From contig JAAFJT010000003.1 in NCBI GenBank assembly GCA_013298955.1, positions 1 through 64,000 of the forward strand: a stretch of 64,000 nucleotides of DNA. The letters are read 5' to 3'. The DNA comes from Chitinophagales bacterium (GTDB lineage: Bacteria; Bacteroidota; Bacteroidia; Chitinophagales; Saprospiraceae). Positions 1 through 64,000 of this stretch are shown here, one piece after another. A model generated the notes under the pieces. That model ran no database searches. It saw only the letters and a program-made list of their open reading frames with translations, and was not told where the DNA came from. Position 1 is the first letter of the stretch. Every line of letters starts with the position of its first letter. The position numbers were made by a program, and so were the translations under genes.

Positions 1-2
1 TC

Positions 3-623
3 ATGTCAAACAAAAACAATTTATTAGAAAGTCTTGTTGAAAAAACCATTTTTGCCAGTCGCTGGCTTCAAGTACCTTTGTATTTGGGTTTGGTGGTGAT
101 GACCTTGTTGTACAGTTTCAAATTTTTAATGGAATTGATGCATATTTGTATGGACATCACGCACATGGATGAATCCAAATTAATGCTTGGTATTTTAACT
201 TTGATTGATATGGTGATGGTTGCCAATTTGCTGATTATGGTTTTAATGGGCGGTTATAGCACCTTTGTAAGCCATATTGCGTTGGAAAATGAGATGGATA
301 GACCCGATTGGTTGGATAAAATCGACGCAGGTTCGATGAAAGCGAAGTTAGCTTCTTCCTTGGTGAGCATTTCTGCCATTCATTTATTGCGCTCTTTCAT
401 GTCGATTGAGCATATGGGGGTGGCGGATATGCCCTTGCAAGAACACCATCTTAGATGGCAAGTCATCATTCATTTGGTGTTTTTGCTGTCTGCGATTATG
501 CTTGCCGTGACTGATTATATTATGCATAAAAGTCATTCATTGTCTCACACCCATACACCAAATGAGCAGCATGGGCAAGCAATTGCACACCATTCTGCGC
601 ATACACCTGAGCATCATTCTTAA
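3..623 (+). CDS. UPF0114 (YqhA-like) inner-membrane protein
   Basis: A 206-residue integral membrane protein resembling the UPF0114/YqhA family, whose function is unknown. Hydrophobic segments lie at about residues 20-45, 63-90, 110-130 and 150-172. The conserved central stretch is present, running from the GGYSTFVSH motif to DWLDKIDAGSMKAKLA. The C-terminus (about residues 175-206) is unusually rich in histidine, with around ten His in the last 30 residues. This resembles a metal-binding tail, but that role is inference. The ATG lies three bases into the window, so any promoter or upstream operon partner is not visible. The next gene follows after 70 nt on the same strand. Confidence 0.85.
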   Translation: MSNKNNLLESLVEKTIFASRWLQVPLYLGLVVMTLLYSFKFLMELMHICMDITHMDESKLMLGILTLIDMVMVANLLIMVLMGGYSTFVSHIALENEMDRPDWLDKIDAGSMKAKLASSLVSISAIHLLRSFMSIEHMGVADMPLQEHHLRWQVIIHLVFLLSAIMLAVTDYIMHKSHSLSHTHTPNEQHGQAIAHHSAHTPEHHS

Positions 624-693
624 AAGACGTTATAAATTGCGTTAATGTGTGCAATGTTGACGCAATTTATATCATTTAACTTTTTATAATAAT

Positions 694-2415
694 ATGTCCG
701 AACCGCAACGCCTCAATTATACCTTGTATCCGCCCGTTGTCGAAGACCCGAAATCGTGGCCGATTTATCTTTTGAGCGAAGATAGGAAAAAGTTTATTCC
801 AGAAATTGACGAATACACTTTTGAACGCCTTGCAGAATTGTACCCTAAAACGGGCGATTTAATTGCCGAAACTATGTATTTGGAACGGATTCGCATCAAA
901 GAAGAACCGTGGAAAGTAGATCCGCCAAATGATAGATCCTTTTGGAATAAAATCGGACAAAAATTATTATTAGTTAAAAAAAATGATGTAAAAGCCTCTA
1001 AATCATCACACGATGAATTATTAAAAAAAATAATCAATCGATATGCTGAAGAAATTGTAGGTACATTTAGTATTCCTACGTTTAGTTTTGCGCGAAAATT
1101 CCTCACTTTTTTCTTCAATCGTTGGTTGAATGCGGCGGCGGCGCGGCATTTTTTTGGACGTTTTTGGTCGAGCAAACATCGATTGTATGAGCGTTTACGG
1201 GTGCATGGCGATGTGGAAACGATTCGAGATTTGGCAAAAAAAGGAACCTTGGTCATCGTTCCAACCCATTATAGCAATTTAGATTCTATTTTGATTGGTT
1301 ATACGATGGATTCCGTCTTGGGTTTGCCGCCGACAAGCTACGGGGCAGGTTTGAATTTGTATAATTCGGGGATTCCAGCATTTTTTATGAATCGATTGGG
1401 GGCATATCGGGTGGATCGGCGCAAAAAAAACCCCATTTATTTGGAAACCTTGAAGGCAATGTCAAAATTGTCCATTGAACGCGGTACACATAGTTTATTT
1501 TTTCCGGGCGGTACGCGCAGTCGTTCTGGGATGATTGAGTCAAAATTGAAATTAGGTTTATTGGGAACGGCGGTCGAAGCACAACGCGCTCTTTGCGAAA
1601 AGCAATCGGATAAAAAAATATTCATGGTTCCAGTGGTTTTGGGGTATCATTATGTTTTGGAAGCACCGCATTTGATTGAACAACATTTGCGGATTTTGGG
1701 TAAACAACGTTATTTGACAGGCAAAAATACGGGTGCAAGTTTCCGCGAATGGTTGAAATTTGCATGGTTGTTTTTTTCAAAAAATACAGAAATCATTTTG
1801 AGTTTTGGCAAACCAATGGACGTAATGGGCAACTTTGTAGATGCAACAGGAGCTGGTTTTGACCAACATAACAATGAAATACATATTAAAGATTATTTTT
1901 CTGTCAATGGAAAAGTAACGGCGGATATTCAACGCGAAGCAGAATATACGAAATTATTAGCGGATAAAATTGTGGATAGATTTCATAAAGAAAATGTGGT
2001 TTTGAGCAGTCAAGTGGTGGCTTATACGGCATTTACAATGTTGAAAGAATATAATGAAAAATTAGATTTATTTGCCGTTTTGCGTTTGCCGCCCGATGAT
2101 TTTGTGTTTCCAATTGAAAATTTCACCGCCGCCGTAGGTGCGTTGCAACAAATTTTATGGGAGTTAGAGGCAAAAGGCAAAATGGAATTATCGGAACAAA
2201 TTCGCTACAATACGGTCGATTTAGTGCGTGATGGCATTAAAAATTTAGGCGTTTATCACACGACTAAACCATTGACTTTCAATAAGAATGGCGATATAGA
2301 AAGTGATGATTTCAAAACGTTATATTATTATCACAATCATTTGGAAAATTATGGATTGGCAAAACGGGTCAATTGGGATTTGTTTAAAATAGAGGAAGTA
2401 AAAAACATGAATTAG
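694..2415 (+). CDS. Glycerol-3-phosphate/lysophosphatidate acyltransferase-family protein
   Basis: A PlsB/PlsC-superfamily acyltransferase of 573 residues, longer than a typical 250-residue PlsC and with flanking domains of its own. The acyltransferase blocks are readable: block I HYSNLD at residues 192-197 (the H-x4-D catalytic pair), block II GAYRVDRR near 236, block III FFPGGTRSRSG near 269-279, and block IV VPVVLGYHY. The family transfers a fatty acyl group to a glycerol-phosphate acceptor at the inner membrane during phospholipid synthesis. The exact acceptor cannot be told here. No PlsX or PlsY partner is adjacent. The start was chosen as the first ATG after the 70-nt gap from the upstream gene. 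Confidence 0.8.
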   Translation: MSEPQRLNYTLYPPVVEDPKSWPIYLLSEDRKKFIPEIDEYTFERLAELYPKTGDLIAETMYLERIRIKEEPWKVDPPNDRSFWNKIGQKLLLVKKNDVKASKSSHDELLKKIINRYAEEIVGTFSIPTFSFARKFLTFFFNRWLNAAAARHFFGRFWSSKHRLYERLRVHGDVETIRDLAKKGTLVIVPTHYSNLDSILIGYTMDSVLGLPPTSYGAGLNLYNSGIPAFFMNRLGAYRVDRRKKNPIYLETLKAMSKLSIERGTHSLFFPGGTRSRSGMIESKLKLGLLGTAVEAQRALCEKQSDKKIFMVPVVLGYHYVLEAPHLIEQHLRILGKQRYLTGKNTGASFREWLKFAWLFFSKNTEIILSFGKPMDVMGNFVDATGAGFDQHNNEIHIKDYFSVNGKVTADIQREAEYTKLLADKIVDRFHKENVVLSSQVVAYTAFTMLKEYNEKLDLFAVLRLPPDDFVFPIENFTAAVGALQQILWELEAKGKMELSEQIRYNTVDLVRDGIKNLGVYHTTKPLTFNKNGDIESDDFKTLYYYHNHLENYGLAKRVNWDLFKIEEVKNMN

Positions 2416-2472
2416 TATTGTAAATTTTGTGTAAATTTGTGCAATTGTTGTTCAAATGACAAACTCAAGCGT

Positions 2473-3024
2473 ATGAATTATATTGTATTTGATTTGGAAG
2501 CGACGTGTTGGAAAGGCAGACCGCCTGGCATGATTCAAGAGATTATTGAGATTGGGGCATATCGGTTAAACCTTTTTGGTGAAATCGAAGGTCGGTTTTC
2601 AAAATTTGTGCGCCCTGTGGTTCAGCCCATTTTGTCGCCGTTTTGTAGAGAATTGACCAGTATTACGCAGGAACAAGTGCGTTTTGCGCGAAAATTTCCA
2701 GATGTGCTTGAAGATTTTATGATATGGGGCGATATGGATTTAGAGGATGAGGAATATGTCTTGATTTCTTGGGGGAATGAAGATAAACGATTGCTGCTGG
2801 ATGATTGTCGCCTGCATCGGATGGATACGCATTGGTTGCGGGAACGGCATATTGATTTGAAAGACAAATATCAGAAGTTGAAACGCTTGAAAAATAGTCC
2901 GAGTTTGCTCAAAACGGTGGAAGTGGAAGGTTTTGAATTTACAGGAACGCAGCATCGAGCGATATGTGATGCTGAAAATTTGATGAAAATTTTTATAAAA
3001 TATATGGATAGATGGGATATTTAA
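2473..3024 (+). CDS. DEDDh 3'-5' exonuclease (ERI-1/KapD-like)
   Basis: A single-domain exonuclease of the DnaQ-like superfamily, about 183 residues from the preferred ATG. An upstream ATG at 2437 would add twelve Cys-rich residues, but it lies where a TAnnTTTG-like -7 element occurs. The ATG at 2473 places the first catalytic motif FDLEATC (Asp7, Glu9) right at the N-terminus, as is normal for the family. Further catalytic residues are Asp in WGNEDKR and the HRAICDAENL motif supplying His and Asp. The family trims RNA or DNA 3' ends using two metal ions. The physiological substrate is unknown. It converges on the broken genes at 3025-3697. Confidence 0.8.
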   Translation: MNYIVFDLEATCWKGRPPGMIQEIIEIGAYRLNLFGEIEGRFSKFVRPVVQPILSPFCRELTSITQEQVRFARKFPDVLEDFMIWGDMDLEDEEYVLISWGNEDKRLLLDDCRLHRMDTHWLRERHIDLKDKYQKLKRLKNSPSLLKTVEVEGFEFTGTQHRAICDAENLMKIFIKYMDRWDI

Positions 3025-3195
3025 CCTTATTTCTTGCTTTTCGGTGAGGTTCATGCCAAATTGGTTGTGAATCAACTCGTCATGCAAGGATGAAATACCG
3101 CCTGTGAGTCGAATCCCAAAACCAACTGGATAATCCTGTGCTTGCGCAGATAGGCAATAGGTGAAAAATAATAATAATGTTGCAATTTTTTTCAT
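3025..3195 (-). pseudogene. 5' fragment of a secreted/outer-membrane protein gene
   Basis: The minus strand starts with a convincing signal peptide (MKKIATLLLFF...SAQAQ) followed by DYPVGFGIRLTGG and about 35 more plausible residues. Protein-like character then ends where the frame runs antisense into the exonuclease gene. Only about 55 residues of the original gene therefore remain, consistent with a 3' deletion. Its ATG overlaps, as ATATGA, the stop of the alternative frame of the preceding nucleotidyltransferase-like gene, suggesting the two once formed a tightly coupled operon. The original family is not recognisable. The GFGIRL start resembles small Bacteroidota outer-membrane barrels, which is inference only. 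Confidence 0.55.
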
Positions 3196-3697
3196 ATTTT
3201 ATATTTGTATTCGTATTTTGCTTGCATGGTCTGCATTTGTACCTTTAATGCCTGCGTAAATTCATTTGTTCTAAAACATTGAATTTCAATTGAATCGTTC
3301 CTTTTAACGCATCTTTCACCAAAGTTCGATGTTGCGTTTTGGTCAAATGAGATAAAATAGACCTTGCCGCCCGCAAAAATTTTAAATCAACATCTCGTAC
3401 AAAACATTTTTGAATGTGATTAGGATGTGGTTGCACATGTAAATCATAGGTGTAAAACAACGAATTATTTAATTTATTCATATTTTCCTTAAACGAATCG
3501 CGCAAAAGACCGTTTTCAACAACGGCTAAATTGCTATTAATGGTTTTATCCGTTGGAAATAATTGTTGATATGTGTCGCTCCAAAAGGCACATTTTGCAG
3601 CACATTGGGCAATAGAAGCTGGTATTTTATTTACAAAAAAAATAATATCAAGGTCTTTGGAATCCGCAGAGCCGAAGTATTGAAAAGGCGGTAACAT
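3186..3697 (-). pseudogene. Nucleotidyltransferase-like gene, probably frameshifted near its 3' end
   Basis: The open frame 3245-3697 encodes 150 residues beginning MLPPFQYFGSADSKDLDIIFF. The GS-x-D-x3-D pattern recalls the nucleotidyltransferase fold (GS followed by spaced acidic residues), but the rest is not a family I can name. The frame stops at LRRH. Shifting frame just before that point opens a coding-like tail (EFTQALKVQMQTMQAKYEYKYKI) whose TGA overlaps the ATG of the next gene as ATGA. That overlap is a typical operon junction and argues that the shifted frame is ancestral and the present stop results from an indel around 3245-3275. If the short frame is real, the protein is 150 residues and complete. 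Confidence 0.45.
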
Positions 3698-4086
3698 GTT
3701 TTTTTAAAAAAAATTCAAATGTTTTAAAAAATTAATTTAAATCAAACAAAATGATACGTTAAAATGATGATAACGCAAAGTTAAATGATCTTGTATAATC
3801 ATTTAACTTTTTATTTTTTGAACTTTTTTTAATTTTTATACTGGAAACAATGTTATTACACCGTAGAAATATTTTTTTAATTAACTTTAACAATAATTAA
3901 TGCTGTGAATCATATATTTGTCGCAACAAATGATTAATTTCGTTAACCGTTGGCATAGTAATTGTAATTAAGGAAACAGGTATATGTTCATTTTGCAAAA
4001 AAAGAGCAGATGCCAATCGGAAGAAAACCACAGCAAAAAGTTGAAATGTAAAAGTGCCGAAGGGTAAAGACGAATCGCTTTTATAG
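3698..4086. other. Gene-free AT-rich interval
   Basis: Roughly 390 bases with poly-A/T runs and no open frame that reads like protein on either strand. The first part is upstream of the nucleotidyltransferase-like gene and would hold its promoter, but no clear TTTG/TAnnTTTG pair is visible. Confidence 0.5.
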
Positions 4087-4260
4087 AGAGACCCCAATTT
4101 TTCAAGGCAGAGAAAAGTAAGACTAACCACCAAATGGGCATCAATGCCCTTACAATTCTTAAAAGATTATTCCGATATTCCGAAACCAAAATTTTTACGA
4201 CAAAAAACGATTCTTGCTTGCATGACCGGCGTGCGCAACCAAGACTATTTGTTTTATTAA
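4087..4260 (+). pseudogene. Short 3' gene remnant, unidentified
   Basis: After an in-frame TAG, 57 codons read as convincing protein (RDPNFSRQRKVRL ... KPKFLRQKTILACMTG ... NQDYLFY, stop TAA), with no start codon of its own near the left end. A neighbouring frame over the same stretch also looks partly protein-like, which suggests a decayed gene with indels. I do not recognise the family. It lies in the same degraded stretch as the fragments on either side. Confidence 0.3.
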
Positions 4261-4288
4261 TTCATTACTCATTCAATGAAATTAAGTT

Positions 4289-4690
4289 ATGAATAGCACT
4301 ACCGTACCGGCATTTAGTTCATTGGGAGAACATTTGGCATTACAATGTTTGGGGGAAATCATCGATTCCAAAATTGCATTCACGGAATATGAATCTCGAA
4401 AATTGTTTGCAATCCCGACAAGTAGTAGCACACAGGGCGGAGAAGCCGCGTCCGATGTCGCAAAACAACCCAGTTCAGGAGCAGCCGTAACAAGCGTCAT
4501 GAACATATTCGATTTTTTCGCACAACTCGAAAGATTGAGTAAAACCTTAAGATGGTTGGAAGTGTTTAAAATTGTGATGCGGAGTGATAACATTTATTCG
4601 ATTTTAGGTTTGCTGGAAAATGATACTTATTTGACCACACCTGATACCGAAATCGAAACGATGCTTGACCTGTCCAAGTTGACTTATTGA
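4289..4690 (+). CDS. Hypothetical protein
   Basis: A 133-residue predicted soluble protein beginning MNSTTVPAF, of no family I recognise. It has a Ser/Gly/Ala-rich middle (about residues 46-68) followed by a helical part (IFDFFAQLERLSKTLRWLEVF). It is directly followed by a hairpin terminator at 4708-4740, which supports transcription on this strand. It sits among gene remnants and could itself be a shortened gene. Confidence 0.45.
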   Translation: MNSTTVPAFSSLGEHLALQCLGEIIDSKIAFTEYESRKLFAIPTSSSTQGGEAASDVAKQPSSGAAVTSVMNIFDFFAQLERLSKTLRWLEVFKIVMRSDNIYSILGLLENDTYLTTPDTEIETMLDLSKLTY

Positions 4691-4707
4691 AACTAAATCC
4701 TCTACCG

Positions 4708-4740
4708 AAAATGCGTCCATTTTAACAATGGACGCATTTT
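4708..4740. terminator. Bidirectional hairpin terminator
   Basis: A perfect 14-bp stem (AAAATGCGTCCATT with its complement) around a short TTAAC loop. The A/T ends give a U tract in both directions. It separates the + strand hypothetical gene from the minus-strand copper-cluster fragment. Confidence 0.75.
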
Positions 4741-4747
4741 ATTTAGT

Positions 4748-5174
4748 TTAATAACTGATGGTTAACCCTACGCCAGAACCCATATCGCTGTCATAATGAG
4801 ATGATAACGAAGTATATTTTGTGAGAATATATCGCCCCCCGAACATGTATTCTTTATCAGAATTGACCATAAAACTCCCGCGCAACCGCTTGCCAAGTGG
4901 AATATCTTCGCACATTAATTGTAATCGCAAGTTGCCATCGTGGTAAACTTCGGCTTGGAAATTGACCAACATCGGCAATGTACACGTCAAACCCGCACTA
5001 AAAAGCTGTCGATTATCTTTGGTATTGATTTTCCCAAACAAATTCTTTTCAAACTCACCATTCAACTTCCGATACCGCCAATCGAACCCAATAAAGGGCA
5101 TCAACCATTGCATTTTGCCGATATAGTATCCAAAATGCGAACACTAAGAAAATGATATTAGTTAAGTTTTTCAT
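4748..5174 (-). pseudogene. Broken outer-membrane barrel protein, C-terminal part (copper-cluster associated)
   Basis: The minus strand opens with a signal peptide, MKNLTNIIFLVFAF..., from ATG 5174. After about 23 codons the coding sense moves to another frame, which then reads for about 120 residues to the stop at 4748. That second part has alternating hydrophobic strands and ends GSGVGLTISY with a terminal aromatic, the signature of an outer-membrane beta-barrel C-terminus. The pieces are out of frame and far shorter than a full barrel, so an internal deletion with frameshift is likely. Position downstream of a multicopper oxidase and a DUF3347 remnant suggests a CopB-like or oxidase-linked copper outer-membrane protein, which is inference from neighbours. 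Confidence 0.5.
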
Positions 5175-5191
5175 TTTTAAAACGTTTATAT

Positions 5192-5270
5192 TGAATTAAG
5201 AATGAAGGAATTGTAAGGAATCAAGGATTTCATTCTTTGATTCCTTATAATTCCTTCATTCCTAATTCAA
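5192..5270. repeat. Long palindrome, family E (GAATTAGGAATGAAGGAATT type)
   Basis: A near-perfect inverted repeat with arms of about 35 bp. The left arm begins TGAATTAAGAATGAAGGAAT and the right arm ends ATTCCTTCATTCCTAATTCA. The same arm sequence recurs at 8266-8349, as outer arms at 22194-22370 and 31493-31870, and as a variant at 27862-27952. Confidence 0.85.
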
Positions 5271-5278
5271 ATCATCTA

Positions 5279-5800
5279 TTATTTTAAAGTTTCCTTGACG
5301 CTGCCACAAGTCAACATTGATTTTCCAAAATAAGGATTCTTAACTTTATTATCCTTGCTCAACCAATACGCACCTTTATTATCATTCGCCATCGGGCAAT
5401 ATTGCCAATAAACAGGTTCGGTATTGATTTTCAACGATTTAGCGATTTCAAACAAATTCTTAGAAAGGTTTTCTAAATGGTCTCTTTGATGGTCAATCTT
5501 ATTGGCATTATCGCCAATATGTTGTGCATCGGTTTCCATTTTTTTTGCTTTTGAATCAAAAAGATTTCGTTGTTGAGCCGTCCAATTTTTGGTATCCAAA
5601 TCTTGCAACGCTTTTTTCAAAACTTTACCTTTTTCAGCCGCGAGTTTACTGTTATCCGCCACCAAAGCATCTTTTAAACCGTAATATGCCGCCAAAACAG
5701 GAGAAAATTGTGTTTTTAAGTCCACAATGGCTGTTTCAACAGGCGCGACAGGAGCCGTTTGTGCAACTTTGGGTTCAGGCGCGGACGTAACTTCAAGTTT
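5279..5800 (-). pseudogene. DUF3347 copper-associated protein, N-terminally truncated
   Basis: The 148-residue core (from a GTG at 5725) matches the DUF3347 domain found with CusB/CopA-type copper proteins: helical, with FSPVLAAYYGLKDAL, the MANDNKGAYWLSKDNKVKNPYFG block and a terminal MLTCGSV. The frame stays open upstream to a TAA at 5801-5803 and encodes an Ala/Pro-rich linker (APEPKVAQTAPVAPVE). No ATG and no signal peptide are present, so the N-terminus is missing. A small hairpin (CTTGCAGTA ... TACTGCAAG) lies just upstream, where the lost part should be. The full-length relative would be a periplasmic protein. Confidence 0.55.
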
Positions 5801-5872
5801 TTAAGAACCATTAGAATCGAACTTGCAGTAAATTTAAAACGTACTGCAAGCCTTCTAATTTTTTAATAACAA

Positions 5873-6181
5873 TTAGTTTGAAATAACAATCGTTTTCGTA
5901 ACCGCATCGGATTTAGATTTATCCGAATTATACGCTGTTAACTTGACGTTGTACGTTCCAGCCGTGTTATAGGCGTGCGTTACACTTGCGCCCGTAGCGG
6001 TGCCGGCATCTCCAAAATTCCATTCTTCGTGATGCGCATCGGTCGAACAACCTGTAAATGTAATACTGGTGCCTGTTTTGCCCGTCGTCGGCACATTGGC
6101 ACAAGCAACAGGTGCAGCAGTATGGCAATTTGATAACATCACTGTCGCTGTCAAAGCGAATAAAAATAATACTTGCTTCAT
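5873..6181 (-). CDS. PKD-domain lipoprotein
   Basis: A small lipoprotein of about 102 residues. It has a signal peptide (MKQVLFLFALTATVML) with lipobox LSNC, then a single PKD-type beta-sandwich that includes the diagnostic WNFGDAGTATGASVTHAYNTAGTYNVKLTAY run. The ATG at 6181 is preferred over a TTG two codons upstream. The PKD fold is an extracellular interaction module with no activity of its own. It lies 30 nt downstream of the multicopper oxidase on the same strand, so the two are probably co-transcribed. It may help anchor or present the oxidase, which is inference. Confidence 0.75.
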   Translation of the reverse strand: MKQVLFLFALTATVMLSNCHTAAPVACANVPTTGKTGTSITFTGCSTDAHHEEWNFGDAGTATGASVTHAYNTAGTYNVKLTAYNSDKSKSDAVTKTIVISN

Positions 6182-6211
6182 TGTCAATTATTTAAAAATT
6201 ATGATAAAATA

Positions 6212-7669
6212 TTATTTGATTTCAAAATTCATCATCATGCCATCATCTTCATGTTCAAGATTATGGCAGTGCATTAAAAATACCCCTTTTTCGGTTGGAA
6301 AACGAACGATAATTTTGACTTTTTCAGCTTTTTGAATCAAAATCGTATCTTTCCAACCTTTTTCATAAGGTTGAATGGTTCCGCCTGTTTTCTCCAAAAC
6401 TTGAAATTGAACGCCGTGCAAGTGCATCGGATGCGGTTCGTCACCCACAGAATTATCAATTTCCCAAATTTCGGTATCGCCTGCGGTCACGGTTTCATCA
6501 ATTCGGTTCATATCGTATGCTTTGCCATTAATCGTGTGCATACCTGTGTGCATCGCGCCGCCCGTCATCGCATGTGCCGCAGGCAATGCAAAAGCGCGAT
6601 TTCGTTTGGAATCGCTTATACTTATAGGTGTAATCGTGGACAAAGTTGTTGGCAAACTAAATGTTTCATTTTCAGCCGCATTGACTTTGAATTTCAACAT
6701 TTTGAAGGTAGTTGCGCCATGATTCGCAATAGAATTGGCATTACTTTGAAGAAAAGCCTCTGTTCCAACACTCATTTTGCTAAAATCGATTAAAATATCC
6801 AATCTTTCGCCTGGTGATAAAAGGGCATGTGTTAGGGAAACAGGTTTTTCCAATAAACCGCCATCATTGCCAATGATAATTAAATTGGCACCATTCGACA
6901 ACGCCAAATCATAAATTCGAGCATTAGAAGCGTTCACTGCTCGAAACCGATAAAATCGCGTTTTGACATTCAAAAAAGGAGCTACAACATTGTTAATCAA
7001 TGACTTATCTCCAAAATAACCAGTCATAACTTCCGCCATCGTCGGCGCGTAATGTAGAGAACCATCTGCATTGAAACGTTTATCACTAATCACTAACGGC
7101 ACTTCGCGCTCGCCCGAAGGCAAGTTTAAAGCCGTTTCAATCGCGTCGTTGACGATAAACATCCCTGCCAAACCGTTAAAAACTTGCTTTCCCGTAGCCA
7201 TATGCGGGTGAGGGTGAAACCAAGTGGTTGCGGCGCGTTGATTGATGGCGAAATTATAATTGCGTTGTGCGCCTGCTGCCGCAATATCCTTTGGATGCCC
7301 GTCCATCAACGCAGGAATTAACATGCCATGCCAATGAATATTCGTTGCTTCGGTGAGGCTATTTTTCAAATCAATGTTCACTCTATCGCCTTGATTCGCT
7401 CGAATTACAGGCAAACTTCCATTAAAAAGTTGTGTATTGGGCGAAATTTTGCCTTGTAGCCAAGTCGCAGGAGTCGTTTTTGCTTCTAAAACCAAATTTT
7501 GCGGATTCAAAACAGTTGGAATCAGAAGTGGTGTATCAAAAATCCCTTCAATAATGTTTACAGGCGCGGTTGTCGTGGTCATGTCCATTTTGGCACAACC
7601 AAGTGACCATATCACGATTGTTGCAGTTGCCACAGAGGACAATGCAACAAATGTTTTTTTGATAAACAT
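6212..7669 (-). CDS. Multicopper oxidase (CotA/CueO-type) lipoprotein
   Basis: A three-cupredoxin multicopper oxidase of 485 residues that couples substrate oxidation (Cu(I), metal or phenolic) to reduction of oxygen to water outside the inner membrane. All four copper-binding blocks are present: HWHG at 112-115, HPHPH at 152-156, HPMHLHG near 414, and HCHNLEHEDDGMM at 467-479. The last supplies the type 1 Cys468, His and Met. The N-terminus is a lipoprotein signal with lipobox SLGC (Cys25). A Met/His-rich stretch (HAMTGGAMHTGMHT) near 366-380 is like the methionine-rich copper entry loop of CueO. It heads the run of copper-associated genes and fragments on this strand. Confidence 0.9.
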   Translation of the reverse strand: MFIKKTFVALSSVATATIVIWSLGCAKMDMTTTTAPVNIIEGIFDTPLLIPTVLNPQNLVLEAKTTPATWLQGKISPNTQLFNGSLPVIRANQGDRVNIDLKNSLTEATNIHWHGMLIPALMDGHPKDIAAAGAQRNYNFAINQRAATTWFHPHPHMATGKQVFNGLAGMFIVNDAIETALNLPSGEREVPLVISDKRFNADGSLHYAPTMAEVMTGYFGDKSLINNVVAPFLNVKTRFYRFRAVNASNARIYDLALSNGANLIIIGNDGGLLEKPVSLTHALLSPGERLDILIDFSKMSVGTEAFLQSNANSIANHGATTFKMLKFKVNAAENETFSLPTTLSTITPISISDSKRNRAFALPAAHAMTGGAMHTGMHTINGKAYDMNRIDETVTAGDTEIWEIDNSVGDEPHPMHLHGVQFQVLEKTGGTIQPYEKGWKDTILIQKAEKVKIIVRFPTEKGVFLMHCHNLEHEDDGMMMNFEIK

Positions 7670-7828
7670 TTGACAATCAATTTTTTATATCATAATGTAA
7701 AATATTATAATGAGCCATAATTAGGATGATTGCATCTTAATTACCTCAAAAATAATATTCTAAATAATGATAAAATTCAAATATTTTTTTTTGAATGCAG
7801 ATACGACAGGGCAAAAAATGGGCTGTCA

Positions 7829-8224
7829 TTAAGAAAGGGAAGTTATCGGCGGTTGCCAAATGGCATAAATTACAGACTTTGGGGTAGCCTGTTGATACAA
7901 AAAATCAGATTTTTCGACAAAATCCGTTTGAAATACAAAATGAAATACAAATTTTTGAGACAAATCGGCAACATAATGAACGGTAATGGAACAATTACAA
8001 TCATCACCACAACCTTTTTTAGAATCTTTATTATTGGAATGATGGCATTTTTGAGCTTCTTTGCTGCAACAATTTGATTTTTCAGCTTCTTTTTGAACGG
8101 ATTGCTCCGATTTTTCGGGCTTTTTGCAACAATTATTTCCACACGCATATACATCCGTTGCGGGAGTCGCCAAAAAGACGAGCCACAACAGTAAATGAAG
8201 CAATATGGAAATGCAATTTTTCAT
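7829..8224 (-). CDS. Secreted cysteine-rich protein of a copper cluster
   Basis: A 131-residue protein with an N-terminal signal peptide (about residues 1-27, ending DVYA). A middle region follows that is dense in Cys, Lys and His (CGNNCC, SNCCS, KCHH, CGDDCNC), suggesting metal chelation. The C-terminal 50 residues carry no cysteines. I do not recognise a named family, although Cys-rich secreted proteins are common next to copper oxidases and efflux systems in Bacteroidota. It lies about 160 nt upstream of the oxidase on the same strand and probably shares its regulation. Confidence 0.65.
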   Translation of the reverse strand: MKNCISILLHLLLWLVFLATPATDVYACGNNCCKKPEKSEQSVQKEAEKSNCCSKEAQKCHHSNNKDSKKGCGDDCNCSITVHYVADLSQKFVFHFVFQTDFVEKSDFLYQQATPKSVIYAIWQPPITSLS

Positions 8225-8265
8225 CGAAACCTATAACGCAGAAAATTATGGAATGGTTGTGTTTA

Positions 8266-8349
8266 TTGAATTAGGAATGAAGGAATTTTAAGTAAAATAA
8301 GAACAAAAAAAGTATTAATCTCCTTAAAATCTCTTCATTCCTAATTCAA
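8266..8349. repeat. Long palindrome, family E
   Basis: An inverted repeat with TTGAATTAGGAATGAAG on the left and its near complement CTTCATTCCTAATTCAA on the right, around an AT-rich centre. It lies upstream of the Cys-rich gene and downstream of the minus-strand helical protein gene. Confidence 0.75.
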
Positions 8350-8498
8350 AAAAGAATCAACTAATTGATTAGCAATTGTTTCTGATGAAAACAATTTAAA
8401 TGAAAATAGGTTCATTCATACATATTTCATTTTGCCTCTAAATTAATTTACGTATAAATGAACCGAATCTTCTTTAAAATTCACTACTTATCCATGAT

Positions 8499-9470
8499 TT
8501 AGACGACTAAAAGGTGCTTCAAATGCCCTTCGTCAAAATACGTTTTGATAACCGTTTGCGATTTTGAGATAAGCACATCAAGAGGAGCTTGGTCTTTGCC
8601 TAACAATTTGTAGGCTTCAGCATAAGCGGCGACATCTTTCAAAAAAGCAGTATTTTGTAAGGCTTCTTTCAAAACTTCGACTCCCAAACCACTGTCTTTA
8701 TAGCGGCTTAATTCCGCAATCATCCAACTGAGTGAAAAGAAATAATTTTTATTCAACAAAATCGGAGTTGCTACGGCTAAAGTAGTCGGCATGATATTGA
8801 AAGGCGATTTTTTAACTGCATCAGTGAGGTAGCGACTCAATGCATCAGTGGGCGGCGTTTCGGTTGCGTTAAACTGAAAAACGCCTGCTAAGGCTTGCCC
8901 ATAGATGCTCAACCACCGTATTCTTCGGCGGACTTCGTGGACTTCTTCGATGTGGGCGAAGGTGAACTTGGTGGAATAAGCAAACTCAGTGATTTTTTCC
9001 ACGTCTTTTGCGTAAAATTCAGCGATTTTTTTAAGTTCTTTATCTTCTTTACGCCAGTCGATGGACTTGAGTTGTTGTTCCATTTTCTCTAAACGCTTGC
9101 CATTTAACCAGCCTTCCTTTTCAAGCAATTGGTTCAAAACCGTTGCTTTTTCAGCCGCTTTTTCTGCTAAATATTGTTTAATGGTATTCGGAATGGTGCT
9201 TTTGGGTTCTAATTCTTTGAAAAAAGCGGCGTAGAAATCCAAAGCACCCAATGCGTCCTCAACCGCTTTATACTGCTCCTTCATTTTGGTAAAACAAGGT
9301 TCGTCATAAACCTTTTCACAAATCCGCGATGTTGCTTCGAGCATAAACATCGTTGTCCGCAAATCGTTGATATACAACCAAATGGCTGGATTAGCCTGAA
9401 GCGTCCCTTTTGAAAGTAAATCTTTCGCTTTTTGGTGATGCAGCGCATACACTTCTTTGAATAATTTCAT
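8499..9470 (-). CDS. Uncharacterised all-helical protein with CHAD-like layout
   Basis: A 323-residue soluble protein predicted to be almost entirely alpha-helical. Two stretches recall the paired helical halves of CHAD domains: INDLRTTMFMLEATSRI near residues 29-46 and the Arg-rich VHEVRRRIRWLSIYGQAL near 178-195. CHAD proteins bind polyphosphate through conserved basic residues. The resemblance here is in layout only and I would not assign that activity. A TATCTTTG -7 element lies upstream at 9516-9523 (minus strand), without a well-placed -33 box. It is transcribed divergently from typA. Confidence 0.5.
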   Translation of the reverse strand: MKLFKEVYALHHQKAKDLLSKGTLQANPAIWLYINDLRTTMFMLEATSRICEKVYDEPCFTKMKEQYKAVEDALGALDFYAAFFKELEPKSTIPNTIKQYLAEKAAEKATVLNQLLEKEGWLNGKRLEKMEQQLKSIDWRKEDKELKKIAEFYAKDVEKITEFAYSTKFTFAHIEEVHEVRRRIRWLSIYGQALAGVFQFNATETPPTDALSRYLTDAVKKSPFNIMPTTLAVATPILLNKNYFFSLSWMIAELSRYKDSGLGVEVLKEALQNTAFLKDVAAYAEAYKLLGKDQAPLDVLISKSQTVIKTYFDEGHLKHLLVV

Positions 9471-9738
9471 TTTTTATGTTTTTTAAAATATTGATTTCAA
9501 TAGGCATGTTTCATGCAAAGATAAATCAAATTTTTCAAAGCATACCTCTTAGTCACCAATTAGGGTTAAAAAATCAGAAATCTATATTACTCAATCCGAA
9601 ATCAATTTAATTTGTATCAAAGTGAGCAAATGTCGTCAAAAGGTTGTAATTTTGCAGCCGATTTTCAAAATATCTTTTTTCTTGAATTTAAGTATTTGAA
9701 AATCTTATTCTTACGAAATCGTAAAAGTATTATACTTC

Positions 9739-11550
9739 ATGCAATCTGTCAGAAATATCGCCATTATCGCGCACGTTGACCACGGCAAAACAACCCTTGT
9801 TGACAAAATGATCGCCGCTGGAAAGCTCTATAAAGAGCATGAGCAACCCGGTGAGCTCATCATGGACAGCAATGATTTAGAGCGCGAAAGGGGCATTACC
9901 ATTCTCGCAAAGAATGTTTCCATTACCTATAAAGGGGTGAAAATCAACACGATAGATACTCCTGGTCACTCCGATTTCGGAGGAGAAGTGGAACGTGTGT
10001 TAAACATGGCGGACGGCGTATTGCTGCTCGTGGATGCATTTGAGGGTCCGATGCCTCAAACTCGTTTTGTTTTACAAAAAGCATTGGAATTGGGTTTGAA
10101 ACCAATTGTGGTAGTCAATAAGGTAGATAAACCGAATTGTACGCCTGAATTGGTATATGAACAAGTCTTTGATTTGATGTTTACGTTGGACGCGACCGAA
10201 GATCAATTAGATTTTCCAGTGGTTTACGGTTCGGCGCGCAACAATTGGATGGGGGCTGAACCGCATACGCCAACAGGTGATATTAGTTATTTGCTCGACC
10301 AAATCGTGGCACACATTCCGCCGCCGAAAATCGAGGAAGGTACGCCGCAATTGATGATTACGTCCTTGGATTATTCCAATTATATTGGTCGTATTGCGAT
10401 TGGACGTTTGAAAAGAGGCAATTTGAAACCCAATATGCCCATTTCTTTGTGCAAAAAAGATGGTACGGTTCAAAAAAGTCGTATTAAAGAATTATATGTA
10501 TTTGAAGGTCTGGCGAAAGTCAAAACCGATTTAGTCGAAGCAGGTGATATTTGCGCGATTGTAGGTATTGAAGGTTTTGAAATTGGCGACACGGTTGCTG
10601 ATTACGAAAATCCAGAAGCATTGCCTGCGATTACGATTGACGAGCCAACGATGAGTATGACTTTTACCATCAATGACTCTCCGTTTTTTGGTCAAGAAGG
10701 TAAATATGTAACAAGTCGGCACGTAAAAGACCGTTTGGAAAAGGAATTGGAGAAGAATTTGGCATTGAAAGTCGTTCAAACGGATTCTGCGGATGCGTTT
10801 AAAGTCTTTGGACGAGGCGTTTTACACCTTTCGGTTTTGATTGAAACGATGCGCCGTGAAGGTTATGAGTTGCAAATTGGTCAACCACAAGTAATTATCA
10901 AAAATATTGGTGGTAAAAAATGCGAGCCTATCGAAGAATTGAATATTGACGTGCCAGAATATCATTCGGGTAAAGTGATTGACATTGTGACGCGTCGCAA
11001 AGGTCAAATGTCAAGCATGGAGCCGAAAGGAGAACGGATGTTGTTGAAATTCGAGATTCCATCTCGCGGGATTATCGGTTTGCGGAGTTTGATGTTGACG
11101 ATGACGCAAGGCGAAATTGTAATGACACACCGTTTTATTGAGTTTCAACAGCATAAAGGGGAGATTCCGGGTCGTCAAAATGGTTCGTTGATTTCTAAGG
11201 AAAATGGTCAATCCATCCCTTTCTCTATCAACAATTTGCAAGATAGAGGCTTTTTCTTCATCGAATCGGGCGAAAAAGTATATGAAGGACAAGTTATTGG
11301 TGAAAATAATCGCCCAAGTGACTTGATTGTGAACGTTACTGTGACAAAAAAATTGACAAATATGCGCGCTTCTGGCTCGGATGATAAGGTGCGATTGATT
11401 CCACCTGTGAAATTTACGTTGGAAGAAGCATTGGAATATATTGCAGAAGATGAATATGTGGAAGTTACGCCACAGTCCTTGCGGTTGCGCAAAATCCTTT
11501 TGAAAGAAAGTGAGCGTAAACGTTCTGGAAAAGTGGAAACGGCGTATTAA
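9739..11550 (+). CDS. typA: Ribosome-associated translational GTPase TypA/BipA
   Basis: A 603-residue TypA/BipA GTPase, full family length. The GTPase motifs are G1 AHVDHGKTT (residues 10-18), switch I RERGITI, G3 DTPGHSDFGGEV and G4 NKVDKP, followed by the EF-G-like domains and the TypA-specific C-terminal domain (ISKENGQSIPFSINNLQDRG). It binds the ribosome in the cytoplasm and is needed for growth under stress, including 50S assembly at low temperature. A TAATTTTG -7 element lies at 9647-9654. A strong terminator follows at 11573. Confidence 0.97.
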   Translation: MQSVRNIAIIAHVDHGKTTLVDKMIAAGKLYKEHEQPGELIMDSNDLERERGITILAKNVSITYKGVKINTIDTPGHSDFGGEVERVLNMADGVLLLVDAFEGPMPQTRFVLQKALELGLKPIVVVNKVDKPNCTPELVYEQVFDLMFTLDATEDQLDFPVVYGSARNNWMGAEPHTPTGDISYLLDQIVAHIPPPKIEEGTPQLMITSLDYSNYIGRIAIGRLKRGNLKPNMPISLCKKDGTVQKSRIKELYVFEGLAKVKTDLVEAGDICAIVGIEGFEIGDTVADYENPEALPAITIDEPTMSMTFTINDSPFFGQEGKYVTSRHVKDRLEKELEKNLALKVVQTDSADAFKVFGRGVLHLSVLIETMRREGYELQIGQPQVIIKNIGGKKCEPIEELNIDVPEYHSGKVIDIVTRRKGQMSSMEPKGERMLLKFEIPSRGIIGLRSLMLTMTQGEIVMTHRFIEFQQHKGEIPGRQNGSLISKENGQSIPFSINNLQDRGFFFIESGEKVYEGQVIGENNRPSDLIVNVTVTKKLTNMRASGSDDKVRLIPPVKFTLEEALEYIAEDEYVEVTPQSLRLRKILLKESERKRSGKVETAY

Positions 11551-11572
11551 TTTTTTGCCATCCATCTAAAAG

Positions 11573-11603
11573 AAAAGTGCGTCAATTGGCGCACTTTTTT
11601 TAT
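11573..11603 (+). terminator. Rho-independent terminator of typA
   Basis: Stem AAAAGTGCG / CGCAC with loop TCAATTGG, followed by a run of T residues, 22 nt after the typA stop. Confidence 0.85.
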
Positions 11604-11671
11604 TTGAACTTGGCTTCTTTGGATTTTGATAAATCCAAGTTTAAATTTTAATATAAGTAGTTAGCGACAAT

Positions 11672-11872
11672 AGCGAGTGGAGGGTTTTAACAGGAATTTT
11701 CGCTTTGGAAAATTCTTGAAATAGGATGCTTATAATTGGAAGGATAAAAAGGATATTTTTAGTTACAATTGGCACTTTTCAACTGAAAATATCCTTTTTA
11801 TCCTTCAAATCATAGGCATCCTATTTCAAAAATTTCCAAAGCGGAAATTCCTGTTAAAACCCTCCACTTGCT
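11672..11872. repeat. Very long palindrome, family D
   Basis: A 200-bp imperfect inverted repeat. Each arm is about 88 nt and contains, in order, AGCGAGTGGAGGGTTTTAAC, GGAATTTTCGCTTTGGAAAA, AATAGGATGCTTATAATTGG and AAGGATAAAAAGGATATTTT; the other arm is complementary with a few changes. The same arm core occurs at 24241-24490. Confidence 0.85.
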
Positions 11873-11910
11873 ATACTTCCTTAAAAATCAATTACTTATC
11901 ATCAGTTGAG

Positions 11911-12456
11911 ATGAAAATAAAATTATTTTTAGATACATCTGTCCCAAGCGCACCTTTTGATTTAACAAAGCCCATGCGCAAACATATCACGATACAATGG
12001 TTTGAAAATGAAGCCTTTAAATATGATATTTATACTTCTGAATTATCCATTCAAGAATTGCATCAATGGGGCAATACAACTAAACAATCGGGTGCATTAG
12101 CCTTATTGGAACAAGCCAATGCGAAAATATTGCCTATCACGCCTGAGATGGAACTCCTTGCGGAACAATACATCCTTCAAGGGGCACTGCCGCGTCCTGA
12201 AAAAGACGATGCACTCCATTTAGCTTGCGCAACGTTGAACGATATTCCAAACTTCGTTTCATGGGATTTCAAACACATCGTTAGTGTAAATCCTATTTTA
12301 AAAATGATTGAAATTCATCAAAAATTAAAATTGAATGTTTTGAATATCAGCACCTTAGCTCCACACGGTGGCGATAAATATGGTGTTTTTGAACCCGAAA
12401 AATTTACCAAAGAAAAACATAAAATTGAAATTTTCTTAACACAAAATAAACTTTGA
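11911..12456 (+). CDS. PIN-domain protein without a visible antitoxin
   Basis: A 181-residue PIN-fold protein. The acidic residues expected for the metal-dependent nuclease site are visible: Asp in LFLDTS (residue 8), Glu in TSELSIQEL, and the EKDDALHLACATLND and SWDFKHI blocks. VapC toxins are about 130 residues; this one has an extra 45-residue C-terminal extension. No small antitoxin frame precedes it, because the upstream 240 nt are occupied by the family D palindrome. A toxin role is therefore unsupported. A terminator follows directly. Confidence 0.65.
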   Translation: MKIKLFLDTSVPSAPFDLTKPMRKHITIQWFENEAFKYDIYTSELSIQELHQWGNTTKQSGALALLEQANAKILPITPEMELLAEQYILQGALPRPEKDDALHLACATLNDIPNFVSWDFKHIVSVNPILKMIEIHQKLKLNVLNISTLAPHGGDKYGVFEPEKFTKEKHKIEIFLTQNKL

Positions 12457-12480
12457 ATATTATTTTAGCCTTAAAACAGC

Positions 12481-12514
12481 AAAAGCACCCCATTTTTCAA
12501 TGCGGTGCTTTTTT
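12481..12514. terminator. Hairpin terminator between PIN gene and tonB
   Basis: AAAAGCACC pairs with GGTGCTTTT, followed by further T on the + strand and preceded by A on the other side, so it can serve the convergent PIN and tonB genes. Confidence 0.75.
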
Positions 12515-12525
12515 ATGTTTAGAAA

Positions 12526-13365
12526 TTAATCTAATTTGAACTTGATAGGCAATGTAAAGTTTACTTTCACCGCACGACCTTGTTGTTTTCCGGGATTCCA
12601 TTTCGGCATACTTTGAACAACCCGAACCGCTTCTTCCGTACAACCTCCCGTAACACCGCGTTTAACGCTGACATTCGTGATGTTGCCATCGGTATCGACG
12701 ATAAAACCAAGATAAACTGTCCCTTCAATACCATTTTCCCGCGCTACCGCAGGATATTTGATATTTTCGCTCAAGTATTTGAACATCGCTTTCTCTCCTT
12801 GTGGGAACGTAGGCATCTGCTCTACAATGGTAAATACCGTTTCAACTTTCGGTTCTTCTTTTTTAGGCTCAGGCGGCGGCGGTGGTGGAGGTGGAGCAAC
12901 CGCTTTTGGTGCTTCTTTGACCTCTTCTTTCGCATTTTTGTCCCCTTCCTTCGTTTCGCTGGAGATTTTAATTTCTTTCATCTCCTCTTGCTTCGGAGGT
13001 GGTTCTTCTTTCGGTACTTTCTCATCTTTTTTCACCACAGGAGGCAAAAATTTGATGGTCGGCACTTGTGGTGGCGGTGGCGGTGGCGGCGGTGGTGGTG
13101 GCGGCGGCGGTGGAGCCGCTTTGTCTAATGGCGGTGGCGGTTCCAAGTTAACCTCCGTCATGTTTACTTTTTCGACCGCTTTTGGCAATTTTTCCAAAAG
13201 TTTCGGCAAAATAAAACATAACAAGAACAATGCCGTCGCAATCAACGAAGCCTTTTTCACATGCCCCTCATACAGCCTACGCAGTAAAAATGCCCCATAT
13301 GACTTATTTCTATTTTGAAATAGAATGTCATTAAGGTCAATTTTCTTATAATCCAAGGCATCCAT
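12526..13365 (-). CDS. tonB: Energy transducer TonB with polyproline linker
   Basis: A 279-residue TonB. It has a short cytoplasmic N-terminus (DLNDILFQNRNKSYGAFLLRR, typical of Bacteroidota TonB), one transmembrane helix at about residues 38-55, a periplasmic linker with long proline runs (near residues 77-98 and again near 157-165), and the C-terminal TonB domain from about 180 (IKYPAVARENGIEGTVYLGF ... LPIKFKLD). It carries proton-motive energy from ExbB/ExbD to outer-membrane receptors. It is last in an exbB-exbD-exbD-tonB operon. A close paralogue is encoded at 24832-25668, with an almost identical C-terminal domain. Confidence 0.93.
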   Translation of the reverse strand: MDALDYKKIDLNDILFQNRNKSYGAFLLRRLYEGHVKKASLIATALFLLCFILPKLLEKLPKAVEKVNMTEVNLEPPPPLDKAAPPPPPPPPPPPPPPPQVPTIKFLPPVVKKDEKVPKEEPPPKQEEMKEIKISSETKEGDKNAKEEVKEAPKAVAPPPPPPPPEPKKEEPKVETVFTIVEQMPTFPQGEKAMFKYLSENIKYPAVARENGIEGTVYLGFIVDTDGNITNVSVKRGVTGGCTEEAVRVVQSMPKWNPGKQQGRAVKVNFTLPIKFKLD

Positions 13366-13401
13366 ATGCTGGTAAAGATTACTTGTTGTTTAAAAAAATC
13401 A

Positions 13402-13944
13402 TTATTGTTCAGACGCGCCAGCAGCTCTCATGATACCTTTGTCGTTATTGTCTGGCTCGACAATCGCATACCTTTTCGTACCTGTAATCGCCATTTCATC
13501 CAAAATGTCCACCAAATTCTTATATCTGGCTTTCGGCATGGATTTAATCAACACTACTAACTCGTCTTTATTGCCCCATTGAGCTGCGACTTCTTGCTGT
13601 CTTCTCAAAATGATAGCCCGAATGCCGTCTCTTGAAAAATCAGTTGAATCCACCACAGGCTTTTCTGGGTCTTGATACGTATAAACTTTATCGCGCTCAC
13701 CGAGTAGGACAGACAAACTTTTGGAGGCTTTCAAAGGAGGCTGTTTTTTCAAATCCTCCAATTTATCTGGCATATTCACCTCCATTGTTTTGGGCTTGTT
13801 GAAAGTTGTTGCCAACATAAAAAAGGTAATCAACAAGAAACCCAAGTCCACCATTGCAGTCAAATCAACCCGAGTTGACTGTTTTTTCGATCGCTGCCCG
13901 CCTTTCTTTTTCCCCTTGCCTTCGGGGACGTTCATTTCAGCCAT
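13402..13944 (-). CDS. exbD: Biopolymer transport protein ExbD (second copy in operon)
   Basis: A 180-residue ExbD/TolR-family protein. It has a short basic cytoplasmic N-terminus (MAEMNVPEGKGKKKGGQRSK), one transmembrane helix beginning at the conserved STRVDLTAMVDLGFLLITFF, whose Asp is the proton-path residue, and a periplasmic domain. It works with ExbB and TonB in the inner membrane. It lies between the first exbD and tonB. Its first 34 codons are mirrored by the truncated copy at 24691-24795. Confidence 0.92.
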   Translation of the reverse strand: MAEMNVPEGKGKKKGGQRSKKQSTRVDLTAMVDLGFLLITFFMLATTFNKPKTMEVNMPDKLEDLKKQPPLKASKSLSVLLGERDKVYTYQDPEKPVVDSTDFSRDGIRAIILRRQQEVAAQWGNKDELVVLIKSMPKARYKNLVDILDEMAITGTKRYAIVEPDNNDKGIMRAAGASEQ

Positions 13945-14071
13945 GGCTTCGAAACTTTTTAAAGGGTTAACAAATTACTCCGGAATAATTCACAAATCCA
14001 TTGATGCAAATCAGCGTAAGAATGGTGTGTTAAAAACATTATTAACAAATCATTAACAATTTTTCAATCGA

Positions 14072-14725
14072 TTAATGCGCACCACTATTGCCACCTGCTC
14101 CTTCTGGCGCGTTTTTCGCAGCAGTAATCAAGTTGAACTTATTGACTTTATTTTTATTGTTTTGCAAGATTTTAATCACCTTGTCAACAACTTTAAAATT
14201 ACTGTCTTTATCTGATTTGATAACGATGCGGAACGGCTCGGTTTGCACCATCTGCCCGCTACGACGCGCTAAGAAAATCAAATCTTCCAATTGACAACGA
14301 CCATTTACTGAATCGACTGGAATCCCAGGCTGTTGATATGCTTCCTTTTTGTCATTAGGCAGTTCCAAAAAACCGTTCATCGCTTCCACAGGCATTCCGA
14401 ATAAATCGGTCAATCTGAAGGCTTGTTGCGCGGTCGGAGAAAAAGTCACACCGTATTCGGTTGCGATTTGGTTAAGCCACTCCATGCGTGTTTTTTGGTC
14501 ATCCACACCCATGAAAACGTGCCCATCCTTATCGACCGTCAACGCGACGATACCTTTCTCGGGAATCGGAATTTGCGCTGTTGATTGCGGGATATCGACT
14601 GCTACTGGATCCTTCGGCTTGAACTTGGAAGTCAACATGAAGAAGGTGAGCAACAAAAAAGCTACATCACACATCGCGGTCATGTCAATTGCGGTACTTT
14701 TCCGAGGAACTTTTACTGCAGGCAT
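14072..14725 (-). CDS. exbD: Biopolymer transport protein ExbD (first copy in operon)
   Basis: A 217-residue ExbD/TolR-family protein with the same organisation: a basic N-terminus, then STAIDMTAMCDVAFLLLTFFML with the conserved Asp, then a periplasmic domain that is longer than in the downstream copy. The insertion (about residues 70-130) includes MPVEAMNGFLELPNDKK. Two different ExbD proteins in one operon are common in Bacteroidota and may form heteromers in the ExbB pentamer. Confidence 0.92.
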   Translation of the reverse strand: MPAVKVPRKSTAIDMTAMCDVAFLLLTFFMLTSKFKPKDPVAVDIPQSTAQIPIPEKGIVALTVDKDGHVFMGVDDQKTRMEWLNQIATEYGVTFSPTAQQAFRLTDLFGMPVEAMNGFLELPNDKKEAYQQPGIPVDSVNGRCQLEDLIFLARRSGQMVQTEPFRIVIKSDKDSNFKVVDKVIKILQNNKNKVNKFNLITAAKNAPEGAGGNSGAH

Positions 14726-14791
14726 TATCGCTTAATTTTGAATGAAAAAAAATTTGTTTTTCGATACAACTTGTTCAAAATCAATCACCGA

Positions 14792-15637
14792 TTAATGCTT
14801 TGATGCGAACGATTGCTCCAAACTCAAACCTGCTTCATCAATGCCATAAGTCAATTTGTCAATCTGCGTCGTAAAGTAGTTGTAGAAAATGATTGCAAAA
14901 GTAGAAGTACTGATACCTAATGCTGTATTAATCAAAGCCTCAGAGATACCTGAAGACAAAGCTACCGCATCTGGCGCACCTGCTGTTGCCATCGCTTGGA
15001 ATGACTTAATCATACCAATTACCGTTCCCAACAAACCCAACAACGTAGCTACGGATGCTACTGTTGACAAGATAACTAAGTTTTTCTCCAACATCGGCAA
15101 TTCCAAAGAAGTGGTTTCTTCAATCGACTTTTTGATAGCTACGATTTTAGAATCCTTGTCCAAAGAACCATCTTTTTCCATTTCCGCGTAAGATTTCAAA
15201 CCTTCTCTGACTACATTTGCCACAGAACCTTGTTGCTTATCGCAAGATGCAATCGCACCTGCAAGGTCGTTTTTAGCCAAAAAGCCATGAATCCCTTTCA
15301 CAAAAGTAGAAGTATTTGTTTTACCATTTGCTCTCGTAATTGTGAAAAAACGCTCAAAAATGAAAATCACAGTGGTCAACATCACCGTCAACAACACGGG
15401 TACAAGTACACCGCCTTTATAGACCGTTCCCATGTAACCAAGTGGATGACCTGTTTCTGAATTACCACCAGAAAAATTACTTGCCGCACCCATTACGAAT
15501 TTCCAAATAATGTAAGAAACTACGAATGCTGCAGGAATCACAATCAATGCCAAGTTAATACTGACATTTCCGCCGCCGCCTGCGTTAGGCTTGTTCGCTT
15601 TTGCAGGTGCCGGTGCAGGGCTGTTTGGTTTACTCAT
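14792..15637 (-). CDS. exbB: MotA/TolQ/ExbB proton channel protein
   Basis: A 281-residue ExbB with an Ala/Pro-rich cytoplasmic N-terminus, transmembrane segments near residues 30-48 and 78-95, and the conserved MotA/TolQ/ExbB block in the second half (LEKNLVILSTVASVATLLGLLGTVIGMIKSF ... SGISEALINTALGIS). It forms the pentameric channel that drives ExbD and TonB. First gene of the operon, transcribed from the long upstream gap. Confidence 0.94.
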   Translation of the reverse strand: MSKPNSPAPAPAKANKPNAGGGGNVSINLALIVIPAAFVVSYIIWKFVMGAASNFSGGNSETGHPLGYMGTVYKGGVLVPVLLTVMLTTVIFIFERFFTITRANGKTNTSTFVKGIHGFLAKNDLAGAIASCDKQQGSVANVVREGLKSYAEMEKDGSLDKDSKIVAIKKSIEETTSLELPMLEKNLVILSTVASVATLLGLLGTVIGMIKSFQAMATAGAPDAVALSSGISEALINTALGISTSTFAIIFYNYFTTQIDKLTYGIDEAGLSLEQSFASKH

Positions 15638-16430
15638 AATCCAAATTAAAATTTTGAGTTTTTAAAAAAAATTTTTTAAATGAGTTAATAATAGCTTACA
15701 AATATGCTAATTAGGTTACATCCATCGAATACGCCTTTCGGCTGCAATGATACTATTTAAAATGGAATTGATGCTTCTTTTGATTAAAAAATTTTGAAAA
15801 TTGCGTTTCTTTCCCGTTTAAATTCGGTTTCAAAAATACTACTTTTTCGTCAAAACTAATTAATAAAATTAACTGTTTATTCACATTTATTTTTTTGTTA
15901 TTTTTAAATAATTGACAATCAATTACTTAAAAATATATTTTTACTTTAAGAATTTACGGAATTTGGTAATTTCAAACGCTGCTATGGAAAAAGTTAAAAA
16001 TAAGTTAGGTTAATAAATTTTTTTCATGTACTGCTATGATATTGTTATAGCGTTGTTTTTAGGGCTGTCTTTTCGAGCTTAGGAGCGATTGACATTGCCT
16101 TTCGACGCACAAAGATAGATAAAGACTTTGATAAGGTGTACTTTTTACACGAACTAATTTGTTAATGATTTGTAAATAAAAATACATATCTAAATAGGTG
16201 CATTCGTTTGATATTAGGACACCAAATTTTTATAAAGTAACAGATGCTTTTACTAAAATGTTTGGTGCATGAAAAACATTTTTTAGATACTTTTTTAGGG
16301 TAAAATCATTGTTATCCACATTATCATTGGTTCATAGGCTTTAAATATTTGTATAAAAAGTATCCATATCGAATTGACACCAATATTATCATCTACTATT
16401 TAACCCAAGTTGCGCGGTAATGCCGCCTAC
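15638..16430. other. Long gene-free interval upstream of exbB
   Basis: About 790 bases, AT-rich, with no convincing gene. It should hold the promoter of the exbB operon. A TATTTTTG element on the minus strand (15831-15838) is a possible -7 box, but no TTTG lies at the right spacing. A TTATCCACA match to a DnaA box occurs near 16313. No tRNA or known RNA fold was recognised. Confidence 0.5.
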
Positions 16431-16448
16431 GGCGGTAAAACATTTTTT

Positions 16449-16517
16449 CAAGGTCGTGTGTGTTGTTTTTTTAATGTTGCTTCGCAACATTAAAAAAACA
16501 ACACACACACGACCTTG
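16449..16517. repeat. Perfect 32-bp-arm hairpin
   Basis: CAAGGTCGTGTGTG and the following TTG(T)7AATGTTGC stretch pair with their exact complement (apart from one extra CA in the CA run) around a 3-nt TTC loop. Shorter GCCGCC/GGCGGC inverted copies flank it at about 16431 and 16533. It lies downstream of the minus-strand lipoprotein gene. Confidence 0.85.
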
Positions 16518-16566
16518 TCTCCTTCTTTTTGGGCGGCAAAGCCGCCTACTGATGTATAAAAATTGG

Positions 16567-16610
16567 GGAAGGATGAATTTGATTTTAAAAAAAATCAAAT
16601 TCATCCTTCC
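16567..16610. terminator. Palindrome downstream of lipoprotein gene
   Basis: GGAAGGATGAATTTGATTTT pairs with its exact complement around a short A-rich loop, 22 nt past the lipoprotein stop on the minus strand. It is a likely terminator or 3' stabiliser. Confidence 0.55.
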
Positions 16611-16631
16611 TTCCTTTCTAATTCTAAAATT

Positions 16632-17390
16632 TCAATACTGCTTCCCCGTTTGAGAAAAAACTTTCATATTTAAAGTCGTATGATTGAACCTAAAATACTG
16701 CATTAATTTTTCTAATTTTTCATCCGTCCCTTCATATCTAAAAAAGAAGGTCTTGCTTGCATTAACAGGTAAGGTTAACACTTCATTAGAAACCGTAAAA
16801 TGCCCATATTGTCCATTGGTCAAGTACGTAGGTTGAGAAATCGCCTTTAAAGAATCCACAAACAAGTTTGCCCGTTGCGTTGACGCAACATCATAATTGA
16901 TGTAACCCCAAATCGTATTGGCAGGAATGCGCATTAATTGTTTAGCATCCATCTTGAAACCATGCTCTGATTGCAAATCGGCACTATAAAACCCATTTGT
17001 CACCGTCAAACTGCCGTTATTCAACACCGCATCTTTCAAATTAATGGATAATTTGTAAACACCATTTTGCAAACGCCCCAACAATAAGGTATCCGATGTT
17101 CGGGCTTTCGGTCCTGTACAATTGGTTGGAATCATAAAACTTTTCAAAGTGACCATTACTTTGGTGTCAATGATGGAAACATAATAATCCAACCGCGTAT
17201 CAGCGCAGGCTTGGGAGTCGATGGAATTGACAATCATTTGCAATTCACCCCCATTTGGACTCAATTTTTCCCATAATTGTATGTCAAATTCTTTTTTTAC
17301 TTTGACTTCTGTGCCAGAAGTAGAATCAATGTCTTTCTTGCAACCGAACAAACACAAAGTCAAAAACACTCCTGTAAAGATTTTTTTCAT
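16632..17390 (-). CDS. Uncharacterised lipoprotein
   Basis: A 252-residue lipoprotein with signal peptide MKKIFTGVFLTLCLFGC, where the lipobox LFGC places the lipidated Cys at 17, followed by KKD. The mature protein is beta-rich with repeated Thr/Asn and no motif I can assign. Charged residues right after the lipid Cys are compatible with outer-membrane or surface export in this phylum. A TATGTTTG element lies upstream at 17464-17471 (minus). It is divergent from rpsP. Confidence 0.7.
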   Translation of the reverse strand: MKKIFTGVFLTLCLFGCKKDIDSTSGTEVKVKKEFDIQLWEKLSPNGGELQMIVNSIDSQACADTRLDYYVSIIDTKVMVTLKSFMIPTNCTGPKARTSDTLLLGRLQNGVYKLSINLKDAVLNNGSLTVTNGFYSADLQSEHGFKMDAKQLMRIPANTIWGYINYDVASTQRANLFVDSLKAISQPTYLTNGQYGHFTVSNEVLTLPVNASKTFFFRYEGTDEKLEKLMQYFRFNHTTLNMKVFSQTGKQY

Positions 17391-17594
17391 AGAGAGAATA
17401 CTGCTTTAATTTTGATTAAGGAAACGTTAAAATTATCGGTATGCTGCTTTTGGAATGGTCATGCAAACATATAATTTTTTAACGACTTTGTTGAACTGGA
17501 TTTTGTTAAGTTTGAAATAATTATGATTTGAAAACACATCGCTCTCCAAAAGGGGTTTTTACTATCAAAATATACTTTGCGCACGATACTTTTA

Positions 17595-17733
17595 GGATAC
17601 AATGGGAACACGGATGACGCGGATTAGCGGATTTTCACGGATTTTTTTGAATTGAGGTTCAAAAGGAGAGCAAAATCAAAAAAAATCCGTGCAAATCCGC
17701 TCAATCTGTGTCATCCGTGTTCCCATTGTATCC
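17595..17733. repeat. Long palindrome, family A (CCGTG-AAATCCGC type)
   Basis: Arms of about 52 bp: GGATACAATGGGAACACGGA then TGACGCGGATTAGCGGATTT, mirrored as AAATCCGCTCAATCTGTGTC and its continuation. The loop is 25-30 nt. It lies in the divergent gap between the lipoprotein gene and rpsP. Relatives are at 19911, 25692, 44206-44557 and 52754. Confidence 0.85.
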
Positions 17734-17888
17734 AAAACCACCCAACGCAAAGTATAGAAACCCTCGAAAATAATTATTCATGATTTCGCTCTTTTGTTCT
17801 AAAAATAATTTACCTTTGCGCCGCGAAAACCCGATGTTCGCGGGTCGAATGAGTCGGGTATGGTTTCACCTTAATTTCAAGAAATATT

Positions 17889-18326
17889 ATGGCTGTTAAA
17901 ATTAGATTACAGCGTCACGGGCGCACGAAAGCCCCGTTTTACCACATTGTTGTTGCTGATGCACGGAGTCCGCGTGATGGTCGCTTCATTCAAAAAATTG
18001 GTACGTACAATCCGATGACTGCTCCTGCGACAATCGACCTTGACCGCGATGCGGCTTTCGATTGGTTGAACAAAGGTGCGCAACCGACGGATACGGCAAC
18101 AGCGATTTTACGTTACAAAGGCGTAATGTATCGTCGTCACTTGGCGGAAGGCGTTCACAAAGGCGCGTTGACGCAAGAAGCGGCAGATGCCAAATATAAT
18201 GCTTGGATTGACCAAAAGGAAAAAACAATCATTGCTGCGGTGAACAAAACGGCAGATGCGAAAGCCGCTTTCCACAAACAAGTGGATGGCAAACCTAAAA
18301 CGCGTCCATCGGATACAGCTCAGTAA
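17889..18326 (+). CDS. rpsP: 30S ribosomal protein S16
   Basis: A 145-residue S16. The conserved core is in the first 85 residues: [31 protein letters not shown] and GTYNP. An Ala/Lys-rich extension of about 55 residues follows, as is usual for S16 in Bacteroidota. A TACCTTTG -7 element at 17811-17818 gives a leader of about 65 nt. No rimM or trmD follows, unlike the rpsP-rimM-trmD operon of many bacteria. Confidence 0.97.
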
Positions 18327-18336
18327 GCAGGCATTA

Positions 18337-18379
18337 GAACGTGGATTTTTTTAAAATAAAAATAAAAAAATCCGCGTTC
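18337..18379 (+). terminator. Terminator palindrome of rpsP
   Basis: GAACGTGGATTTTTTT pairs with AAAAAAATCCGCGTTC (one G-U pair) around an A-rich loop, 10 nt after the rpsP stop. Confidence 0.7.
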
Positions 18380-18430
18380 CAATAAACCGCTAAAAAACAT
18401 AACTTATTTAAAATCAATGATTTGATACCC

Positions 18431-18469
18431 GCAAGCCTGTCGAAACCCTCTGTTGTTTCGACAGGCTTG
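18431..18469. repeat. Short palindrome GCAAGCCTGTCGAAAC
   Basis: A 16-bp arm, GCAAGCCTGTCGAAAC, and its complement around CCTCTGTT, ending 29 nt before the start of the next gene. It may be a second terminator or a leader hairpin. Confidence 0.65.
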
Positions 18470-18497
18470 TATTTCAACAATACCAAAAATTTTCAAC

Positions 18498-19895
18498 ATG
18501 CAGCAAAAATTAAATCAAGAATACTTAGAAATGTTGGAGCGAGTGGCTTCTGCCCTGCAAGATTCTCCAGAACGGGTTCAATTCATGGATACCGAAGAAG
18601 AAGCGGATTACAAAACGATGCAAGATGCTTTTGAGCCGTATCTCCAACAAGTTCATATGGAAGTGGCGAAAAATGACCCCTTACAATTGGTTGCATTGGA
18701 AGAAATCATGTTGAATGCAGCGTTTGAAGGTTTATTTTTGCCCCGCATTTTGGGTTATTCGGTGTTGAGGGGGCAAGTGAATGACCAATATAAATATACG
18801 CGTCCCCAAGATCATTTTAAAGAAATTTTATCTTCGATTATCGAATCGTCCAATTTTGAATTTATCAAAAAGCGGATTGGGCAATCGGTTCAAGTGGGTT
18901 TTGCGTTAAGCAGCGATATTTGGATAACGGATTTAATCAATGATGTTAAAAATAAACGGTTACGCTACTATTTGATGTCCAATAAACAGGATAAATATCG
19001 GGATGTCAAAGAACGCAAAATTGCTTATGACCGTTATCAGCGTCAATTTGCGAAAGAAAATTTCCATAGCACCGATTTTCCGACGACTTTTTCAGAATTG
19101 AAAGTTAATTATCCGTCTTTGAAGCATTTTTTGATGTATCGCGCCAAGCATAAGATGGATAATAGCACGTTGAATACGGTGATGGATGCTTTTATCAATA
19201 ATCCAGCTTTGTTCAATACCGATGAACATGTCCATATTATGGTGTTGGCGGCGAATTTTTTCAAAATGAGTGAAGAAGCAAATGCGCGTTTCAAGGTCGT
19301 TTTCAATAAATTGCGGGTCGAAATGCCAGAATTTATTGAAAAATATTTGAGTTTTATGGTTGAAATGAATTTAGCAGGTTTGCCTTTTGATGCAGAAGCC
19401 GATTTAAATGCCGCAAAAGTGGTTGACAAAACGATTACAGACCAATTGACCGAATTTTATTGGTTGGCGGAAGTGGTTCATACGAAAGGTTATGCGCAAT
19501 CAGATGTGATGGAAGCGGTTCGAGCGTTTTACGAGACGCATGAAGGGCGTTCTACCGTGAATTATTGCGTACGCAATATGATTTACAGTTATATTTACAA
19601 AGCGATTGTGCCATTGACGGAGCGTCAGTATTTGAAATATTTTGAAATCTCCAAAATTTATACAGGTTATATCAATATTTTTACCAATCAACAATTCAAT
19701 CAAAATGTTAAAGATATTTCGATGGAATTTGTACAAAAATGTTTGAAAAAATTCATTGATAAACGCAGTAGAGATTATCAAGATATAAAACGCTTTGTTT
19801 CAACAAGTTTTATAGATTTGAATTTCTTGAAAGATAAAGATGTAGTGGAAATGTTTAAAACGCGCCGCAAGCGCAAAGTGGAAACACCTGCGTAA
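18498..19895 (+). CDS. Conserved hypothetical protein, mostly helical
   Basis: A 465-residue soluble protein from the ATG at 18498 (MQQKLNQEYLEML). An upstream in-frame ATG at 18453 falls inside the palindrome and is unlikely. It is predicted mainly alpha-helical with many aromatic and charged residues, and has no signal peptide, membrane segment or motif I recognise. Gene length and codon use are like the housekeeping neighbours, so it is likely a real conserved lineage protein of unknown role. Confidence 0.7.
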   Translation: MQQKLNQEYLEMLERVASALQDSPERVQFMDTEEEADYKTMQDAFEPYLQQVHMEVAKNDPLQLVALEEIMLNAAFEGLFLPRILGYSVLRGQVNDQYKYTRPQDHFKEILSSIIESSNFEFIKKRIGQSVQVGFALSSDIWITDLINDVKNKRLRYYLMSNKQDKYRDVKERKIAYDRYQRQFAKENFHSTDFPTTFSELKVNYPSLKHFLMYRAKHKMDNSTLNTVMDAFINNPALFNTDEHVHIMVLAANFFKMSEEANARFKVVFNKLRVEMPEFIEKYLSFMVEMNLAGLPFDAEADLNAAKVVDKTITDQLTEFYWLAEVVHTKGYAQSDVMEAVRAFYETHEGRSTVNYCVRNMIYSYIYKAIVPLTERQYLKYFEISKIYTGYINIFTNQQFNQNVKDISMEFVQKCLKKFIDKRSRDYQDIKRFVSTSFIDLNFLKDKDVVEMFKTRRKRKVETPA

Positions 19896-19910
19896 TACTT
19901 GGATAAAATA

Positions 19911-20003
19911 GGAACGCGGATAATGCGGATAGGGCGGATTTTCGCAGATTTTTTGTTTAAAAAAAATCTGCGAAAATCCGCCCTATCCGCATTATCCGCG
20001 TTG
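19911..20003. repeat. Long palindrome, family A
   Basis: Arms of about 42 bp (GGAACGCGGATAATGCGGAT, then AGGGCGGATTTTCGCAGATT) are almost perfectly complementary, with a short TTTGTTT loop. It directly follows the stop of the preceding gene. Confidence 0.85.
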
Positions 20004-20151
20004 TTATTATATTCCATTCAAATATGATTTTTTTAAATTAACATGCGTTTAACAATTGGTTAAGTACCTTAACTTTTTAAGTGCCGTCAAAAAAGGATGA
20101 ATGACAATAAGGTTTTTTACAAGATAACTCTAAGTTTTGGTTTTGAGTGAG

Positions 20152-20178
20152 AGCATCCATTTGGATGCTTTTTTTTTG
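20152..20178 (+). terminator. Terminator with no obvious cognate gene
   Basis: AGCATCC-ATTT-GGATGCT followed by nine T. It lies 150 nt beyond the preceding palindrome, so it may close a small unannotated transcript from about 20040 or be a backup terminator. The rest of the gap (20004-20380) holds only a TACTTTTG -7 element at 20219-20226, with TTTG at 20194, for the next gene. Confidence 0.65.
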
Positions 20179-20380
20179 CGGGTATTGCTCCTTTTTGGAC
20201 TATTTTAACACAATTGACTACTTTTGCGCTTGCAAATGCGGTGTTTTAAAACCATTTTTAAAATGTTGCGTTTCAATGGTTTTAAAATGATTCTTTTTTC
20301 ACGTATTAAAATGATTTTTTAAACGCGCTTGGCGCGTCCAAAAAGACAAATCGCGCTACCACAACAGCCTTTTACAACCT

Positions 20381-21697
20381 ATGGAAAGCTATAATTCGCC
20401 CATAACCACTGCTTCAACCTTATCATCCGTCCATATTCCTGTGCGTTGGAGCCAGTCAGACATTGAACAAATGTTAAATAATCAAATAACAGGTGTGCTG
20501 TACGAAGATATGAGCCTTGACGGGGACGGACTCAAAATCAAGGCTACGAAAAGTAAAAGTATTAAAATTCGATTGGAAGGCATGTCTATGACCTATCGCG
20601 TCCCTGTGCAACTTTGGATTTTTAAAAAATTATTGGAAACCAAATTGACAGGCGTGCGCGGCATCGAAGCCGAAGGAGAAATTTCACTGACCTTTAAAAC
20701 GGTCTTGAATATTCAACCCGATTGGTCTTTGCAATCCAAAACCGAGTTGACAGGTTATGAATGGCTCAAAAATATGGCAGTCAAAACAGGTCTCGGCAGT
20801 TTGGATGTAAAATATATTGCAAGTATCATTGTTGATAGGACGAAAAATGAATTGACCAAAAGCATTGATGCGTCGATTCGCCGAAGTGTTGATTTGCCAT
20901 CGCGCATGAATGATGTGTGGAAAATGTTGCAGAATCCGATTCAATTGGATGAAACGTATCCACTTTGGTTGAAATTGGCTCCTCAAACGGTTTCGGTTAC
21001 GGCATTGACGGCAGCAGGCGATGAGTTGACCGCAATGATTGCCACTTCGGGTATGACTTCTGCCTTGATGAGTCAAACGCAACCTGTCTTTGAAAGCAAT
21101 ACGTCTTTGCCCAATTTTGAATTGTCCAAAGACATTTTGACCAAAGATGATTTTGAAATTAATCTTATTGCGGATGTGCCAATGCAAGAAGCAGAAGCCA
21201 TTGCTCGAAAAATGGCAGTTGGTCAATCCATTCAAATGGGTGGTCAACTCATCAAAATCAGTAGTTTAAGTTTATTCGGACAAGGGCAACAATTGGTTGT
21301 AAATGCGGGTTTTACAGGCAATTATAGTGGCAATGTTTCTTTAATAGGTACGCCTGTATTCGACGAAACCACGAATATGTTACGACTTGAAAATGTTAAT
21401 TATGAATTAAGTGATATAAATTTTTTATTGCGCAGTGCCTTATGGTTGTTTGAAGGCGTGATTGCAAAAAAAATTAAGGAAAAAACGACGATTCCGATTG
21501 GTAGCCAATTGAATGAAATAAAAGTGACCATGAATGAGAAATTACAAAATTATGTTTTGAATAATTTCACTACGATTAATGGACAAGTGGAACATTTGAA
21601 TATTAAACAATTGGAAATTACGACGGATGGGATTAAAATTCAAACACATGCAACTGGCAGACTTGGCGTACAAATTTCTGGATTAGGTGGTTATTAA
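20381..21697 (+). CDS. DUF4403 family protein
   Basis: A 438-residue protein matching the DUF4403 family by its layout: STLSSVHIPVRWSQSDIEQMLN at the N-terminus (a typical strand plus helix opening), two repeated beta-rich halves, and TIPIGSQLNEIKVTMNEKLQNYVLNNF near the C-terminus. Function is unknown. The repeated amphipathic architecture suggests lipid or hydrophobic ligand binding, which is inference. Relatives usually carry a signal peptide; none is evident here, so this copy may be cytoplasmic. The leader of about 150 nt contains an imperfect TTTAAAACCATT inverted repeat. Confidence 0.75.
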   Translation: MESYNSPITTASTLSSVHIPVRWSQSDIEQMLNNQITGVLYEDMSLDGDGLKIKATKSKSIKIRLEGMSMTYRVPVQLWIFKKLLETKLTGVRGIEAEGEISLTFKTVLNIQPDWSLQSKTELTGYEWLKNMAVKTGLGSLDVKYIASIIVDRTKNELTKSIDASIRRSVDLPSRMNDVWKMLQNPIQLDETYPLWLKLAPQTVSVTALTAAGDELTAMIATSGMTSALMSQTQPVFESNTSLPNFELSKDILTKDDFEINLIADVPMQEAEAIARKMAVGQSIQMGGQLIKISSLSLFGQGQQLVVNAGFTGNYSGNVSLIGTPVFDETTNMLRLENVNYELSDINFLLRSALWLFEGVIAKKIKEKTTIPIGSQLNEIKVTMNEKLQNYVLNNFTTINGQVEHLNIKQLEITTDGIKIQTHATGRLGVQISGLGGY

Positions 21698-21715
21698 AAA
21701 ATCAAAAAGCATCAA

Positions 21716-22189
21716 ATGAATTGGAATCATTTTTTATATGTTGAATTTCCAACCTTGTTGGAAAATTTAAAAGCCGATACGAAACCTCAGTGGGGGCAAA
21801 TGTCCGCACAACATATGGCAGAACATGTTGCTTTCGCGCTCAGTTTTTCCAATGGAAAGCGGGAAATGCAAGTCGTTGGCGATGCGACACCTGAAAAATT
21901 GGCGTATCGCAAGCACCGTTTTTTTGAAAAATTCGTGCCGATGCCAAAAGGTTTTCAGCTTTTATTCACTGCTTTGCCGCGTTTGCATGAAGCGGATTTT
22001 GAAACTGCCCAAGAACAAGTGTTGGCACAATTGGAGCGTTTGCAAGATTATTTGGCAGAACATCCTGATATTCAGCCGATTCATCCCTATTTTGGTGCGC
22101 TCAATGGGGCGGAGTGGGAGGAATTTCATGCTCGGCACTTGTTGCATCATTGCGTTCAATTCGGTTTGACGACGGCACAAGGTTATTAA
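21716..22189 (+). CDS. DinB-like four-helix protein (DUF1569 type)
   Basis: A 157-residue putative metal-binding four-helix bundle of the DinB superfamily. Histidines in QHMAEHV (near residue 32-38) and in HARHLLHHCVQFGL near the C-terminus are placed as metal ligands usually are in this fold. Members include thiol-dependent enzymes, but the activity of this one is unknown. It lies 18 nt after DUF4403, so the two are probably co-transcribed. Confidence 0.65.
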   Translation: MNWNHFLYVEFPTLLENLKADTKPQWGQMSAQHMAEHVAFALSFSNGKREMQVVGDATPEKLAYRKHRFFEKFVPMPKGFQLLFTALPRLHEADFETAQEQVLAQLERLQDYLAEHPDIQPIHPYFGALNGAEWEEFHARHLLHHCVQFGLTTAQGY

Positions 22190-22193
22190 AATC

Positions 22194-22370
22194 GTCTGAA
22201 TTAGGATTTTTAGGATTTGATTAGGATTGATTTGATTTTCAAGCTATTATAACGACAACAACGTTTGGAGGGTTTCAAACCCTCCAAACGTTGTTGTCGA
22301 TTATTTAACATTAACCACTTAAATCTTTTAAAATCAATCCTAATCAAATCTTGAAAATCCTAATTCAGAC
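22194..22370. repeat. Nested palindrome: family E arms around a family B core
   Basis: Outer arms start GTCTGAATTAGGATTTT and end with the complement at 22370. The inner element at about 22253-22299 is CGACAACAACGTTTGGAGGG folded on CCCTCCAAACGTTGTTGTCG. This shows one palindrome inserted within another. Confidence 0.85.
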
Positions 22371-22404
22371 CGCTTTATTCCTGATTCTAAAAAAGCATTT
22401 TCCA

Positions 22405-23124
22405 ATGAAGCAATGGGTTGAATTTCAAAATTTAAATCGGATTTCCTATCGGGCGGCATGGGATTATCAAACCATTTTGCAAAAAGAATTGATTGCCAAT
22501 AAGTTAGCGCATCGATTGTCCGATGGTAAATATCCGCTTGATTATCCGCAAAAACATTATTTGTTGTTTTGCGAACATCCGCCTGTTTATACGTTGGGCA
22601 AAAGTGGTTCTATGGCGCATTTGTTATTGGATGAAGCGGCATTAACGGCGCAATCCATTGATTTTTTTAAAATCAATCGCGGGGGCGATATTACCTTTCA
22701 CGGTTTGGGGCAAATTGTCGGTTATCCGATTTTCGATTTAGATTTATTTTTTACGGATGTTCATAAATACGTGCGATTGTTGGAGGAAGCCGTCATTTTA
22801 ACGCTTAAAATGTATGGTTTGAATGGAATACGCATTAAAAATTTCACAGGTGTTTGGCTTGAACCAAAGGTCGAAAATGAACCCTTTCGTAAAATTTGTG
22901 CGATAGGCGTACACATCAGTCGGTGGGTGACGTTACATGGATTCGCGTTTAACATCCATACGGATTTGCAATATTTCAAAAACATCGTTCCTTGCGGGAT
23001 TGATGATGCCGATAAATCGGTCACCAGTTTATCCGCAGAGCTGGGTTATACGGTTTCAATGGCTACCGTTCAAGCGCAATTGAAACAACATTTTGCCGAT
23101 TTATTTCAATTTGAATTTTTATAA
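22405..23124 (+). CDS. lipB: Lipoyl(octanoyl) transferase LipB
   Basis: Transfers octanoate from acyl carrier protein to lipoyl domains, the first step of protein lipoylation in the cytoplasm. About 239 residues from the ATG at 22405; an upstream in-frame ATG lies within the palindrome. The LipB signature RGGDITFHGLGQIVGYPIFDL is intact, as are the Lys of RKICAIGVHISRW and the catalytic Cys in NIVPCGI. No lipA is adjacent. Confidence 0.95.
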   Translation: MKQWVEFQNLNRISYRAAWDYQTILQKELIANKLAHRLSDGKYPLDYPQKHYLLFCEHPPVYTLGKSGSMAHLLLDEAALTAQSIDFFKINRGGDITFHGLGQIVGYPIFDLDLFFTDVHKYVRLLEEAVILTLKMYGLNGIRIKNFTGVWLEPKVENEPFRKICAIGVHISRWVTLHGFAFNIHTDLQYFKNIVPCGIDDADKSVTSLSAELGYTVSMATVQAQLKQHFADLFQFEFL

Positions 23125-23160
23125 AATATTGATTTTAAATAATTTAAATATTATTAAAAA

Positions 23161-23568
23161 ATGAAAAAAGATATACCGAATTTAAAAGTAGAAGATTTAG
23201 CGATTGCTATTGTTCCACAGGAAGACGCACAACCTAATGATGAATTATGGGAAGTGTATATCCTCAATTTGAAAGAGGAGCCGATTCAAAATGTATTAAT
23301 CGCTTCTCGCGGATACGGAGAAATCAATGGTGAAATCGTGAAAACCAGTACGTTGCGCCATTTTTTTGAAGCAATTGGCGGTTTACAAATCCTAAAAATC
23401 GAACCAATTCAAACCAGATTGTTTGAAATTGCCAATGAATATTGGGTTAGTTTCACCTTTGGCGGCAATATGTATGATAAAAAATATGTTTTTGTTGCAG
23501 GAAGCATTGATAGTGCTTATTTTACCCGCATTCCCTTTTTAAATCGAAAAGGAGTCATGATTCGTTGA
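23161..23568 (+). CDS. Conserved hypothetical protein
   Basis: A 135-residue soluble alpha/beta protein starting MKKDIPNLKVEDLAIAIVPQ. No signal peptide, membrane segment or known motif. It lies 36 nt after lipB and 38 nt before the thioesterase on the same strand, so it may be co-transcribed with them. I recognise the type as a recurrent Bacteroidota protein of unknown function but cannot name a family. Confidence 0.65.
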   Translation: MKKDIPNLKVEDLAIAIVPQEDAQPNDELWEVYILNLKEEPIQNVLIASRGYGEINGEIVKTSTLRHFFEAIGGLQILKIEPIQTRLFEIANEYWVSFTFGGNMYDKKYVFVAGSIDSAYFTRIPFLNRKGVMIR

Positions 23569-23606
23569 TTTTAAACACTTTATAATTGGCATAAAAATTT
23601 AAATGA

Positions 23607-24185
23607 ATGAAGTCTAATTCAAAAACGCCCGCTAAAATAGTGGAGAAAAGCGTTCCAATACTGCCTGCCAAAAAAATCACGGATAGTCGCACTATTATGA
23701 CTGAAATGATTATGCCCAATGACACCAATCCAATGGGCAACCTCATGGGCGGTAATTTATTGCGGTGGATGGACATTGCGGCGGCGGTTTGTGCGGGCAA
23801 ACATTGCGCTTCGCATGTGGTGACGGCATCGGTTGACCATGTTTCGTTCACCAAAGCGATTCATAACGGCGATGTGATTACGATAGAAGCGGTTGTAACG
23901 CGGTCGTTCAATACGTCCGTAGAAATTTTTGTGGAAGTGTCGGCTGCCAATGTCAAAGGCGGCGATTTGCGCAGGTGCAATCATGCATATTTCACCTTCG
24001 TTGGTTTGGAGGATGGTACTTTTCAACCACAACCTGTGCCACAAGTCATTCCTTTGACAGGTGAAGAAGAAAAACAATTTGAAGAAGCCTTGAAACGACG
24101 TGAATTGCGTTTGATATTGAGTGGGCGCATGAAACCACAAGATTCTATCTCTTTGAAAAACCTTTTGAGCCTCCCGAATGGATAA
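23607..24185 (+). CDS. Acyl-CoA thioesterase, hotdog fold (YciA/BACH type)
   Basis: A 192-residue single hotdog-domain thioesterase. Conserved residues: MPNDTNPMGNLMGGNLLRWMDIAAAVCAGKHC, with the Asn/Asp catalytic region near residues 33-60, then VVTASVDHVSFTKAIHNGDVITIEAVVTR. It hydrolyses acyl-CoA thioesters in the cytoplasm. The first 30 residues and last 30 residues extend beyond the fold. Confidence 0.85.
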   Translation: MKSNSKTPAKIVEKSVPILPAKKITDSRTIMTEMIMPNDTNPMGNLMGGNLLRWMDIAAAVCAGKHCASHVVTASVDHVSFTKAIHNGDVITIEAVVTRSFNTSVEIFVEVSAANVKGGDLRRCNHAYFTFVGLEDGTFQPQPVPQVIPLTGEEEKQFEEALKRRELRLILSGRMKPQDSISLKNLLSLPNG

Positions 24186-24240
24186 TTTAAAACAGAACTG
24201 CCTTGTAATCAATGATTTATAAGGCAGTTATGTCTTATGC

Positions 24241-24490
24241 AGCAATTTCCACTTTGGGAAATTCTTGAAATAGGATGCTTATGATTGGAAGGATAAAAAG
24301 GATATTTTGAGTTAAAATTTGCGCTTTTGAACTGAAAATATCCTTTTTATCCTTCCAATCATAAGCATCCTATTTCAAAAATTTTAAGGAACTTTTTAGT
24401 CCAAAAGCGCAAAAATTGACTAAAAATATCCTTTTTATCCTTCAAATCATACACATCCTATTTCAAAAATTTTCCAAAGCGGAAATTGCT
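24241..24490. repeat. Composite palindrome, family D, with an extra half-unit
   Basis: The same arms as 11672-11872 (GGATGCTTATGATTGGAAGG, AAGGATAAAAAGGATATTTT and complements), but a third half-copy (AATATCCTTTTTATCCTTCA ... CATCCTATTTCAAAAATTT) follows the hairpin, as if one arm had been duplicated. Outer ends are AGCAATTTCC / GGAAATTGCT. Confidence 0.85.
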
Positions 24491-24690
24491 GAGTTTTATA
24501 TACTTTGCATTGTATCGCAGAACTATTCTTTTGCTTAAAAGTTGTGTATTGCATCAATCATTTAAAAAAAACTAAGACACAGACACACCATTTTTCAAAA
24601 AACTTGCATCTATGTATTTGTAAGCAATTCTGGAATCCATTACACTTTTGTCAAAAATCGTTCAAAAAATCTTAAAAAGTTCTCGAAGCA

Positions 24691-24795
24691 ATGGCTGAAA
24701 TGAACCTTTCCTCTGGCAAATCGCACCACAAAAGCAGTTTGCGAGCCAAAAAAATGTCCACTCGCGTCGATTTGACTGCGATGGTGGATTTATAA
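24691..24795 (+). pseudogene. Truncated exbD copy (34 codons)
   Basis: MAEMNLSSGKSHHKS...STRVDLTAMVDL then TAA. This is the N-terminus of an ExbD like the one at 13402-13944 (MAEMNVPEGK ... STRVDLTAMVDLGFLLITFF), cut inside the transmembrane helix. It is followed after 36 nt by an intact tonB paralogue, exactly the gene order of the main operon. It is therefore the remains of an exbD-tonB pair whose exbD lost most of its length. It cannot form a working ExbD. Confidence 0.85.
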
Positions 24796-24831
24796 AACAT
24801 TTTTATTATTTAAAATTATAATTATTTCAAA

Positions 24832-25668
24832 ATGAATCAGTTAGATACGAAAGGGCTTCACCTCAATGACATTATTTTTCAAAATCGGAATCAATCTTAT
24901 GGTGCGTATGTATTGCGCAAATTGTATGATGGACACGTTTTGAAATCGGGCGTAATCGCGGTTACGTTATTTCTTGCTTGTTTTTTGATGCCTAAATTGT
25001 TGAGCAAATCGTCCGATGTGAAAATGGTGGACAAAAATACGGTTGTGGAATTATTGCCGCCGCCTGCATCCGATGTTGCAGCACCGCCGCCGCCACCTCC
25101 CCCGCCGCCACCACCGCCCGCGCCCAAAGTGGCTACGATTATTTTTTTGCCGCCTGTTGTCAAAAGAGACGAAAATGTGCCAAAAGATGAGCCACCACCG
25201 CGTCAAGAGGAAATGAAGGATATAGTCATTTCTGATAAAAACGAAAAAGGCGATGTGGGCGCGAAAGAAGTTGTGAAAGAGCCTGCAAAAGTGGTTTTGC
25301 CACCACCACCGCCGCCACCTTTTGTGCCAAAAGATGTCGAAAAAGAGACTGAAGTTATTTTCACAATTGTTGAACAAATGCCTGAATATGCTCAAGGCTT
25401 ACCTGCGATGTTCAAATATTTGAGTGAAAACATCAAATATCCTGCGGTAGCGCGGGAAAATGGCATTGAAGGAACGGTTTATCTTGGTTTTGTGGTCGAT
25501 ACAGATGGCAGTATGACGAATGTGACGATTAAACGCGGTGTTTCGGGCGGATGTAGTGAGGAGGCGATTCGGGTGGTGCAAAGCATGCCGAAATGGAGAG
25601 CTGGCAAACAACAAGGCAGAGCCGTAAAAGTGAATTTCACCTTACCGATTAAGTTTAAATTGGATTGA
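24832..25668 (+). CDS. tonB: Energy transducer TonB, second copy
   Basis: A 278-residue TonB with the same layout as the copy at 12526-13365: LNDIIFQNRNQSYGAYVLRK N-terminus, one transmembrane helix near residues 38-54, two proline runs and a C-terminal domain almost identical to the first (IKYPAVARENGIEGTVYLGF). The linker differs more. It must rely on ExbB/ExbD encoded elsewhere, because its own exbD is truncated. The two copies point to segmental duplication. Confidence 0.92.
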   Translation: MNQLDTKGLHLNDIIFQNRNQSYGAYVLRKLYDGHVLKSGVIAVTLFLACFLMPKLLSKSSDVKMVDKNTVVELLPPPASDVAAPPPPPPPPPPPPAPKVATIIFLPPVVKRDENVPKDEPPPRQEEMKDIVISDKNEKGDVGAKEVVKEPAKVVLPPPPPPPFVPKDVEKETEVIFTIVEQMPEYAQGLPAMFKYLSENIKYPAVARENGIEGTVYLGFVVDTDGSMTNVTIKRGVSGGCSEEAIRVVQSMPKWRAGKQQGRAVKVNFTLPIKFKLD

Positions 25669-25691
25669 AATAATTATTCGTAATATGTGTG

Positions 25692-25805
25692 TGTGATACA
25701 ATTGGAACGCGGATGACGCGGATTGGGCGGATTTGCACGGATTTTTTAAAAAAAATCCGTGCAAATCCGCCCAATCCGCGTCATCCGCGTTCCAATTGTA
25801 TCACA
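25692..25805. repeat. Long palindrome, family A, overlapping the aroE stop codon
   Basis: Perfect arms of about 50 bp starting TGTGATACAATTGGAACGCG and ending with its exact complement, with a short A/T loop. It sits between convergent tonB and aroE, and the aroE TGA (25801-25803) is part of the arm. It probably terminates both genes. Confidence 0.9.
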
Positions 25806-26547
25806 TTTGCCAAATATCCCAAGCAGCTTCTGCTTGTAAATGCAACATCGCTAAACCATTTTCAACAGATGCGCCTTGTGCTTTTCCTTTTTTCATAAAC
25901 ATCGTTTCAATTGGATTATAAACCAAATCATACAAAAAGTGTTGATTGGTTAAAGACTCATAGGGCAAATGAGGTGCGTTTTCGATATTTGGGAACGTGC
26001 CAACAGGCGTTGTATTGACAATCAATTTATGATTTAAAATCATATTTTCATCCAAATCCGCATATCGAAGTCCTGCATTACGCGAGACTTGTTGAAACGG
26101 AATGTTTAATTGTTCCAAACTATACGCCACTGCTTTAGCTGCCCCACCTGTCCCCAAAATCAATGCTTTTAAATTTGGAATATCCACAACATTCATTGAT
26201 TTTGTCAAAAAAGAGTGCATAGATACTTGAAAACCAATGACATCTGTATTAAAACCTTTTAATTTGCCATTTTGAATCTGAATACAATTAACCGCTTCTA
26301 TCTGAGTGATGGAAGGATGTATTTCATCTAAATATTTTAAAACTTTCTGTTTGTATGGCGCAGTCACATTCAGACCGACCAAATTCGGATGTTTTTTTAA
26401 TAATGCAGGCAATTGTTCGATATTTTCAATTGGAAACAATTCATATTGCCAACCTTGAATCTTTTCTTGAACAAATTTTGCAGTAAAATATTTTTTAGAA
26501 AAAGAATGGGATAACGGATAGCCTATCAAACCTAATAATTGGGTCAT
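25801..26547 (-). CDS. aroE: Shikimate dehydrogenase
   Basis: Reduces 3-dehydroshikimate to shikimate with NADPH in aromatic amino-acid synthesis. 248 residues, slightly shorter than the E. coli enzyme. N-terminal substrate motif LIGYPLSHSFSKKYF (residues 6-20), catalytic Lys in GLNVTAPYKQKV, nucleotide-binding GTGGAAKA, and C-terminal GLAMLHLQAEAAWDIW. Confidence 0.95.
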   Translation of the reverse strand: MTQLLGLIGYPLSHSFSKKYFTAKFVQEKIQGWQYELFPIENIEQLPALLKKHPNLVGLNVTAPYKQKVLKYLDEIHPSITQIEAVNCIQIQNGKLKGFNTDVIGFQVSMHSFLTKSMNVVDIPNLKALILGTGGAAKAVAYSLEQLNIPFQQVSRNAGLRYADLDENMILNHKLIVNTTPVGTFPNIENAPHLPYESLTNQHFLYDLVYNPIETMFMKKGKAQGASVENGLAMLHLQAEAAWDIWQM

Positions 26548-26585
26548 TTTTACGCGAATGATTTGATTATAAACGATTTATAAAA

Positions 26586-27833
26586 TTATTCTTTCCATAT
26601 AATGCCTTCATCTCGACCCAACATTTTATCCTTTTTGGCATAAGCGGTGGTATCTAAATTGGGTTCGCCCATCGGCATTTTTTCAAATAAATGATTCAAA
26701 TTAGGTTGTCCTGCCTCGAACCAAGCAGAATACCATGCCGAACCAACGGCTAAAACAGCATCGCGCATTTGTTGTTCAACCATTCCATCCAATTTTTCGT
26801 GGAATAAAGTCGCGTATTCCTGCGTTTGCAAGGTCAAAGTAACGCCATTTTTGGTTGTCGAAACGAATTTTTTATAATTTGGAAACGATTTTGACACTTC
26901 TTGTTCGATTTCCAATAATTTTGGAACCAATTCGTGTGATTTTTGAACTATTTTCCAAAAAAAATCCGTTGGTTTTTCAAAATAAGTGGCTTGTCCAACC
27001 CAAAAATTGTATTTATCTGCAAATAATTCGGGCAAACGCGTCTCCCAAAACGCATGAACTCCCATTTGACGCGTCAATTGTCCATCATAATTGCGGGTTG
27101 TATGAAGTGGCACATGCGCATCGGCGATGTAATGACCGATTTCTGCACTCAATTTCAACACAGCTTGTTTGTTTTTTTGCATAAAAGCATTCGTCAATCG
27201 TTTTTGCATCCCAATCAAATGATAAGGCAGAATCCCTGTTGCCGATAAACCATCTTTTGCCCAAACTTTTTTAAAACGCCCTTTGGTGATAAAACGCTCT
27301 TTTTCAAACAATTTTTCAATGGCTTCATTCGGAATCGTCCAAGTACCGTCTTGATATTGTTTTAAAAAATGATTAAAAACAAATTGTCTATAAGTGGTAT
27401 CCGCAATCGCAATCGAATCGCGTTTGAAAAACGTTTTAATACTTTTTGATTTTAAAAAAAAATCGCGTTGGTGCAAAAATACATTGGGATAACCTGTCAA
27501 TTTAAGCGTATCCTTTTTATCATTGATAATAAAAATTTGCGTATGTAATGCTAATGCCTCCAATAAATTATGTGGAAAATAGGCATATCTATCCAAATCA
27601 ATATAATGCCGACAACTTTCCGTCGGCGAAACATAACGGCGTTTATCAGGATCCACTGCATGTTCGGTGAGATAGGCGATTTCTTTTTTGTACAAGGGCA
27701 TCATATTGGGCGGCAAGGTGAAAACCGCTAATCGATTAATGGTTTGATGCGCTTGAAAACCCCAAATGGGCTTGATTATGAATGAAGTATGAATTATTAA
27801 AAAAAATAATGAAATAGCAATATTGAGTTTCAT
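26586..27833 (-). CDS. Zinc-dependent phospholipase C / S1-P1 nuclease-like secreted protein
   Basis: A 415-residue protein with a hydrophobic N-terminal signal (about residues 1-25) followed at once by WGFQAHQTINRLAVFTLP. In this fold the mature N-terminal Trp and the first His bind zinc. The second metal block SAEIGHYIADAHVPLHTTRN is clear. The fold is shared by phospholipase C and S1/P1 nucleases, so substrate class is unresolved. It is probably periplasmic or secreted. Transcribed with aroE (38 nt apart). Confidence 0.8.
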   Translation of the reverse strand: MKLNIAISLFFLIIHTSFIIKPIWGFQAHQTINRLAVFTLPPNMMPLYKKEIAYLTEHAVDPDKRRYVSPTESCRHYIDLDRYAYFPHNLLEALALHTQIFIINDKKDTLKLTGYPNVFLHQRDFFLKSKSIKTFFKRDSIAIADTTYRQFVFNHFLKQYQDGTWTIPNEAIEKLFEKERFITKGRFKKVWAKDGLSATGILPYHLIGMQKRLTNAFMQKNKQAVLKLSAEIGHYIADAHVPLHTTRNYDGQLTRQMGVHAFWETRLPELFADKYNFWVGQATYFEKPTDFFWKIVQKSHELVPKLLEIEQEVSKSFPNYKKFVSTTKNGVTLTLQTQEYATLFHEKLDGMVEQQMRDAVLAVGSAWYSAWFEAGQPNLNHLFEKMPMGEPNLDTTAYAKKDKMLGRDEGIIWKE

Positions 27834-27861
27834 AGTTTTGTTTTATTTGTTCCTTTAAAAA

Positions 27862-27952
27862 GTTTGAATTAGGATTGAAAGGATTCAAAGGATTGATTTT
27901 TATAAAAATCAATCCTTTGAATCCTTTCAATCCTAACAATCCTAATTCAAAC
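27862..27952. repeat. Long palindrome, family E variant
   Basis: GTTTGAATTAGGATTGAAAG and GATTCAAAGGATTGATTTTT pair with their complements around a 2-4 nt loop. One arm has an extra AATCCTAAC half-unit. It ends 3 nt before the nrdA stop codon and lies between nrdA and the start of the phospholipase-like gene. Confidence 0.88.
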
Positions 27953-27954
27953 CA

Positions 27955-30900
27955 CTACGCACTACACGCTAAACAATCCGGGTCATTCATATCACAAACT
28001 TCATTGGCGGCTTCTGCTAATTGCTTGGCATTCAATGTATTAAGATTTGGATTTTTCGCCGCTATCGCTGCTGCCAAATTTGATTTGGCAGGTTTTGGAA
28101 CATGAATTTCGGTTTCGGTTCCAAATTTGCGTTGATGTTTTGCGGAAAGCGTGAATTTAATCGGATCCACCGCAGCCTTAGAACGCAAATAATACATCCC
28201 CGTTTTCAACCCTTTTTGCCATCCATAAAAGTGCATCGACGATAATTTGGAAAAATTCGGATTTTCCACAAACAAATTCAACGATTGCGATTGACAAATA
28301 AAGGCTCCTCTATCTGCTGCCATGTCAATAATGAAACGCATGGATAATTCCCAAGTCGTTTTATATAATTTTTTCAAATCATCTGGAATCCCATCAATAT
28401 GTTGAATAGAACCATTCGCGGCAATTAAAATTTCGCGGGTTTCTTCATTCCACAAATTCATCCGAATCAAATCGTTTAACAAATGCTTATTAACCACAAT
28501 ATGTTCACCCGACAAAGTGCGGCGCGTGTAAATATTGGACGTATAAGGTTCAAAACATTCGTTATTCCCTAAGATTTGAGAAGTCGAAGCAGTCGGCATC
28601 GGCGCGACTAAAAGCGAGTTCCGCGCACCCGTTTTCATCACTTTTTGTCTCAAAGTTGCCCAATCCCAGCGTTCTGAAGGCTGAACGCCCCACAAATCAA
28701 ATTGAAATTGACCTTCACTCAATGGAGAACCTTTAAACGTCTCATACGCGCCTTCTTTTTCCGCCAAAGCAACGGATTCCGTCATCGCGCCAAAATAAAT
28801 CGCTTCAAAAATATCTTTATTCAAAGCACGCGCTTCGGGCGAATCGAACGGAAAACGCATCAAAATAAACGCATCTGCCAAGCCTTGAACCCCAATTCCA
28901 ATCGGGCGATGCCGCATATTAGACTTTCGCGCTTCTGGAATCGGATAATAATTGGCATCAATGACTTTGTTCAAATTCCGCGTTACAATCCGCGTCACTT
29001 CATATAACTTATTGAAATCAAATTGATTACCTATTACGAATTTCGATAAATTGATACTCGCTAAATTACAAACGGCACATTCATCTGGCGAGGTATATTG
29101 AATTATTTCCGTGCAAAGATTGGAACAGCGAATCGTCCCTAAATTTTTCTGATTCGATTTTTTATTCGCAGCATCTTTATACAAAATGTATGGATTTCCA
29201 GTCTCAATTTGCGATTCTAAGATGGCAAACCATAATTCTTGCGCCTTGATGACTTTTCGAGCGCGTCCTTCTTTTTCGTACTTGTGGTAAAGGGCTTCAA
29301 ACGTTCCGCCGTAACAATCGTACAATCCGGGTGCTTCATTCGGGCAGAATAAAGACCATTCGCCGCCTGCTTTGACCCTTTCCATGAACAAATCGGGTAT
29401 CCATAACGCATAAAACAAATCTCTTGCCCGCGCTTCTTCCTTACCATGATTCTTTTTCAACTCCAAAAAATCGAAAATATCCGCATGCCAAGGTTCTAAA
29501 TACATCGCAAATGCCCCTTTTCGCTTACCGCCGCCATTGTGCGCAACGCCTACGTGCGTCACGTAACTATGATTGGGCAACACTTCAAAATCCACTACGA
29601 CTCCATCATAATCCGCACTTGACAAATGGTCAATTCTTGAATAATTACTATTTTGATGTGTAAAGTATTCAACAGATTCAATTTGTGGTAAATTAAACAA
29701 AGCTGCAATCTCGCCAACAATCGGAATTTTTAAAGAACAAACCTCGTTTTCAATACTGCCTGTCGTCAAAATACCAAAACGCATCAACATAAAACGCACA
29801 CTTTCAACGACTTGTCGAGAAGTGGTATCAGAACTCAATCCAAAACAGTTTTCGGTTTCAATGATGCCTTTCACGAATTGAAATGTCTTTTCTTTCGGCA
29901 AATGTAAAAAACTGCTATGGATTGCTTTCGCGCCCCAAGCATCATACAGCATCATTCTATTGAATTTAAAACCAATGTGTGCAGCCCAATTAAAACAGAT
30001 TTCGGCACCATTTTCTGATAATTGCTCCGTCCAACGAATGCCATTTTCATACAAATAGTTTTTAATAAAACTAATTTGATAACTATCCACCTCTTGTGTC
30101 AATTGCGCTTGCTTTCCATCTTTGGAAATGTTGCCTTTTGCAATCATCATCCCATAAAAACGGCAATCGGCTACCGAATACTGCAAAATATCATGGCTAT
30201 AATCGGGAATCGGAAAAGCTAACAAATCATCCTCCGTCAAATCTTTTGCCTCTACCCATTCCGTTTCAACGTGTCCATTGATTAAACGAGTTGTAATCGT
30301 TTGATAATCAATGTTTTTGGGCTGATTGCGAATGACTAAAAAGGGATGTTCTTCTGTAACTGAAATGGGTTCAATGGATTGTTGAACCTTGATTTTTATC
30401 ATTTTGCCCACATAATGTTGGCGTAATAAGCGGTCAACTTTATTAAAATTACCATCATGTGTTAACAATTCATCTTCCAAAACGATATCATCAATTCGCT
30501 TGATGCCCGTTTTCGTATATATAATCGTGTCAGGATGAAAACATTGGTCCACATAGCGCGCCGTTTCATTGAAAACCCGCAACATCGGCACTAATCCATT
30601 GGATTTTCCACCCGTTCCGCGTATGTACGAACCTTTTGCGCGAATCGAATGCACCGCCAAACCGATACCACCCGCCGATTGAGAAATCTTGGCACAACGC
30701 GCCAAGGTCTCATAAATCGCTGGAATCGAATCGCCATCTCCGCTGACCGACAGCAAAAAACAACTGGACATTTGCGGTCTTGGCGTACCTGCATTAAACA
30801 AAGTCGGGGTGGCATGGATGAACCATTTTTCCGACATCATTGAATACGTTTCAATTACAGATGCAAGATTTTCACCATGAATGCCAATAGCCGCCCGCAT

Positions 30901-31413
30901 TAACAATTGTTGAGGACGTTCCACCACTTTGCCATTCATGCGCAACAGGTAAGAACGCTCCAACGTTTTGAATCCAAAATAGTCAAAATCATAATCCCTA
31001 TCATATATGATAGCAGAATCTAATTTGTCTTTATATTTTTGAATCATTTTATGGGCTTCATCCGAAATCAAGCCCGCTTTTTCACCCGTTTTCGGGTCAA
31101 TATAATTATACAACTCGCGCATCGTGCGGCTGAACGACTTATCGGTGTTTTTATGCAAATTGGAAACCGCTATCCGCGCCGCCAAAGTTGCGTATTCAGG
31201 GTGTTGCGCCGCCATTGTTGCCGCAGTTTCGGCAGCGAGATTGTCCAATTCGGTCGTCGTCACACCGTCATACAAGCCTTGAACCACTTTTCGACTGATT
31301 TCAAGCGGCTCAATATAGACGGGATTCAACCCGTAACAAAGTTTTTTAATGCGTGCTGTGATTTTATCAAAACTCACATCTTCTCGCTTACCAGAACGTT
31401 TTATAACTTTCAT
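27955..31413 (-). CDS. nrdA: Ribonucleoside-diphosphate reductase large subunit with intein
   Basis: Class I reductase alpha subunit of the eukaryote-like subgroup, which makes dNDPs from NDPs with NrdB. The start is set at ATG 31413 ([18 protein letters not shown], the ATP-cone), as in relatives; the frame extends 22 codons further upstream without support. Exteins total about 816 residues: ATP-cone, catalytic barrel with [14 protein letters not shown] and [22 protein letters not shown], and the C-terminal CLACSA redox cysteines. A 336-residue intein interrupts it after ARYVDQ. Joining the exteins gives [20 protein letters not shown], matching the human order YVDQGGNKRPGAFAIYLE. nrdB lies upstream on the same strand. 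Confidence 0.95.
29536..30543 (-). other. Intein in NrdA, with Gly at the +1 position
   Basis: 336 residues starting [13 protein letters not shown] (Cys1, block A) with block [10 protein letters not shown] (T-x-x-H), block [17 protein letters not shown] and block G VGVAHN (penultimate His, terminal Asn). The following extein residue is Gly of GGGKRKG, not the Cys/Ser/Thr nucleophile of canonical inteins. The middle contains a degenerate LAGLIDADG endonuclease: motif one reads [12 protein letters not shown], with Lys where an acidic residue is expected, and motif two [11 protein letters not shown]. The element is in frame throughout, so loss of function by frameshift is excluded. Confidence 0.9.
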
Positions 31414-31529
31414 TGTTGGATAAAAATCAAGTTTGAAACTTGCGTTTCCGCAAGAAATGGGTTGTTTCTGTTTAAACAATTTTTCATTTGAATTAAAAAA
31501 GAAGGAATTTTTAAAGGATTAAGCATATT

Positions 31530-31817
31530 AAGGTCGGCGAGGTTGCAACCCTATCCACTACCCACAGAATAAAAAAAGGTGCATCGCACCGCAATATTGG
31601 TAGCAAATCGGAATTAAAAACCGCGTTTGAGGTGCGTCGCACCGTAACATCCAAACCGTTTTTACCAATGTTACGGTGCGTCGCACCTTCCAATCGGATT
31701 GTCCATCGTTTTTCTACAAATGTTGTGGTGCTACGCACCTTTTTTATTTTGTAGAATCCTTTGAATACCAACAATCATTTTGTGGGTATTGGATAGGGTT
31801 GCAACCTCGCCGACCTT
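31530..31817. repeat. Nested palindrome between nrdB and nrdA
   Basis: Outer arms AAGGTCGGCGAGGTTGCAAC and CCTATCC..., with their complement at 31770-31817, enclose GGTGCATCGCACC and GGTGCGTCGCACCGTAACAT units and their inverted partners. Beyond these, weaker family E arms (GAAGGAATTTTTAAAGGATT ... CCTTTAAAAATCTTTCATTC) reach 31493-31870, so three palindrome classes are stacked. The whole lies in the transcribed spacer of the nrdB-nrdA pair. Confidence 0.85.
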
Positions 31818-31874
31818 TTGGAATAGGTTATTTCCTTGTTTCCTTTAAAAATCTTTCATTCTTAATTCTTGCCT

Positions 31875-32840
31875 TTAAAAATCTTCTTCCAATGTAAAAA
31901 CTTGTTTATCTTTTTGAGTCATTACGCCTGCTTTTTGATAATCGCCAACGCGTTTTTCAAAAAAATTGGTTTTGCCTTGCAAGGAAATCATCTCCATCCA
32001 AGGAAATGGATTCGTTGCATGATAAAATTTATCATTGCCCAAAGACTGCAACAACCTATCCGCCACAAATTCAATATATTGAGTCATCATTTCGGCGTTC
32101 ATACCAATCAAATTCACAGGTAACGCATCCGTTACAAATTCTTTTTCATATTCAACTGCTTCTGTAATAATGAGTTCCACCTCTTTTTCAGACAATTTGT
32201 TTTCCAACATAGAGTACAATAAACAGGCAAAATCACAATGTAATCCTTCATCGCGGCTAATTAATTCATTGCTGAAGGTCAAACCGGGCATCAAACCGCG
32301 CTTTTTCAACCAGTAAATACTGCAAAAACTACCCGAAAAAAAGATGCCTTCTACGGCTGCAAACGCTATCAAACGGTGCGCAAACGACGGCGCGTGTTCA
32401 ATCCAGCGCATTGCCCACTGTCCTTTTTTGGAAACACATTCCAAATTTTCCAATGCGTTGAATAAATAATCTTTTTCTGCAGGGTCTTTGATATACGTAT
32501 CGATTAATAACGAATACGTTTCCGCGTGAATGTTTTCAATCGCGACTTGAAACCCGTAAAAACAACGCGCTTCAGGAATTTGGACTTCCCGCATGAAGTT
32601 CAACACCAAATTTTCATTTACAATGCCATCGCTTGCCGCAAAAAACGCCAAAACGTGCTTAATAAAATGTCTTTCATTGTCGCTCAACCGTTCCCAATCG
32701 GAAAGGTCTGCCCCTAAATCAATTTCTTCAGCCGTCCAGAAAGACGCAACAGCCTGTTTGTACATTTTCCAAATTTGGTCGTACTGAATTGGAAATAGCA
32801 CAAAACGGCTATTATTTTCACGCAAAATAGGTTCTGTCAT
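31875..32840 (-). CDS. nrdB: Ribonucleoside-diphosphate reductase small subunit
   Basis: The beta subunit that houses the diiron-tyrosyl radical, 321 residues, of the eukaryote-like subgroup. Metal and radical residues: Asp in [14 protein letters not shown], Glu/His in [19 protein letters not shown] (the Tyr of the TYS motif is the radical site), Glu in [10 protein letters not shown] and Glu/His in [12 protein letters not shown]. The C-terminal tail ends FTLEEDF, the segment that binds NrdA. It is upstream of nrdA by 460 nt of repeat DNA. Confidence 0.96.
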
Positions 32841-32889
32841 GTTTTTAAAATTTTATATCTAAAAAAAAGGCTCATTTTAATTTATTTTT

Positions 32890-33058
32890 AAAACACATAG
32901 TTCACATAGGTTGCATAGGACACATAGAGGCAATCTTTTCTCTTTTCGTTTAGGGATGATGTAAACGATTGAAAAAATAGATTGAATTGAAAGAGTGTAC
33001 ATCTTTATGACAGCTTGCCCCTATGTGTCCTATGGAGCCTATGTGCGCTATGTGTTTC
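32890..33058. repeat. Palindrome, family C (ACACATAG type)
   Basis: Left arm AAAACACATAGTTCACATAG, GTTGCATAGGACACATAGAG; right arm CCCCTATGTGTCCTATGGAG, CCTATGTGCGCTATGTGTTT. About 70 nt of unrelated sequence forms the loop. It is upstream of nrdB. The remainder of this gap (to 33255) holds no convincing gene. Confidence 0.75.
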
Positions 33059-33191
33059 AGAAAAGTTGTTGAAAAAAATGATGGTTTTATATGGACTTAG
33101 GAGATGCTTCTCTCGCTGTACGTTATCAAATAAGTGAGCTTGACGCTTTTGCGACACTAAGGTATGATGATACAACCTTCTAAAAAAACAA

Positions 33192-33221
33192 AAGTTATCC
33201 ACAAAATGTGGATAACTTTTT
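33192..33221. terminator. Bidirectional terminator built from two DnaA-box sequences
   Basis: AAAGTTATCCACA and its exact complement flank a 3-nt AAA loop; each arm contains TTATCCACA, the DnaA-box consensus. T tracts lie on both sides. It lies 35 nt downstream of the TonB-dependent receptor stop, so termination is the simplest role. Confidence 0.6.
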
Positions 33222-33255
33222 TAATCAATTGATTATCAATTATTTAGCAATTAAT

Positions 33256-35775
33256 TTATAAGCCAGATTCGTCTCGTTTTTCCTGTACGTCCATGCCGCG
33301 TTTTCGTTGTGCGGCTTGCGTTGATTTATTTAAACTATACGTAAAACCAAGATATGCCATTCGAGATTCGCGTTTTAAACGCCCTTTAGTCTCATATTCG
33401 GGCGTAAAAGCGGTAAAATCAACTCGTTTTGTATCAAAAATATCGCTCAAACGAAAGGATAAGGTTGCTTTATGATTCCAAATTGGCTTGCGCAAACCAA
33501 AATCAGCATAATACACAGGTGCAAGGGTTCCTTGAATCAACACATTCGGTGAGTTATAAAAACCAACAATTTGTATATCCCAATCTTTACCAAGCGTGAA
33601 GCTACTATTGAAACGGGCGTTCATCACCGTCGTTTGATTGGTCAATTGTGCTTCCAAATTTTTACCATTCAATTTTGCCTCGAAAATGGAAACAGTGCTA
33701 CTCATCTTCCATTTTTTGGTAATATTCAACGTTCCATTCAATTCTAAACCATAATTCACGCCGTTTTGTAGGTTCATCGGCATGCGATACGCAATGTTTT
33801 CACCTGTAATGGGGTCGGGCAAATATCGGACAACGCGCCCAATCGCATCATTCATTTGACGATAAAAAAGTGTCGGATTGAACGTAAAACGATTGTTAAT
33901 CATCAAATAAGTGAGTTCAAAGGCGTGTACGAACTCAGGTTTCAAATCAGGATTGCCAATTCTTCGATTTAAACGGTCATTGATACCCGTAATCGGATGC
34001 AACATCGCATAATCAGGACGATTAATGCGTTTGCCATAACCCAATTTCAATTGTCCTTTATTTGCCAATTGTCGCGTCAACGAAAAAGACGGATAGGCTT
34101 GAAAATAATCCAAAGGCACTTGCCTACTGATGTGTTTCAAATCTGACGCTGCATTCACTTGTTCGACGCGCAAACCCATTGAATAATCCCATTTTTGTTT
34201 CAAATTGCCCGAAAACAGCCCATATCCTGCATAAACGCGCTCCGTAAAACCAAATAAAACCGTATAACGAGCATCATTTACATATTGATTATTTCGCAAT
34301 ACATCTGAAAACAATTGTTCATCAATTCTAAAATCAGCAATTCTGAAACCTATTTCAAAACGACCTTTTTTCAATGGTTCTGTAAAATCACCTTGCAAAA
34401 TTAAATTTCGACTATTCGTATTAAAACGAATTTGTTGATTAAAATCATCGCGTAAATGACTTGTTTTATCAGGCGTAAAAAATTGTTCGATGCCTAAAAC
34501 GTGTCCTTCATTGCGATTTGAAGTTCTATTGCCCGATAACGTGAAATCGCGTTTCTCTTTTTTAAACCATTTATTCCAAGTAAAATTATAATCTTGCGCC
34601 AATGCATTGCTTTTTTCGTCGTCAGAACGCAGTGAAAGGGCGGTTGGAATTAAGTTTTGATTTAAATAATCATATTGCAAATGAGCATTTTCACCCTTTT
34701 TGGAACGTACCACCGTTCCAGATACATTGAAATTATTAAATTTGTTAAAATTATATTCTACACCCAAACGAGCATTCAACATTTTGGCAGGATAGATATG
34801 CGATGTCGTTTGATTCGTATAAAAAACAGAATCTTTGGTAATCGTCTTTCTATCAATACCCATATTAGCAGTCGTGATGTTATTACGACCAGATAACATA
34901 CCGAATACATTGATTTTGTTGACTTTATAATTGGCAGTGATGGAACCATCGAATTTATTGAAGGTATTGAGCGCGGGATTCGTACCGATATTGCCTGTGG
35001 TTTGCACATTGAAACCCACTTTTTGACTGTCTTTCAACACAATATTTAAAATGCCCGCACTGCCATCTGCATCTTGTTTGGCGGACGGATTCGTTAAAAT
35101 TTCAATACTTTTAATCGCATTCGCAGGAATTTTAGTTAAATCCGCCTTGCCATTTGCGCCAATCAAGGCAGAAGGTTTGCCGTTAATCCAAATTTTAACA
35201 TTTTCAGAACCGCGTAAAGCGACATTGCCTTCTGCATCCACCGTTACGCCCGATACATTTTTGATAGCATCTATCGCGCTGCCGCCCGCCGCCGTCAAAC
35301 TGCTTTCGATATTAAAAACCTTTCTATCCGATTTGTACTCCGTTTCAGAGCGTTTTTCCTTGATTTCCAATACATTAAGTTGAGTAGAGGCAATTGTCAG
35401 GGTAATCATTCCTAATTTTTTAATCGGATTTTCGGCTGTAATATCAATCAAAAGGGTCTTTTCAGACATACCTATTGCAGAACATTTTAATTCATAATTA
35501 CCTATTGGTAAACCTTTTAGCATAAAATTCCCACTGTCATCCGTTTGAACTCCTGTGATGAGTGCGCCCGTAGTACCATTGCTGTTTTTGAAAACGCGGG
35601 TTGCCGCAAAAGGAATTGGCGCACCTTTTTCGTCTGTAAGCGTGCCTGTTACAAGGCTTTCTAAAGGGTCAATTGTATTGAATTGAATGGTTTTAGCATA
35701 ATTTTGAGCTAAAAGGATATTGAATGAACTGTTGTAGCAAAGGCTTACAACCATGAATAGGTGTGCAAGATTCAT
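33256..35775 (-). CDS. TonB-dependent outer-membrane receptor with PF14905-type barrel
   Basis: An 839-residue outer-membrane protein. It has an N-terminal signal (about residues 1-23), a carboxypeptidase-regulatory-like beta domain (VTGTLTDEKGAPIPFAATRVFKN ... KTLLIDITAENP, about 42-125), a plug domain (ALRGSENVKIWINGKPSALIG and IKSIEILTNPSAKQDADGSAGILNIVLKD, about 150-250), then the long barrel with RINRPDYAMLHP. Relatives transport siderophores, peptides or glycans; the substrate is not evident and no SusD partner is adjacent. The barrel end FTYSLNKS is followed by a 20-residue basic tail. A TAACTTTG element lies at 35830-35837 (minus). Confidence 0.88.
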   Translation of the reverse strand: MNLAHLFMVVSLCYNSSFNILLAQNYAKTIQFNTIDPLESLVTGTLTDEKGAPIPFAATRVFKNSNGTTGALITGVQTDDSGNFMLKGLPIGNYELKCSAIGMSEKTLLIDITAENPIKKLGMITLTIASTQLNVLEIKEKRSETEYKSDRKVFNIESSLTAAGGSAIDAIKNVSGVTVDAEGNVALRGSENVKIWINGKPSALIGANGKADLTKIPANAIKSIEILTNPSAKQDADGSAGILNIVLKDSQKVGFNVQTTGNIGTNPALNTFNKFDGSITANYKVNKINVFGMLSGRNNITTANMGIDRKTITKDSVFYTNQTTSHIYPAKMLNARLGVEYNFNKFNNFNVSGTVVRSKKGENAHLQYDYLNQNLIPTALSLRSDDEKSNALAQDYNFTWNKWFKKEKRDFTLSGNRTSNRNEGHVLGIEQFFTPDKTSHLRDDFNQQIRFNTNSRNLILQGDFTEPLKKGRFEIGFRIADFRIDEQLFSDVLRNNQYVNDARYTVLFGFTERVYAGYGLFSGNLKQKWDYSMGLRVEQVNAASDLKHISRQVPLDYFQAYPSFSLTRQLANKGQLKLGYGKRINRPDYAMLHPITGINDRLNRRIGNPDLKPEFVHAFELTYLMINNRFTFNPTLFYRQMNDAIGRVVRYLPDPITGENIAYRMPMNLQNGVNYGLELNGTLNITKKWKMSSTVSIFEAKLNGKNLEAQLTNQTTVMNARFNSSFTLGKDWDIQIVGFYNSPNVLIQGTLAPVYYADFGLRKPIWNHKATLSFRLSDIFDTKRVDFTAFTPEYETKGRLKRESRMAYLGFTYSLNKSTQAAQRKRGMDVQEKRDESGL

Positions 35776-35910
35776 TGTAGTCTTTGTCTTAGTTTTTGTA
35801 TTAATTTACATTTTGATTAAAATTCGATACAAAGTTACTTTTTATTATTTAAAAGTGTATCAATTTTCCATTTTTTTTGAAAAAAAGATACAATTGTAAT
35901 ATAGCTTTTT

Positions 35911-36192
35911 AAAACACATAGGACACATAGTTTGCATAGAACACATAGGGCAATACTTCTAACTTTCGGTTCGGCATATTGGTCATGCCATCATAGTAAA
36001 AATAATTTACATAGAACACATAGGGCAATCTTTCGTATTGAAGCTATGTGTCCTATGTAAACTATGTGTCCTATGTAAACTATGTGTCCTATGTAAACTA
36101 TGTGTCCTATGTAAACTATGTGTCCTATGTAAACTATGTGTCCTATGTAAACTATGTGTCCTATGTAAACTATGTGTCCTATGTGTTTTAAA
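35911..36192. repeat. Family C repeat region with 8 tandem 18-bp units
   Basis: Left part: AAAACACATAGGACACATAG and a second short ACATAGAACACATAGGGCAA copy. Right part: the unit CTATGTGTCCTATGTAAA repeated eight times without change at 36044-36187, period 18. The two parts are inverted relative to each other. It lies between the start of the TonB receptor gene and the stop of the T9SS-B protein gene. Confidence 0.95.
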
Positions 36193-36219
36193 AATAAAAC
36201 GGTTTCAATTTGCTTGCCA

Positions 36220-38439
36220 CTATCGAATCAAAGTAGCAAAACCACTCATCTCATGCGGCTCTCCTCTCGGTCCCTTAAACTGCACCACACAAGCATATAC
36301 GCCTTGCGGTTCTTCGCGCCCTGTATTAAATTTTTTACCATTCCAACCTTCCTGCGGATTCTTGGTTTCAAAAATCAATTCACCCCATCGATTCCAAATG
36401 CGCATCGTAAAATCGGTCATCCCTTCCAAATAGCCAATGCCTTTAAACGCATCATTCACCGCATCTTGATTGGGCGAAAACGCATTCGGCAAATGATAAA
36501 CCACTTTGGGTTCAATATCAATGTATTTAATCATCGAATCAATGCAATTATTGAGGTTAGCAACCAACAATTTGATTTTTTGCGTTCCTGTATCTCGAAA
36601 CACAAAAGTTGGGTTTTGCTGATTAGAATACCCTTTATTGCTAAAAAACCATTGCCACCGCGTCGAAAATTGCGATAAATCTCGGAATTGAACCGTATTT
36701 AAAAACGTATTCGGTTTCTCTGGCGTAAAATCAAAATCTGCAATCGCTCCTTGTTTTACTTTGATCCAATTCGGATAGGAAGCACTCGTTTTACAACCAA
36801 TCGGCGAAGTCACATTCACCGAAACCGAATATGTACCGGGTTGTTTATAAACATGTTGCGGGCTAATACCTGTACCAGTCGTCCCATCCCCGAAATCCCA
36901 AATAATCTTATAGGTCGAATCAATTGGCACCGATAAATTCTTAAATTCCGTTTTAGTGGGCGTACAATCAATGTATTTACTCGGCTCAATAATCAATAAC
37001 GGCGGCACAGGATACCATCGAATCGGTTGTGTCGTGTCCGCTTTACAACCTTTTTTATCCTCAATATTCAAAACAATCTTTTTAACACCAGGTGTTTGAT
37101 ACACATGTGCCGGATTGGGTAAAGAGCCTGTTGTACCATCTCCATATTGCCAATTCCAACTCGAAATTGCGCCCGCTTCCGACCGAGAACGGTCTCGCAA
37201 AAAGACAGGACCCGCAATACAAGTGTCATACGCATAGGTAAAATCAGCTATGGGTTTGTTATACACTTTAATCGTCACATAGGCTGTATCTGCACAAGTA
37301 GAACCCGGTTTTAAAAATAATTTCCCCTTATACGTTCCAGTATCAGGAAAAGTAATATTGGCATTCCATTCCGTAAAACGGCGTTCCGCACCTTGAATAT
37401 TGAATGCCCAATAAAAATCACTGCCAATAAAACTTTGTTTAGAGCTAAGATTTTCAATGAAAACGGTACTTTTGCCACAGGCTTGGATGAAAAATTGTTT
37501 GCCTGCAATCGTTGTATCTGCCTTGATTTTAGCTAAAACCGTTGGATTACAATCGAATACATTAAATTGAAAGTCTCTACGTAAAATACTCAATAACTGC
37601 CCATTGCGATATTCTTTGACGCAAACGCCTACGACAAATTGTCCCACAGTCGCCGCAGGCGTACCTGTAATCATCCCCGTATTGGGGTCAATACGCACCA
37701 CAGGATTGCCGCCTAAAGGCGCACCCGAAGTATAAACAGGCACTCGAAATTGTACAGGAGTCATCATCGAAAGACAAGCTGGAATCGGTACAACCCCTGC
37801 GCAACTATTCGGGTCTCCCGGAATATCAGACCCCGTTCTACCGCCGCCCAAAAGAGGCGAACAAAATTCATATACTAATTGGTCGCCATCTGAATCCACC
37901 GCCGCATGGTCAAAATTTAAAGGGAAACCACCACAAATCAAGGTCGGCGGGAACGACCGAAAAACAGGACTATTATTACGGGCAACTTGTGCCGCAGGAG
38001 AAAGTTCGATAAAATAGCTCGCGCCCGAACTTTCTGGATTCAAAATATTTGTAATCGTATTGTTACGACAACAACGTTGATAGACAACCGTGTAACTTTC
38101 ATTCACAGGCGGTAACGTCAGCACCCAAGAATACGAACCTTCTTCCACACAAACATCAATATTGGTCTCTGTACAAGGCAGATTGGGTTTCGATAAATTC
38201 CGAGAACTATCTAATGGGGCTTGAATATTGCGTTGAAACGTCGTTCCGCGAAAAAGCGTAATCGAAGCAGGATTATCTAATTCCGCGCCCTGACCATTGC
38301 AATCGCGGTAGATTTTCATAAAAAATTGATATTGGTCATTGCCAATATATTTATACGTAATCTCGCCGCCGATGATGTGCTTGGCGCATAAAGGGCGGGC
38401 AAATGCCAGCAGTAGGAACGTCAATAAGGTATTTTTCAA
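36220..38439 (-). CDS. Cell-surface PKD protein with type IX secretion type B C-terminal domain
   Basis: A 739-residue protein exported by Sec (signal peptide residues 1-19) and then by the type IX system. The N-terminal 290 residues (IIGGEITYKYIGNDQYQF ... VVYQRCCRNN) form a module common in large Bacteroidota surface proteins. Three PKD repeats follow (SSWNWQYGDGTTG, IIWDFGDGTTGTG and WQWFFSNKGYS). The C-terminus is a gliding-motility-associated CHU_C domain (YHLPNAFSPNQDAVND ... FTMRIWNRWGELIFET ... GVYACVVQFKG). It is probably anchored at the surface; the ligand is unknown. Confidence 0.9.
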   Translation of the reverse strand: MKNTLLTFLLLAFARPLCAKHIIGGEITYKYIGNDQYQFFMKIYRDCNGQGAELDNPASITLFRGTTFQRNIQAPLDSSRNLSKPNLPCTETNIDVCVEEGSYSWVLTLPPVNESYTVVYQRCCRNNTITNILNPESSGASYFIELSPAAQVARNNSPVFRSFPPTLICGGFPLNFDHAAVDSDGDQLVYEFCSPLLGGGRTGSDIPGDPNSCAGVVPIPACLSMMTPVQFRVPVYTSGAPLGGNPVVRIDPNTGMITGTPAATVGQFVVGVCVKEYRNGQLLSILRRDFQFNVFDCNPTVLAKIKADTTIAGKQFFIQACGKSTVFIENLSSKQSFIGSDFYWAFNIQGAERRFTEWNANITFPDTGTYKGKLFLKPGSTCADTAYVTIKVYNKPIADFTYAYDTCIAGPVFLRDRSRSEAGAISSWNWQYGDGTTGSLPNPAHVYQTPGVKKIVLNIEDKKGCKADTTQPIRWYPVPPLLIIEPSKYIDCTPTKTEFKNLSVPIDSTYKIIWDFGDGTTGTGISPQHVYKQPGTYSVSVNVTSPIGCKTSASYPNWIKVKQGAIADFDFTPEKPNTFLNTVQFRDLSQFSTRWQWFFSNKGYSNQQNPTFVFRDTGTQKIKLLVANLNNCIDSMIKYIDIEPKVVYHLPNAFSPNQDAVNDAFKGIGYLEGMTDFTMRIWNRWGELIFETKNPQEGWNGKKFNTGREEPQGVYACVVQFKGPRGEPHEMSGFATLIR

Positions 38440-38652
38440 GGTATTTTTATATTTTTAGAATCAAATAATTTTAATGCATCAACAAATAGAACCGATTTTT
38501 TGTTGAACGGGATAAAATTGCATTCATTTTAACAAATGGCGCAATATTAATGAACCATTATCAATAAAAACGGCTAAATAAACGTTTATTTTGCTTTTTT
38601 AAGCGTCACAAACAACAAAATTATCTTTTAACGATTGCGAAAGTACGATAGT

Positions 38653-39225
38653 ATGATATTTGAAAACGAGAAATTTACAGAAATATTGAATGTTTTAAAC
38701 GCGGGCGGCGTGATTTTATATCCAACGGATACGATTTGGGGCATCGGCTGCGATGCGACGAATGCGGCGGCAGTCGAAAAAGTTTATAAACTCAAAGACC
38801 GTCCTTCGGGCAAGGGTTTCGTGTTATTGGTGGATTCGATGGCGATGTTGCGGCAATATGTGTCGCATGTGCATCCACGCATTGATACCTTGCTGATGTA
38901 TCACAGCCGTCCTTTGACGGTGGTGTATGATAAAGGAATCAATTTAGCGAAAAACGTGACCGCACCGAATGGCAGTGTGGCGATTCGGTTGGCAACCGAT
39001 TCGTTTTGTAAAGCCTTGATTCGGCAATTGGGCAAACCAATTATAGCTACTTCTGCGAATGTCAGTGGTCAACCTTTTGCCAAACATTTTGGCGAAATCA
39101 GTTCCGATGTGTTAGAACGAGTGGATTTTGTCGTAAAATTTCGACAGGAACAGCGCGAAACGGGAGAACCTTCTGTTATCGTACGTTTGAATGAATCCGA
39201 AGAATTGGAATTTATTCGGGAATAG
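38653..39225 (+). CDS. L-threonylcarbamoyladenylate synthase (YrdC/Sua5 family)
   Basis: Makes threonylcarbamoyl-AMP from threonine, bicarbonate and ATP for the t6A modification of ANN-decoding tRNAs. 190 residues from ATG 38653; an upstream TTG is in frame but weaker. YrdC motifs: GGVILYPTDTIWGIGCDATN (residues 18-37), KLKDRPSGKGFVLLV, SVAIRLATD and PIIATSANVSGQ. It lacks the Sua5 C-terminal domain, so it is the short TsaC type. Confidence 0.9.
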   Translation: MIFENEKFTEILNVLNAGGVILYPTDTIWGIGCDATNAAAVEKVYKLKDRPSGKGFVLLVDSMAMLRQYVSHVHPRIDTLLMYHSRPLTVVYDKGINLAKNVTAPNGSVAIRLATDSFCKALIRQLGKPIIATSANVSGQPFAKHFGEISSDVLERVDFVVKFRQEQRETGEPSVIVRLNESEELEFIRE

Positions 39226-39236
39226 TTTTAAAAACA

Positions 39237-39273
39237 AAAATGCGTCGATTTTTAGGTAAAAATCGACGCATTT
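39237..39273. terminator. Hairpin terminator between convergent genes
   Basis: AAAATGCGTCGATTTTT pairs with AAAAATCGACGCATTT around AGGT. It lies between the YrdC-family gene and the aldolase gene, which face each other. Confidence 0.75.
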
Positions 39274-39294
39274 CACGGTGTTTTAAATCATTTC

Positions 39295-39969
39295 TTATTT
39301 TTTTATAATATGATTTGCATTGGCTTTGGCATGGTCATCCAAAAACTGTTGCAAGCCTAAATCTGTCAAAGGATGTTTCAATAAACCGAGGATTGCGGAT
39401 AGCGGGCAAGTCACCACATCCGCGCCTGCTTGCGCTGCTTGCACAATGTGCAAAGGCGTGCGAATCGATGCTGCTAAAATCTGCGTATCCCAACCTTGAA
39501 TCCCGTATATTTCAACAATTTGTTTAATTAAATCAATACCGTCCCAACTCATATCGTCAATCCGTCCGATAAACGGCGATAGAAAAGTCGCTCCAGCTTT
39601 CGCCGCCAAAATCGCTTGACCTGCCGAGAAAATCAACGTGCAATTCGTCGAAATTTCATTGGCATGAAACCAAGAAAGGGCTTTGACCCCATCTTTAATC
39701 ATTGGTACTTTGACCACGATATTTTCTGCCAAGTCCGCTAAACGGCGACCTTCATCAATCATGCCCTTAAAATCGGTGGAAATCACTTCGGCACTGACGG
39801 GACCATCCACTAAATCGCAGATAGACTTATAATGTTTTAAAATATTATTGGTACCTGTGATGCCCTCTTTTGCCATGAGGGAAGGATTGGTGGTAACACC
39901 GTCTAAAATACCCAAATCTTTAGCTTCTTTGATTTGGTCTAAATTAGCTGTATCTATGAAAAATTTCAT
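39295..39969 (-). CDS. Transaldolase-like fructose-6-phosphate aldolase (TalC/Fsa type)
   Basis: A 224-residue short transaldolase starting MKFFIDTANLDQIKEAKDLG; the frame continues 18 codons upstream, but this ATG matches the family start exactly. DGVTTNPSLMAKEG, the Schiff-base Lys in ENIVVKVPM, and SPFIGRIDDMSWDG are all intact. The subfamily contains true transaldolases and fructose-6-phosphate aldolases, which sequence reading alone does not separate. It is cytoplasmic, acting in pentose phosphate metabolism. Confidence 0.9.
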   Translation of the reverse strand: MKFFIDTANLDQIKEAKDLGILDGVTTNPSLMAKEGITGTNNILKHYKSICDLVDGPVSAEVISTDFKGMIDEGRRLADLAENIVVKVPMIKDGVKALSWFHANEISTNCTLIFSAGQAILAAKAGATFLSPFIGRIDDMSWDGIDLIKQIVEIYGIQGWDTQILAASIRTPLHIVQAAQAGADVVTCPLSAILGLLKHPLTDLGLQQFLDDHAKANANHIIKK

Positions 39970-40029
39970 GAAGCGTTGGCTGTGACTTGTTTGTGGATGG
40001 AATCGTATGCAAGTTGCGGACAAAAAAAA

Positions 40030-40115
40030 ATGCGCCCGACACGCCGCTCGACTATCTTACCCTTGCTGTGTTTCCACCCTGGGGGAGTTCAGAAGGAGCT
40101 GGCTGCCTGACGCGG
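40030..40115 (-). ncRNA. ffs: Small signal recognition particle RNA (4.5S type)
   Basis: The minus strand gives an approximately 86-nt RNA whose apex reads CCCCCAGGGTGGAAACACAG followed by CAAGGGTAAG. This is the SRP domain IV hairpin with its CAGG / AGCA internal loop and GAAA tetraloop, the binding site of the Ffh M domain. The two flanks (CGCGTCAGG... and ...GCGGCGTGTCGGGCGC) form a lower stem. It ends in a run of T on this strand (40022-40030) and has a perfect promoter upstream. Ends are estimated within a few bases. Confidence 0.85.
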
Positions 40116-40117
40116 TG

Positions 40118-40148
40118 CAAAGGTATATCTATTTTTGATTCCTGCAAA
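40118..40148 (-). promoter_or_regulatory. Promoter of SRP RNA (TTTG-N19-TACCTTTG)
   Basis: On the minus strand TTTG (40145-40148) is 19 nt from TACCTTTG (40118-40125), an exact fit to the Bacteroidota primary sigma consensus. The expected start falls at the first bases of the SRP RNA. Confidence 0.85.
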
Positions 40149-40170
40149 TTTTTTTTACTTTTTTTTTACT

Positions 40171-40370
40171 TTTTTTTTCACCACACCGTTTGGAGGGTTT
40201 GAAACCCTCCAAACGGTAGGCTACGATTCTTTTCATTTTTTTTTCACCACACCGTTTGGAGGGTTTCAAACCCTCCAAACGGTCGGTTACGATTCTTTTC
40301 ATTTTTTTTTCACCACACCGTTTGGAGGGTTTCAAACCCTCCAAACGGTAGGCTACGATTCTTTTATCAA
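40171..40370. repeat. Three 66-bp tandem units, family B, each with a copy of the yigZ stop
   Basis: Units begin CACCACACCG at 40179, 40245 and 40311. Each contains the palindrome CGTTTGGAGGG-TTT(C/G)AAACCCTCCAAACG followed by (C/T)TACGATTCTTTT. In the third unit that last string is the end of yigZ read on the other strand (…KES stop). The duplicated module therefore spans the stop codon and hairpin. Substitutions distinguish the units slightly. Confidence 0.92.
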
Positions 40371-41000
40371 AAAACCTTTAGTTTCTTTTTTTAATAACAC
40401 TTCTTCTTCCGTTATTTTGAATATCAAGGCTTGTAATTTTAATAAAGTTGCTACTGCCAATTGTTTGCGGATGCTGATTTGAATGCGCCCTATCGTATCA
40501 AAATTTTGTTGTAAAACATTGATTTGCAACTTTTTAAGGGCATTCATTACCGCTGGCATCCACTCGTATTCAAATTGAATTTCAAAAATATCTTCTACTA
40601 TTTTTTCAATAATTACGGATTGAGCAAGTGCATCTGCCGTGCTTTCCCGATACGCATTTATCAAACCCGATGTCCCTAACAATGTTCCTCCGAAATATCG
40701 AACCACAATAATTCCAATATGCGTTAAATGCAAACGGTCGATTTGTCCTAAAATGGGTTTGCCTGCCGTTCCAGAAGGTTCGCCATCATCGTTTGTGCGA
40801 AACAGGTTTTGGTCTAAACCCAATCGCCAAGCGTAACAATAATGCCGCGCTTTGGGATGCTCTTTGCGAATTGATTCTAAAAAAGCAGCGAAATCGGCTT
40901 CTGAATCTACTGGATTGGCGTAAGCAATAAACTTGGAACCCCTATCTTTAAATGCACCAATACTTGCTTTTTGAAGGGTTAAATAACTATCTTTTATCAT
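40353..41000 (-). CDS. YigZ/IMPACT family protein (UPF0029)
   Basis: A 215-residue YigZ-type protein. The N-terminal UPF0029 domain has the signature DDGEPSGTAGKPILGQID (about residues 71-88) and VVRYFGGTLLGTSGLINAYR, and a C-terminal DUF1949-like domain follows. Eukaryotic IMPACT regulates GCN2; the bacterial role is unsettled. Its start overlaps the ctlX stop by 4 nt (ATGA), indicating translational coupling. Its stop codon is embedded in a tandem repeat. Confidence 0.88.
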   Translation of the reverse strand: MIKDSYLTLQKASIGAFKDRGSKFIAYANPVDSEADFAAFLESIRKEHPKARHYCYAWRLGLDQNLFRTNDDGEPSGTAGKPILGQIDRLHLTHIGIIVVRYFGGTLLGTSGLINAYRESTADALAQSVIIEKIVEDIFEIQFEYEWMPAVMNALKKLQINVLQQNFDTIGRIQISIRKQLAVATLLKLQALIFKITEEEVLLKKETKGFLIKES

Positions 41001-41920
41001 TTTTTAGGTAGAAAGATTTCGGCTATCATACAGCGTGCAGAACCACCACCGTATTTCTCAATCGTCGGAATATCAACGACTAAAATTTGAGTATGTTTTT
41101 TAATGTGATTGATTTGCAACGCGTCTAAGGATTCATAAGCCGTTTTAGACATAATCAAAAAAGTTTCATTAAACGTGTTGCGCACTTGTAACATATTGCC
41201 TGCAAAAGCCTTCATTTGCGGCAAACTAATTTCAATAATTTCTTTTTGGGTTTGTTCCAACATTTTAATTACATTCAATCGTTCCTCCTTGTTTTCAATC
41301 GTATCTAAACAAATGACGACAAAGGTTTCGCCCAAAGCCATCATCACATTGGTATGATAAATGGCTTGTTTTTTATCATCTATTGCATTAAAAATCAATC
41401 GTTTATAATGAATGGTTTCACACAATTCATCTAATACACGCACGTCTGTACGCGGACTTAAACAAGCATAAACAATCTCATTTGCCCTATCCAAAATCAT
41501 ACTGCCTGTGCCTTCCAAAAACTGATTTACACCTTCATAATGTTCTAAATGGAATCTTTGCGTGATTTCAAATTCTTTTTCGATGGCTTTTAAAATCGGT
41601 TCACGCCGTTCTTTTCGGCGGGCATTTGCAAACATCGGATACGAAATCACCGCCCCATCTTCATGGAAACTAACCCAGTTATTGGGAAAAACGGCATCAG
41701 GCTTCACAGGCGTTTTGGTATCCTGCGCCACCACAACGTTGATAGCCCGACTGCGCAACAACAGTACCATTCGGTCAAATTCTTCAATCGCTTTTTGTTG
41801 AATTTGCTCATTGGAAAGGCTGGTATCGCGGGTTTGAAACGCATTGCTGGCTGCCGTTTGTTCATTAAAACCAAATTTGGCAGGGCGCACCATCAGAATA
41901 TTGTGTGTAATGGTTTTCAT
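40997..41920 (-). CDS. ctlX: CtlX-type amidinotransferase/hydrolase
   Basis: A guanidino-group-modifying enzyme of the amidinotransferase superfamily, about 307 residues from ATG 41920 (MKTITHNILMVRPAKFGFNEQ); the frame extends 41 codons upstream without support. Key residues: PDAVFPNNWVSFHEDGAVISYPM (substrate loop with Asp/Asn), YHTNVMMALGETFVVI (His), and the nucleophilic Cys in GGGSARCMIAEIF. It resembles the citrulline-utilisation hydrolase CtlX. Coupled to yigZ. Confidence 0.82.
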   Translation of the reverse strand: MKTITHNILMVRPAKFGFNEQTAASNAFQTRDTSLSNEQIQQKAIEEFDRMVLLLRSRAINVVVAQDTKTPVKPDAVFPNNWVSFHEDGAVISYPMFANARRKERREPILKAIEKEFEITQRFHLEHYEGVNQFLEGTGSMILDRANEIVYACLSPRTDVRVLDELCETIHYKRLIFNAIDDKKQAIYHTNVMMALGETFVVICLDTIENKEERLNVIKMLEQTQKEIIEISLPQMKAFAGNMLQVRNTFNETFLIMSKTAYESLDALQINHIKKHTQILVVDIPTIEKYGGGSARCMIAEIFLPKK

Positions 41921-41979
41921 ATTAAGATTAATAATTATTTGAATAAAATTAAAATAAACAATCTGACTTAAAAACAGGT

Positions 41980-41987
41980 TATCTTTG
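41980..41987 (+). promoter_or_regulatory. -7 element of the hscA-like gene
   Basis: TATCTTTG, 100 nt upstream of the preferred ATG. No good TTTG at the -33 distance, so support is partial. Confidence 0.45.
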
Positions 41988-42086
41988 CGCAATTTTTGTT
42001 TCCAAAGGAGCGTGAACGCTCGAATGTGCCAAAAAAGGTGCAAATTAAAGGATAAATCAAAAAATCACTCCTTAAAAAGTCTAAAA

Positions 42087-43976
42087 ATGGCAGTAATATC
42101 CATCAATTTAAAAGATGGTTCCGTGAACCAACCTGAAACACCCAAAGAAATGATTGTCGGCATTGACTTAGGGACGACGCATTCGTTGGTTGCTTACATT
42201 CAAAATGGTCATCCGATTTGCGTCAAGGGGCAAGATGGCAAAAGTACTTTGGTGCCTTCTATCCTACATTTTGAAACAAATGGTGGTATTTTGGCGGGTG
42301 ATGCTGCCAAATCCAAATTGTTGACCGACCCGCAAAATACGATTTATTCGGTCAAGCGGCTCATGGGCAAATCGTATAAAGATGTTAAAACCTATGAACA
42401 ATATTTTGGTTATCAAATCATTGATGAAGATACAGAAAGTTTGGTAAAAGTCCGTGTTAAAAATGCTTTTTATACGCCTGTGGAACTTTCAGCGCATATT
42501 TTGAAAGCCTTAAAATCGCGGATTGAACAGGATTTAAAACAAACCGTATCGAAAGCAGTGATTACCGTGCCTGCGTATTTCAATGATGCACAACGACAAG
42601 CAACCCGAGATGCGGGGAAATTGGCAGGTTTGGACGTTTTGCGGATTGTCAATGAACCTACGGCGGCAGCTTTGGCGTATGGTTTGGACAAAAAAACGGA
42701 GGATGCTCATACAATTGCGGTGTATGATTTGGGCGGCGGCACGTTTGATGTATCAATTTTGCAATTGCAAGATGGGATTTTTGAAGTCTTGGCAACCAAT
42801 GGCGATACGTTTTTAGGTGGTGATGATTTTGACCAAGCGATTGTCGAAGATTGGATGAAAACCCATGAAATAGACCAAAATCGCCTTCATTCGGATAAAA
42901 TCATGGGTCAAACCTTGCGTTTGAACGCTGAACAGGCTAAAAAACAGTTGAGTTTCAACGATTCGTTTGAATGGCAATCTACCATTTTAGACACAAAAGG
43001 TAACGCAATGGTCTTTAAAATGACAAGGCAAAAATTGGATGCGTTGATTCACCCCTTGATTTTAAAAACCATTAAATATTGTGCATCCGCTTTGAAAGAT
43101 GCTAATCTGGATATTACGGATATTCAAGCGGTGGTGATGGTTGGCGGCAGTACGCGTGTGCCTGCGGTTCAAAAAGCCGTAACGGATTTTTTTAAACAAA
43201 AAGTTTATAGTGATTTGAATCCAGATGAAGTCGTTGCCTTAGGTGCGGCGATTCAAGCGGATGTATTGGCTGGGAATCAGCGCGATGTTTTATTGATTGA
43301 CGTTACACCGCTTTCGTTAGGGATTGAGACGGTGGGCGGTTTGATGGATGTGATTATTCCCCGAAATTCCAAAGTGCCGAATCAATCAGGTCGTCAATAT
43401 ACAACTTCGGTGGATGGACAGAAAAATTTAAAAGTGGCTGTTTTTCAAGGAGAGCGTGATTTAGTGGCGCATAATCGAAAATTAGGTGAATTTACGTTGA
43501 AAGGCATTCCGCCGATGCCTGCGGGTTTGCCTAAGATTGATATACAATTTGTGTTAGATGCGGATGGGATTTTGAAAGTCAAGGCGAAAGAATTGCGTTC
43601 TGGAACCGAAACTTCGGTTGAAATTCGGTCTCAATACGGGATTTCGGAGGAAGCGATGGCTGAAATGTTGATTGAAGGCATTCTGAATGCCGAAGAAGAC
43701 ATGGCTGCGAAAGCGTTGATTGATGCGCGAAATGAAGGGAATCACCTTTTGCAAGCCTCTGATAAGTTTTTAAAACAACATAAAAGCATTCTGACAGATT
43801 GGGAAAAGCGCAAAACGAAAAAATTGGCGGCGGTACTGACCGAAATGATTGCGCAAGCAGATAAAAATTTGATTCAAACAGCGATTGCGAATTTAAATAA
43901 TTACACAACGCCTTTGGCACACCGCGCTATGGATGCGACGATTCAGAATGCCATGCGCGGCACCAAAATAGCATAA
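42087..43976 (+). CDS. hscA: Hsp70 chaperone of the HscA type
   Basis: An Hsp70 of 629 residues from ATG 42087 ([20 protein letters not shown]); the frame is open 34 codons upstream, but that stretch is not protein-like. The ATPase motifs are [12 protein letters not shown] (about residues 24-35), [14 protein letters not shown] and [14 protein letters not shown]. Several features fit HscA better than Dna[54 protein letters not shown], and no acidic DnaK tail. HscA helps transfer Fe-S clusters from IscU. No isc genes are adjacent, so the assignment rests on sequence only. Confidence 0.75.
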
Positions 43977-44322
43977 TTTTTTTGATTCTGTTTGTTACAA
44001 TTCATATATGAAAAATTTTTATAAAAACTATCAAGGTGCTTTGGGATTATACTCGGTTGCAAGCCGTCAGTATTTGCAAGGTCGGAAAGCATTTGATATG
44101 CATGCTGTTTTTAAGGGCTTATGTACGAAGGTCGTTCTATCTCTATCGAATGTAATGGATTTCAAAGTACCTTACAAAGCTATCAATCCAAGAGAATAGA
44201 TACACTTGAAACACGGATGACACAGATTGGACAGATTCTCACGGATTCTTTTATTGCTATCTATATTTTTATTTTTATTTTTATTTTTATACATTTTTCA
44301 GAATATAATTTCGCATAAACAT
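43977..44322. other. Interval with a possible decayed short gene
   Basis: A 63-codon frame at 44008-44199 (MKNFYKNYQGALGLYS...) and a second frame over the same DNA both look partly protein-like, but neither is recognisable. From 44206 a family A arm (ACACGGATGACACAGATTGG) begins. Confidence 0.3.
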
Positions 44323-44557
44323 AAAAAAATCCGTGAAAATCCGCCTAATCTGCGTCCTCCGCGTTCCAATTTATCCTAAATAAAAAAATCCGTGAAAATC
44401 CGCCTAATCTGCGTCCTCCGCGTTCCAATTTATCCTAAATAAAAAAATCCGTGAAAATCCGCCTAATCTGCGTCCTCCGCGTTCCAATTTATCCTAAATA
44501 AAAAAATCCGTGAAAATCCGCCTAATCTGCGTCCTCCGCGTTCCAATTTATCCTAAA
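44323..44557. repeat. Four 59-bp tandem units, family A, ending over the pyc stop codon
   Basis: The unit AAAAAAATCCGTGAAAATCC + GCCTAATCTGCGTCCTCCGC + GTTCCAATTTATCCTAAAT repeats with period 59; CCGTGAAAATCCGCC starts at 44331, 44390, 44449 and 44508. The units are essentially identical, indicating recent expansion. The last unit includes the pyc stop (CTA at 44553-44555 on the + strand). Confidence 0.95.
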
Positions 44558-47500
44558 TGGCTACCAATTCAAGAATCAAATCATCTTGTGCCACCAATGT
44601 TTTTTCAGCAAGGTATATTTTTTTCACCTTTCCTGCTTGGGGCGCGGCAATGGTACTTTCCATTTTCATCGCTTCAATGATAAAAAGGGGCGTATTGATT
44701 TGTACTAAATCGCCTTCTTTCACCAGCAACCGCGATAAACTGCCTTGCAACGGCGCACCAATATCGGATGGACTCGAAATTTTCCGATTTGCCGCCACTT
44801 TTGGAATAATCGTCTTGTCCTTCACTACAATCGCTCGCGTTTGACCATTCAAACGGAAGAAAACGGTGCGCTCTCCTGCCAGATTCGGTTCGGTTTTATT
44901 GAGGTATTGCACCAAAATATTTTTGCCTTCCGAGATTTCAACCATGATTTCTTCATTAAAATCCAACCCATAGAAAAAAGCTGGCGTTGGAATATTGCGC
45001 ATCGCACCAAATGCTTCAAAATGTTTGTTAAAATCCTCAAATACTTTTGGATACATCTGGTACGATAAAAAGTCGTTTTCATGGACGTAATCCCCAAATT
45101 TCGATTTAAATGCAATCATATCTTTGTCAAAATCAATGGGTTGCAAAAAAGCATTCGGATTGGTATCATATGGTTTTTCACCATTCAAAATCAAATTTTG
45201 GATTTCCGCAGGAAAACCACCCGGCACTTGCCCCAAATCACCACGCATCATCTCCTTCACCGACGCAGGAAAAGCTAACGTATGCCCTTTTTCAAACACG
45301 TCTTCAATCGTCAAATTATTGGAAGTCATAAACAACGCCATATCGCCCACCACTTTGGAAGACGGCGTAACTTTCACAATATCGCCAAACAATTGATTGA
45401 CCAATTTATAATTCTCTTTCATGGTCTCAAACTTCGCTTCCAAACCCAAAGCGCGGGCTTGAGGACGCAAATTGCTATATTGTCCGCCCGGAATTTCATG
45501 TTCATAGACCTGCGCGGTACTCGCTTTCAAATCCGCTTCAAAAGGATAATAATAATCCCGAACATCTTCCCAATATGCCGAAAAACGATTCAATGAAGGC
45601 AAATGAATTGGATTTTCCCGTTTATGTCCTTGCATCATGGCAACTGTGGAGTTAAAATTGGGTTGCGAAGTCAAACCTGACATACTCGCTAATGCCAAAT
45701 CAATGACATCCACCCCAGCTTCAATCGCTTTCAAATAGGTCGCTGCTTGAATGCCTGCCGTATCGTGCGTATGCAAATGAATCGGAATTGAAATATTTTG
45801 TTTCAATTCGTGAATCAATAATTCCGCAGCATAGGGTTTCAACAAACCTGCCATATCCTTCACACCCAAAATATGCGCACCCAAATCTTCCAATCGTTTT
45901 GCCATATCAATATAATATTGCAAATTATATTTCGGTCGCTCAGGGTTCAAAATGTCGCCTGTGTAACAAATACAGGCTTCTGCAAGCCCACCTGTATGGT
46001 TTTTAACCGTACGAATCGACGTTTTCATGCTTTCAATGGAGTTGAACGAATCAAAAATCCGAAAAACATCCATCCCCGTTTCCCAACTTTTCACAATGAA
46101 TTTTTCAATCAAATTGTCAGGATAGGCTTTGTAACCGACCGCATTACTGCCGCGCAACAACATTTGAAACAAAACATTGGGCATCGATTCGCGCAAGATT
46201 TCCAATCGTTTCCAAGGACATTCTTTCAAAAAACGCAACGCCACATCAAACGTCGCACCGCCCCACATTTCCATGCTAAACAATTGATGTCCATGATGTT
46301 GCGCATAACTCGCTGCCACTTGTTTCATGTCATAAAGGCGCACTCGCGTTGCCAAAAGCGATTGATGGGCATCTCGAAACGTCGTATCGGTGTAATGAAT
46401 CTGCTTTTCGGCTTTCAACCATTTCGCAAAACCATCCGCGCCTAATTCCAATAATTTATCTCGCGTCCCTTTTTGAACGGGCAAAGTCGGTTCAAAAGCG
46501 GGAACGACTGGTTTTCTAAACAATTTATTTTTGTTTTTATCAACAAAAGGTACATCAGGATTCCCATTGACCGCCACTTCTGCCAACCAGCGCAATATTT
46601 TCGTTCCCCTATCTTGACGGCGCGGCATGATTAACAGTTGAGGATTTTCACTCATAAAGTTAACCGTACAAGCTCCGTTGCGAAACGTGTCATTATGCAA
46701 CATATTTTCTAAAAAACCAATATTGGTTTTCACGCCCCGAATCCTAAATTCGGACAAAGCCCGTATCAAACGGTCAGTTGCACCCTCAAAAGTGCGCCCC
46801 CAAGCCGTCACTTTGACCAACATTGAGTCGAAAAAAGGTGAAATCACCGCACCTGCATACGCACTTCCCGCATCCAAGCGAATCCCAAAACCGCCCGGAC
46901 TCCGATACGCCACCAACGTTCCATAATCTGGTTTAAAATGATCCGTTGGGTCTTCGGTCGTGATGCGGCACTGAATCGCATAGCCTTGAATCACCACATC
47001 CGCTTGGGAATTAATCAAAATCGTTGGGTGAGACAGCGCATAACCCATCGCAATCAAAATCTGCGACCGAACCAAATCAATCCCCGTAATCTCCTCCGTA
47101 ATCGTATGTTCCACCTGAATACGCGGATTCACCTCAATAAAATAGATATTTTCTTGACTATCCACCAAAAATTCGACCGTTCCCGCATGAGAATAATTGA
47201 CATATTTGGCAATTTTCAAGGCGTATTTATACAATTTATTTTTAACTTCGGTCGTCAAGGTCAAACTCGGTGCAATCTCCACCACTTTTTGAAAACGCCT
47301 TTGAACCGAACAATCGCGCTCGTACAAATGGACAATATTGCCATATTTATCGCCCAGTATTTGAATTTCAATATGTTTGGGATTTTCAATAAACTTTTCT
47401 AAGAAAATCGTATCATCCCCAAAAGCGGTTTTGGCTTCTCCTTTTGCCGATTGATAATTTTTCAAAAAATCACTTTCCTGCCGCACGACCCGCATACCGC

Positions 47501-48017
47501 GTCCACCGCCGCCCGCCGCCGCTTTCACCATGACTGGAAAACCAATGCGTTTCGCCTCCGACAACGCAAATTCATCCGATTCCAATTTGCCTTTGCTGTC
47601 AGGAATCATCGGCACTTTGACTTTACCCGCAATGACTTTGGCAGCCACTTTATCGCCCAATTGATCCATGACTTCTGGTTCTGGACCAATAAAAGCAATA
47701 TTTTCCTCCCGACACCGCCGCGCAAATCGCACATTTTCGGATAAAAAACCATATCCGGGATGAATCGCATCCACTCCATTCATTTTGGCAATCCGCAAAA
47801 TCTCCTCCACATCCAAATACGGTTTCAAAGGGTCATCATTTTTGCCGATTTGATACGACTCATCTGACTTGTACCGATGCAATGAATATCGGTCTTCATA
47901 GGTATAGACGGAAACCGTGCGCAACTTCAATTCAGAAGCCGCCCGCAAAACCCGAATCGCAATTTCGCCCCGATTGGCAACCATCAATTTTTTAAAACGA
48001 CGATGTGTTTCTTGCAT
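44553..48017 (-). CDS. pyc: Pyruvate carboxylase
   Basis: Carboxylates pyruvate to oxaloacetate using ATP and bicarbonate, the main anaplerotic step. About 1154 residues from ATG 48017 (MQETHRRFKKLMVANRGEIAIRV), full length for the single-chain type. Domains: biotin carboxylase (residues about 8-460, with the ATP-grasp loop KAAAGGGGRGMR), carboxyltransferase (about 540-820, FRDAHQSLLATR), the PYC/OADA domain, and the biotinyl domain with EAMKMES near Lys1118. A start 21 codons upstream is open but is not protein-like. Confidence 0.97.
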   Translation of the reverse strand: MQETHRRFKKLMVANRGEIAIRVLRAASELKLRTVSVYTYEDRYSLHRYKSDESYQIGKNDDPLKPYLDVEEILRIAKMNGVDAIHPGYGFLSENVRFARRCREENIAFIGPEPEVMDQLGDKVAAKVIAGKVKVPMIPDSKGKLESDEFALSEAKRIGFPVMVKAAAGGGGRGMRVVRQESDFLKNYQSAKGEAKTAFGDDTIFLEKFIENPKHIEIQILGDKYGNIVHLYERDCSVQRRFQKVVEIAPSLTLTTEVKNKLYKYALKIAKYVNYSHAGTVEFLVDSQENIYFIEVNPRIQVEHTITEEITGIDLVRSQILIAMGYALSHPTILINSQADVVIQGYAIQCRITTEDPTDHFKPDYGTLVAYRSPGGFGIRLDAGSAYAGAVISPFFDSMLVKVTAWGRTFEGATDRLIRALSEFRIRGVKTNIGFLENMLHNDTFRNGACTVNFMSENPQLLIMPRRQDRGTKILRWLAEVAVNGNPDVPFVDKNKNKLFRKPVVPAFEPTLPVQKGTRDKLLELGADGFAKWLKAEKQIHYTDTTFRDAHQSLLATRVRLYDMKQVAASYAQHHGHQLFSMEMWGGATFDVALRFLKECPWKRLEILRESMPNVLFQMLLRGSNAVGYKAYPDNLIEKFIVKSWETGMDVFRIFDSFNSIESMKTSIRTVKNHTGGLAEACICYTGDILNPERPKYNLQYYIDMAKRLEDLGAHILGVKDMAGLLKPYAAELLIHELKQNISIPIHLHTHDTAGIQAATYLKAIEAGVDVIDLALASMSGLTSQPNFNSTVAMMQGHKRENPIHLPSLNRFSAYWEDVRDYYYPFEADLKASTAQVYEHEIPGGQYSNLRPQARALGLEAKFETMKENYKLVNQLFGDIVKVTPSSKVVGDMALFMTSNNLTIEDVFEKGHTLAFPASVKEMMRGDLGQVPGGFPAEIQNLILNGEKPYDTNPNAFLQPIDFDKDMIAFKSKFGDYVHENDFLSYQMYPKVFEDFNKHFEAFGAMRNIPTPAFFYGLDFNEEIMVEISEGKNILVQYLNKTEPNLAGERTVFFRLNGQTRAIVVKDKTIIPKVAANRKISSPSDIGAPLQGSLSRLLVKEGDLVQINTPLFIIEAMKMESTIAAPQAGKVKKIYLAEKTLVAQDDLILELVAI

Positions 48018-48267
48018 GTTTGACAATATAATATTTTGTTTGATAATGATTCCTATCCAAGATAGGATTTGGCGGGGCAAATTTGAGCTTTTTTAGGATT
48101 TTTTCAAAAGTTATTTTACTTTTTAAAATAATTAGGAAGTACGCCCTCTATTTTGCATTTTTTTCATAAAATGACAAAATAAGTAAAACAAAAATGCTTT
48201 TTTTACGCTTAGTTTCTAAAATATTCATCACAATCGTGTTAGACAAACAAAAAAATTATTTTAATCC

Positions 48268-48759
48268 ATGTTGAAAATTAATGGCTTTGCCTTATTGTTT
48301 GCAATTGCTTTGGCAACTGCACCTTTAAAAACATATATAAAAAATATTGATTCTGTAAATAACACTGTTACAGATAATAAAACCGATATTACAGGTTATT
48401 GGGAAGGCACCATTACGCAAGATTATCCGGGTGGTAAACGAGTTGATTACGCGATGGAAGTTGATTTTGTTCAAAAAGGAAAAACCATTACAGGGATTGC
48501 AACCGTACATCATTTGCAATACGGGGCAAAAATGAGCGTAGAAGGCAAAGGAAAAGGCAATTATTTCCGCTTTGAAGAGGGTAAAATTATAAAATACGAC
48601 CAATTGCCGCAAGCAGAATGGTGTTTTAAAAAATATGAATTAATCTATCGGCGCACTGGTTCAGAAGAAACATTGGAGGGTTTGTGGGAAGGCAAATCAA
48701 CCTTTGGAGATTGTGACCCTGGACGCATTTTATTGAAAAAGAGACCGCCGAGAGTATAG
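48268..48759 (+). CDS. Small secreted hypothetical protein
   Basis: 163 residues with a signal-like N-terminus (about residues 1-20). A beta-rich body follows with two related WEG motifs (ITGYWEGTITQDYPGG and LEGLWEGKSTFGDCDPG), suggesting a small lipocalin-like or beta-barrel fold. Function is not known. A family B palindrome follows at 48796. Confidence 0.6.
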   Translation: MLKINGFALLFAIALATAPLKTYIKNIDSVNNTVTDNKTDITGYWEGTITQDYPGGKRVDYAMEVDFVQKGKTITGIATVHHLQYGAKMSVEGKGKGNYFRFEEGKIIKYDQLPQAEWCFKKYELIYRRTGSEETLEGLWEGKSTFGDCDPGRILLKKRPPRV

Positions 48760-48795
48760 AGTGTGTAATATTATTCCATTTAAATAACCAACAAC

Positions 48796-48828
48796 AACGT
48801 TTGGAGGGTTTCAAACCCTCCAAACGTT
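48796..48828. repeat. Palindrome, family B, single copy
   Basis: AACGTTTGGAGGGTTT and its exact complement with no loop, the same core as in the 40171-40370 tandem array and in 22194-22370. Confidence 0.9.
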
Positions 48829-49001
48829 CTATTACAAAAAAGTGTCACATTTTTTATAATTAAAATATTGGTAATCAATTTTTTAATTATAATTTATAAT
48901 TTTTTAATATGTCACAAATAATTATAAATTTTTCATTTGTTGCAACTAAAAATGAATCATTTTTGATACAATAAATAAACAGCTTAAAAGAATCATCCAA
49001 A

Positions 49002-49406
49002 ATGAATCGTACTATTCTTTTTTCCATTATAATCATGCTTTGCGCAATGACTTCTTGTTCTAAAAAAGAGGCAAATATCACTCCTGAACCACAATTGTTT
49101 GGCAAGTGGCAAGCGGTTGAGCAATATAATAGCTATTTGAATGGTGGTGATTTTCAATGGCATACGATTCAAGCAGGTGCATTATTGGAGTTTAAAAGGA
49201 ATGGCGATTATATAAAAATGGAGTTGAGTAACGCGCCTTGTACGGGCAAATTCGCTTGGCAACAGTTGGATAAAAGTATTGAATTAAACATTAGCTGTCA
49301 AGTCAATAAAATGATCCAAAAATATTCAGAATTAAATGATAATACGTTAATACTTGATTATCAAGGTAGAGAAGGTATTATTCGATACAAATATAAAAGA
49401 ATTTAG
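49002..49406 (+). CDS. Lipocalin-like lipoprotein
   Basis: A 134-residue lipoprotein with signal MNRTILFSIIIMLCAMTSC, where the lipobox MTSC puts the lipidated Cys at 19, and SKKE after it. The mature part starts with FGKWQAVEQYNSYL and continues as beta strands, in the style of small Bacteroidota lipocalin-like proteins. The ligand is unknown. A clear terminator follows. Confidence 0.7.
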   Translation: MNRTILFSIIIMLCAMTSCSKKEANITPEPQLFGKWQAVEQYNSYLNGGDFQWHTIQAGALLEFKRNGDYIKMELSNAPCTGKFAWQQLDKSIELNISCQVNKMIQKYSELNDNTLILDYQGREGIIRYKYKRI

Positions 49407-49423
49407 TGGTTTTAAATCTGTTG

Positions 49424-49459
49424 AAAAAGCGGCAATGAACACCATTGCCGCTTTTTTTT
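49424..49459. terminator. Bidirectional terminator
   Basis: AAAAAGCGGCAATG / CATTGCCGCTTTTTTTT with loop AACAC, between the convergent lipoprotein and cdaA genes. Confidence 0.85.
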
Positions 49460-49471
49460 GTAGGTAAATTT

Positions 49472-50263
49472 TCAATTATAATGTTCTCGCAATAAGCTAT
49501 CAAACAATTCATTCGATAAGCCAATATGCAATCTGCCGCGATTGGCAAAAGCGATTTTACCTGTTTCTTCCGAAACAATAATCGCAGTCACATTTACACT
49601 TTCTGTAATACCAACTGCTGCTCGATGTCGCAATCCCATATCTTGCGGGATTTCAGGATTATCCGAAACGGGCAAAATACAACTCGCTGCATGAATTTTA
49701 TTGTCCGTAATAATCACCGCGCCATCATGTAACGGGCTTTCTTTATTGAAAATGCTTAAAAGTAGGGCTTTTGTCAAAACGGCATCCAAAACAACGCCCG
49801 AATTGCTAAATTGCGTCAAGGAAAGATTATTTGCCAACACAATCAAGGCACCTGTGCGCTGTGAACTCAATGTTAGAATCGCAGCTTTCAAGGATTCCAA
49901 TTCGGAATCCACCGCAACCGTTTGTAATTCAGAGGTTTTTGTAAATCGATGCAAAAAATTTAAACGACTTTTCAACGTGCTATTCCCTAACACTAATAAA
50001 AATCTTCTAATCTCTGGTTGAAATACAATCGCCACCACAATCACCCCGACACTGACAAATTGACCCAATATCAGCGACAATAATTCCATTTTCAACGCCC
50101 GAACTAACCACGAAAACGCATACAGCAAAATCACCCCAACAAAGATGTTGAACGCGACGGAACCTTTCAATAATTTATAAATTTGAAACATCAAATAGCC
50201 AACAATTAAAATATCAGCAATGTCCCAAAATCGAATACTCAAAAAAGCGGTATCAAATAACAT
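49472..50263 (-). CDS. cdaA: Membrane diadenylate cyclase CdaA
   Basis: Synthesises c-di-AMP from two ATP. 263 residues: three N-terminal membrane segments (about residues 12-30, 36-52 and 60-80), then the DAC domain. The catalytic DGA is in PLHDGAVIITDN and the nucleotide motif is GLRHRAAVGI. Full length for CdaA. No cdaR or glmM is adjacent; in Firmicutes these are partners. Confidence 0.93.
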   Translation of the reverse strand: MLFDTAFLSIRFWDIADILIVGYLMFQIYKLLKGSVAFNIFVGVILLYAFSWLVRALKMELLSLILGQFVSVGVIVVAIVFQPEIRRFLLVLGNSTLKSRLNFLHRFTKTSELQTVAVDSELESLKAAILTLSSQRTGALIVLANNLSLTQFSNSGVVLDAVLTKALLLSIFNKESPLHDGAVIITDNKIHAASCILPVSDNPEIPQDMGLRHRAAVGITESVNVTAIIVSEETGKIAFANRGRLHIGLSNELFDSLLREHYN

Positions 50264-50277
50264 TGTCTATCATTTTA

Positions 50278-50486
50278 ACACATAGTGAACATAGATTGCA
50301 TCGAACACATAGGTTATTCTATACATTTCTTAAATGATTTATAAATAAATTCGAGCATAACGTGCGTCAAGTTTGAAACTTGACGCACGTTATGGCACAA
50401 ATGGCTTAGGAGATGTATATTCATTGCAACGAATTTATTGAATCAATGCCTCTATGTGTTCTATGCAACCTATGTGTACTATGTGT
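50278..50486. repeat. Palindrome, family C, with an embedded 18-bp-arm hairpin
   Basis: Outer arms are AACACATAGTGAACATAGAT and its inverted relative CCTATGTGTACTATGTGTT. Inside, 50357-50393 is ATAACGTGCGTCAAGTTT followed by its exact complement with one loop base. It lies between cdaA and the prolyl oligopeptidase stop. Confidence 0.8.
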
Positions 50487-50490
50487 TGCA

Positions 50491-52662
50491 TTATTTGCCC
50501 ATATTGAAAAACATAAATGCCAACATATCCGCCGCTTCTTCAATGAGTTTAGAAGTTGGTTTGCCCGCACCATGTCCTGCTGCTGTTTCAATGCGAATCA
50601 ACGTTGGATTATTGCCTTGTTGATGCGCTTGCAATGCCGCCGCATACTTAAACGAGTGCGCAGGCACTACCCTATCGTCATGATCCGCCGTCATCACAAG
50701 CGTTGCGGGATAAGCTGTTTTTTTCAAATTATGTAAAGGAGAATATTTCATAAGGTATTGAAAATCAACCTTTTCCTCACTCAAACCGTAATCCGTTGCC
50801 CAAGCACGCCCTATCGTAAACCGATGATAACGCAACATATCCAACACGCCCACTCGCGGAAAACAAACTCGAAATAAATCGGGTCGCTGCGTCATGCACG
50901 CGCCAACCAACAAACCTCCATTAGAACCGCCTTCAATTGCCAAATAATCTTTGGAAGTGTATTTATTTTTAATCAAATATGCTGCGGCTGCAATGAAATC
51001 ATCAAAAACATTTTGCTTCCGTTCTTTCGTACCTGCCTTATGCCATTTTTCTCCAAACTCGCCTCCACCGCGCAAATTCGGCACCGCCAAAATCCCTCCT
51101 TTTTCCAATAAAACCGTCCGCGTTACGGCAAATTGAGGCAAGAGACTGATATTAAAACCGCCATAACCATACAATAACGTCGGATTCGTCCCATCCAATT
51201 TAGTTCCTTTTTTGTAAGTCAAAAACATTGAAACCTTCGTACCATCTTTGCTATCGTACCAAACTTGTTTGGTTTCATACGCGTCTGCATCAAAATCCAA
51301 TTTTGGAGCTTTAAAAACCTTTGATTTTAAGGTATTCATGTCCAATTCATAAATTGTATTGGGTCGTGTGTAGGCTGAAAAAGTATAAAAGGCTTGACTT
51401 TCATCGCGTTTTCCACTAAAACTGCCTACCGTTCCAATCCCCGGTAATGTCAATTCGCCCAACCATTTGCCTTGTAAATCAAAAATTTTCACTTTGCTAC
51501 ACGCATTGTGCATATAAGTTGCAACCAACTTTTTGTTTAAAATAATGACCGATTGCAAAACATCCTCGCTTTCTGGAATGACATTTTTCCAATTCGCTTC
51601 TTGTGGATTTTTGGCATCCACTGCAATTAGGCGATAATTAGAAGCATTTTTATTCGTGCGAATCAAAATTCTATCGCCATCATTGTCCAAAACCGCAAAA
51701 TCATGTTCAAAAGTGGTCACAATGGGAGTCCAATCTTTCGATTTGCCCTCATTTTTGCGAAAATAAATGGCTTCCCCACTCGTTGATTCGCTGACATTTA
51801 AAAAACTAAATGTTTTATCTTCCGAAACGCCTACGCCGTGCATGCGATTTGGATTGGTTGCATCATTATAAACCAATGCATCTTTTTCCTGCGGCGTACC
51901 CAATTCGTGAAAATAAACGCTGTGAAAATCTACTTTCGCACTCAATTCTTTGCCTTTTGCAGGTTCTGGATAACGGCTGTAAAAAAAACCATTGCCCAAC
52001 CAAGCAATTCCAGAAAATTTAACACGCTCTATCTTATCAGGCAAATCCGTTTTCGTTTGCAAATCTCGTATATAAATAGTTTGCCAATCCGAACCCGCTT
52101 TGGCAATTTGATACGCCATCAAAGTCCCTTCTTGATTAAATTCCAAACCGCCCAAAGCTGCCGTTCCCTCTTTGGAAAGCGTATTCGGGTCGAGCAAAAC
52201 ACTTGGCGGCGCAGTCAGATTATCTTGTTGATACAAAACCGATTGATTTTGCAAACCATTGTTTTTGAAAAAATAATATTTGCCTCCTTCTTTGAAAGGT
52301 GCGCCATATTTTTCATAATTCCAGATTTTTTCCAAGCGATTTTTCAACTCATTGCGCAAAGGCAATTGTTTCAAATACGCAAAAGTCACTTCATTTTGCG
52401 CTTTCACCCAATTTTTGGTTTCCGTCGAATTATCATCTTCCAACCAACGATACGGGTCAGCGACTTTCGTACCGTGATAATCATCCACGATTGACGCATC
52501 TTGACGAGTTGTAGGATGCGAAAAAGGCGGTTGTTGCACTTTTAGAGCCGATTGAGGCGGCATTTCAGATTTCATTTCCACAGGCGGAGCCGTTTTTTTT
52601 TGCGTATTGCAACTATTCAATACCATCGAAGTTGCCAAAATACAGGTACAAAAATACTTCAT
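50491..52662 (-). CDS. Prolyl oligopeptidase family serine peptidase (lipoprotein)
   Basis: A 723-residue S9 peptidase that cleaves short proline-containing peptides. Lipoprotein signal with lipobox LNSC (Cys18), so it acts in the cell envelope. An N-terminal beta-propeller (about 110-440) begins after HGTKVADPYRWLED. The C-terminal alpha/beta hydrolase has Ser near 580 in GGSNGGLLVGA, Asp in TADHDDRVVPAHS and His in AAGHGAGKP. Confidence 0.94.
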   Translation of the reverse strand: MKYFCTCILATSMVLNSCNTQKKTAPPVEMKSEMPPQSALKVQQPPFSHPTTRQDASIVDDYHGTKVADPYRWLEDDNSTETKNWVKAQNEVTFAYLKQLPLRNELKNRLEKIWNYEKYGAPFKEGGKYYFFKNNGLQNQSVLYQQDNLTAPPSVLLDPNTLSKEGTAALGGLEFNQEGTLMAYQIAKAGSDWQTIYIRDLQTKTDLPDKIERVKFSGIAWLGNGFFYSRYPEPAKGKELSAKVDFHSVYFHELGTPQEKDALVYNDATNPNRMHGVGVSEDKTFSFLNVSESTSGEAIYFRKNEGKSKDWTPIVTTFEHDFAVLDNDGDRILIRTNKNASNYRLIAVDAKNPQEANWKNVIPESEDVLQSVIILNKKLVATYMHNACSKVKIFDLQGKWLGELTLPGIGTVGSFSGKRDESQAFYTFSAYTRPNTIYELDMNTLKSKVFKAPKLDFDADAYETKQVWYDSKDGTKVSMFLTYKKGTKLDGTNPTLLYGYGGFNISLLPQFAVTRTVLLEKGGILAVPNLRGGGEFGEKWHKAGTKERKQNVFDDFIAAAAYLIKNKYTSKDYLAIEGGSNGGLLVGACMTQRPDLFRVCFPRVGVLDMLRYHRFTIGRAWATDYGLSEEKVDFQYLMKYSPLHNLKKTAYPATLVMTADHDDRVVPAHSFKYAAALQAHQQGNNPTLIRIETAAGHGAGKPTSKLIEEAADMLAFMFFNMGK

Positions 52663-52753
52663 GCTTTTTTTTTAATTATTTTTGAAAACAAACACAATTG
52701 GTTAAGGATTAGCGCAAATTTAAACCTATTTTTGGAAATTTATTCCCAATCTT

Positions 52754-52909
52754 GTAAAATTGGAACACGGATGACACGGATTAGGCAGATTTTCGCGGAT
52801 TTTTCATTTGTTATACGAAATTTTATTTTGATTTTTGTAAATTATTAAAATAAAAAAATAAAATCCGTGAATATCCGCCCAATCTGCGTCATCCGCGTTC
52901 CAATTTACC
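52754..52909. repeat. Long palindrome, family A
   Basis: TAAAATTGGAACACGGATGA, CACGGATTAGGCAGATTTTC are mirrored by AAATCCGTGAATATCCGCCC, AATCTGCGTCATCCGCGTTC with a loop of about 55 nt. It lies in the divergent gap between the peptidase and CoxE-like genes. Confidence 0.85.
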
Positions 52910-52925
52910 ACACATAAAAATAATC

Positions 52926-54059
52926 ATGCAACGAAATACCACCTTATCTGCCAATATCGTCGAAATCGCTCGTTTTTTTAGAACGGAAGGCAATTTTCGC
53001 ATCGCGCCCCAAGAAGAAGCGGATGCTTTAAACGCCTTAGCCATCACGCACGCGCTTGAATCTGAATCGGATTTTAAAGCGGTTTTAAAAGCCATTTTTG
53101 CCAAAAATCCAATGGAACAATCCCGTTTTGAGGAGATTTTCAATCAATATATGGAAAATCGACGCGCTATGATTGACGGTAAAGAGCAAAAAGTCGCTTC
53201 CGAAAACCCCAAAAAGCCGAAACCCAAACCCGAAGATAAATTTAATCAACTCAAAGATTGGCTTTTTGGCAATCAGCCTTCCGATAAAAAACCGAATTTG
53301 CAAGCCGTTTATAGTACTCAAACGGCACTTACGCAAAAAGATTTTGCCGAAATTACAGATGCTGAATTGCGCGATTTGGAAGAAGTGTTGCGCCAAATCG
53401 CAGAACGATTGGCACGCCGATACAACCGCCGTTTCCTACCTGATAAACGCGGAGCCTTAGATTTGCGGCGTTCTTTGCGGCGAAATGTGTTAAATGGAGG
53501 CGATTTGCTGCATTTATGCCGAAAAGGAAAGCAAAAACGACGGTCTGAATTGGTTTTACTCTGCGATGTGAGTCAATCAATGGACCTGTATAGTCGATTT
53601 TTGATACAATTTGCGTACTCCTTTCGACAAGTTTTTCGGCGCGTCGAAGTGTTTTCCTTTGGGACGACTTTGCAATACATCACCCCCCAATTTTCAGCTT
53701 ATGATTTTGATAAAATGCTGCTAAAATTATCCGAAACGGTTACAGATTGGTCAGGCGGCACTAAAATTGGAGCTTGTTTAAGCGATTTTGTCGAAAATTA
53801 TAGTGAAAAACATTTAAAATCTCAAACGATTGTTTGGATTATGAGTGACGGCTGGGATACAGGCGCACCCGAATTGTTGGAAAAAGCCATGCAAAAAATC
53901 CATCAACGCGCTGATAAAGTGATTTGGCTGTGTCCGACCGCAGGTTATGACCAATTCACGCCAACCGTTTCAGCGTTGAAAGCCGCGCAACCTTATACCT
54001 ATCGGATTGTTTCGGCACACAATGCGGATAGTTTGCGCAAATTGGGCAATTTGCTGTAA
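52926..54059 (+). CDS. VWA-domain CoxE-like protein
   Basis: A 377-residue protein. A charged N-terminal half with a Lys/Pro-rich linker (residues about 93-108) precedes a CoxE-type von Willebrand A domain with the metal site DVSQSMD (about residue 215) and the later SDGWDTG. Such proteins normally pair with a MoxR-type AAA ATPase to insert metal cofactors or remodel complexes. No MoxR gene is within reach on this side, so the partner must be elsewhere. Confidence 0.8.
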   Translation: MQRNTTLSANIVEIARFFRTEGNFRIAPQEEADALNALAITHALESESDFKAVLKAIFAKNPMEQSRFEEIFNQYMENRRAMIDGKEQKVASENPKKPKPKPEDKFNQLKDWLFGNQPSDKKPNLQAVYSTQTALTQKDFAEITDAELRDLEEVLRQIAERLARRYNRRFLPDKRGALDLRRSLRRNVLNGGDLLHLCRKGKQKRRSELVLLCDVSQSMDLYSRFLIQFAYSFRQVFRRVEVFSFGTTLQYITPQFSAYDFDKMLLKLSETVTDWSGGTKIGACLSDFVENYSEKHLKSQTIVWIMSDGWDTGAPELLEKAMQKIHQRADKVIWLCPTAGYDQFTPTVSALKAAQPYTYRIVSAHNADSLRKLGNLL

Positions 54060-54185
54060 TAAGTAGCTGGATAAAAATAAACCAGTTTATCAAGCGGCAT
54101 TTTCCACTGAATTTTAAATTCAGTACCAATAGGGATATAGGTAAAGTATGCCAAGTATTCGCAACAAAATATTTTAATAGAATGA

Positions 54186-54215
54186 TTGTCATACCAATTG
54201 AGTTTTTTACTTTTG
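54186..54215 (+). promoter_or_regulatory. Promoter of the UbiA-like gene
   Basis: TTG (54186-54188), 19 nt, then TACTTTTG (54208-54215). The start codon follows 24 nt later, so the leader is short. Confidence 0.65.
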
Positions 54216-54238
54216 CACCCTAACTAAAAAAATCGCTT

Positions 54239-55102
54239 GTGAAAAAATATTTATCGCTTATTAAATTCAGTCATACGATTTTTGCCTTGCCATTCGCGCT
54301 CGTAGGCTACTTTTTAGCAGTAGAAACGACAGGTAAAAATCTTAATTTCAAAATATTATTTTGCATTTTGGGCTGTATGGTCTTTGCACGCAGTGCGGCA
54401 ATGGCTTTCAATCGCTATTTAGACCGCGATATTGACGCTCAAAATCCAAGAACCGCCATACGGGAAATCCCCGCAGGCAGTATTTCACCCGAATCCGCAC
54501 TGGAATTTGTGATTTTAAACAGCCTTTTATTTGTAGCAACCACTTATTTTATCAATCCGTTGTGTTTTTACTTATCACCAGTTGCTTTGGCAGTTGTTTT
54601 GGGATATAGTTATACCAAACGCTTTACTTGGTTTTGCCATTTTGTATTGGGTTTGGGTTTATCATTGGCTCCATTGGGTGCTTATTTAGCAATTACAGGC
54701 GTATTCGACGCATTGCCAATTGGTTACGCATGTGTTGTTTTATTATGGGTATCAGGATTTGACATTATTTACGCCTTGCAAGATGAAGATTTTGACCGCA
54801 CGATGCACCTCAATAGCGTTCCTGTTTTCATGGGAAAAGCAAAGGCGTTTCAATTATCAAGGGCTTTACATTTGCATTGCGCCTTGATTTTAATAAAAGT
54901 GGCGTATCATGTCAATACGCATCATCCCACTTTTGGCATCCTGCATTGGATAGGCGTGACGCTTTTCATAGGTTTATTAATTTACCAACATACTTTGGTT
55001 AAAATCAATGATTTAAGTAAAATTAATATGGCTTTTTTCACCACCAATGGAATCGCATCCGTCCTTTATGGCAGTTTTTTTATCTTAGATTACTTTATAT
55101 AA
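54239..55102 (+). CDS. UbiA-family prenyltransferase
   Basis: A 287-residue membrane prenyltransferase with about eight hydrophobic helices. The two Asp-rich prenyl diphosphate motifs are FNRYLDRDIDAQN (about residue 60-72) and GFDIIYALQDEDFDR. Transfers an isoprenoid chain to an aromatic acceptor in quinone synthesis. The subgroup resembles those of the futalosine menaquinone route, but the acceptor is not decided here. The start is GTG at 54239 (MKKYLSLIKFSHTIF), fitted by the promoter spacing. Confidence 0.82.
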   Translation: MKKYLSLIKFSHTIFALPFALVGYFLAVETTGKNLNFKILFCILGCMVFARSAAMAFNRYLDRDIDAQNPRTAIREIPAGSISPESALEFVILNSLLFVATTYFINPLCFYLSPVALAVVLGYSYTKRFTWFCHFVLGLGLSLAPLGAYLAITGVFDALPIGYACVVLLWVSGFDIIYALQDEDFDRTMHLNSVPVFMGKAKAFQLSRALHLHCALILIKVAYHVNTHHPTFGILHWIGVTLFIGLLIYQHTLVKINDLSKINMAFFTTNGIASVLYGSFFILDYFI

Positions 55103-55127
55103 AATTTTAATTTGATTAAAATCACCC

Positions 55128-56177
55128 ATGTCTAAACAAGCAAAAATAGAACAATTCGACCCGAATGGAGTCGGTTTAAAAAATGGTCATTTCATCGGCT
55201 TGCCTTTCGAGGAAGCGGAAGCGGATATTGTATTATTGCCCGTTCCTTGGGACGTGACGGTTTCTTATGCGGACGGAACGGCAACAGCAGGCGCGAATAT
55301 TTTGGAGGCTTCTGCCCAATTAGATTTACACGATTCGGATGTGCCTGATGCATGGAAATACGGTATTTTTTACCGTCCGATGGATGAAAATTGGTTGAAA
55401 AAAAGTCAGAAATGGCGCAAAAAAGCTAAAAAATACATTGCTTTTTTAGAAAATGGCGGCAATCTCTCGGATAATTTACCCATGCACAAAAAATTGGATG
55501 AGCTTAATGCCGCATGTGAAGCCTTGAAAAATTGGGTTTATACACAAACAAGCGAATTACTGAATCAAAACAAATTGGTTGGTTTAGTCGGTGGAGAACA
55601 TAGTATTCCATTAGGTTATTTGGAAGCATTGAGTGAACGATATGCGAGTTTCGGTATTTTGCAAATTGATGCCCATTTCGATTTGCGGGCAGCGTATGAA
55701 GGTTTTACGTATTCTCATGCGAGCATTTTTTACAATGCTTTGAAAATCAAAAACTTACAACGCATTACGCATGTAGGCATTCGAGATTATTGTGGGGCAG
55801 AAGCGGATTTAGTGCGTCAATCAGCAGGCAGAAATATCGCTTTTTACGACCAAGATTTGCGCGAAATGCTTTTTGACGGGCGTACATGGAAGCAGATTTG
55901 CCATGAAATCGTCGGCACATTGCCACAAAATGTTTATATTAGTTTTGACATAGACGGGCTTGAACCAACGCTTTGTCCGAATACAGGAACGCCTGTTGCA
56001 GGCGGTTTGCAATATTGGGAAGCGGTATATTTGTTAAAAACAGTGGTTTCGAGTGGACGCAAAATCATTGGTTTCGATTTATCAGAAGTAGGCGGCATGG
56101 GACACGAATGGGATGGGAATGTGGGCGCACGTATTTTATACAAATTAGCCAATTTGATGGCATTGAGCCAAAAATAA
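55128..56177 (+). CDS. Arginase/agmatinase/formimidoylglutamase family hydrolase
   Basis: A 349-residue ureohydrolase-fold enzyme. The dimanganese ligands are visible: His in VGGEHSIPLG, DAHFDLR and SFDIDGLEP. An insertion of about 55 residues (LKKSQKWRKKAKKYIAFLEN) precedes the core. Substrate (agmatine, arginine or formimidoylglutamate) cannot be fixed by eye. It lies 25 nt after the UbiA-like gene. Confidence 0.85.
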   Translation: MSKQAKIEQFDPNGVGLKNGHFIGLPFEEAEADIVLLPVPWDVTVSYADGTATAGANILEASAQLDLHDSDVPDAWKYGIFYRPMDENWLKKSQKWRKKAKKYIAFLENGGNLSDNLPMHKKLDELNAACEALKNWVYTQTSELLNQNKLVGLVGGEHSIPLGYLEALSERYASFGILQIDAHFDLRAAYEGFTYSHASIFYNALKIKNLQRITHVGIRDYCGAEADLVRQSAGRNIAFYDQDLREMLFDGRTWKQICHEIVGTLPQNVYISFDIDGLEPTLCPNTGTPVAGGLQYWEAVYLLKTVVSSGRKIIGFDLSEVGGMGHEWDGNVGARILYKLANLMALSQK

Positions 56178-56281
56178 CTTTTGCCATATTGGTTTTTTTG
56201 TCGCAATTTTGCAGCATTATTCTATATCGTATGTCTAAACATACATTTTCGAGCAAACGTAAAACCCAATTTTAGCAGCAT

Positions 56282-56857
56282 ATGCCTTTTATCAAGACAG
56301 CCTTTTCAGGTTTGATTATCTTTGAACCCAAAATTTGGGGCGATAGTCGCGGTTATTTTTTTGAAAGTTATAATCAAAATGTTTTTAAAGCAGCAGGGAT
56401 TCATGCCCATTTTGTGCAGGACAACCAAGCGCGTTCCAGTTTTGGGGTGTTGCGCGGTTTGCACTATCAATTGGGCGAGTCGGCACAATCCAAATTAGTG
56501 CGCTGCATTGAGGGGGAAGTCTTGGATGTCGTTGTCGATATTCGAGAAGGTTCTCCGACTTATGGCAAATCGTTTACGATTCGGTTAAGTGCGGAGAATA
56601 AAAAACAACTTTTTGTACCACGCGGTTTCGCGCACGGCTACGTCGTGTTGAGCGAAATGGCAGAATTTGCGTATAAATGTGATAATTTCTACGATAAAAA
56701 CAGGGAAGGCGGACTCGCTTTTGATGACCCTGCTTTGAAAATTGATTGGGAAATCGATTTATCCAAAGCCTTACTTTCTGAAAAAGATTTGGTGAATCCC
56801 AAATTTGGGGCGCATAAACCCTTTCACATCAACCCATCTAAACACACAACAAATTGA
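56282..56857 (+). CDS. rfbC: dTDP-4-dehydrorhamnose 3,5-epimerase
   Basis: A 191-residue RmlC cupin. Catalytic His in VLRGLHYQLGESAQSKLVRC and Tyr region PRGFAHGYVVLSEMAEFAYKCDNFY are intact. Converts dTDP-4-keto-6-deoxyglucose to the rhamnose precursor. rfbD follows by 20 nt; rfbA and rfbB are not in the window. Confidence 0.95.
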   Translation: MPFIKTAFSGLIIFEPKIWGDSRGYFFESYNQNVFKAAGIHAHFVQDNQARSSFGVLRGLHYQLGESAQSKLVRCIEGEVLDVVVDIREGSPTYGKSFTIRLSAENKKQLFVPRGFAHGYVVLSEMAEFAYKCDNFYDKNREGGLAFDDPALKIDWEIDLSKALLSEKDLVNPKFGAHKPFHINPSKHTTN

Positions 56858-56877
56858 TTACCAATTGATTTAAATCA

Positions 56878-57759
56878 ATGAAAAAAATACATATTTTAAT
56901 CACAGGAGCTGATGGACAATTAGGACAGGAATTTAATTTTTGGGCAACTCAGTATCCCGATTGTGTCTTTGTGAGGACGGATAAAAGTCAGTTAGATATT
57001 ACCAAATTAAAATCGGTAACGGCTTTTTTTACAACACATCCTATTGATTATGTGGTCAATTGCGCCGCTTATACAGCAGTGGACCGCGCCGAAACCGAAC
57101 AATCTTTGGCTACGAACATCAATGTACAAGGTCCGAAAAACTTGGCGCAGGTGTGTCAAATCACAGGTGCAACGATGATTCAACTTTCGACGGATTATGT
57201 TTATCATTCAAAACAAAACATTCCGTTTAAAGAAACAGACCCTGTAAGTCCCAAAGGTGTGTATGCGCGTACCAAATTGCGGGGTGATATGGCGGTTTTA
57301 AAAAATTGTGATAGAGCCTTAGTGATTCGGACTTCTTGGGTGTATGGCGTTTTTGGACATAATTTTGTCAAAACGATGTTGCGTTTGGGCAAGGAACGCA
57401 GTGAAATCTCGGTTGTTTTTGACCAAATTGGTACGCCGACGGCGGCGCGCGATTTGTCAAAAGCTATTTTGGACATTATTTTAAACATTGAAACACATCA
57501 AATTGACTCGTTTTTGTTCAAAGGTATTTGGCATTACAGCAATGAAGGTGTGACGAGTTGGTACGATTTTGCCAAAGCGATTTTTGATTTGCGTCAAATG
57601 CCGATTCGCGTTAAGCCGATTGAAACGACGTTGTTTCCAACGCCCGCGAAACGCCCACCGTTTAGTGTTTTGAACAAAGATAAAATCAAAAAAGTATTTG
57701 GTATTGAAATTCCGCATTGGCGCGATAGCTTGGTTGCTTGTTTGAAAGAATTGTCCTAA
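56878..57759 (+). CDS. rfbD: dTDP-4-dehydrorhamnose reductase
   Basis: A 293-residue RmlD short-chain dehydrogenase that completes dTDP-L-rhamnose synthesis for surface glycans. NADPH motif TGADGQLGQEF (residues 8-18), catalytic STDYVYHSKQ and the YARTKLRGD YxxxK. Co-transcribed with rfbC. Confidence 0.95.
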   Translation: MKKIHILITGADGQLGQEFNFWATQYPDCVFVRTDKSQLDITKLKSVTAFFTTHPIDYVVNCAAYTAVDRAETEQSLATNINVQGPKNLAQVCQITGATMIQLSTDYVYHSKQNIPFKETDPVSPKGVYARTKLRGDMAVLKNCDRALVIRTSWVYGVFGHNFVKTMLRLGKERSEISVVFDQIGTPTAARDLSKAILDIILNIETHQIDSFLFKGIWHYSNEGVTSWYDFAKAIFDLRQMPIRVKPIETTLFPTPAKRPPFSVLNKDKIKKVFGIEIPHWRDSLVACLKELS

Positions 57760-57775
57760 ATTCTAAATTTTCTCC

Positions 57776-57813
57776 ATGAATGCTTCCACCAATAAGGCGG
57801 TGGAAGCATTCAT
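57776..57813. terminator. Hairpin after rfbD
   Basis: ATGAATGCTTCCACC pairs with GGTGGAAGCATTCAT, loop AATAAGGC, 17 nt past the rfbD stop. No strong T run follows on this strand, so termination efficiency is uncertain. Confidence 0.55.
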
Positions 57814-57854
57814 TCAAAAAAAATAAAAAAAAATACATTTTTTTTGAAAAAAAC

Positions 57855-57885
57855 TTGCACAGTTCAAAAACTCGTTGTATCTTTG
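57855..57885 (+). promoter_or_regulatory. Promoter of the initiator tRNA gene
   Basis: CTTG with TTG at 57855-57857, then 20 nt, then TATCTTTG at 57878-57885, close to the Bacteroidota consensus. The tRNA begins 19 nt downstream. Confidence 0.75.
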
Positions 57886-57903
57886 CACTGTCAAAAGAAA
57901 AAC

Positions 57904-58285
57904 CGCAAGGTGGAGCAGTTGGCAGCTCGTTGGGCTCAAAATTTTTGCTCAATTAATAGGACTGAAAAGTTAAGTTTTCAAATTCATTATTTGTAAACTT
58001 AAAAACAGAAATGTTTAAATATTAATTGAAAAGGGCTGTTCCGAAAGTAATTTCGGAATGAATTTCGTCAAATTCGGGGAAGCCTGTCATGTGGTAATCC
58101 CGAGCCAAGCTCTCCAAGAAATTGGAAAGAAGGTGTAGAGACTTTATGGCGAACACCCTACCTTCTGTCAAAAGAAGCGGGTGAAGAGAAAGTCCAGACT
58201 ACAAATTCCATTTCGGTGGAAGCGGTGAAAACCGTAGTGAGTAAGCATAACCCAAAGGTCACAGGTTCGAGTCCTGTCCTTGCTA
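57904..58285 (+). tRNA. Initiator tRNA-fMet(CAU) interrupted by a group I intron
   Basis: 5' exon 57904-57936: acceptor CGCAAGG, D arm GAGC/GCTC, anticodon 5' stem TTGGG, C32 and U33. 3' exon 58246-58285: anticodon CAT, AA, CCCAA stem, variable AGGTC, T arm ACAGG-TTCGAGT-CCTGT, acceptor CCTTGCT and A73; CTA, not CCA, follows. Spliced together they give a perfect cloverleaf. Initiator features are present: an unpaired 1-72 position (C1/U72) and three G-C pairs at 29-31/39-41 (GGG/CCC). The intervening 309 nt are the intron. Confidence 0.93.
57937..58245 (+). other. Group I self-splicing intron (IC3-like) in tRNA-fMet
   Basis: 309 nt inserted after U33, ending in G (58245), as group I rules require. 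Core elements are readable in order: P (TCAAATTCGGGGAAGCCT at about 58068), Q (AATCCCGAGCCAAGC at 58096-58110), R (AGGTGTAGAGACTT at 58131) and S (AGAGAAAGTCC at 58185). P7 forms between GACTTT (58140-58145) and AAAGTC (58189-58194). P9 hairpins TTCCA/TGGAA and CGGT/ACCG precede the 3' end. The Q, R and S wording closely resembles the small Azoarcus tRNA-Ile intron as I recall it. No open frame for a homing endonuclease is inside. Confidence 0.92.
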
Positions 58286-58292
58286 CTAAATT

Positions 58293-58337
58293 ATGTCGTA
58301 ACTAATTGATTATCAATGAGTTACGACATTTTTATTT
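58293..58337 (+). terminator. Terminator of the tRNA transcript
   Basis: ATGTCGTAAC / GTTACGACAT with a 17-nt loop containing TTGATTATCAA, followed by TTTTTATTTTA, 8 nt after the mature tRNA. Confidence 0.8.
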
Positions 58338-58450
58338 TATAAGGGAATGCTTTTTTTGAAAAGATTATTGCGCAATAAGCATATTTTTTAGTAAAATTTG
58401 GGTTCAATTCCTATTTTTCAAAAAAAAGCGATGTCAGACTTTGTTGTACT

Positions 58451-58488
58451 AAAAAAGGCTTGACATGATAACTGTCAAGCCTTTTTTT
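58451..58488. terminator. Strong hairpin terminator
   Basis: AAAAAAGGCTTGACA / TGTCAAGCCTTTTTTT with loop TGATAAC. It lies between the tRNA and the TnpB remnant. No gene is seen between the first terminator and this one. Confidence 0.75.
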
Positions 58489-58504
58489 ATTAGCATGTTT
58501 TTCT

Positions 58505-58645
58505 CGATGTGCCAATCAATTGGCAACCGACCGAGACCTCAATGCCGCAATCAATTTAAGAAATCAGGCGGCGAGTTACACATTAGATACTTTTTGGTGC
58601 AACTTTAATGAAACTGCAAGGAGACTATTTTATCTCATCTTTTAA
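58505..58645 (+). pseudogene. C-terminal remnant of an IS200/IS605-type TnpB
   Basis: An open stretch of about 46 codons with no start reads ...ATDRDLNAAINLRNQAA... and ends RRLFYLIF stop. DRDLNAAINL is the RuvC-III motif near the C-terminus of TnpB (OrfB) proteins of IS200/IS605 elements. Everything upstream is missing. It is too short to function. It shows that an IS605-type element once sat next to the tRNA-fMet locus. Confidence 0.7.
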
Positions 58646-58689
58646 ATGCCTACTCACTTACCCAGAATTGTTATCATTTTACGCATGAA

Positions 58690-60516
58690 TTAATTTTTTA
58701 AGTCTTGCATTGTCACCAATTTAAAATACGCACCTTTTTGTTTCAACAATTCTTCATGCGTACCGCGCTCAACAATTGCACCTTGATTCAACACAATAAT
58801 TTGATTCGCGTATTGCACTGTACTCAACCGATGCGCAATCACTAACGCCGTTCTATCGCGCATCAATTCGTTCAATGCCGCTTGAACTGCCTTTTCTGCT
58901 TCCGAATCTAAGGCAGAAGTGGCTTCATCCAAAATCAAAATCGCAGGATTTTTCAATAAAGCGCGTGCAATCGTCAATCGTTGACGCTGCCCGCCGCTTA
59001 ATTTCACCCCTCTATCGCCAATATTGGTTTGAAAACCTTGTTCGGTTGCCATGATAAAATCATAAGCATTGGCGGATTTGGCAGCTTGCATCACGTCATT
59101 AGCATTTACATTTTGTAAACCAAAAACGATATTGTTATAAATCGTATCATTGAAAAGAACGGCATCTTGCGTCACAATACCCATGAAACTCCTTAAATCT
59201 GAAACTTTTATATCTTTGATATTTTTATTATCTATTAAAATTTCACCTGCGGTACAATCGTAAAAACGCGGCAATAAATCGGCAATCGTACTTTTGCCCG
59301 CGCCAGACGCGCCCACAAGTGCCACCATATGACCTTTGGGGATTTCAAACGAAATGTTTTTTAAAATCTCTTTTTCACCTGTTTTGTAATGAAAACCAAT
59401 ATTTTGATATTCAATTTTATGTTCAAATGAATTTAGAATTAAAGGATTTGCAGGGTCGGTAATCGTTTCTTTTGCCATTAAGATTTTATCTACTCGGTCA
59501 ACAGCTGCCAACCCTTTTTGAATGTAATAATATGCTTCCGCAATTGCCTTAGAAGGTTCTATCACAGTGAAAAACGCATATAAAAAAGCGATAAAGCCTG
59601 CACCATCCAAATCACCTAATTGCACGCGTTTGAAACCGTACCAAACCAATACACAAACGACCGAAACGCCCAAAAATTCGGTCAAAGGCGATGATAAATC
59701 GCGCCGCCGCAAAATTCGGGTCAATAAATTCCGAAAATCATTGTTAACTGTTCCAAACTTTTTGTATTGATAAGACTCGGCATTGAAACCTTTAATAACG
59801 CGCAAACCACCTAATGCTTCTTCCAAAACGGCGATTAACTCTCCTAATTTACCATGCAATTCAGTAGAATCTTTCTTCAAAGTGCGTCCAATCCCACCAA
59901 TTACAACGCCTGTAACCAAAATTAAAAGCAACACAAAACTGGTCAAAGGCGTACTGAGTTGTAACATGACAAAAATAGAACCTATAATCGTCAATGGTTC
60001 TCGAATAAATTTTTCTAAAACATTTAAAATACTCCATTCCACTTCTTGGACATCCGTTGCGATACGCGAAAGTAAATCTCCTTTGCGTTCATCACTGAAA
60101 TAGCTCAATGGCAGTCGTAATGTTTTTTCAAACAATTCTTGTCGAATATCCCGAACAATACCATTCCGCAAAGGGGTGATAAAGTATAATGAAAGGTATT
60201 TAAACAGATTTTTGAAGAAAAAAACGATAGAAATGCCTGCACATACGTAAATTAAAGCCCGTTCTTTCCCAAAATGAACAATAATTTGCCCTAATTCATA
60301 ATAAAATGTTTTAACTAATCCATTAATATTCCATGAAAAAGTTGGTTTTATCGTCGGTGGCACTTCGATTCCCAATAAAATTTGTAAAAAGGGTATCAGC
60401 ATCGGAATGCTGATGATGGAAAATAAAACCGTTAAAATATTACAAAGGATATTGAAAACGATATTCAACTGGTATGGGCGCAGGTAATGCGCGAGTCTTA
60501 ACATATTTTGTTTCAT
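58690..60516 (-). CDS. MsbA-like ABC exporter (fused membrane and ATPase domains)
   Basis: A half-size ABC exporter, about 608 residues from ATG 60516 (MKQNMLRLAHYLRPYQLN); the frame extends 28 codons further, but that part is not protein-like. Six transmembrane helices (about residues 20-330) are followed by the ATPase domain with Walker A GASGAGKST, Q-loop IVTQDAVLFN, signature LSGGQRQR, Walker B AILILDEATSALD and the H-loop AHRLST. It acts as a homodimer in the inner membrane. Relatives flip lipid A or drugs; the substrate is not decided. Confidence 0.9.
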   Translation of the reverse strand: MKQNMLRLAHYLRPYQLNIVFNILCNILTVLFSIISIPMLIPFLQILLGIEVPPTIKPTFSWNINGLVKTFYYELGQIIVHFGKERALIYVCAGISIVFFFKNLFKYLSLYFITPLRNGIVRDIRQELFEKTLRLPLSYFSDERKGDLLSRIATDVQEVEWSILNVLEKFIREPLTIIGSIFVMLQLSTPLTSFVLLLILVTGVVIGGIGRTLKKDSTELHGKLGELIAVLEEALGGLRVIKGFNAESYQYKKFGTVNNDFRNLLTRILRRRDLSSPLTEFLGVSVVCVLVWYGFKRVQLGDLDGAGFIAFLYAFFTVIEPSKAIAEAYYYIQKGLAAVDRVDKILMAKETITDPANPLILNSFEHKIEYQNIGFHYKTGEKEILKNISFEIPKGHMVALVGASGAGKSTIADLLPRFYDCTAGEILIDNKNIKDIKVSDLRSFMGIVTQDAVLFNDTIYNNIVFGLQNVNANDVMQAAKSANAYDFIMATEQGFQTNIGDRGVKLSGGQRQRLTIARALLKNPAILILDEATSALDSEAEKAVQAALNELMRDRTALVIAHRLSTVQYANQIIVLNQGAIVERGTHEELLKQKGAYFKLVTMQDLKN

Positions 60517-60715
60517 GTGAGGTGCATATTGAATTGCAAAGGTCGGAAAATTTCTTAATTTAGTGCCCTTTTTTCTATCAAAATCATTCAAAATTATCAT
60601 TTATCACAAACAACCTGCTAAAAGTATTCATTGAAAATGATACTTATGAACTGTCTTGTAGTCTTAATGTTAGACAATATTGAAGCATAAAAATTTTTTT
60701 TTATTTATTGAAAGT

Positions 60716-60746
60716 TTTGATATTTATTAAACTTCCTATATCTTTG
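60716..60746 (+). promoter_or_regulatory. Promoter of the TPR protein gene (TTTG-N19-TATCTTTG)
   Basis: TTTG at 60716-60719, exactly 19 nt, TATCTTTG at 60739-60746. A full match to the Bacteroidota primary promoter, 51 nt before the start codon. Confidence 0.88.
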
Positions 60747-60796
60747 ACAATGAATACGTAAAAATTCAATTCTTTGACCCTTAAGCATTCGGGAGC

Positions 60797-61924
60797 ATGG
60801 CAAAAAACGGACTGTCGCTACTTTTTTCGTTAGCGATAACAACACTATTCGCACAAAATAATGATAAGTCATTCCAAAAATGGATTGCGGATGGCATCGC
60901 CTTACATGATAAAGGCAAATTTGTGGAAGCCCTCCGCAAATTCCAAATCGTACTTAAAACAAACTCAAATCATCCAACAGCTAATTATGAAGCGGCAAAT
61001 AGTTGTGCCGCGCTGCATCGCTACGATGATGCGATTGCGTATGCCGATAAAGTCATCCAAAATTCAGACGCGGATGTGCCAGATGCCTTTGTTTTAAAAG
61101 GAAATGTTTTGGATATGACGGGCAAGGTGGCGCAAGCGATTGAAACATATGAATTGGGGATTCATCAATATCCGTATAATCATTTGCTGCATTTCAATCT
61201 TGCGGTGGCACAATGGGGCGAAAAAGCCTATCAAATTGCTGAAAATGAATTGATTACGGCTATTAAAATTCGTCCAAATCATGCAGGAAGTCATTTGGTT
61301 TTAGGACTTTTGAATCGGGATAAGGGCAATCGGATTAAATCCATTTTGTCTTTATACAACTTTTTGTTGCTCGAACCAGAGGGCAAACGGGCTGAAAGTG
61401 CTTTTAAAACTTTAGAATTATTGACGACTTATGATGATAGTGAAGTACAATTTACAAACCATGATAAATTATCCATTTCAATGCCCTTTTTGCCTGATGA
61501 ATCGGATGATTTTCGGAGTGTAGAATTGGCTTGGGTGGTGTCAAGAGCGATTGATAAAAAAGAATCGCATCAAGATAGTTTGAATGCAAAATTAATTGAT
61601 AATCAATTGATTACAGATGCTGAAATCGCTCCTAACAGACCCCATCGTTATTATGGCGGCGATGAATTGACGCGTTTTGCAACTGAAAATGAAAAATTAT
61701 TTCAATTATTAAGCGATTTGAAAATCGGTAAAAAAGGATTTTATTGGGAATTTTATGTTGATTTTTTCGATGATTTGTATCGAAAACGCCATACCGAAAC
61801 ATTAAGTTATTTTGTTAGTTTGAACAAAAAAGAAAATAAAATTACGGATTGGTTGCGTTCCAACCAACAAAAAGTGGAAGCATTGAGTGATTGGTATGCT
61901 GGTTTTGAGTGGAAATATCAGTAA
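60797..61924 (+). CDS. Secreted/periplasmic TPR-repeat protein
   Basis: 375 residues with an N-terminal signal peptide (MAKNGLSLLFSLAITTLFAQ). Five or so tetratricopeptide helical repeats follow (about residues 26-200: GIALHDKGKFVEALRKFQIV, AANSCAALHRYDDAIAYADK, KGNVLDMTGKVAQAIETYEL). A C-terminal 150-residue region without repeats, rich in Asp and aromatics, completes the protein. TPR domains bind protein partners; the partner here is unknown. Confidence 0.82.
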   Translation: MAKNGLSLLFSLAITTLFAQNNDKSFQKWIADGIALHDKGKFVEALRKFQIVLKTNSNHPTANYEAANSCAALHRYDDAIAYADKVIQNSDADVPDAFVLKGNVLDMTGKVAQAIETYELGIHQYPYNHLLHFNLAVAQWGEKAYQIAENELITAIKIRPNHAGSHLVLGLLNRDKGNRIKSILSLYNFLLLEPEGKRAESAFKTLELLTTYDDSEVQFTNHDKLSISMPFLPDESDDFRSVELAWVVSRAIDKKESHQDSLNAKLIDNQLITDAEIAPNRPHRYYGGDELTRFATENEKLFQLLSDLKIGKKGFYWEFYVDFFDDLYRKRHTETLSYFVSLNKKENKITDWLRSNQQKVEALSDWYAGFEWKYQ

Positions 61925-61942
61925 GATTTTTGGACAAAAAGC

Positions 61943-61983
61943 TACCATACCAATTGAACTTTTTGGGCTCAATTGGTATGGTA
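61943..61983. terminator. Hairpin between TPR gene and purF
   Basis: TACCATACCAATTGA pairs with TCAATTGGTATGGTA around an 11-nt loop, between the convergent TPR and purF genes. Confidence 0.7.
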
Positions 61984-62003
61984 TTTATGCTTGACTCCTC
62001 AAT

Positions 62004-63920
62004 TTAATACGCTCTCATATTTTTATTTTCCATATAATTGATAAACGCTTTATTCACGACTGCATTCCCACCCGCAGTTGGGTAATTGCCTGAAAAATAC
62101 CAATCGCCTGAATGATTTGGACAAGCTATATGTAAATTTTCAATCGTTTGATAAATCACTTCAATCGTTGGTGCAATATCTGGTGGCGTAACAATTTGAG
62201 TAATTTTCCGACTTACTTCTTCATATTTAAATAAACTATAAAGTCTAACTAATTCATTTACAATCTTTTCTTTGGGCAATGATTCTTGCGCTTTGCATTT
62301 TTCATAAGTTGCCCAAAGCTCGTGTTCCATATTATTTTCTTTCAATAATTCGACTAAAGCATTGAAAGCCACGAAATCACCTAATTTCGACATATCAATT
62401 CCATAACAATCGGGATAGCGAATTTGCGGCGCAGACGAAATCAAAAGAATTTTTTTCGGACGCAATCTGGACACGATTTTAATAATGCTATTGCGCAAAG
62501 TCGTCCCGCGCACAATCGAATCGTCCAGTAAAACCAGTGTATCCACTTCATTTTGCACAATCCCATAGGTCACATCATACACATAGGAAACCATTTCGCC
62601 CCGAGATGCATCATTTGTAATAAAAGTGCGCAATTTTTCATCTTTGACCACAATCTTTTCAATACGCGGTATTGTTGCAAGGATTTTATCCAACTTTTCG
62701 GGCGTTACCTCCTTGCCCAAAGCCAAGATTTGCTCCTTTTTTTGTTGGCTCAATGCTTTTTGCAAACCTTCTGCTAAACCAAAAAAAGCGGTTTCAGCAG
62801 TATTGGGAATGGAGCTAAAAACCGTGTTTTCAAAATCATAATCAATTGATTTTAAAACCGTTGGCACTAATAATTCACCTAATTTTTTGCGTTCATTATA
62901 AATATCTCTATCCGTTCCCCGCGAAAAATAGATGCGCTCAAAAGAGCAAGCTGTTCTTGGCGCAACGATTGGCTGCATATCTTGATTGAGTAGCAAAGGC
63001 ACTTCTGAAATCCGACCATCTTTTTTGACAATCAAGGCATGACCGGGAGCTAATTCTTCAATTTTAGAAAAATGCACATTGAATGCCGTCTGAATCGCAG
63101 GGCGTTCGGACGCAATCACCACCACTTCATCATCGATATATTTGAAGGCAGGTCGAATCCCATTCGGGTCGCGCACTACAAACGCATCGCCATGACCAAT
63201 CAAACCTGCCAAAACGTATCCACCATCCAATTTGCGAGTTGCCCGCCGCAAAATCCGTTGCACATCTAAATTATGGGTAATCAAATCCGTCAATTTTTGA
63301 TGGGAATAGCGTTCCGTTTTGTAATAATTGAACAATCGTTGAACTTCATCGTCCAAAAAATGCCCAATTCTTTCCATTAAAGTGACGGTATCCGATTTTT
63401 CTTTGGGATGTTGCCCTAATTCAACAACCAAATGACGAAACAATTCATCGGTATTCGTCATATTAAAATTGCCTGCTAAAACCAAATTACGACTAATCCA
63501 ATTGTTCTGACGCAAAAAAGGATGCACTTGTTCAATCGTATTTCCACCATGCGTCCCATAACGCAAATGCCCCATCAACAACTCGCCCATATAGGGATGA
63601 TTGTCTTTAAGTTGTTGACAATCAGCCAATTGTGAAGGTGTCATATCCTTAAAATTGCTGAAAACTTGCTCAAAAACGTCTTTGATGGATTGTACCGCAT
63701 TGCTCCGTTTGCGGCTGATATAGCGTGAGCCGGGCAGTGGGTCGAGTTTAATAGTCACGATACCTGCGCCATCTTGTCCGCGATTGCGCTGTTTTTGCAT
63801 CAAGAGGTGCAGTTTGTTCAAACCGTAGAAAGTAGAGCCGTATTTTTCTTGGTAATACTCCAATGGCTTTAACAGGCGAATGAGTGCAATACCGCACTCG
63901 TGTTTGATTGAGTCACTCAT
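62004..63920 (-). CDS. purF: Amidophosphoribosyltransferase, long Bacteroidota form
   Basis: Commits PRPP to purine synthesis by adding the ammonia of glutamine. 638 residues, well above the usual 480-510, as in other Bacteroidota copies. N-terminal Ntn glutaminase: MSDSIKHECGIALI, where Cys9 would be the nucleophile after removal of a propeptide, with RGQDGAGI and HLRYGTHG. The PRPP loop VLLDDSIVRGTTL is near residue 460. A TACCTTTG -7 element lies upstream at 63947-63954 (minus). Confidence 0.92.
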   Translation of the reverse strand: MSDSIKHECGIALIRLLKPLEYYQEKYGSTFYGLNKLHLLMQKQRNRGQDGAGIVTIKLDPLPGSRYISRKRSNAVQSIKDVFEQVFSNFKDMTPSQLADCQQLKDNHPYMGELLMGHLRYGTHGGNTIEQVHPFLRQNNWISRNLVLAGNFNMTNTDELFRHLVVELGQHPKEKSDTVTLMERIGHFLDDEVQRLFNYYKTERYSHQKLTDLITHNLDVQRILRRATRKLDGGYVLAGLIGHGDAFVVRDPNGIRPAFKYIDDEVVVIASERPAIQTAFNVHFSKIEELAPGHALIVKKDGRISEVPLLLNQDMQPIVAPRTACSFERIYFSRGTDRDIYNERKKLGELLVPTVLKSIDYDFENTVFSSIPNTAETAFFGLAEGLQKALSQQKKEQILALGKEVTPEKLDKILATIPRIEKIVVKDEKLRTFITNDASRGEMVSYVYDVTYGIVQNEVDTLVLLDDSIVRGTTLRNSIIKIVSRLRPKKILLISSAPQIRYPDCYGIDMSKLGDFVAFNALVELLKENNMEHELWATYEKCKAQESLPKEKIVNELVRLYSLFKYEEVSRKITQIVTPPDIAPTIEVIYQTIENLHIACPNHSGDWYFSGNYPTAGGNAVVNKAFINYMENKNMRAY

Positions 63921-64000
63921 GACAGTTGGGTTGCGTAGTTAAGGCACAAAGGTAGTAGATTTTTTCAAAAAAATCACTTTTTTTAATTTTCAGTTGTCTG

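Follow-up and report, generated by a model that had tools for sequence, protein, structure and literature searches.

An Endonuclease-Free Group I Intron in the Only Detected Initiator tRNA Gene of a Saprospiraceae Genome

In a draft genome of the Saprospiraceae (Bacteroidota), the only initiator tRNA gene that was detected is very probably split by a group I intron, which would be removed by ribozyme splicing; the intron lacks an endonuclease and belongs to a known mobile tRNA-fMet intron family. The gene is located in the first 64,000 nucleotides of contig JAAFJT010000003.1 (assembly GCA_013298955.1), the stretch of DNA analysed here and termed the window. The structure of the intron, its junction and family, the lack of a detected intact copy, and its occurrence or lack at orthologous sites of related genera were computed. 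A preceding sequence-only reading of the window had proposed such a gene in a Bacteroidota host, and the host was borne out. Features are on the plus strand of the window unless stated otherwise.

Results

The gene occupies positions 57904–58285, and these coordinates were confirmed. When the 5' exon of tRNA-fMet(CAU) (57904–57936, tRNA positions 1–33) and the 3' exon (58246–58285, positions 34–73, CCA not encoded) were joined, a complete cloverleaf was obtained, identified by ARAGORN as tRNA-Met(cat); the initiator cloverleaf predicted to form once 309 nt after U33 are removed was thus reproduced. Initiator tRNAs are marked by an unpaired position 1:72, three G-C pairs in the anticodon stem and A11:U24, which are found in this sequence as C1·U72, GGG/CCC and A11:U24. 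The intron (309 nt, 57937–58245, as delimited by Rfam, ARAGORN and the junction in relatives) is inserted in the anticodon loop between U33 and C34. That exon 1 ends with U and the intron with G (the omega G, position 58245) was read in the sequence, as had been noted earlier. Since the intron and exon 2 both start with CA, cuts after U33, C34 or A35 would lead to an identical product; a cut after U33 with a final G is preferred because of the group I rule. From the suggested tRNAscan/ARAGORN-type check, the ARAGORN part was run: without introns, no tRNA was found in the whole window or in 57851–58340, whereas with introns allowed a tRNA with a 309-nt intron was detected at the locus, labelled Leu because the program placed the intron in another register.

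Group I introns of bacterial tRNAs are usually assigned to subgroup IC3. The group I covariance check of the locus yielded a match to the Rfam group I intron model RF00028 at 57969–58217 with 73.8 bits (E 7.3e-17), above the gathering score of 50. The 309-nt RNA folds better than 100 of 100 shuffled sequences (z -5.1). The first hairpin in the Rfam alignment (about 57973–57999) lies inside the P1 loop, whereas the P2 common to the relatives is at 58039–58058. For covariation analysis 61 of 111 introns among the matches listed were kept at an identity limit of 80%, including the aberrant locus L154 (see below). Over these introns 94.3% of the cells of 54 pairs (P2–P9) were paired, percentages of this type being flattering, because it was from the row of the window itself that the structure was derived, and because the sequences are relatives of one another. 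The 42 pairs with double changes are a stronger sign of structure: 617 double-change cells were observed vs. 182.5 in shuffles, with none of 500 shuffles as high. Sliding of the partner by 1–3 columns caused pairing to drop to 33–44%.

The group I core (P3–P8 and P4–P6, with pseudoknotted P3 and P7) is present. The P2 hairpin (58039–58058) has double changes in 7 of 7 pairs and 91.6% of cells paired; in P3 (58064–58069, partner 58148–58153) these values are 5 of 6 pairs and 99.7%. Paired cells amount to 100% in P4 (58074–58078/58099–58103), 97.2% in P5 (58082–58084/58093–58095), 98.3% in P6 (58104–58106/58132–58134) and 92.2% in P6a (58110–58115/58124–58129). The 5' strand of P7, the guanosine-binding helix, at 58140–58143 is paired with 58191–58194 in 61 of 61 introns (100%). 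P8 (58154–58158/58179–58183) is paired to 97.3%; its variable tip (58162–58166/58173–58177) is the weakest part, with 77.3% for four pairs and 60% for one pair. Two P9 hairpins (58206–58210/58217–58221 and 58222–58226/58231–58235) follow, with 86.9% and 96.7%, respectively. The P/Q/R/S order given in the sequence-only reading is consistent with covariation of the core helices; its 6-bp P7 was checked as a 4-bp core (GACU/AGUC).

In the minimum-energy fold of 57930–58037, the exon strand of P1 (G30 G31 C32 U33, 57933–57936) pairs with 58034–58037 by a U33·G58034 wobble at the 5' splice site, C32-G58035, G31-C58036 and G30·U58037. The internal guide GGGCU (58033–58037, with GGGC at 58033–58036) was placed by the fold and by relatives. 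Among the matches listed, U33 pairs with the same guide G in 83 of 87 folded introns, P1 folding having been confined to introns whose guide lies within the first 200 nt; constancy of the guide in relatives is partly due to selection, since GGGC was the search word used for placing it. The final G of the relatives was likewise part of the search pattern, hence it is no independent evidence there. A P1 drawn by eye between the exon and 57946–57952 was dropped, because it gives U33·U, whereas the guide at 58033 gives U33·G. Pairing of the guide with the 3' exon (P10) is weak in the window (1 bp); among the matches listed, it is 1 bp in 29 and 3 bp in 57 of 111 introns. The P1 loop (57937–58032) is a folded stretch of 96 nt (z -3.0, 1 of 200 shuffles as good), in a place where some relatives have an endonuclease gene.

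A promoter-like site of the Bacteroidota type (57854–57885; CTTG, 20 nt, TATCTTTG), according to what we take to be the consensus of this phylum, lies 18 nt upstream of the tRNA. The pattern is weak alone, with 2 matches in the window vs. 0.9 expected and 26 of 100 shuffles reaching 2, and it is the placement of the site which suggests a promoter. Downstream, at 58293–58329, an intrinsic terminator is formed by a stem of 11 bp enclosing one of 5 bp, followed by a T-rich tail (-17.6 kcal/mol, z -6.2, 0 of 200 shuffles as good; missing from a simple terminator scan). Promoter-like site and strong terminator hairpin together suggest a single-gene transcript. Five neighbouring open reading frames are ordinary in Pfam (UbiA, arginase family, RmlC-type epimerase, RmlD, ABC transporter). 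The window also contains a small SRP RNA on the minus strand (40026–40116, RF00169, 42.2 bits).

When named genomes were scanned for the junction, at least 114 stretches were obtained, which together with seven further loci made 121 loci. Among the matches listed, a 5' initiator exon ending with GGGCT was present 221–952 nt upstream of the 3' junction in 112 of the 121 loci. The 9 loci without it by the pattern used are three in which no more than about 110 bases of the locus precede the junction (L071, L081, L151), five lacking the 5' exon by pattern (L077, L093, L095, L106, L152), and an intronless Shewanella tRNA caught by the pattern (L158). The tree was computed from 110 rows, of which 108 were different; L044/L102 and L049/L171 are each one record encountered twice; L140, with the core anchor missed and another endonuclease, and L154, without P4–P6, were excluded, and L131 is a Deltaproteobacteria record with a wrong group label in the tree. 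These rows carried at least 18 NCBI phylum labels, and Cyanobacteriota were commonest among the matches listed (32 rows), with Bacteroidota (26, and 7 more from the family of the window), Nitrospirota (12), Rhodothermota (6) and Chloroflexota (5) also represented. Hosts of the fMet intron include Saprospiraceae-type, Cytophagales and Rhodothermales records besides other phyla. Single odd hosts may be mis-binned, since many records are metagenome bins; among the matches listed, Nostoc, Moorena, Spirosoma, Lewinella and Neolewinella are carriers with non-bin records. Cultured carriers include Lewinella sp. JB7 (L092, with an intron of 309 nt), Neolewinella lacunae (L137, 661 nt) and strains of Spirosoma or Fibrella.

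The tree has modest branch supports, and its bootstrap had not converged. By tree path, the rows nearest to the window among the matches listed were L037, then L103 and L072. A single origin in Bacteroidota was rejected, as judged from all 33 rows as one clade (AU test, p 0.015); the 19 Saprospiraceae-type rows as one clade were compatible with the data (AU test, p 0.178). In a sample of the phylum, the junction was found by the 3' junction pattern only, in 10 of 395 genomes, 8 of these in one other family. The sporadic presence fits the horizontal movement that had been suggested. The alternative suggestion of an undescribed lineage was not sustained, as named cyanobacteria have the same junction and the endonuclease of close relatives matches PDB 2ost. 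Guide and core could be aligned with cyanobacterial fMet introns (the Synechocystis intron itself being outside the alignment), and by its sequence the intron of the window goes with the tRNA-fMet introns that are known from cyanobacteria.

Some unusual loci were encountered. In six from Acidobacteria (L074, L093, L095, L106, L152, L164) the 3' end of the intron is divergent and nearly identical among the six; a 5' exon was found by pattern in 2 of the 6, and the introns may be longer or degenerate. L154, from a Nitrospirae bin, has an endonuclease ORF and lacks P4–P6, being either a broken intron or an assembly error.

The intron of the window contains no ORF of at least 80 amino acids on the plus strand, in agreement with the earlier reading of an intron without endonuclease. 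The intron of L037, from the other genome of the same genus, is 666 nt long and has an intact ORF in the P1 loop. Over a 252-nt stretch made up of core and 3' exon, the two loci are 81% identical, and similarity breaks at the P1 loop. The L037 protein matches PDB 2ost ("Putative endonuclease", E 6e-63), which we take to be I-Ssp6803I from the tRNA-fMet intron of Synechocystis, and PF11645 (2.6e-46). Among the matches listed, ORFs of at least 136 amino acids were present in 23 of 112 introns and absent from 89; an ORF is hence no defining feature of these introns. By eye, 22 of the 23 look like one family, starting 3–35 nt into the intron; only the proteins of L037 and of the exception, L140, were searched. 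L140, from a Desulfatirhabdium bin, is an fMet intron of 952 nt, inserted at the same site; its endonuclease is of another type, LAGLIDADG_2 (PF03161), and lies elsewhere in the intron; two endonuclease types thus occur in introns at the fMet site. Pieces of an ORF of the common family were seen by eye in L040, L067, L059, L084 and L165.

Among the matches listed, the highest core identities to the window (73–74%) were those of L066, L080 and L037, all with an intact ORF. ORF remnants in the P1 loop of the window were sought in two ways. Free local alignments with eight introns scored no better than those of shuffles; with the alignment anchored at the guide, an equally good result was reached by 11 of 500 shuffles for 16 relatives, and by 47 of 500 for five of Saprospiraceae type. 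Loss of the ORF in the line of the window is likely rather than certain, since its next neighbours by tree path after L037, L103 and L072, also have no intact ORF.

The flanks of the gene in the window and of that in L037 have no similarity beyond tRNA and intron, and thus lend no support to a single insertion inherited by both genomes of this genus. Empty orthologous sites were recognized by comparison of the genomes G015 and G267 vs. G218 (flanks 68–74% alike on both sides) and of G116 vs. G202 (flanks 91–92% alike); two genera of the family thus each include genomes with and without the intron at an orthologous locus. In two more genera, tRNA and upstream flank are common (G156 vs. G030, G102 vs. 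G191); two comparisons in genus g89 showed little in common beyond the tRNA. A phage or plasmid vector was considered and found no support: IMG/VR contained no junction stretches, and there was no plasmid match to the L037 endonuclease; its three phage matches were partial, with 28–34% identity.

The genome has a second split tRNA, a tRNA-Leu(UAA) with a 269-nt group I intron (locus L002, 1417–1770, minus strand; contig C166 of genome G000). The match, 42.4 bits, is below the gathering score; insertion was read as after U34, presumably the site of the tRNA-Leu introns of cyanobacteria and plastids. Group I introns in other tRNAs and in tmRNA were observed in the order and family of the window, with a match in 14 of 60 genomes, its own included; by eye, the host genes are Leu (L038, L042, L045, L047, L050), a CAU non-initiator (L039) and Arg-like (L046, L048), and in L034–L036 the intron is at the tmRNA 3' end. 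A tRNA-like gene of the same genome (L033, 1107–1231; G000 C139:35608–35727) has an anticodon arm enlarged by about 44 nt. It matched RF00005 with 45 bits and was not found by ARAGORN, and of its matches in relatives nearly all are confined to the T arm; it is either a tRNA carrying an unusual insertion or a pseudogene.

Discussion

We infer transcription, splicing chemistry, transfer and the direction of endonuclease change as follows. Probably the gene forms a transcription unit by itself, which starts at the promoter-like site and ends at the terminator. In the transcript, the intron would fold into the P3–P9 core and the end of the 5' exon would pair with the guide (P1, U33·G58034); guanosine is predicted to bind in P7, with cutting after U33. 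Joining of U33 to C34 would then release 309 nt and form the mature initiator tRNA. The P1 loop of mobile members of the family appears to encode a PD-(D/E)XK endonuclease; the element most likely entered this lineage through homing or horizontal transfer, its endonuclease gene being lost afterwards.

Could the split copy be a dead tRNA gene, initiation being served by an intact tRNA-fMet absent from the draft? The genome (4.68 Mb) is a draft of 204 contigs and 97.95% completeness, the expected tRNAs for Glu, Ile-GAU and Ala-UGC are likewise missing among those named, and 150 of 443 RF00005 candidates were scored, giving 31 matches. Against this stands that neither RF00005 nor a pattern for either form of the initiator 3' half detected an intact initiator tRNA in the 98%-complete draft; the pattern had a single match, the split gene, and the two other CAU tRNAs (L010, L022) are non-initiators by sequence. 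The second, uninterrupted copy considered in the sequence-only reading was accordingly not detected in the 204 contigs. The intact anticodon arm had no exact match in the genome and one with 1 mismatch; ARAGORN found no tRNA in the 8 of 39 anticodon-arm matches checked, this one included (the other 31 have 2 mismatches). In the family, either form was found in 217 of 298 sampled genomes, about 15 of which had more than one match, and the split form in 24 (Saprospiraceae-type); the intact form was found in none of the 24 carriers, where either-form and split-form counts were equal, although sequence variants were missed in these counts because exact patterns were used. Of the 25 split copies in the family, 23 have the 5' exon 277–672 nt upstream, and the other 2 have no more than 100 bases between junction and stretch end. 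Compensatory change, moreover, keeps the intron core. A dead gene is thus very unlikely, and from the split gene as the only detected source it can fairly be inferred that translation initiation depends on ribozyme splicing. In lineages with a sole, split initiator tRNA and without the endonuclease, the intron might even be kept as a splicing gate that couples initiator supply, and hence initiation, to the state of the cell, with guanosine driving the reaction and the P1-loop domain guiding the fold; we consider this idea very unlikely.

An artefact of the assembly, or a bulge-helix-bulge intron spliced by proteins, can practically be dismissed in view of the group I covariance match, the conserved core and the same junction in 112 loci among the matches listed, nearly all from separate records; bulge-helix-bulge splicing is not known from bacteria. 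The presence of the fMet and the tRNA-Leu(UAA) intron in one genome, with core motifs in common, could mean that the two are sisters. In a tree of 44 rows (with 32 fMet rows chosen from the 110), however, six Leu introns and one Arg-like intron cluster (99/94), while the intron of the window is placed, with modest support, among fMet introns from other hosts; its highest identity among the matches listed, 78%, is to the fMet intron L066. A sister relationship is therefore highly improbable, and a ribozyme-spliced member of the tRNA-fMet family remains the preferred reading.

An essential gene of translation would be under a probable selfish ribozyme in Bacteroidota. One family of tRNA-fMet introns extends over many phyla, with full, shortened and endonuclease-free forms and with empty sites inside genera; owing to these varied forms and the empty orthologous sites, the cycle of gain, decay and loss of mobile introns becomes testable in cultured bacteria. 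Default tRNA finding misses split genes, and genomes therefore seem to be without initiator tRNA.

Comparison with Known Introns

The intron is of a known kind in an essential gene; a record of a host in Bacteroidota was not found in print. Titles and abstract openings contained no report of tRNA group I introns in Bacteroidota or of a widespread fMet intron, subscription papers and preprints being outside the search. The accessible part of one paper describes around 35 bacterial chromosomal group I introns as then known, and for Synechocystis sp. PCC 6803 a tRNA-fMet intron of 655 nt with the 150-aa PD-(D/E)XK enzyme I-Ssp6803I (PMC1995217). According to the accessible part of another, group I introns explained the missing fMet or Ile2 tRNA of 36 genomes, with Gloeobacter, Synechocystis, Acidovorax and Burkholderia named, and intron-split genes are also missed by tRNAscan-SE in default mode (PMC8450103).

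The Synechocystis intron, by that description, is in the same host gene and anticodon loop as the intron of the window (PMC8450103), and named cyanobacteria among the matches listed have the insertion after U33 and the same guide. Saprospiraceae-type introns with ORF (L066, L080, L137, L037) are 651–666 nt long with ORFs of 136–150 aa, close to the values of 655 nt and 150 aa given for Synechocystis. The intron of the window differs from the latter, which is known here by description, in its length of 309 nt, the lack of an ORF, the folded P1-loop stretch and the Bacteroidota host. The tmRNA T-loop introns, for which the accessible text gives 21 phyla and one subsite in Saprospiraceae only (PMC11915505), belong to the same intron class and occur in the same bacterial family, but in another host gene and position and with a separate place in the tree. 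The tRNA-Leu(UAA) introns of cyanobacteria and plastids are likewise group I introns in a tRNA anticodon loop; the Leu intron differs from the fMet intron of the window by its site, by the guide (GAGU vs. GGGCU, by eye) and by its separate group in the tree, which was built from introns of the family.
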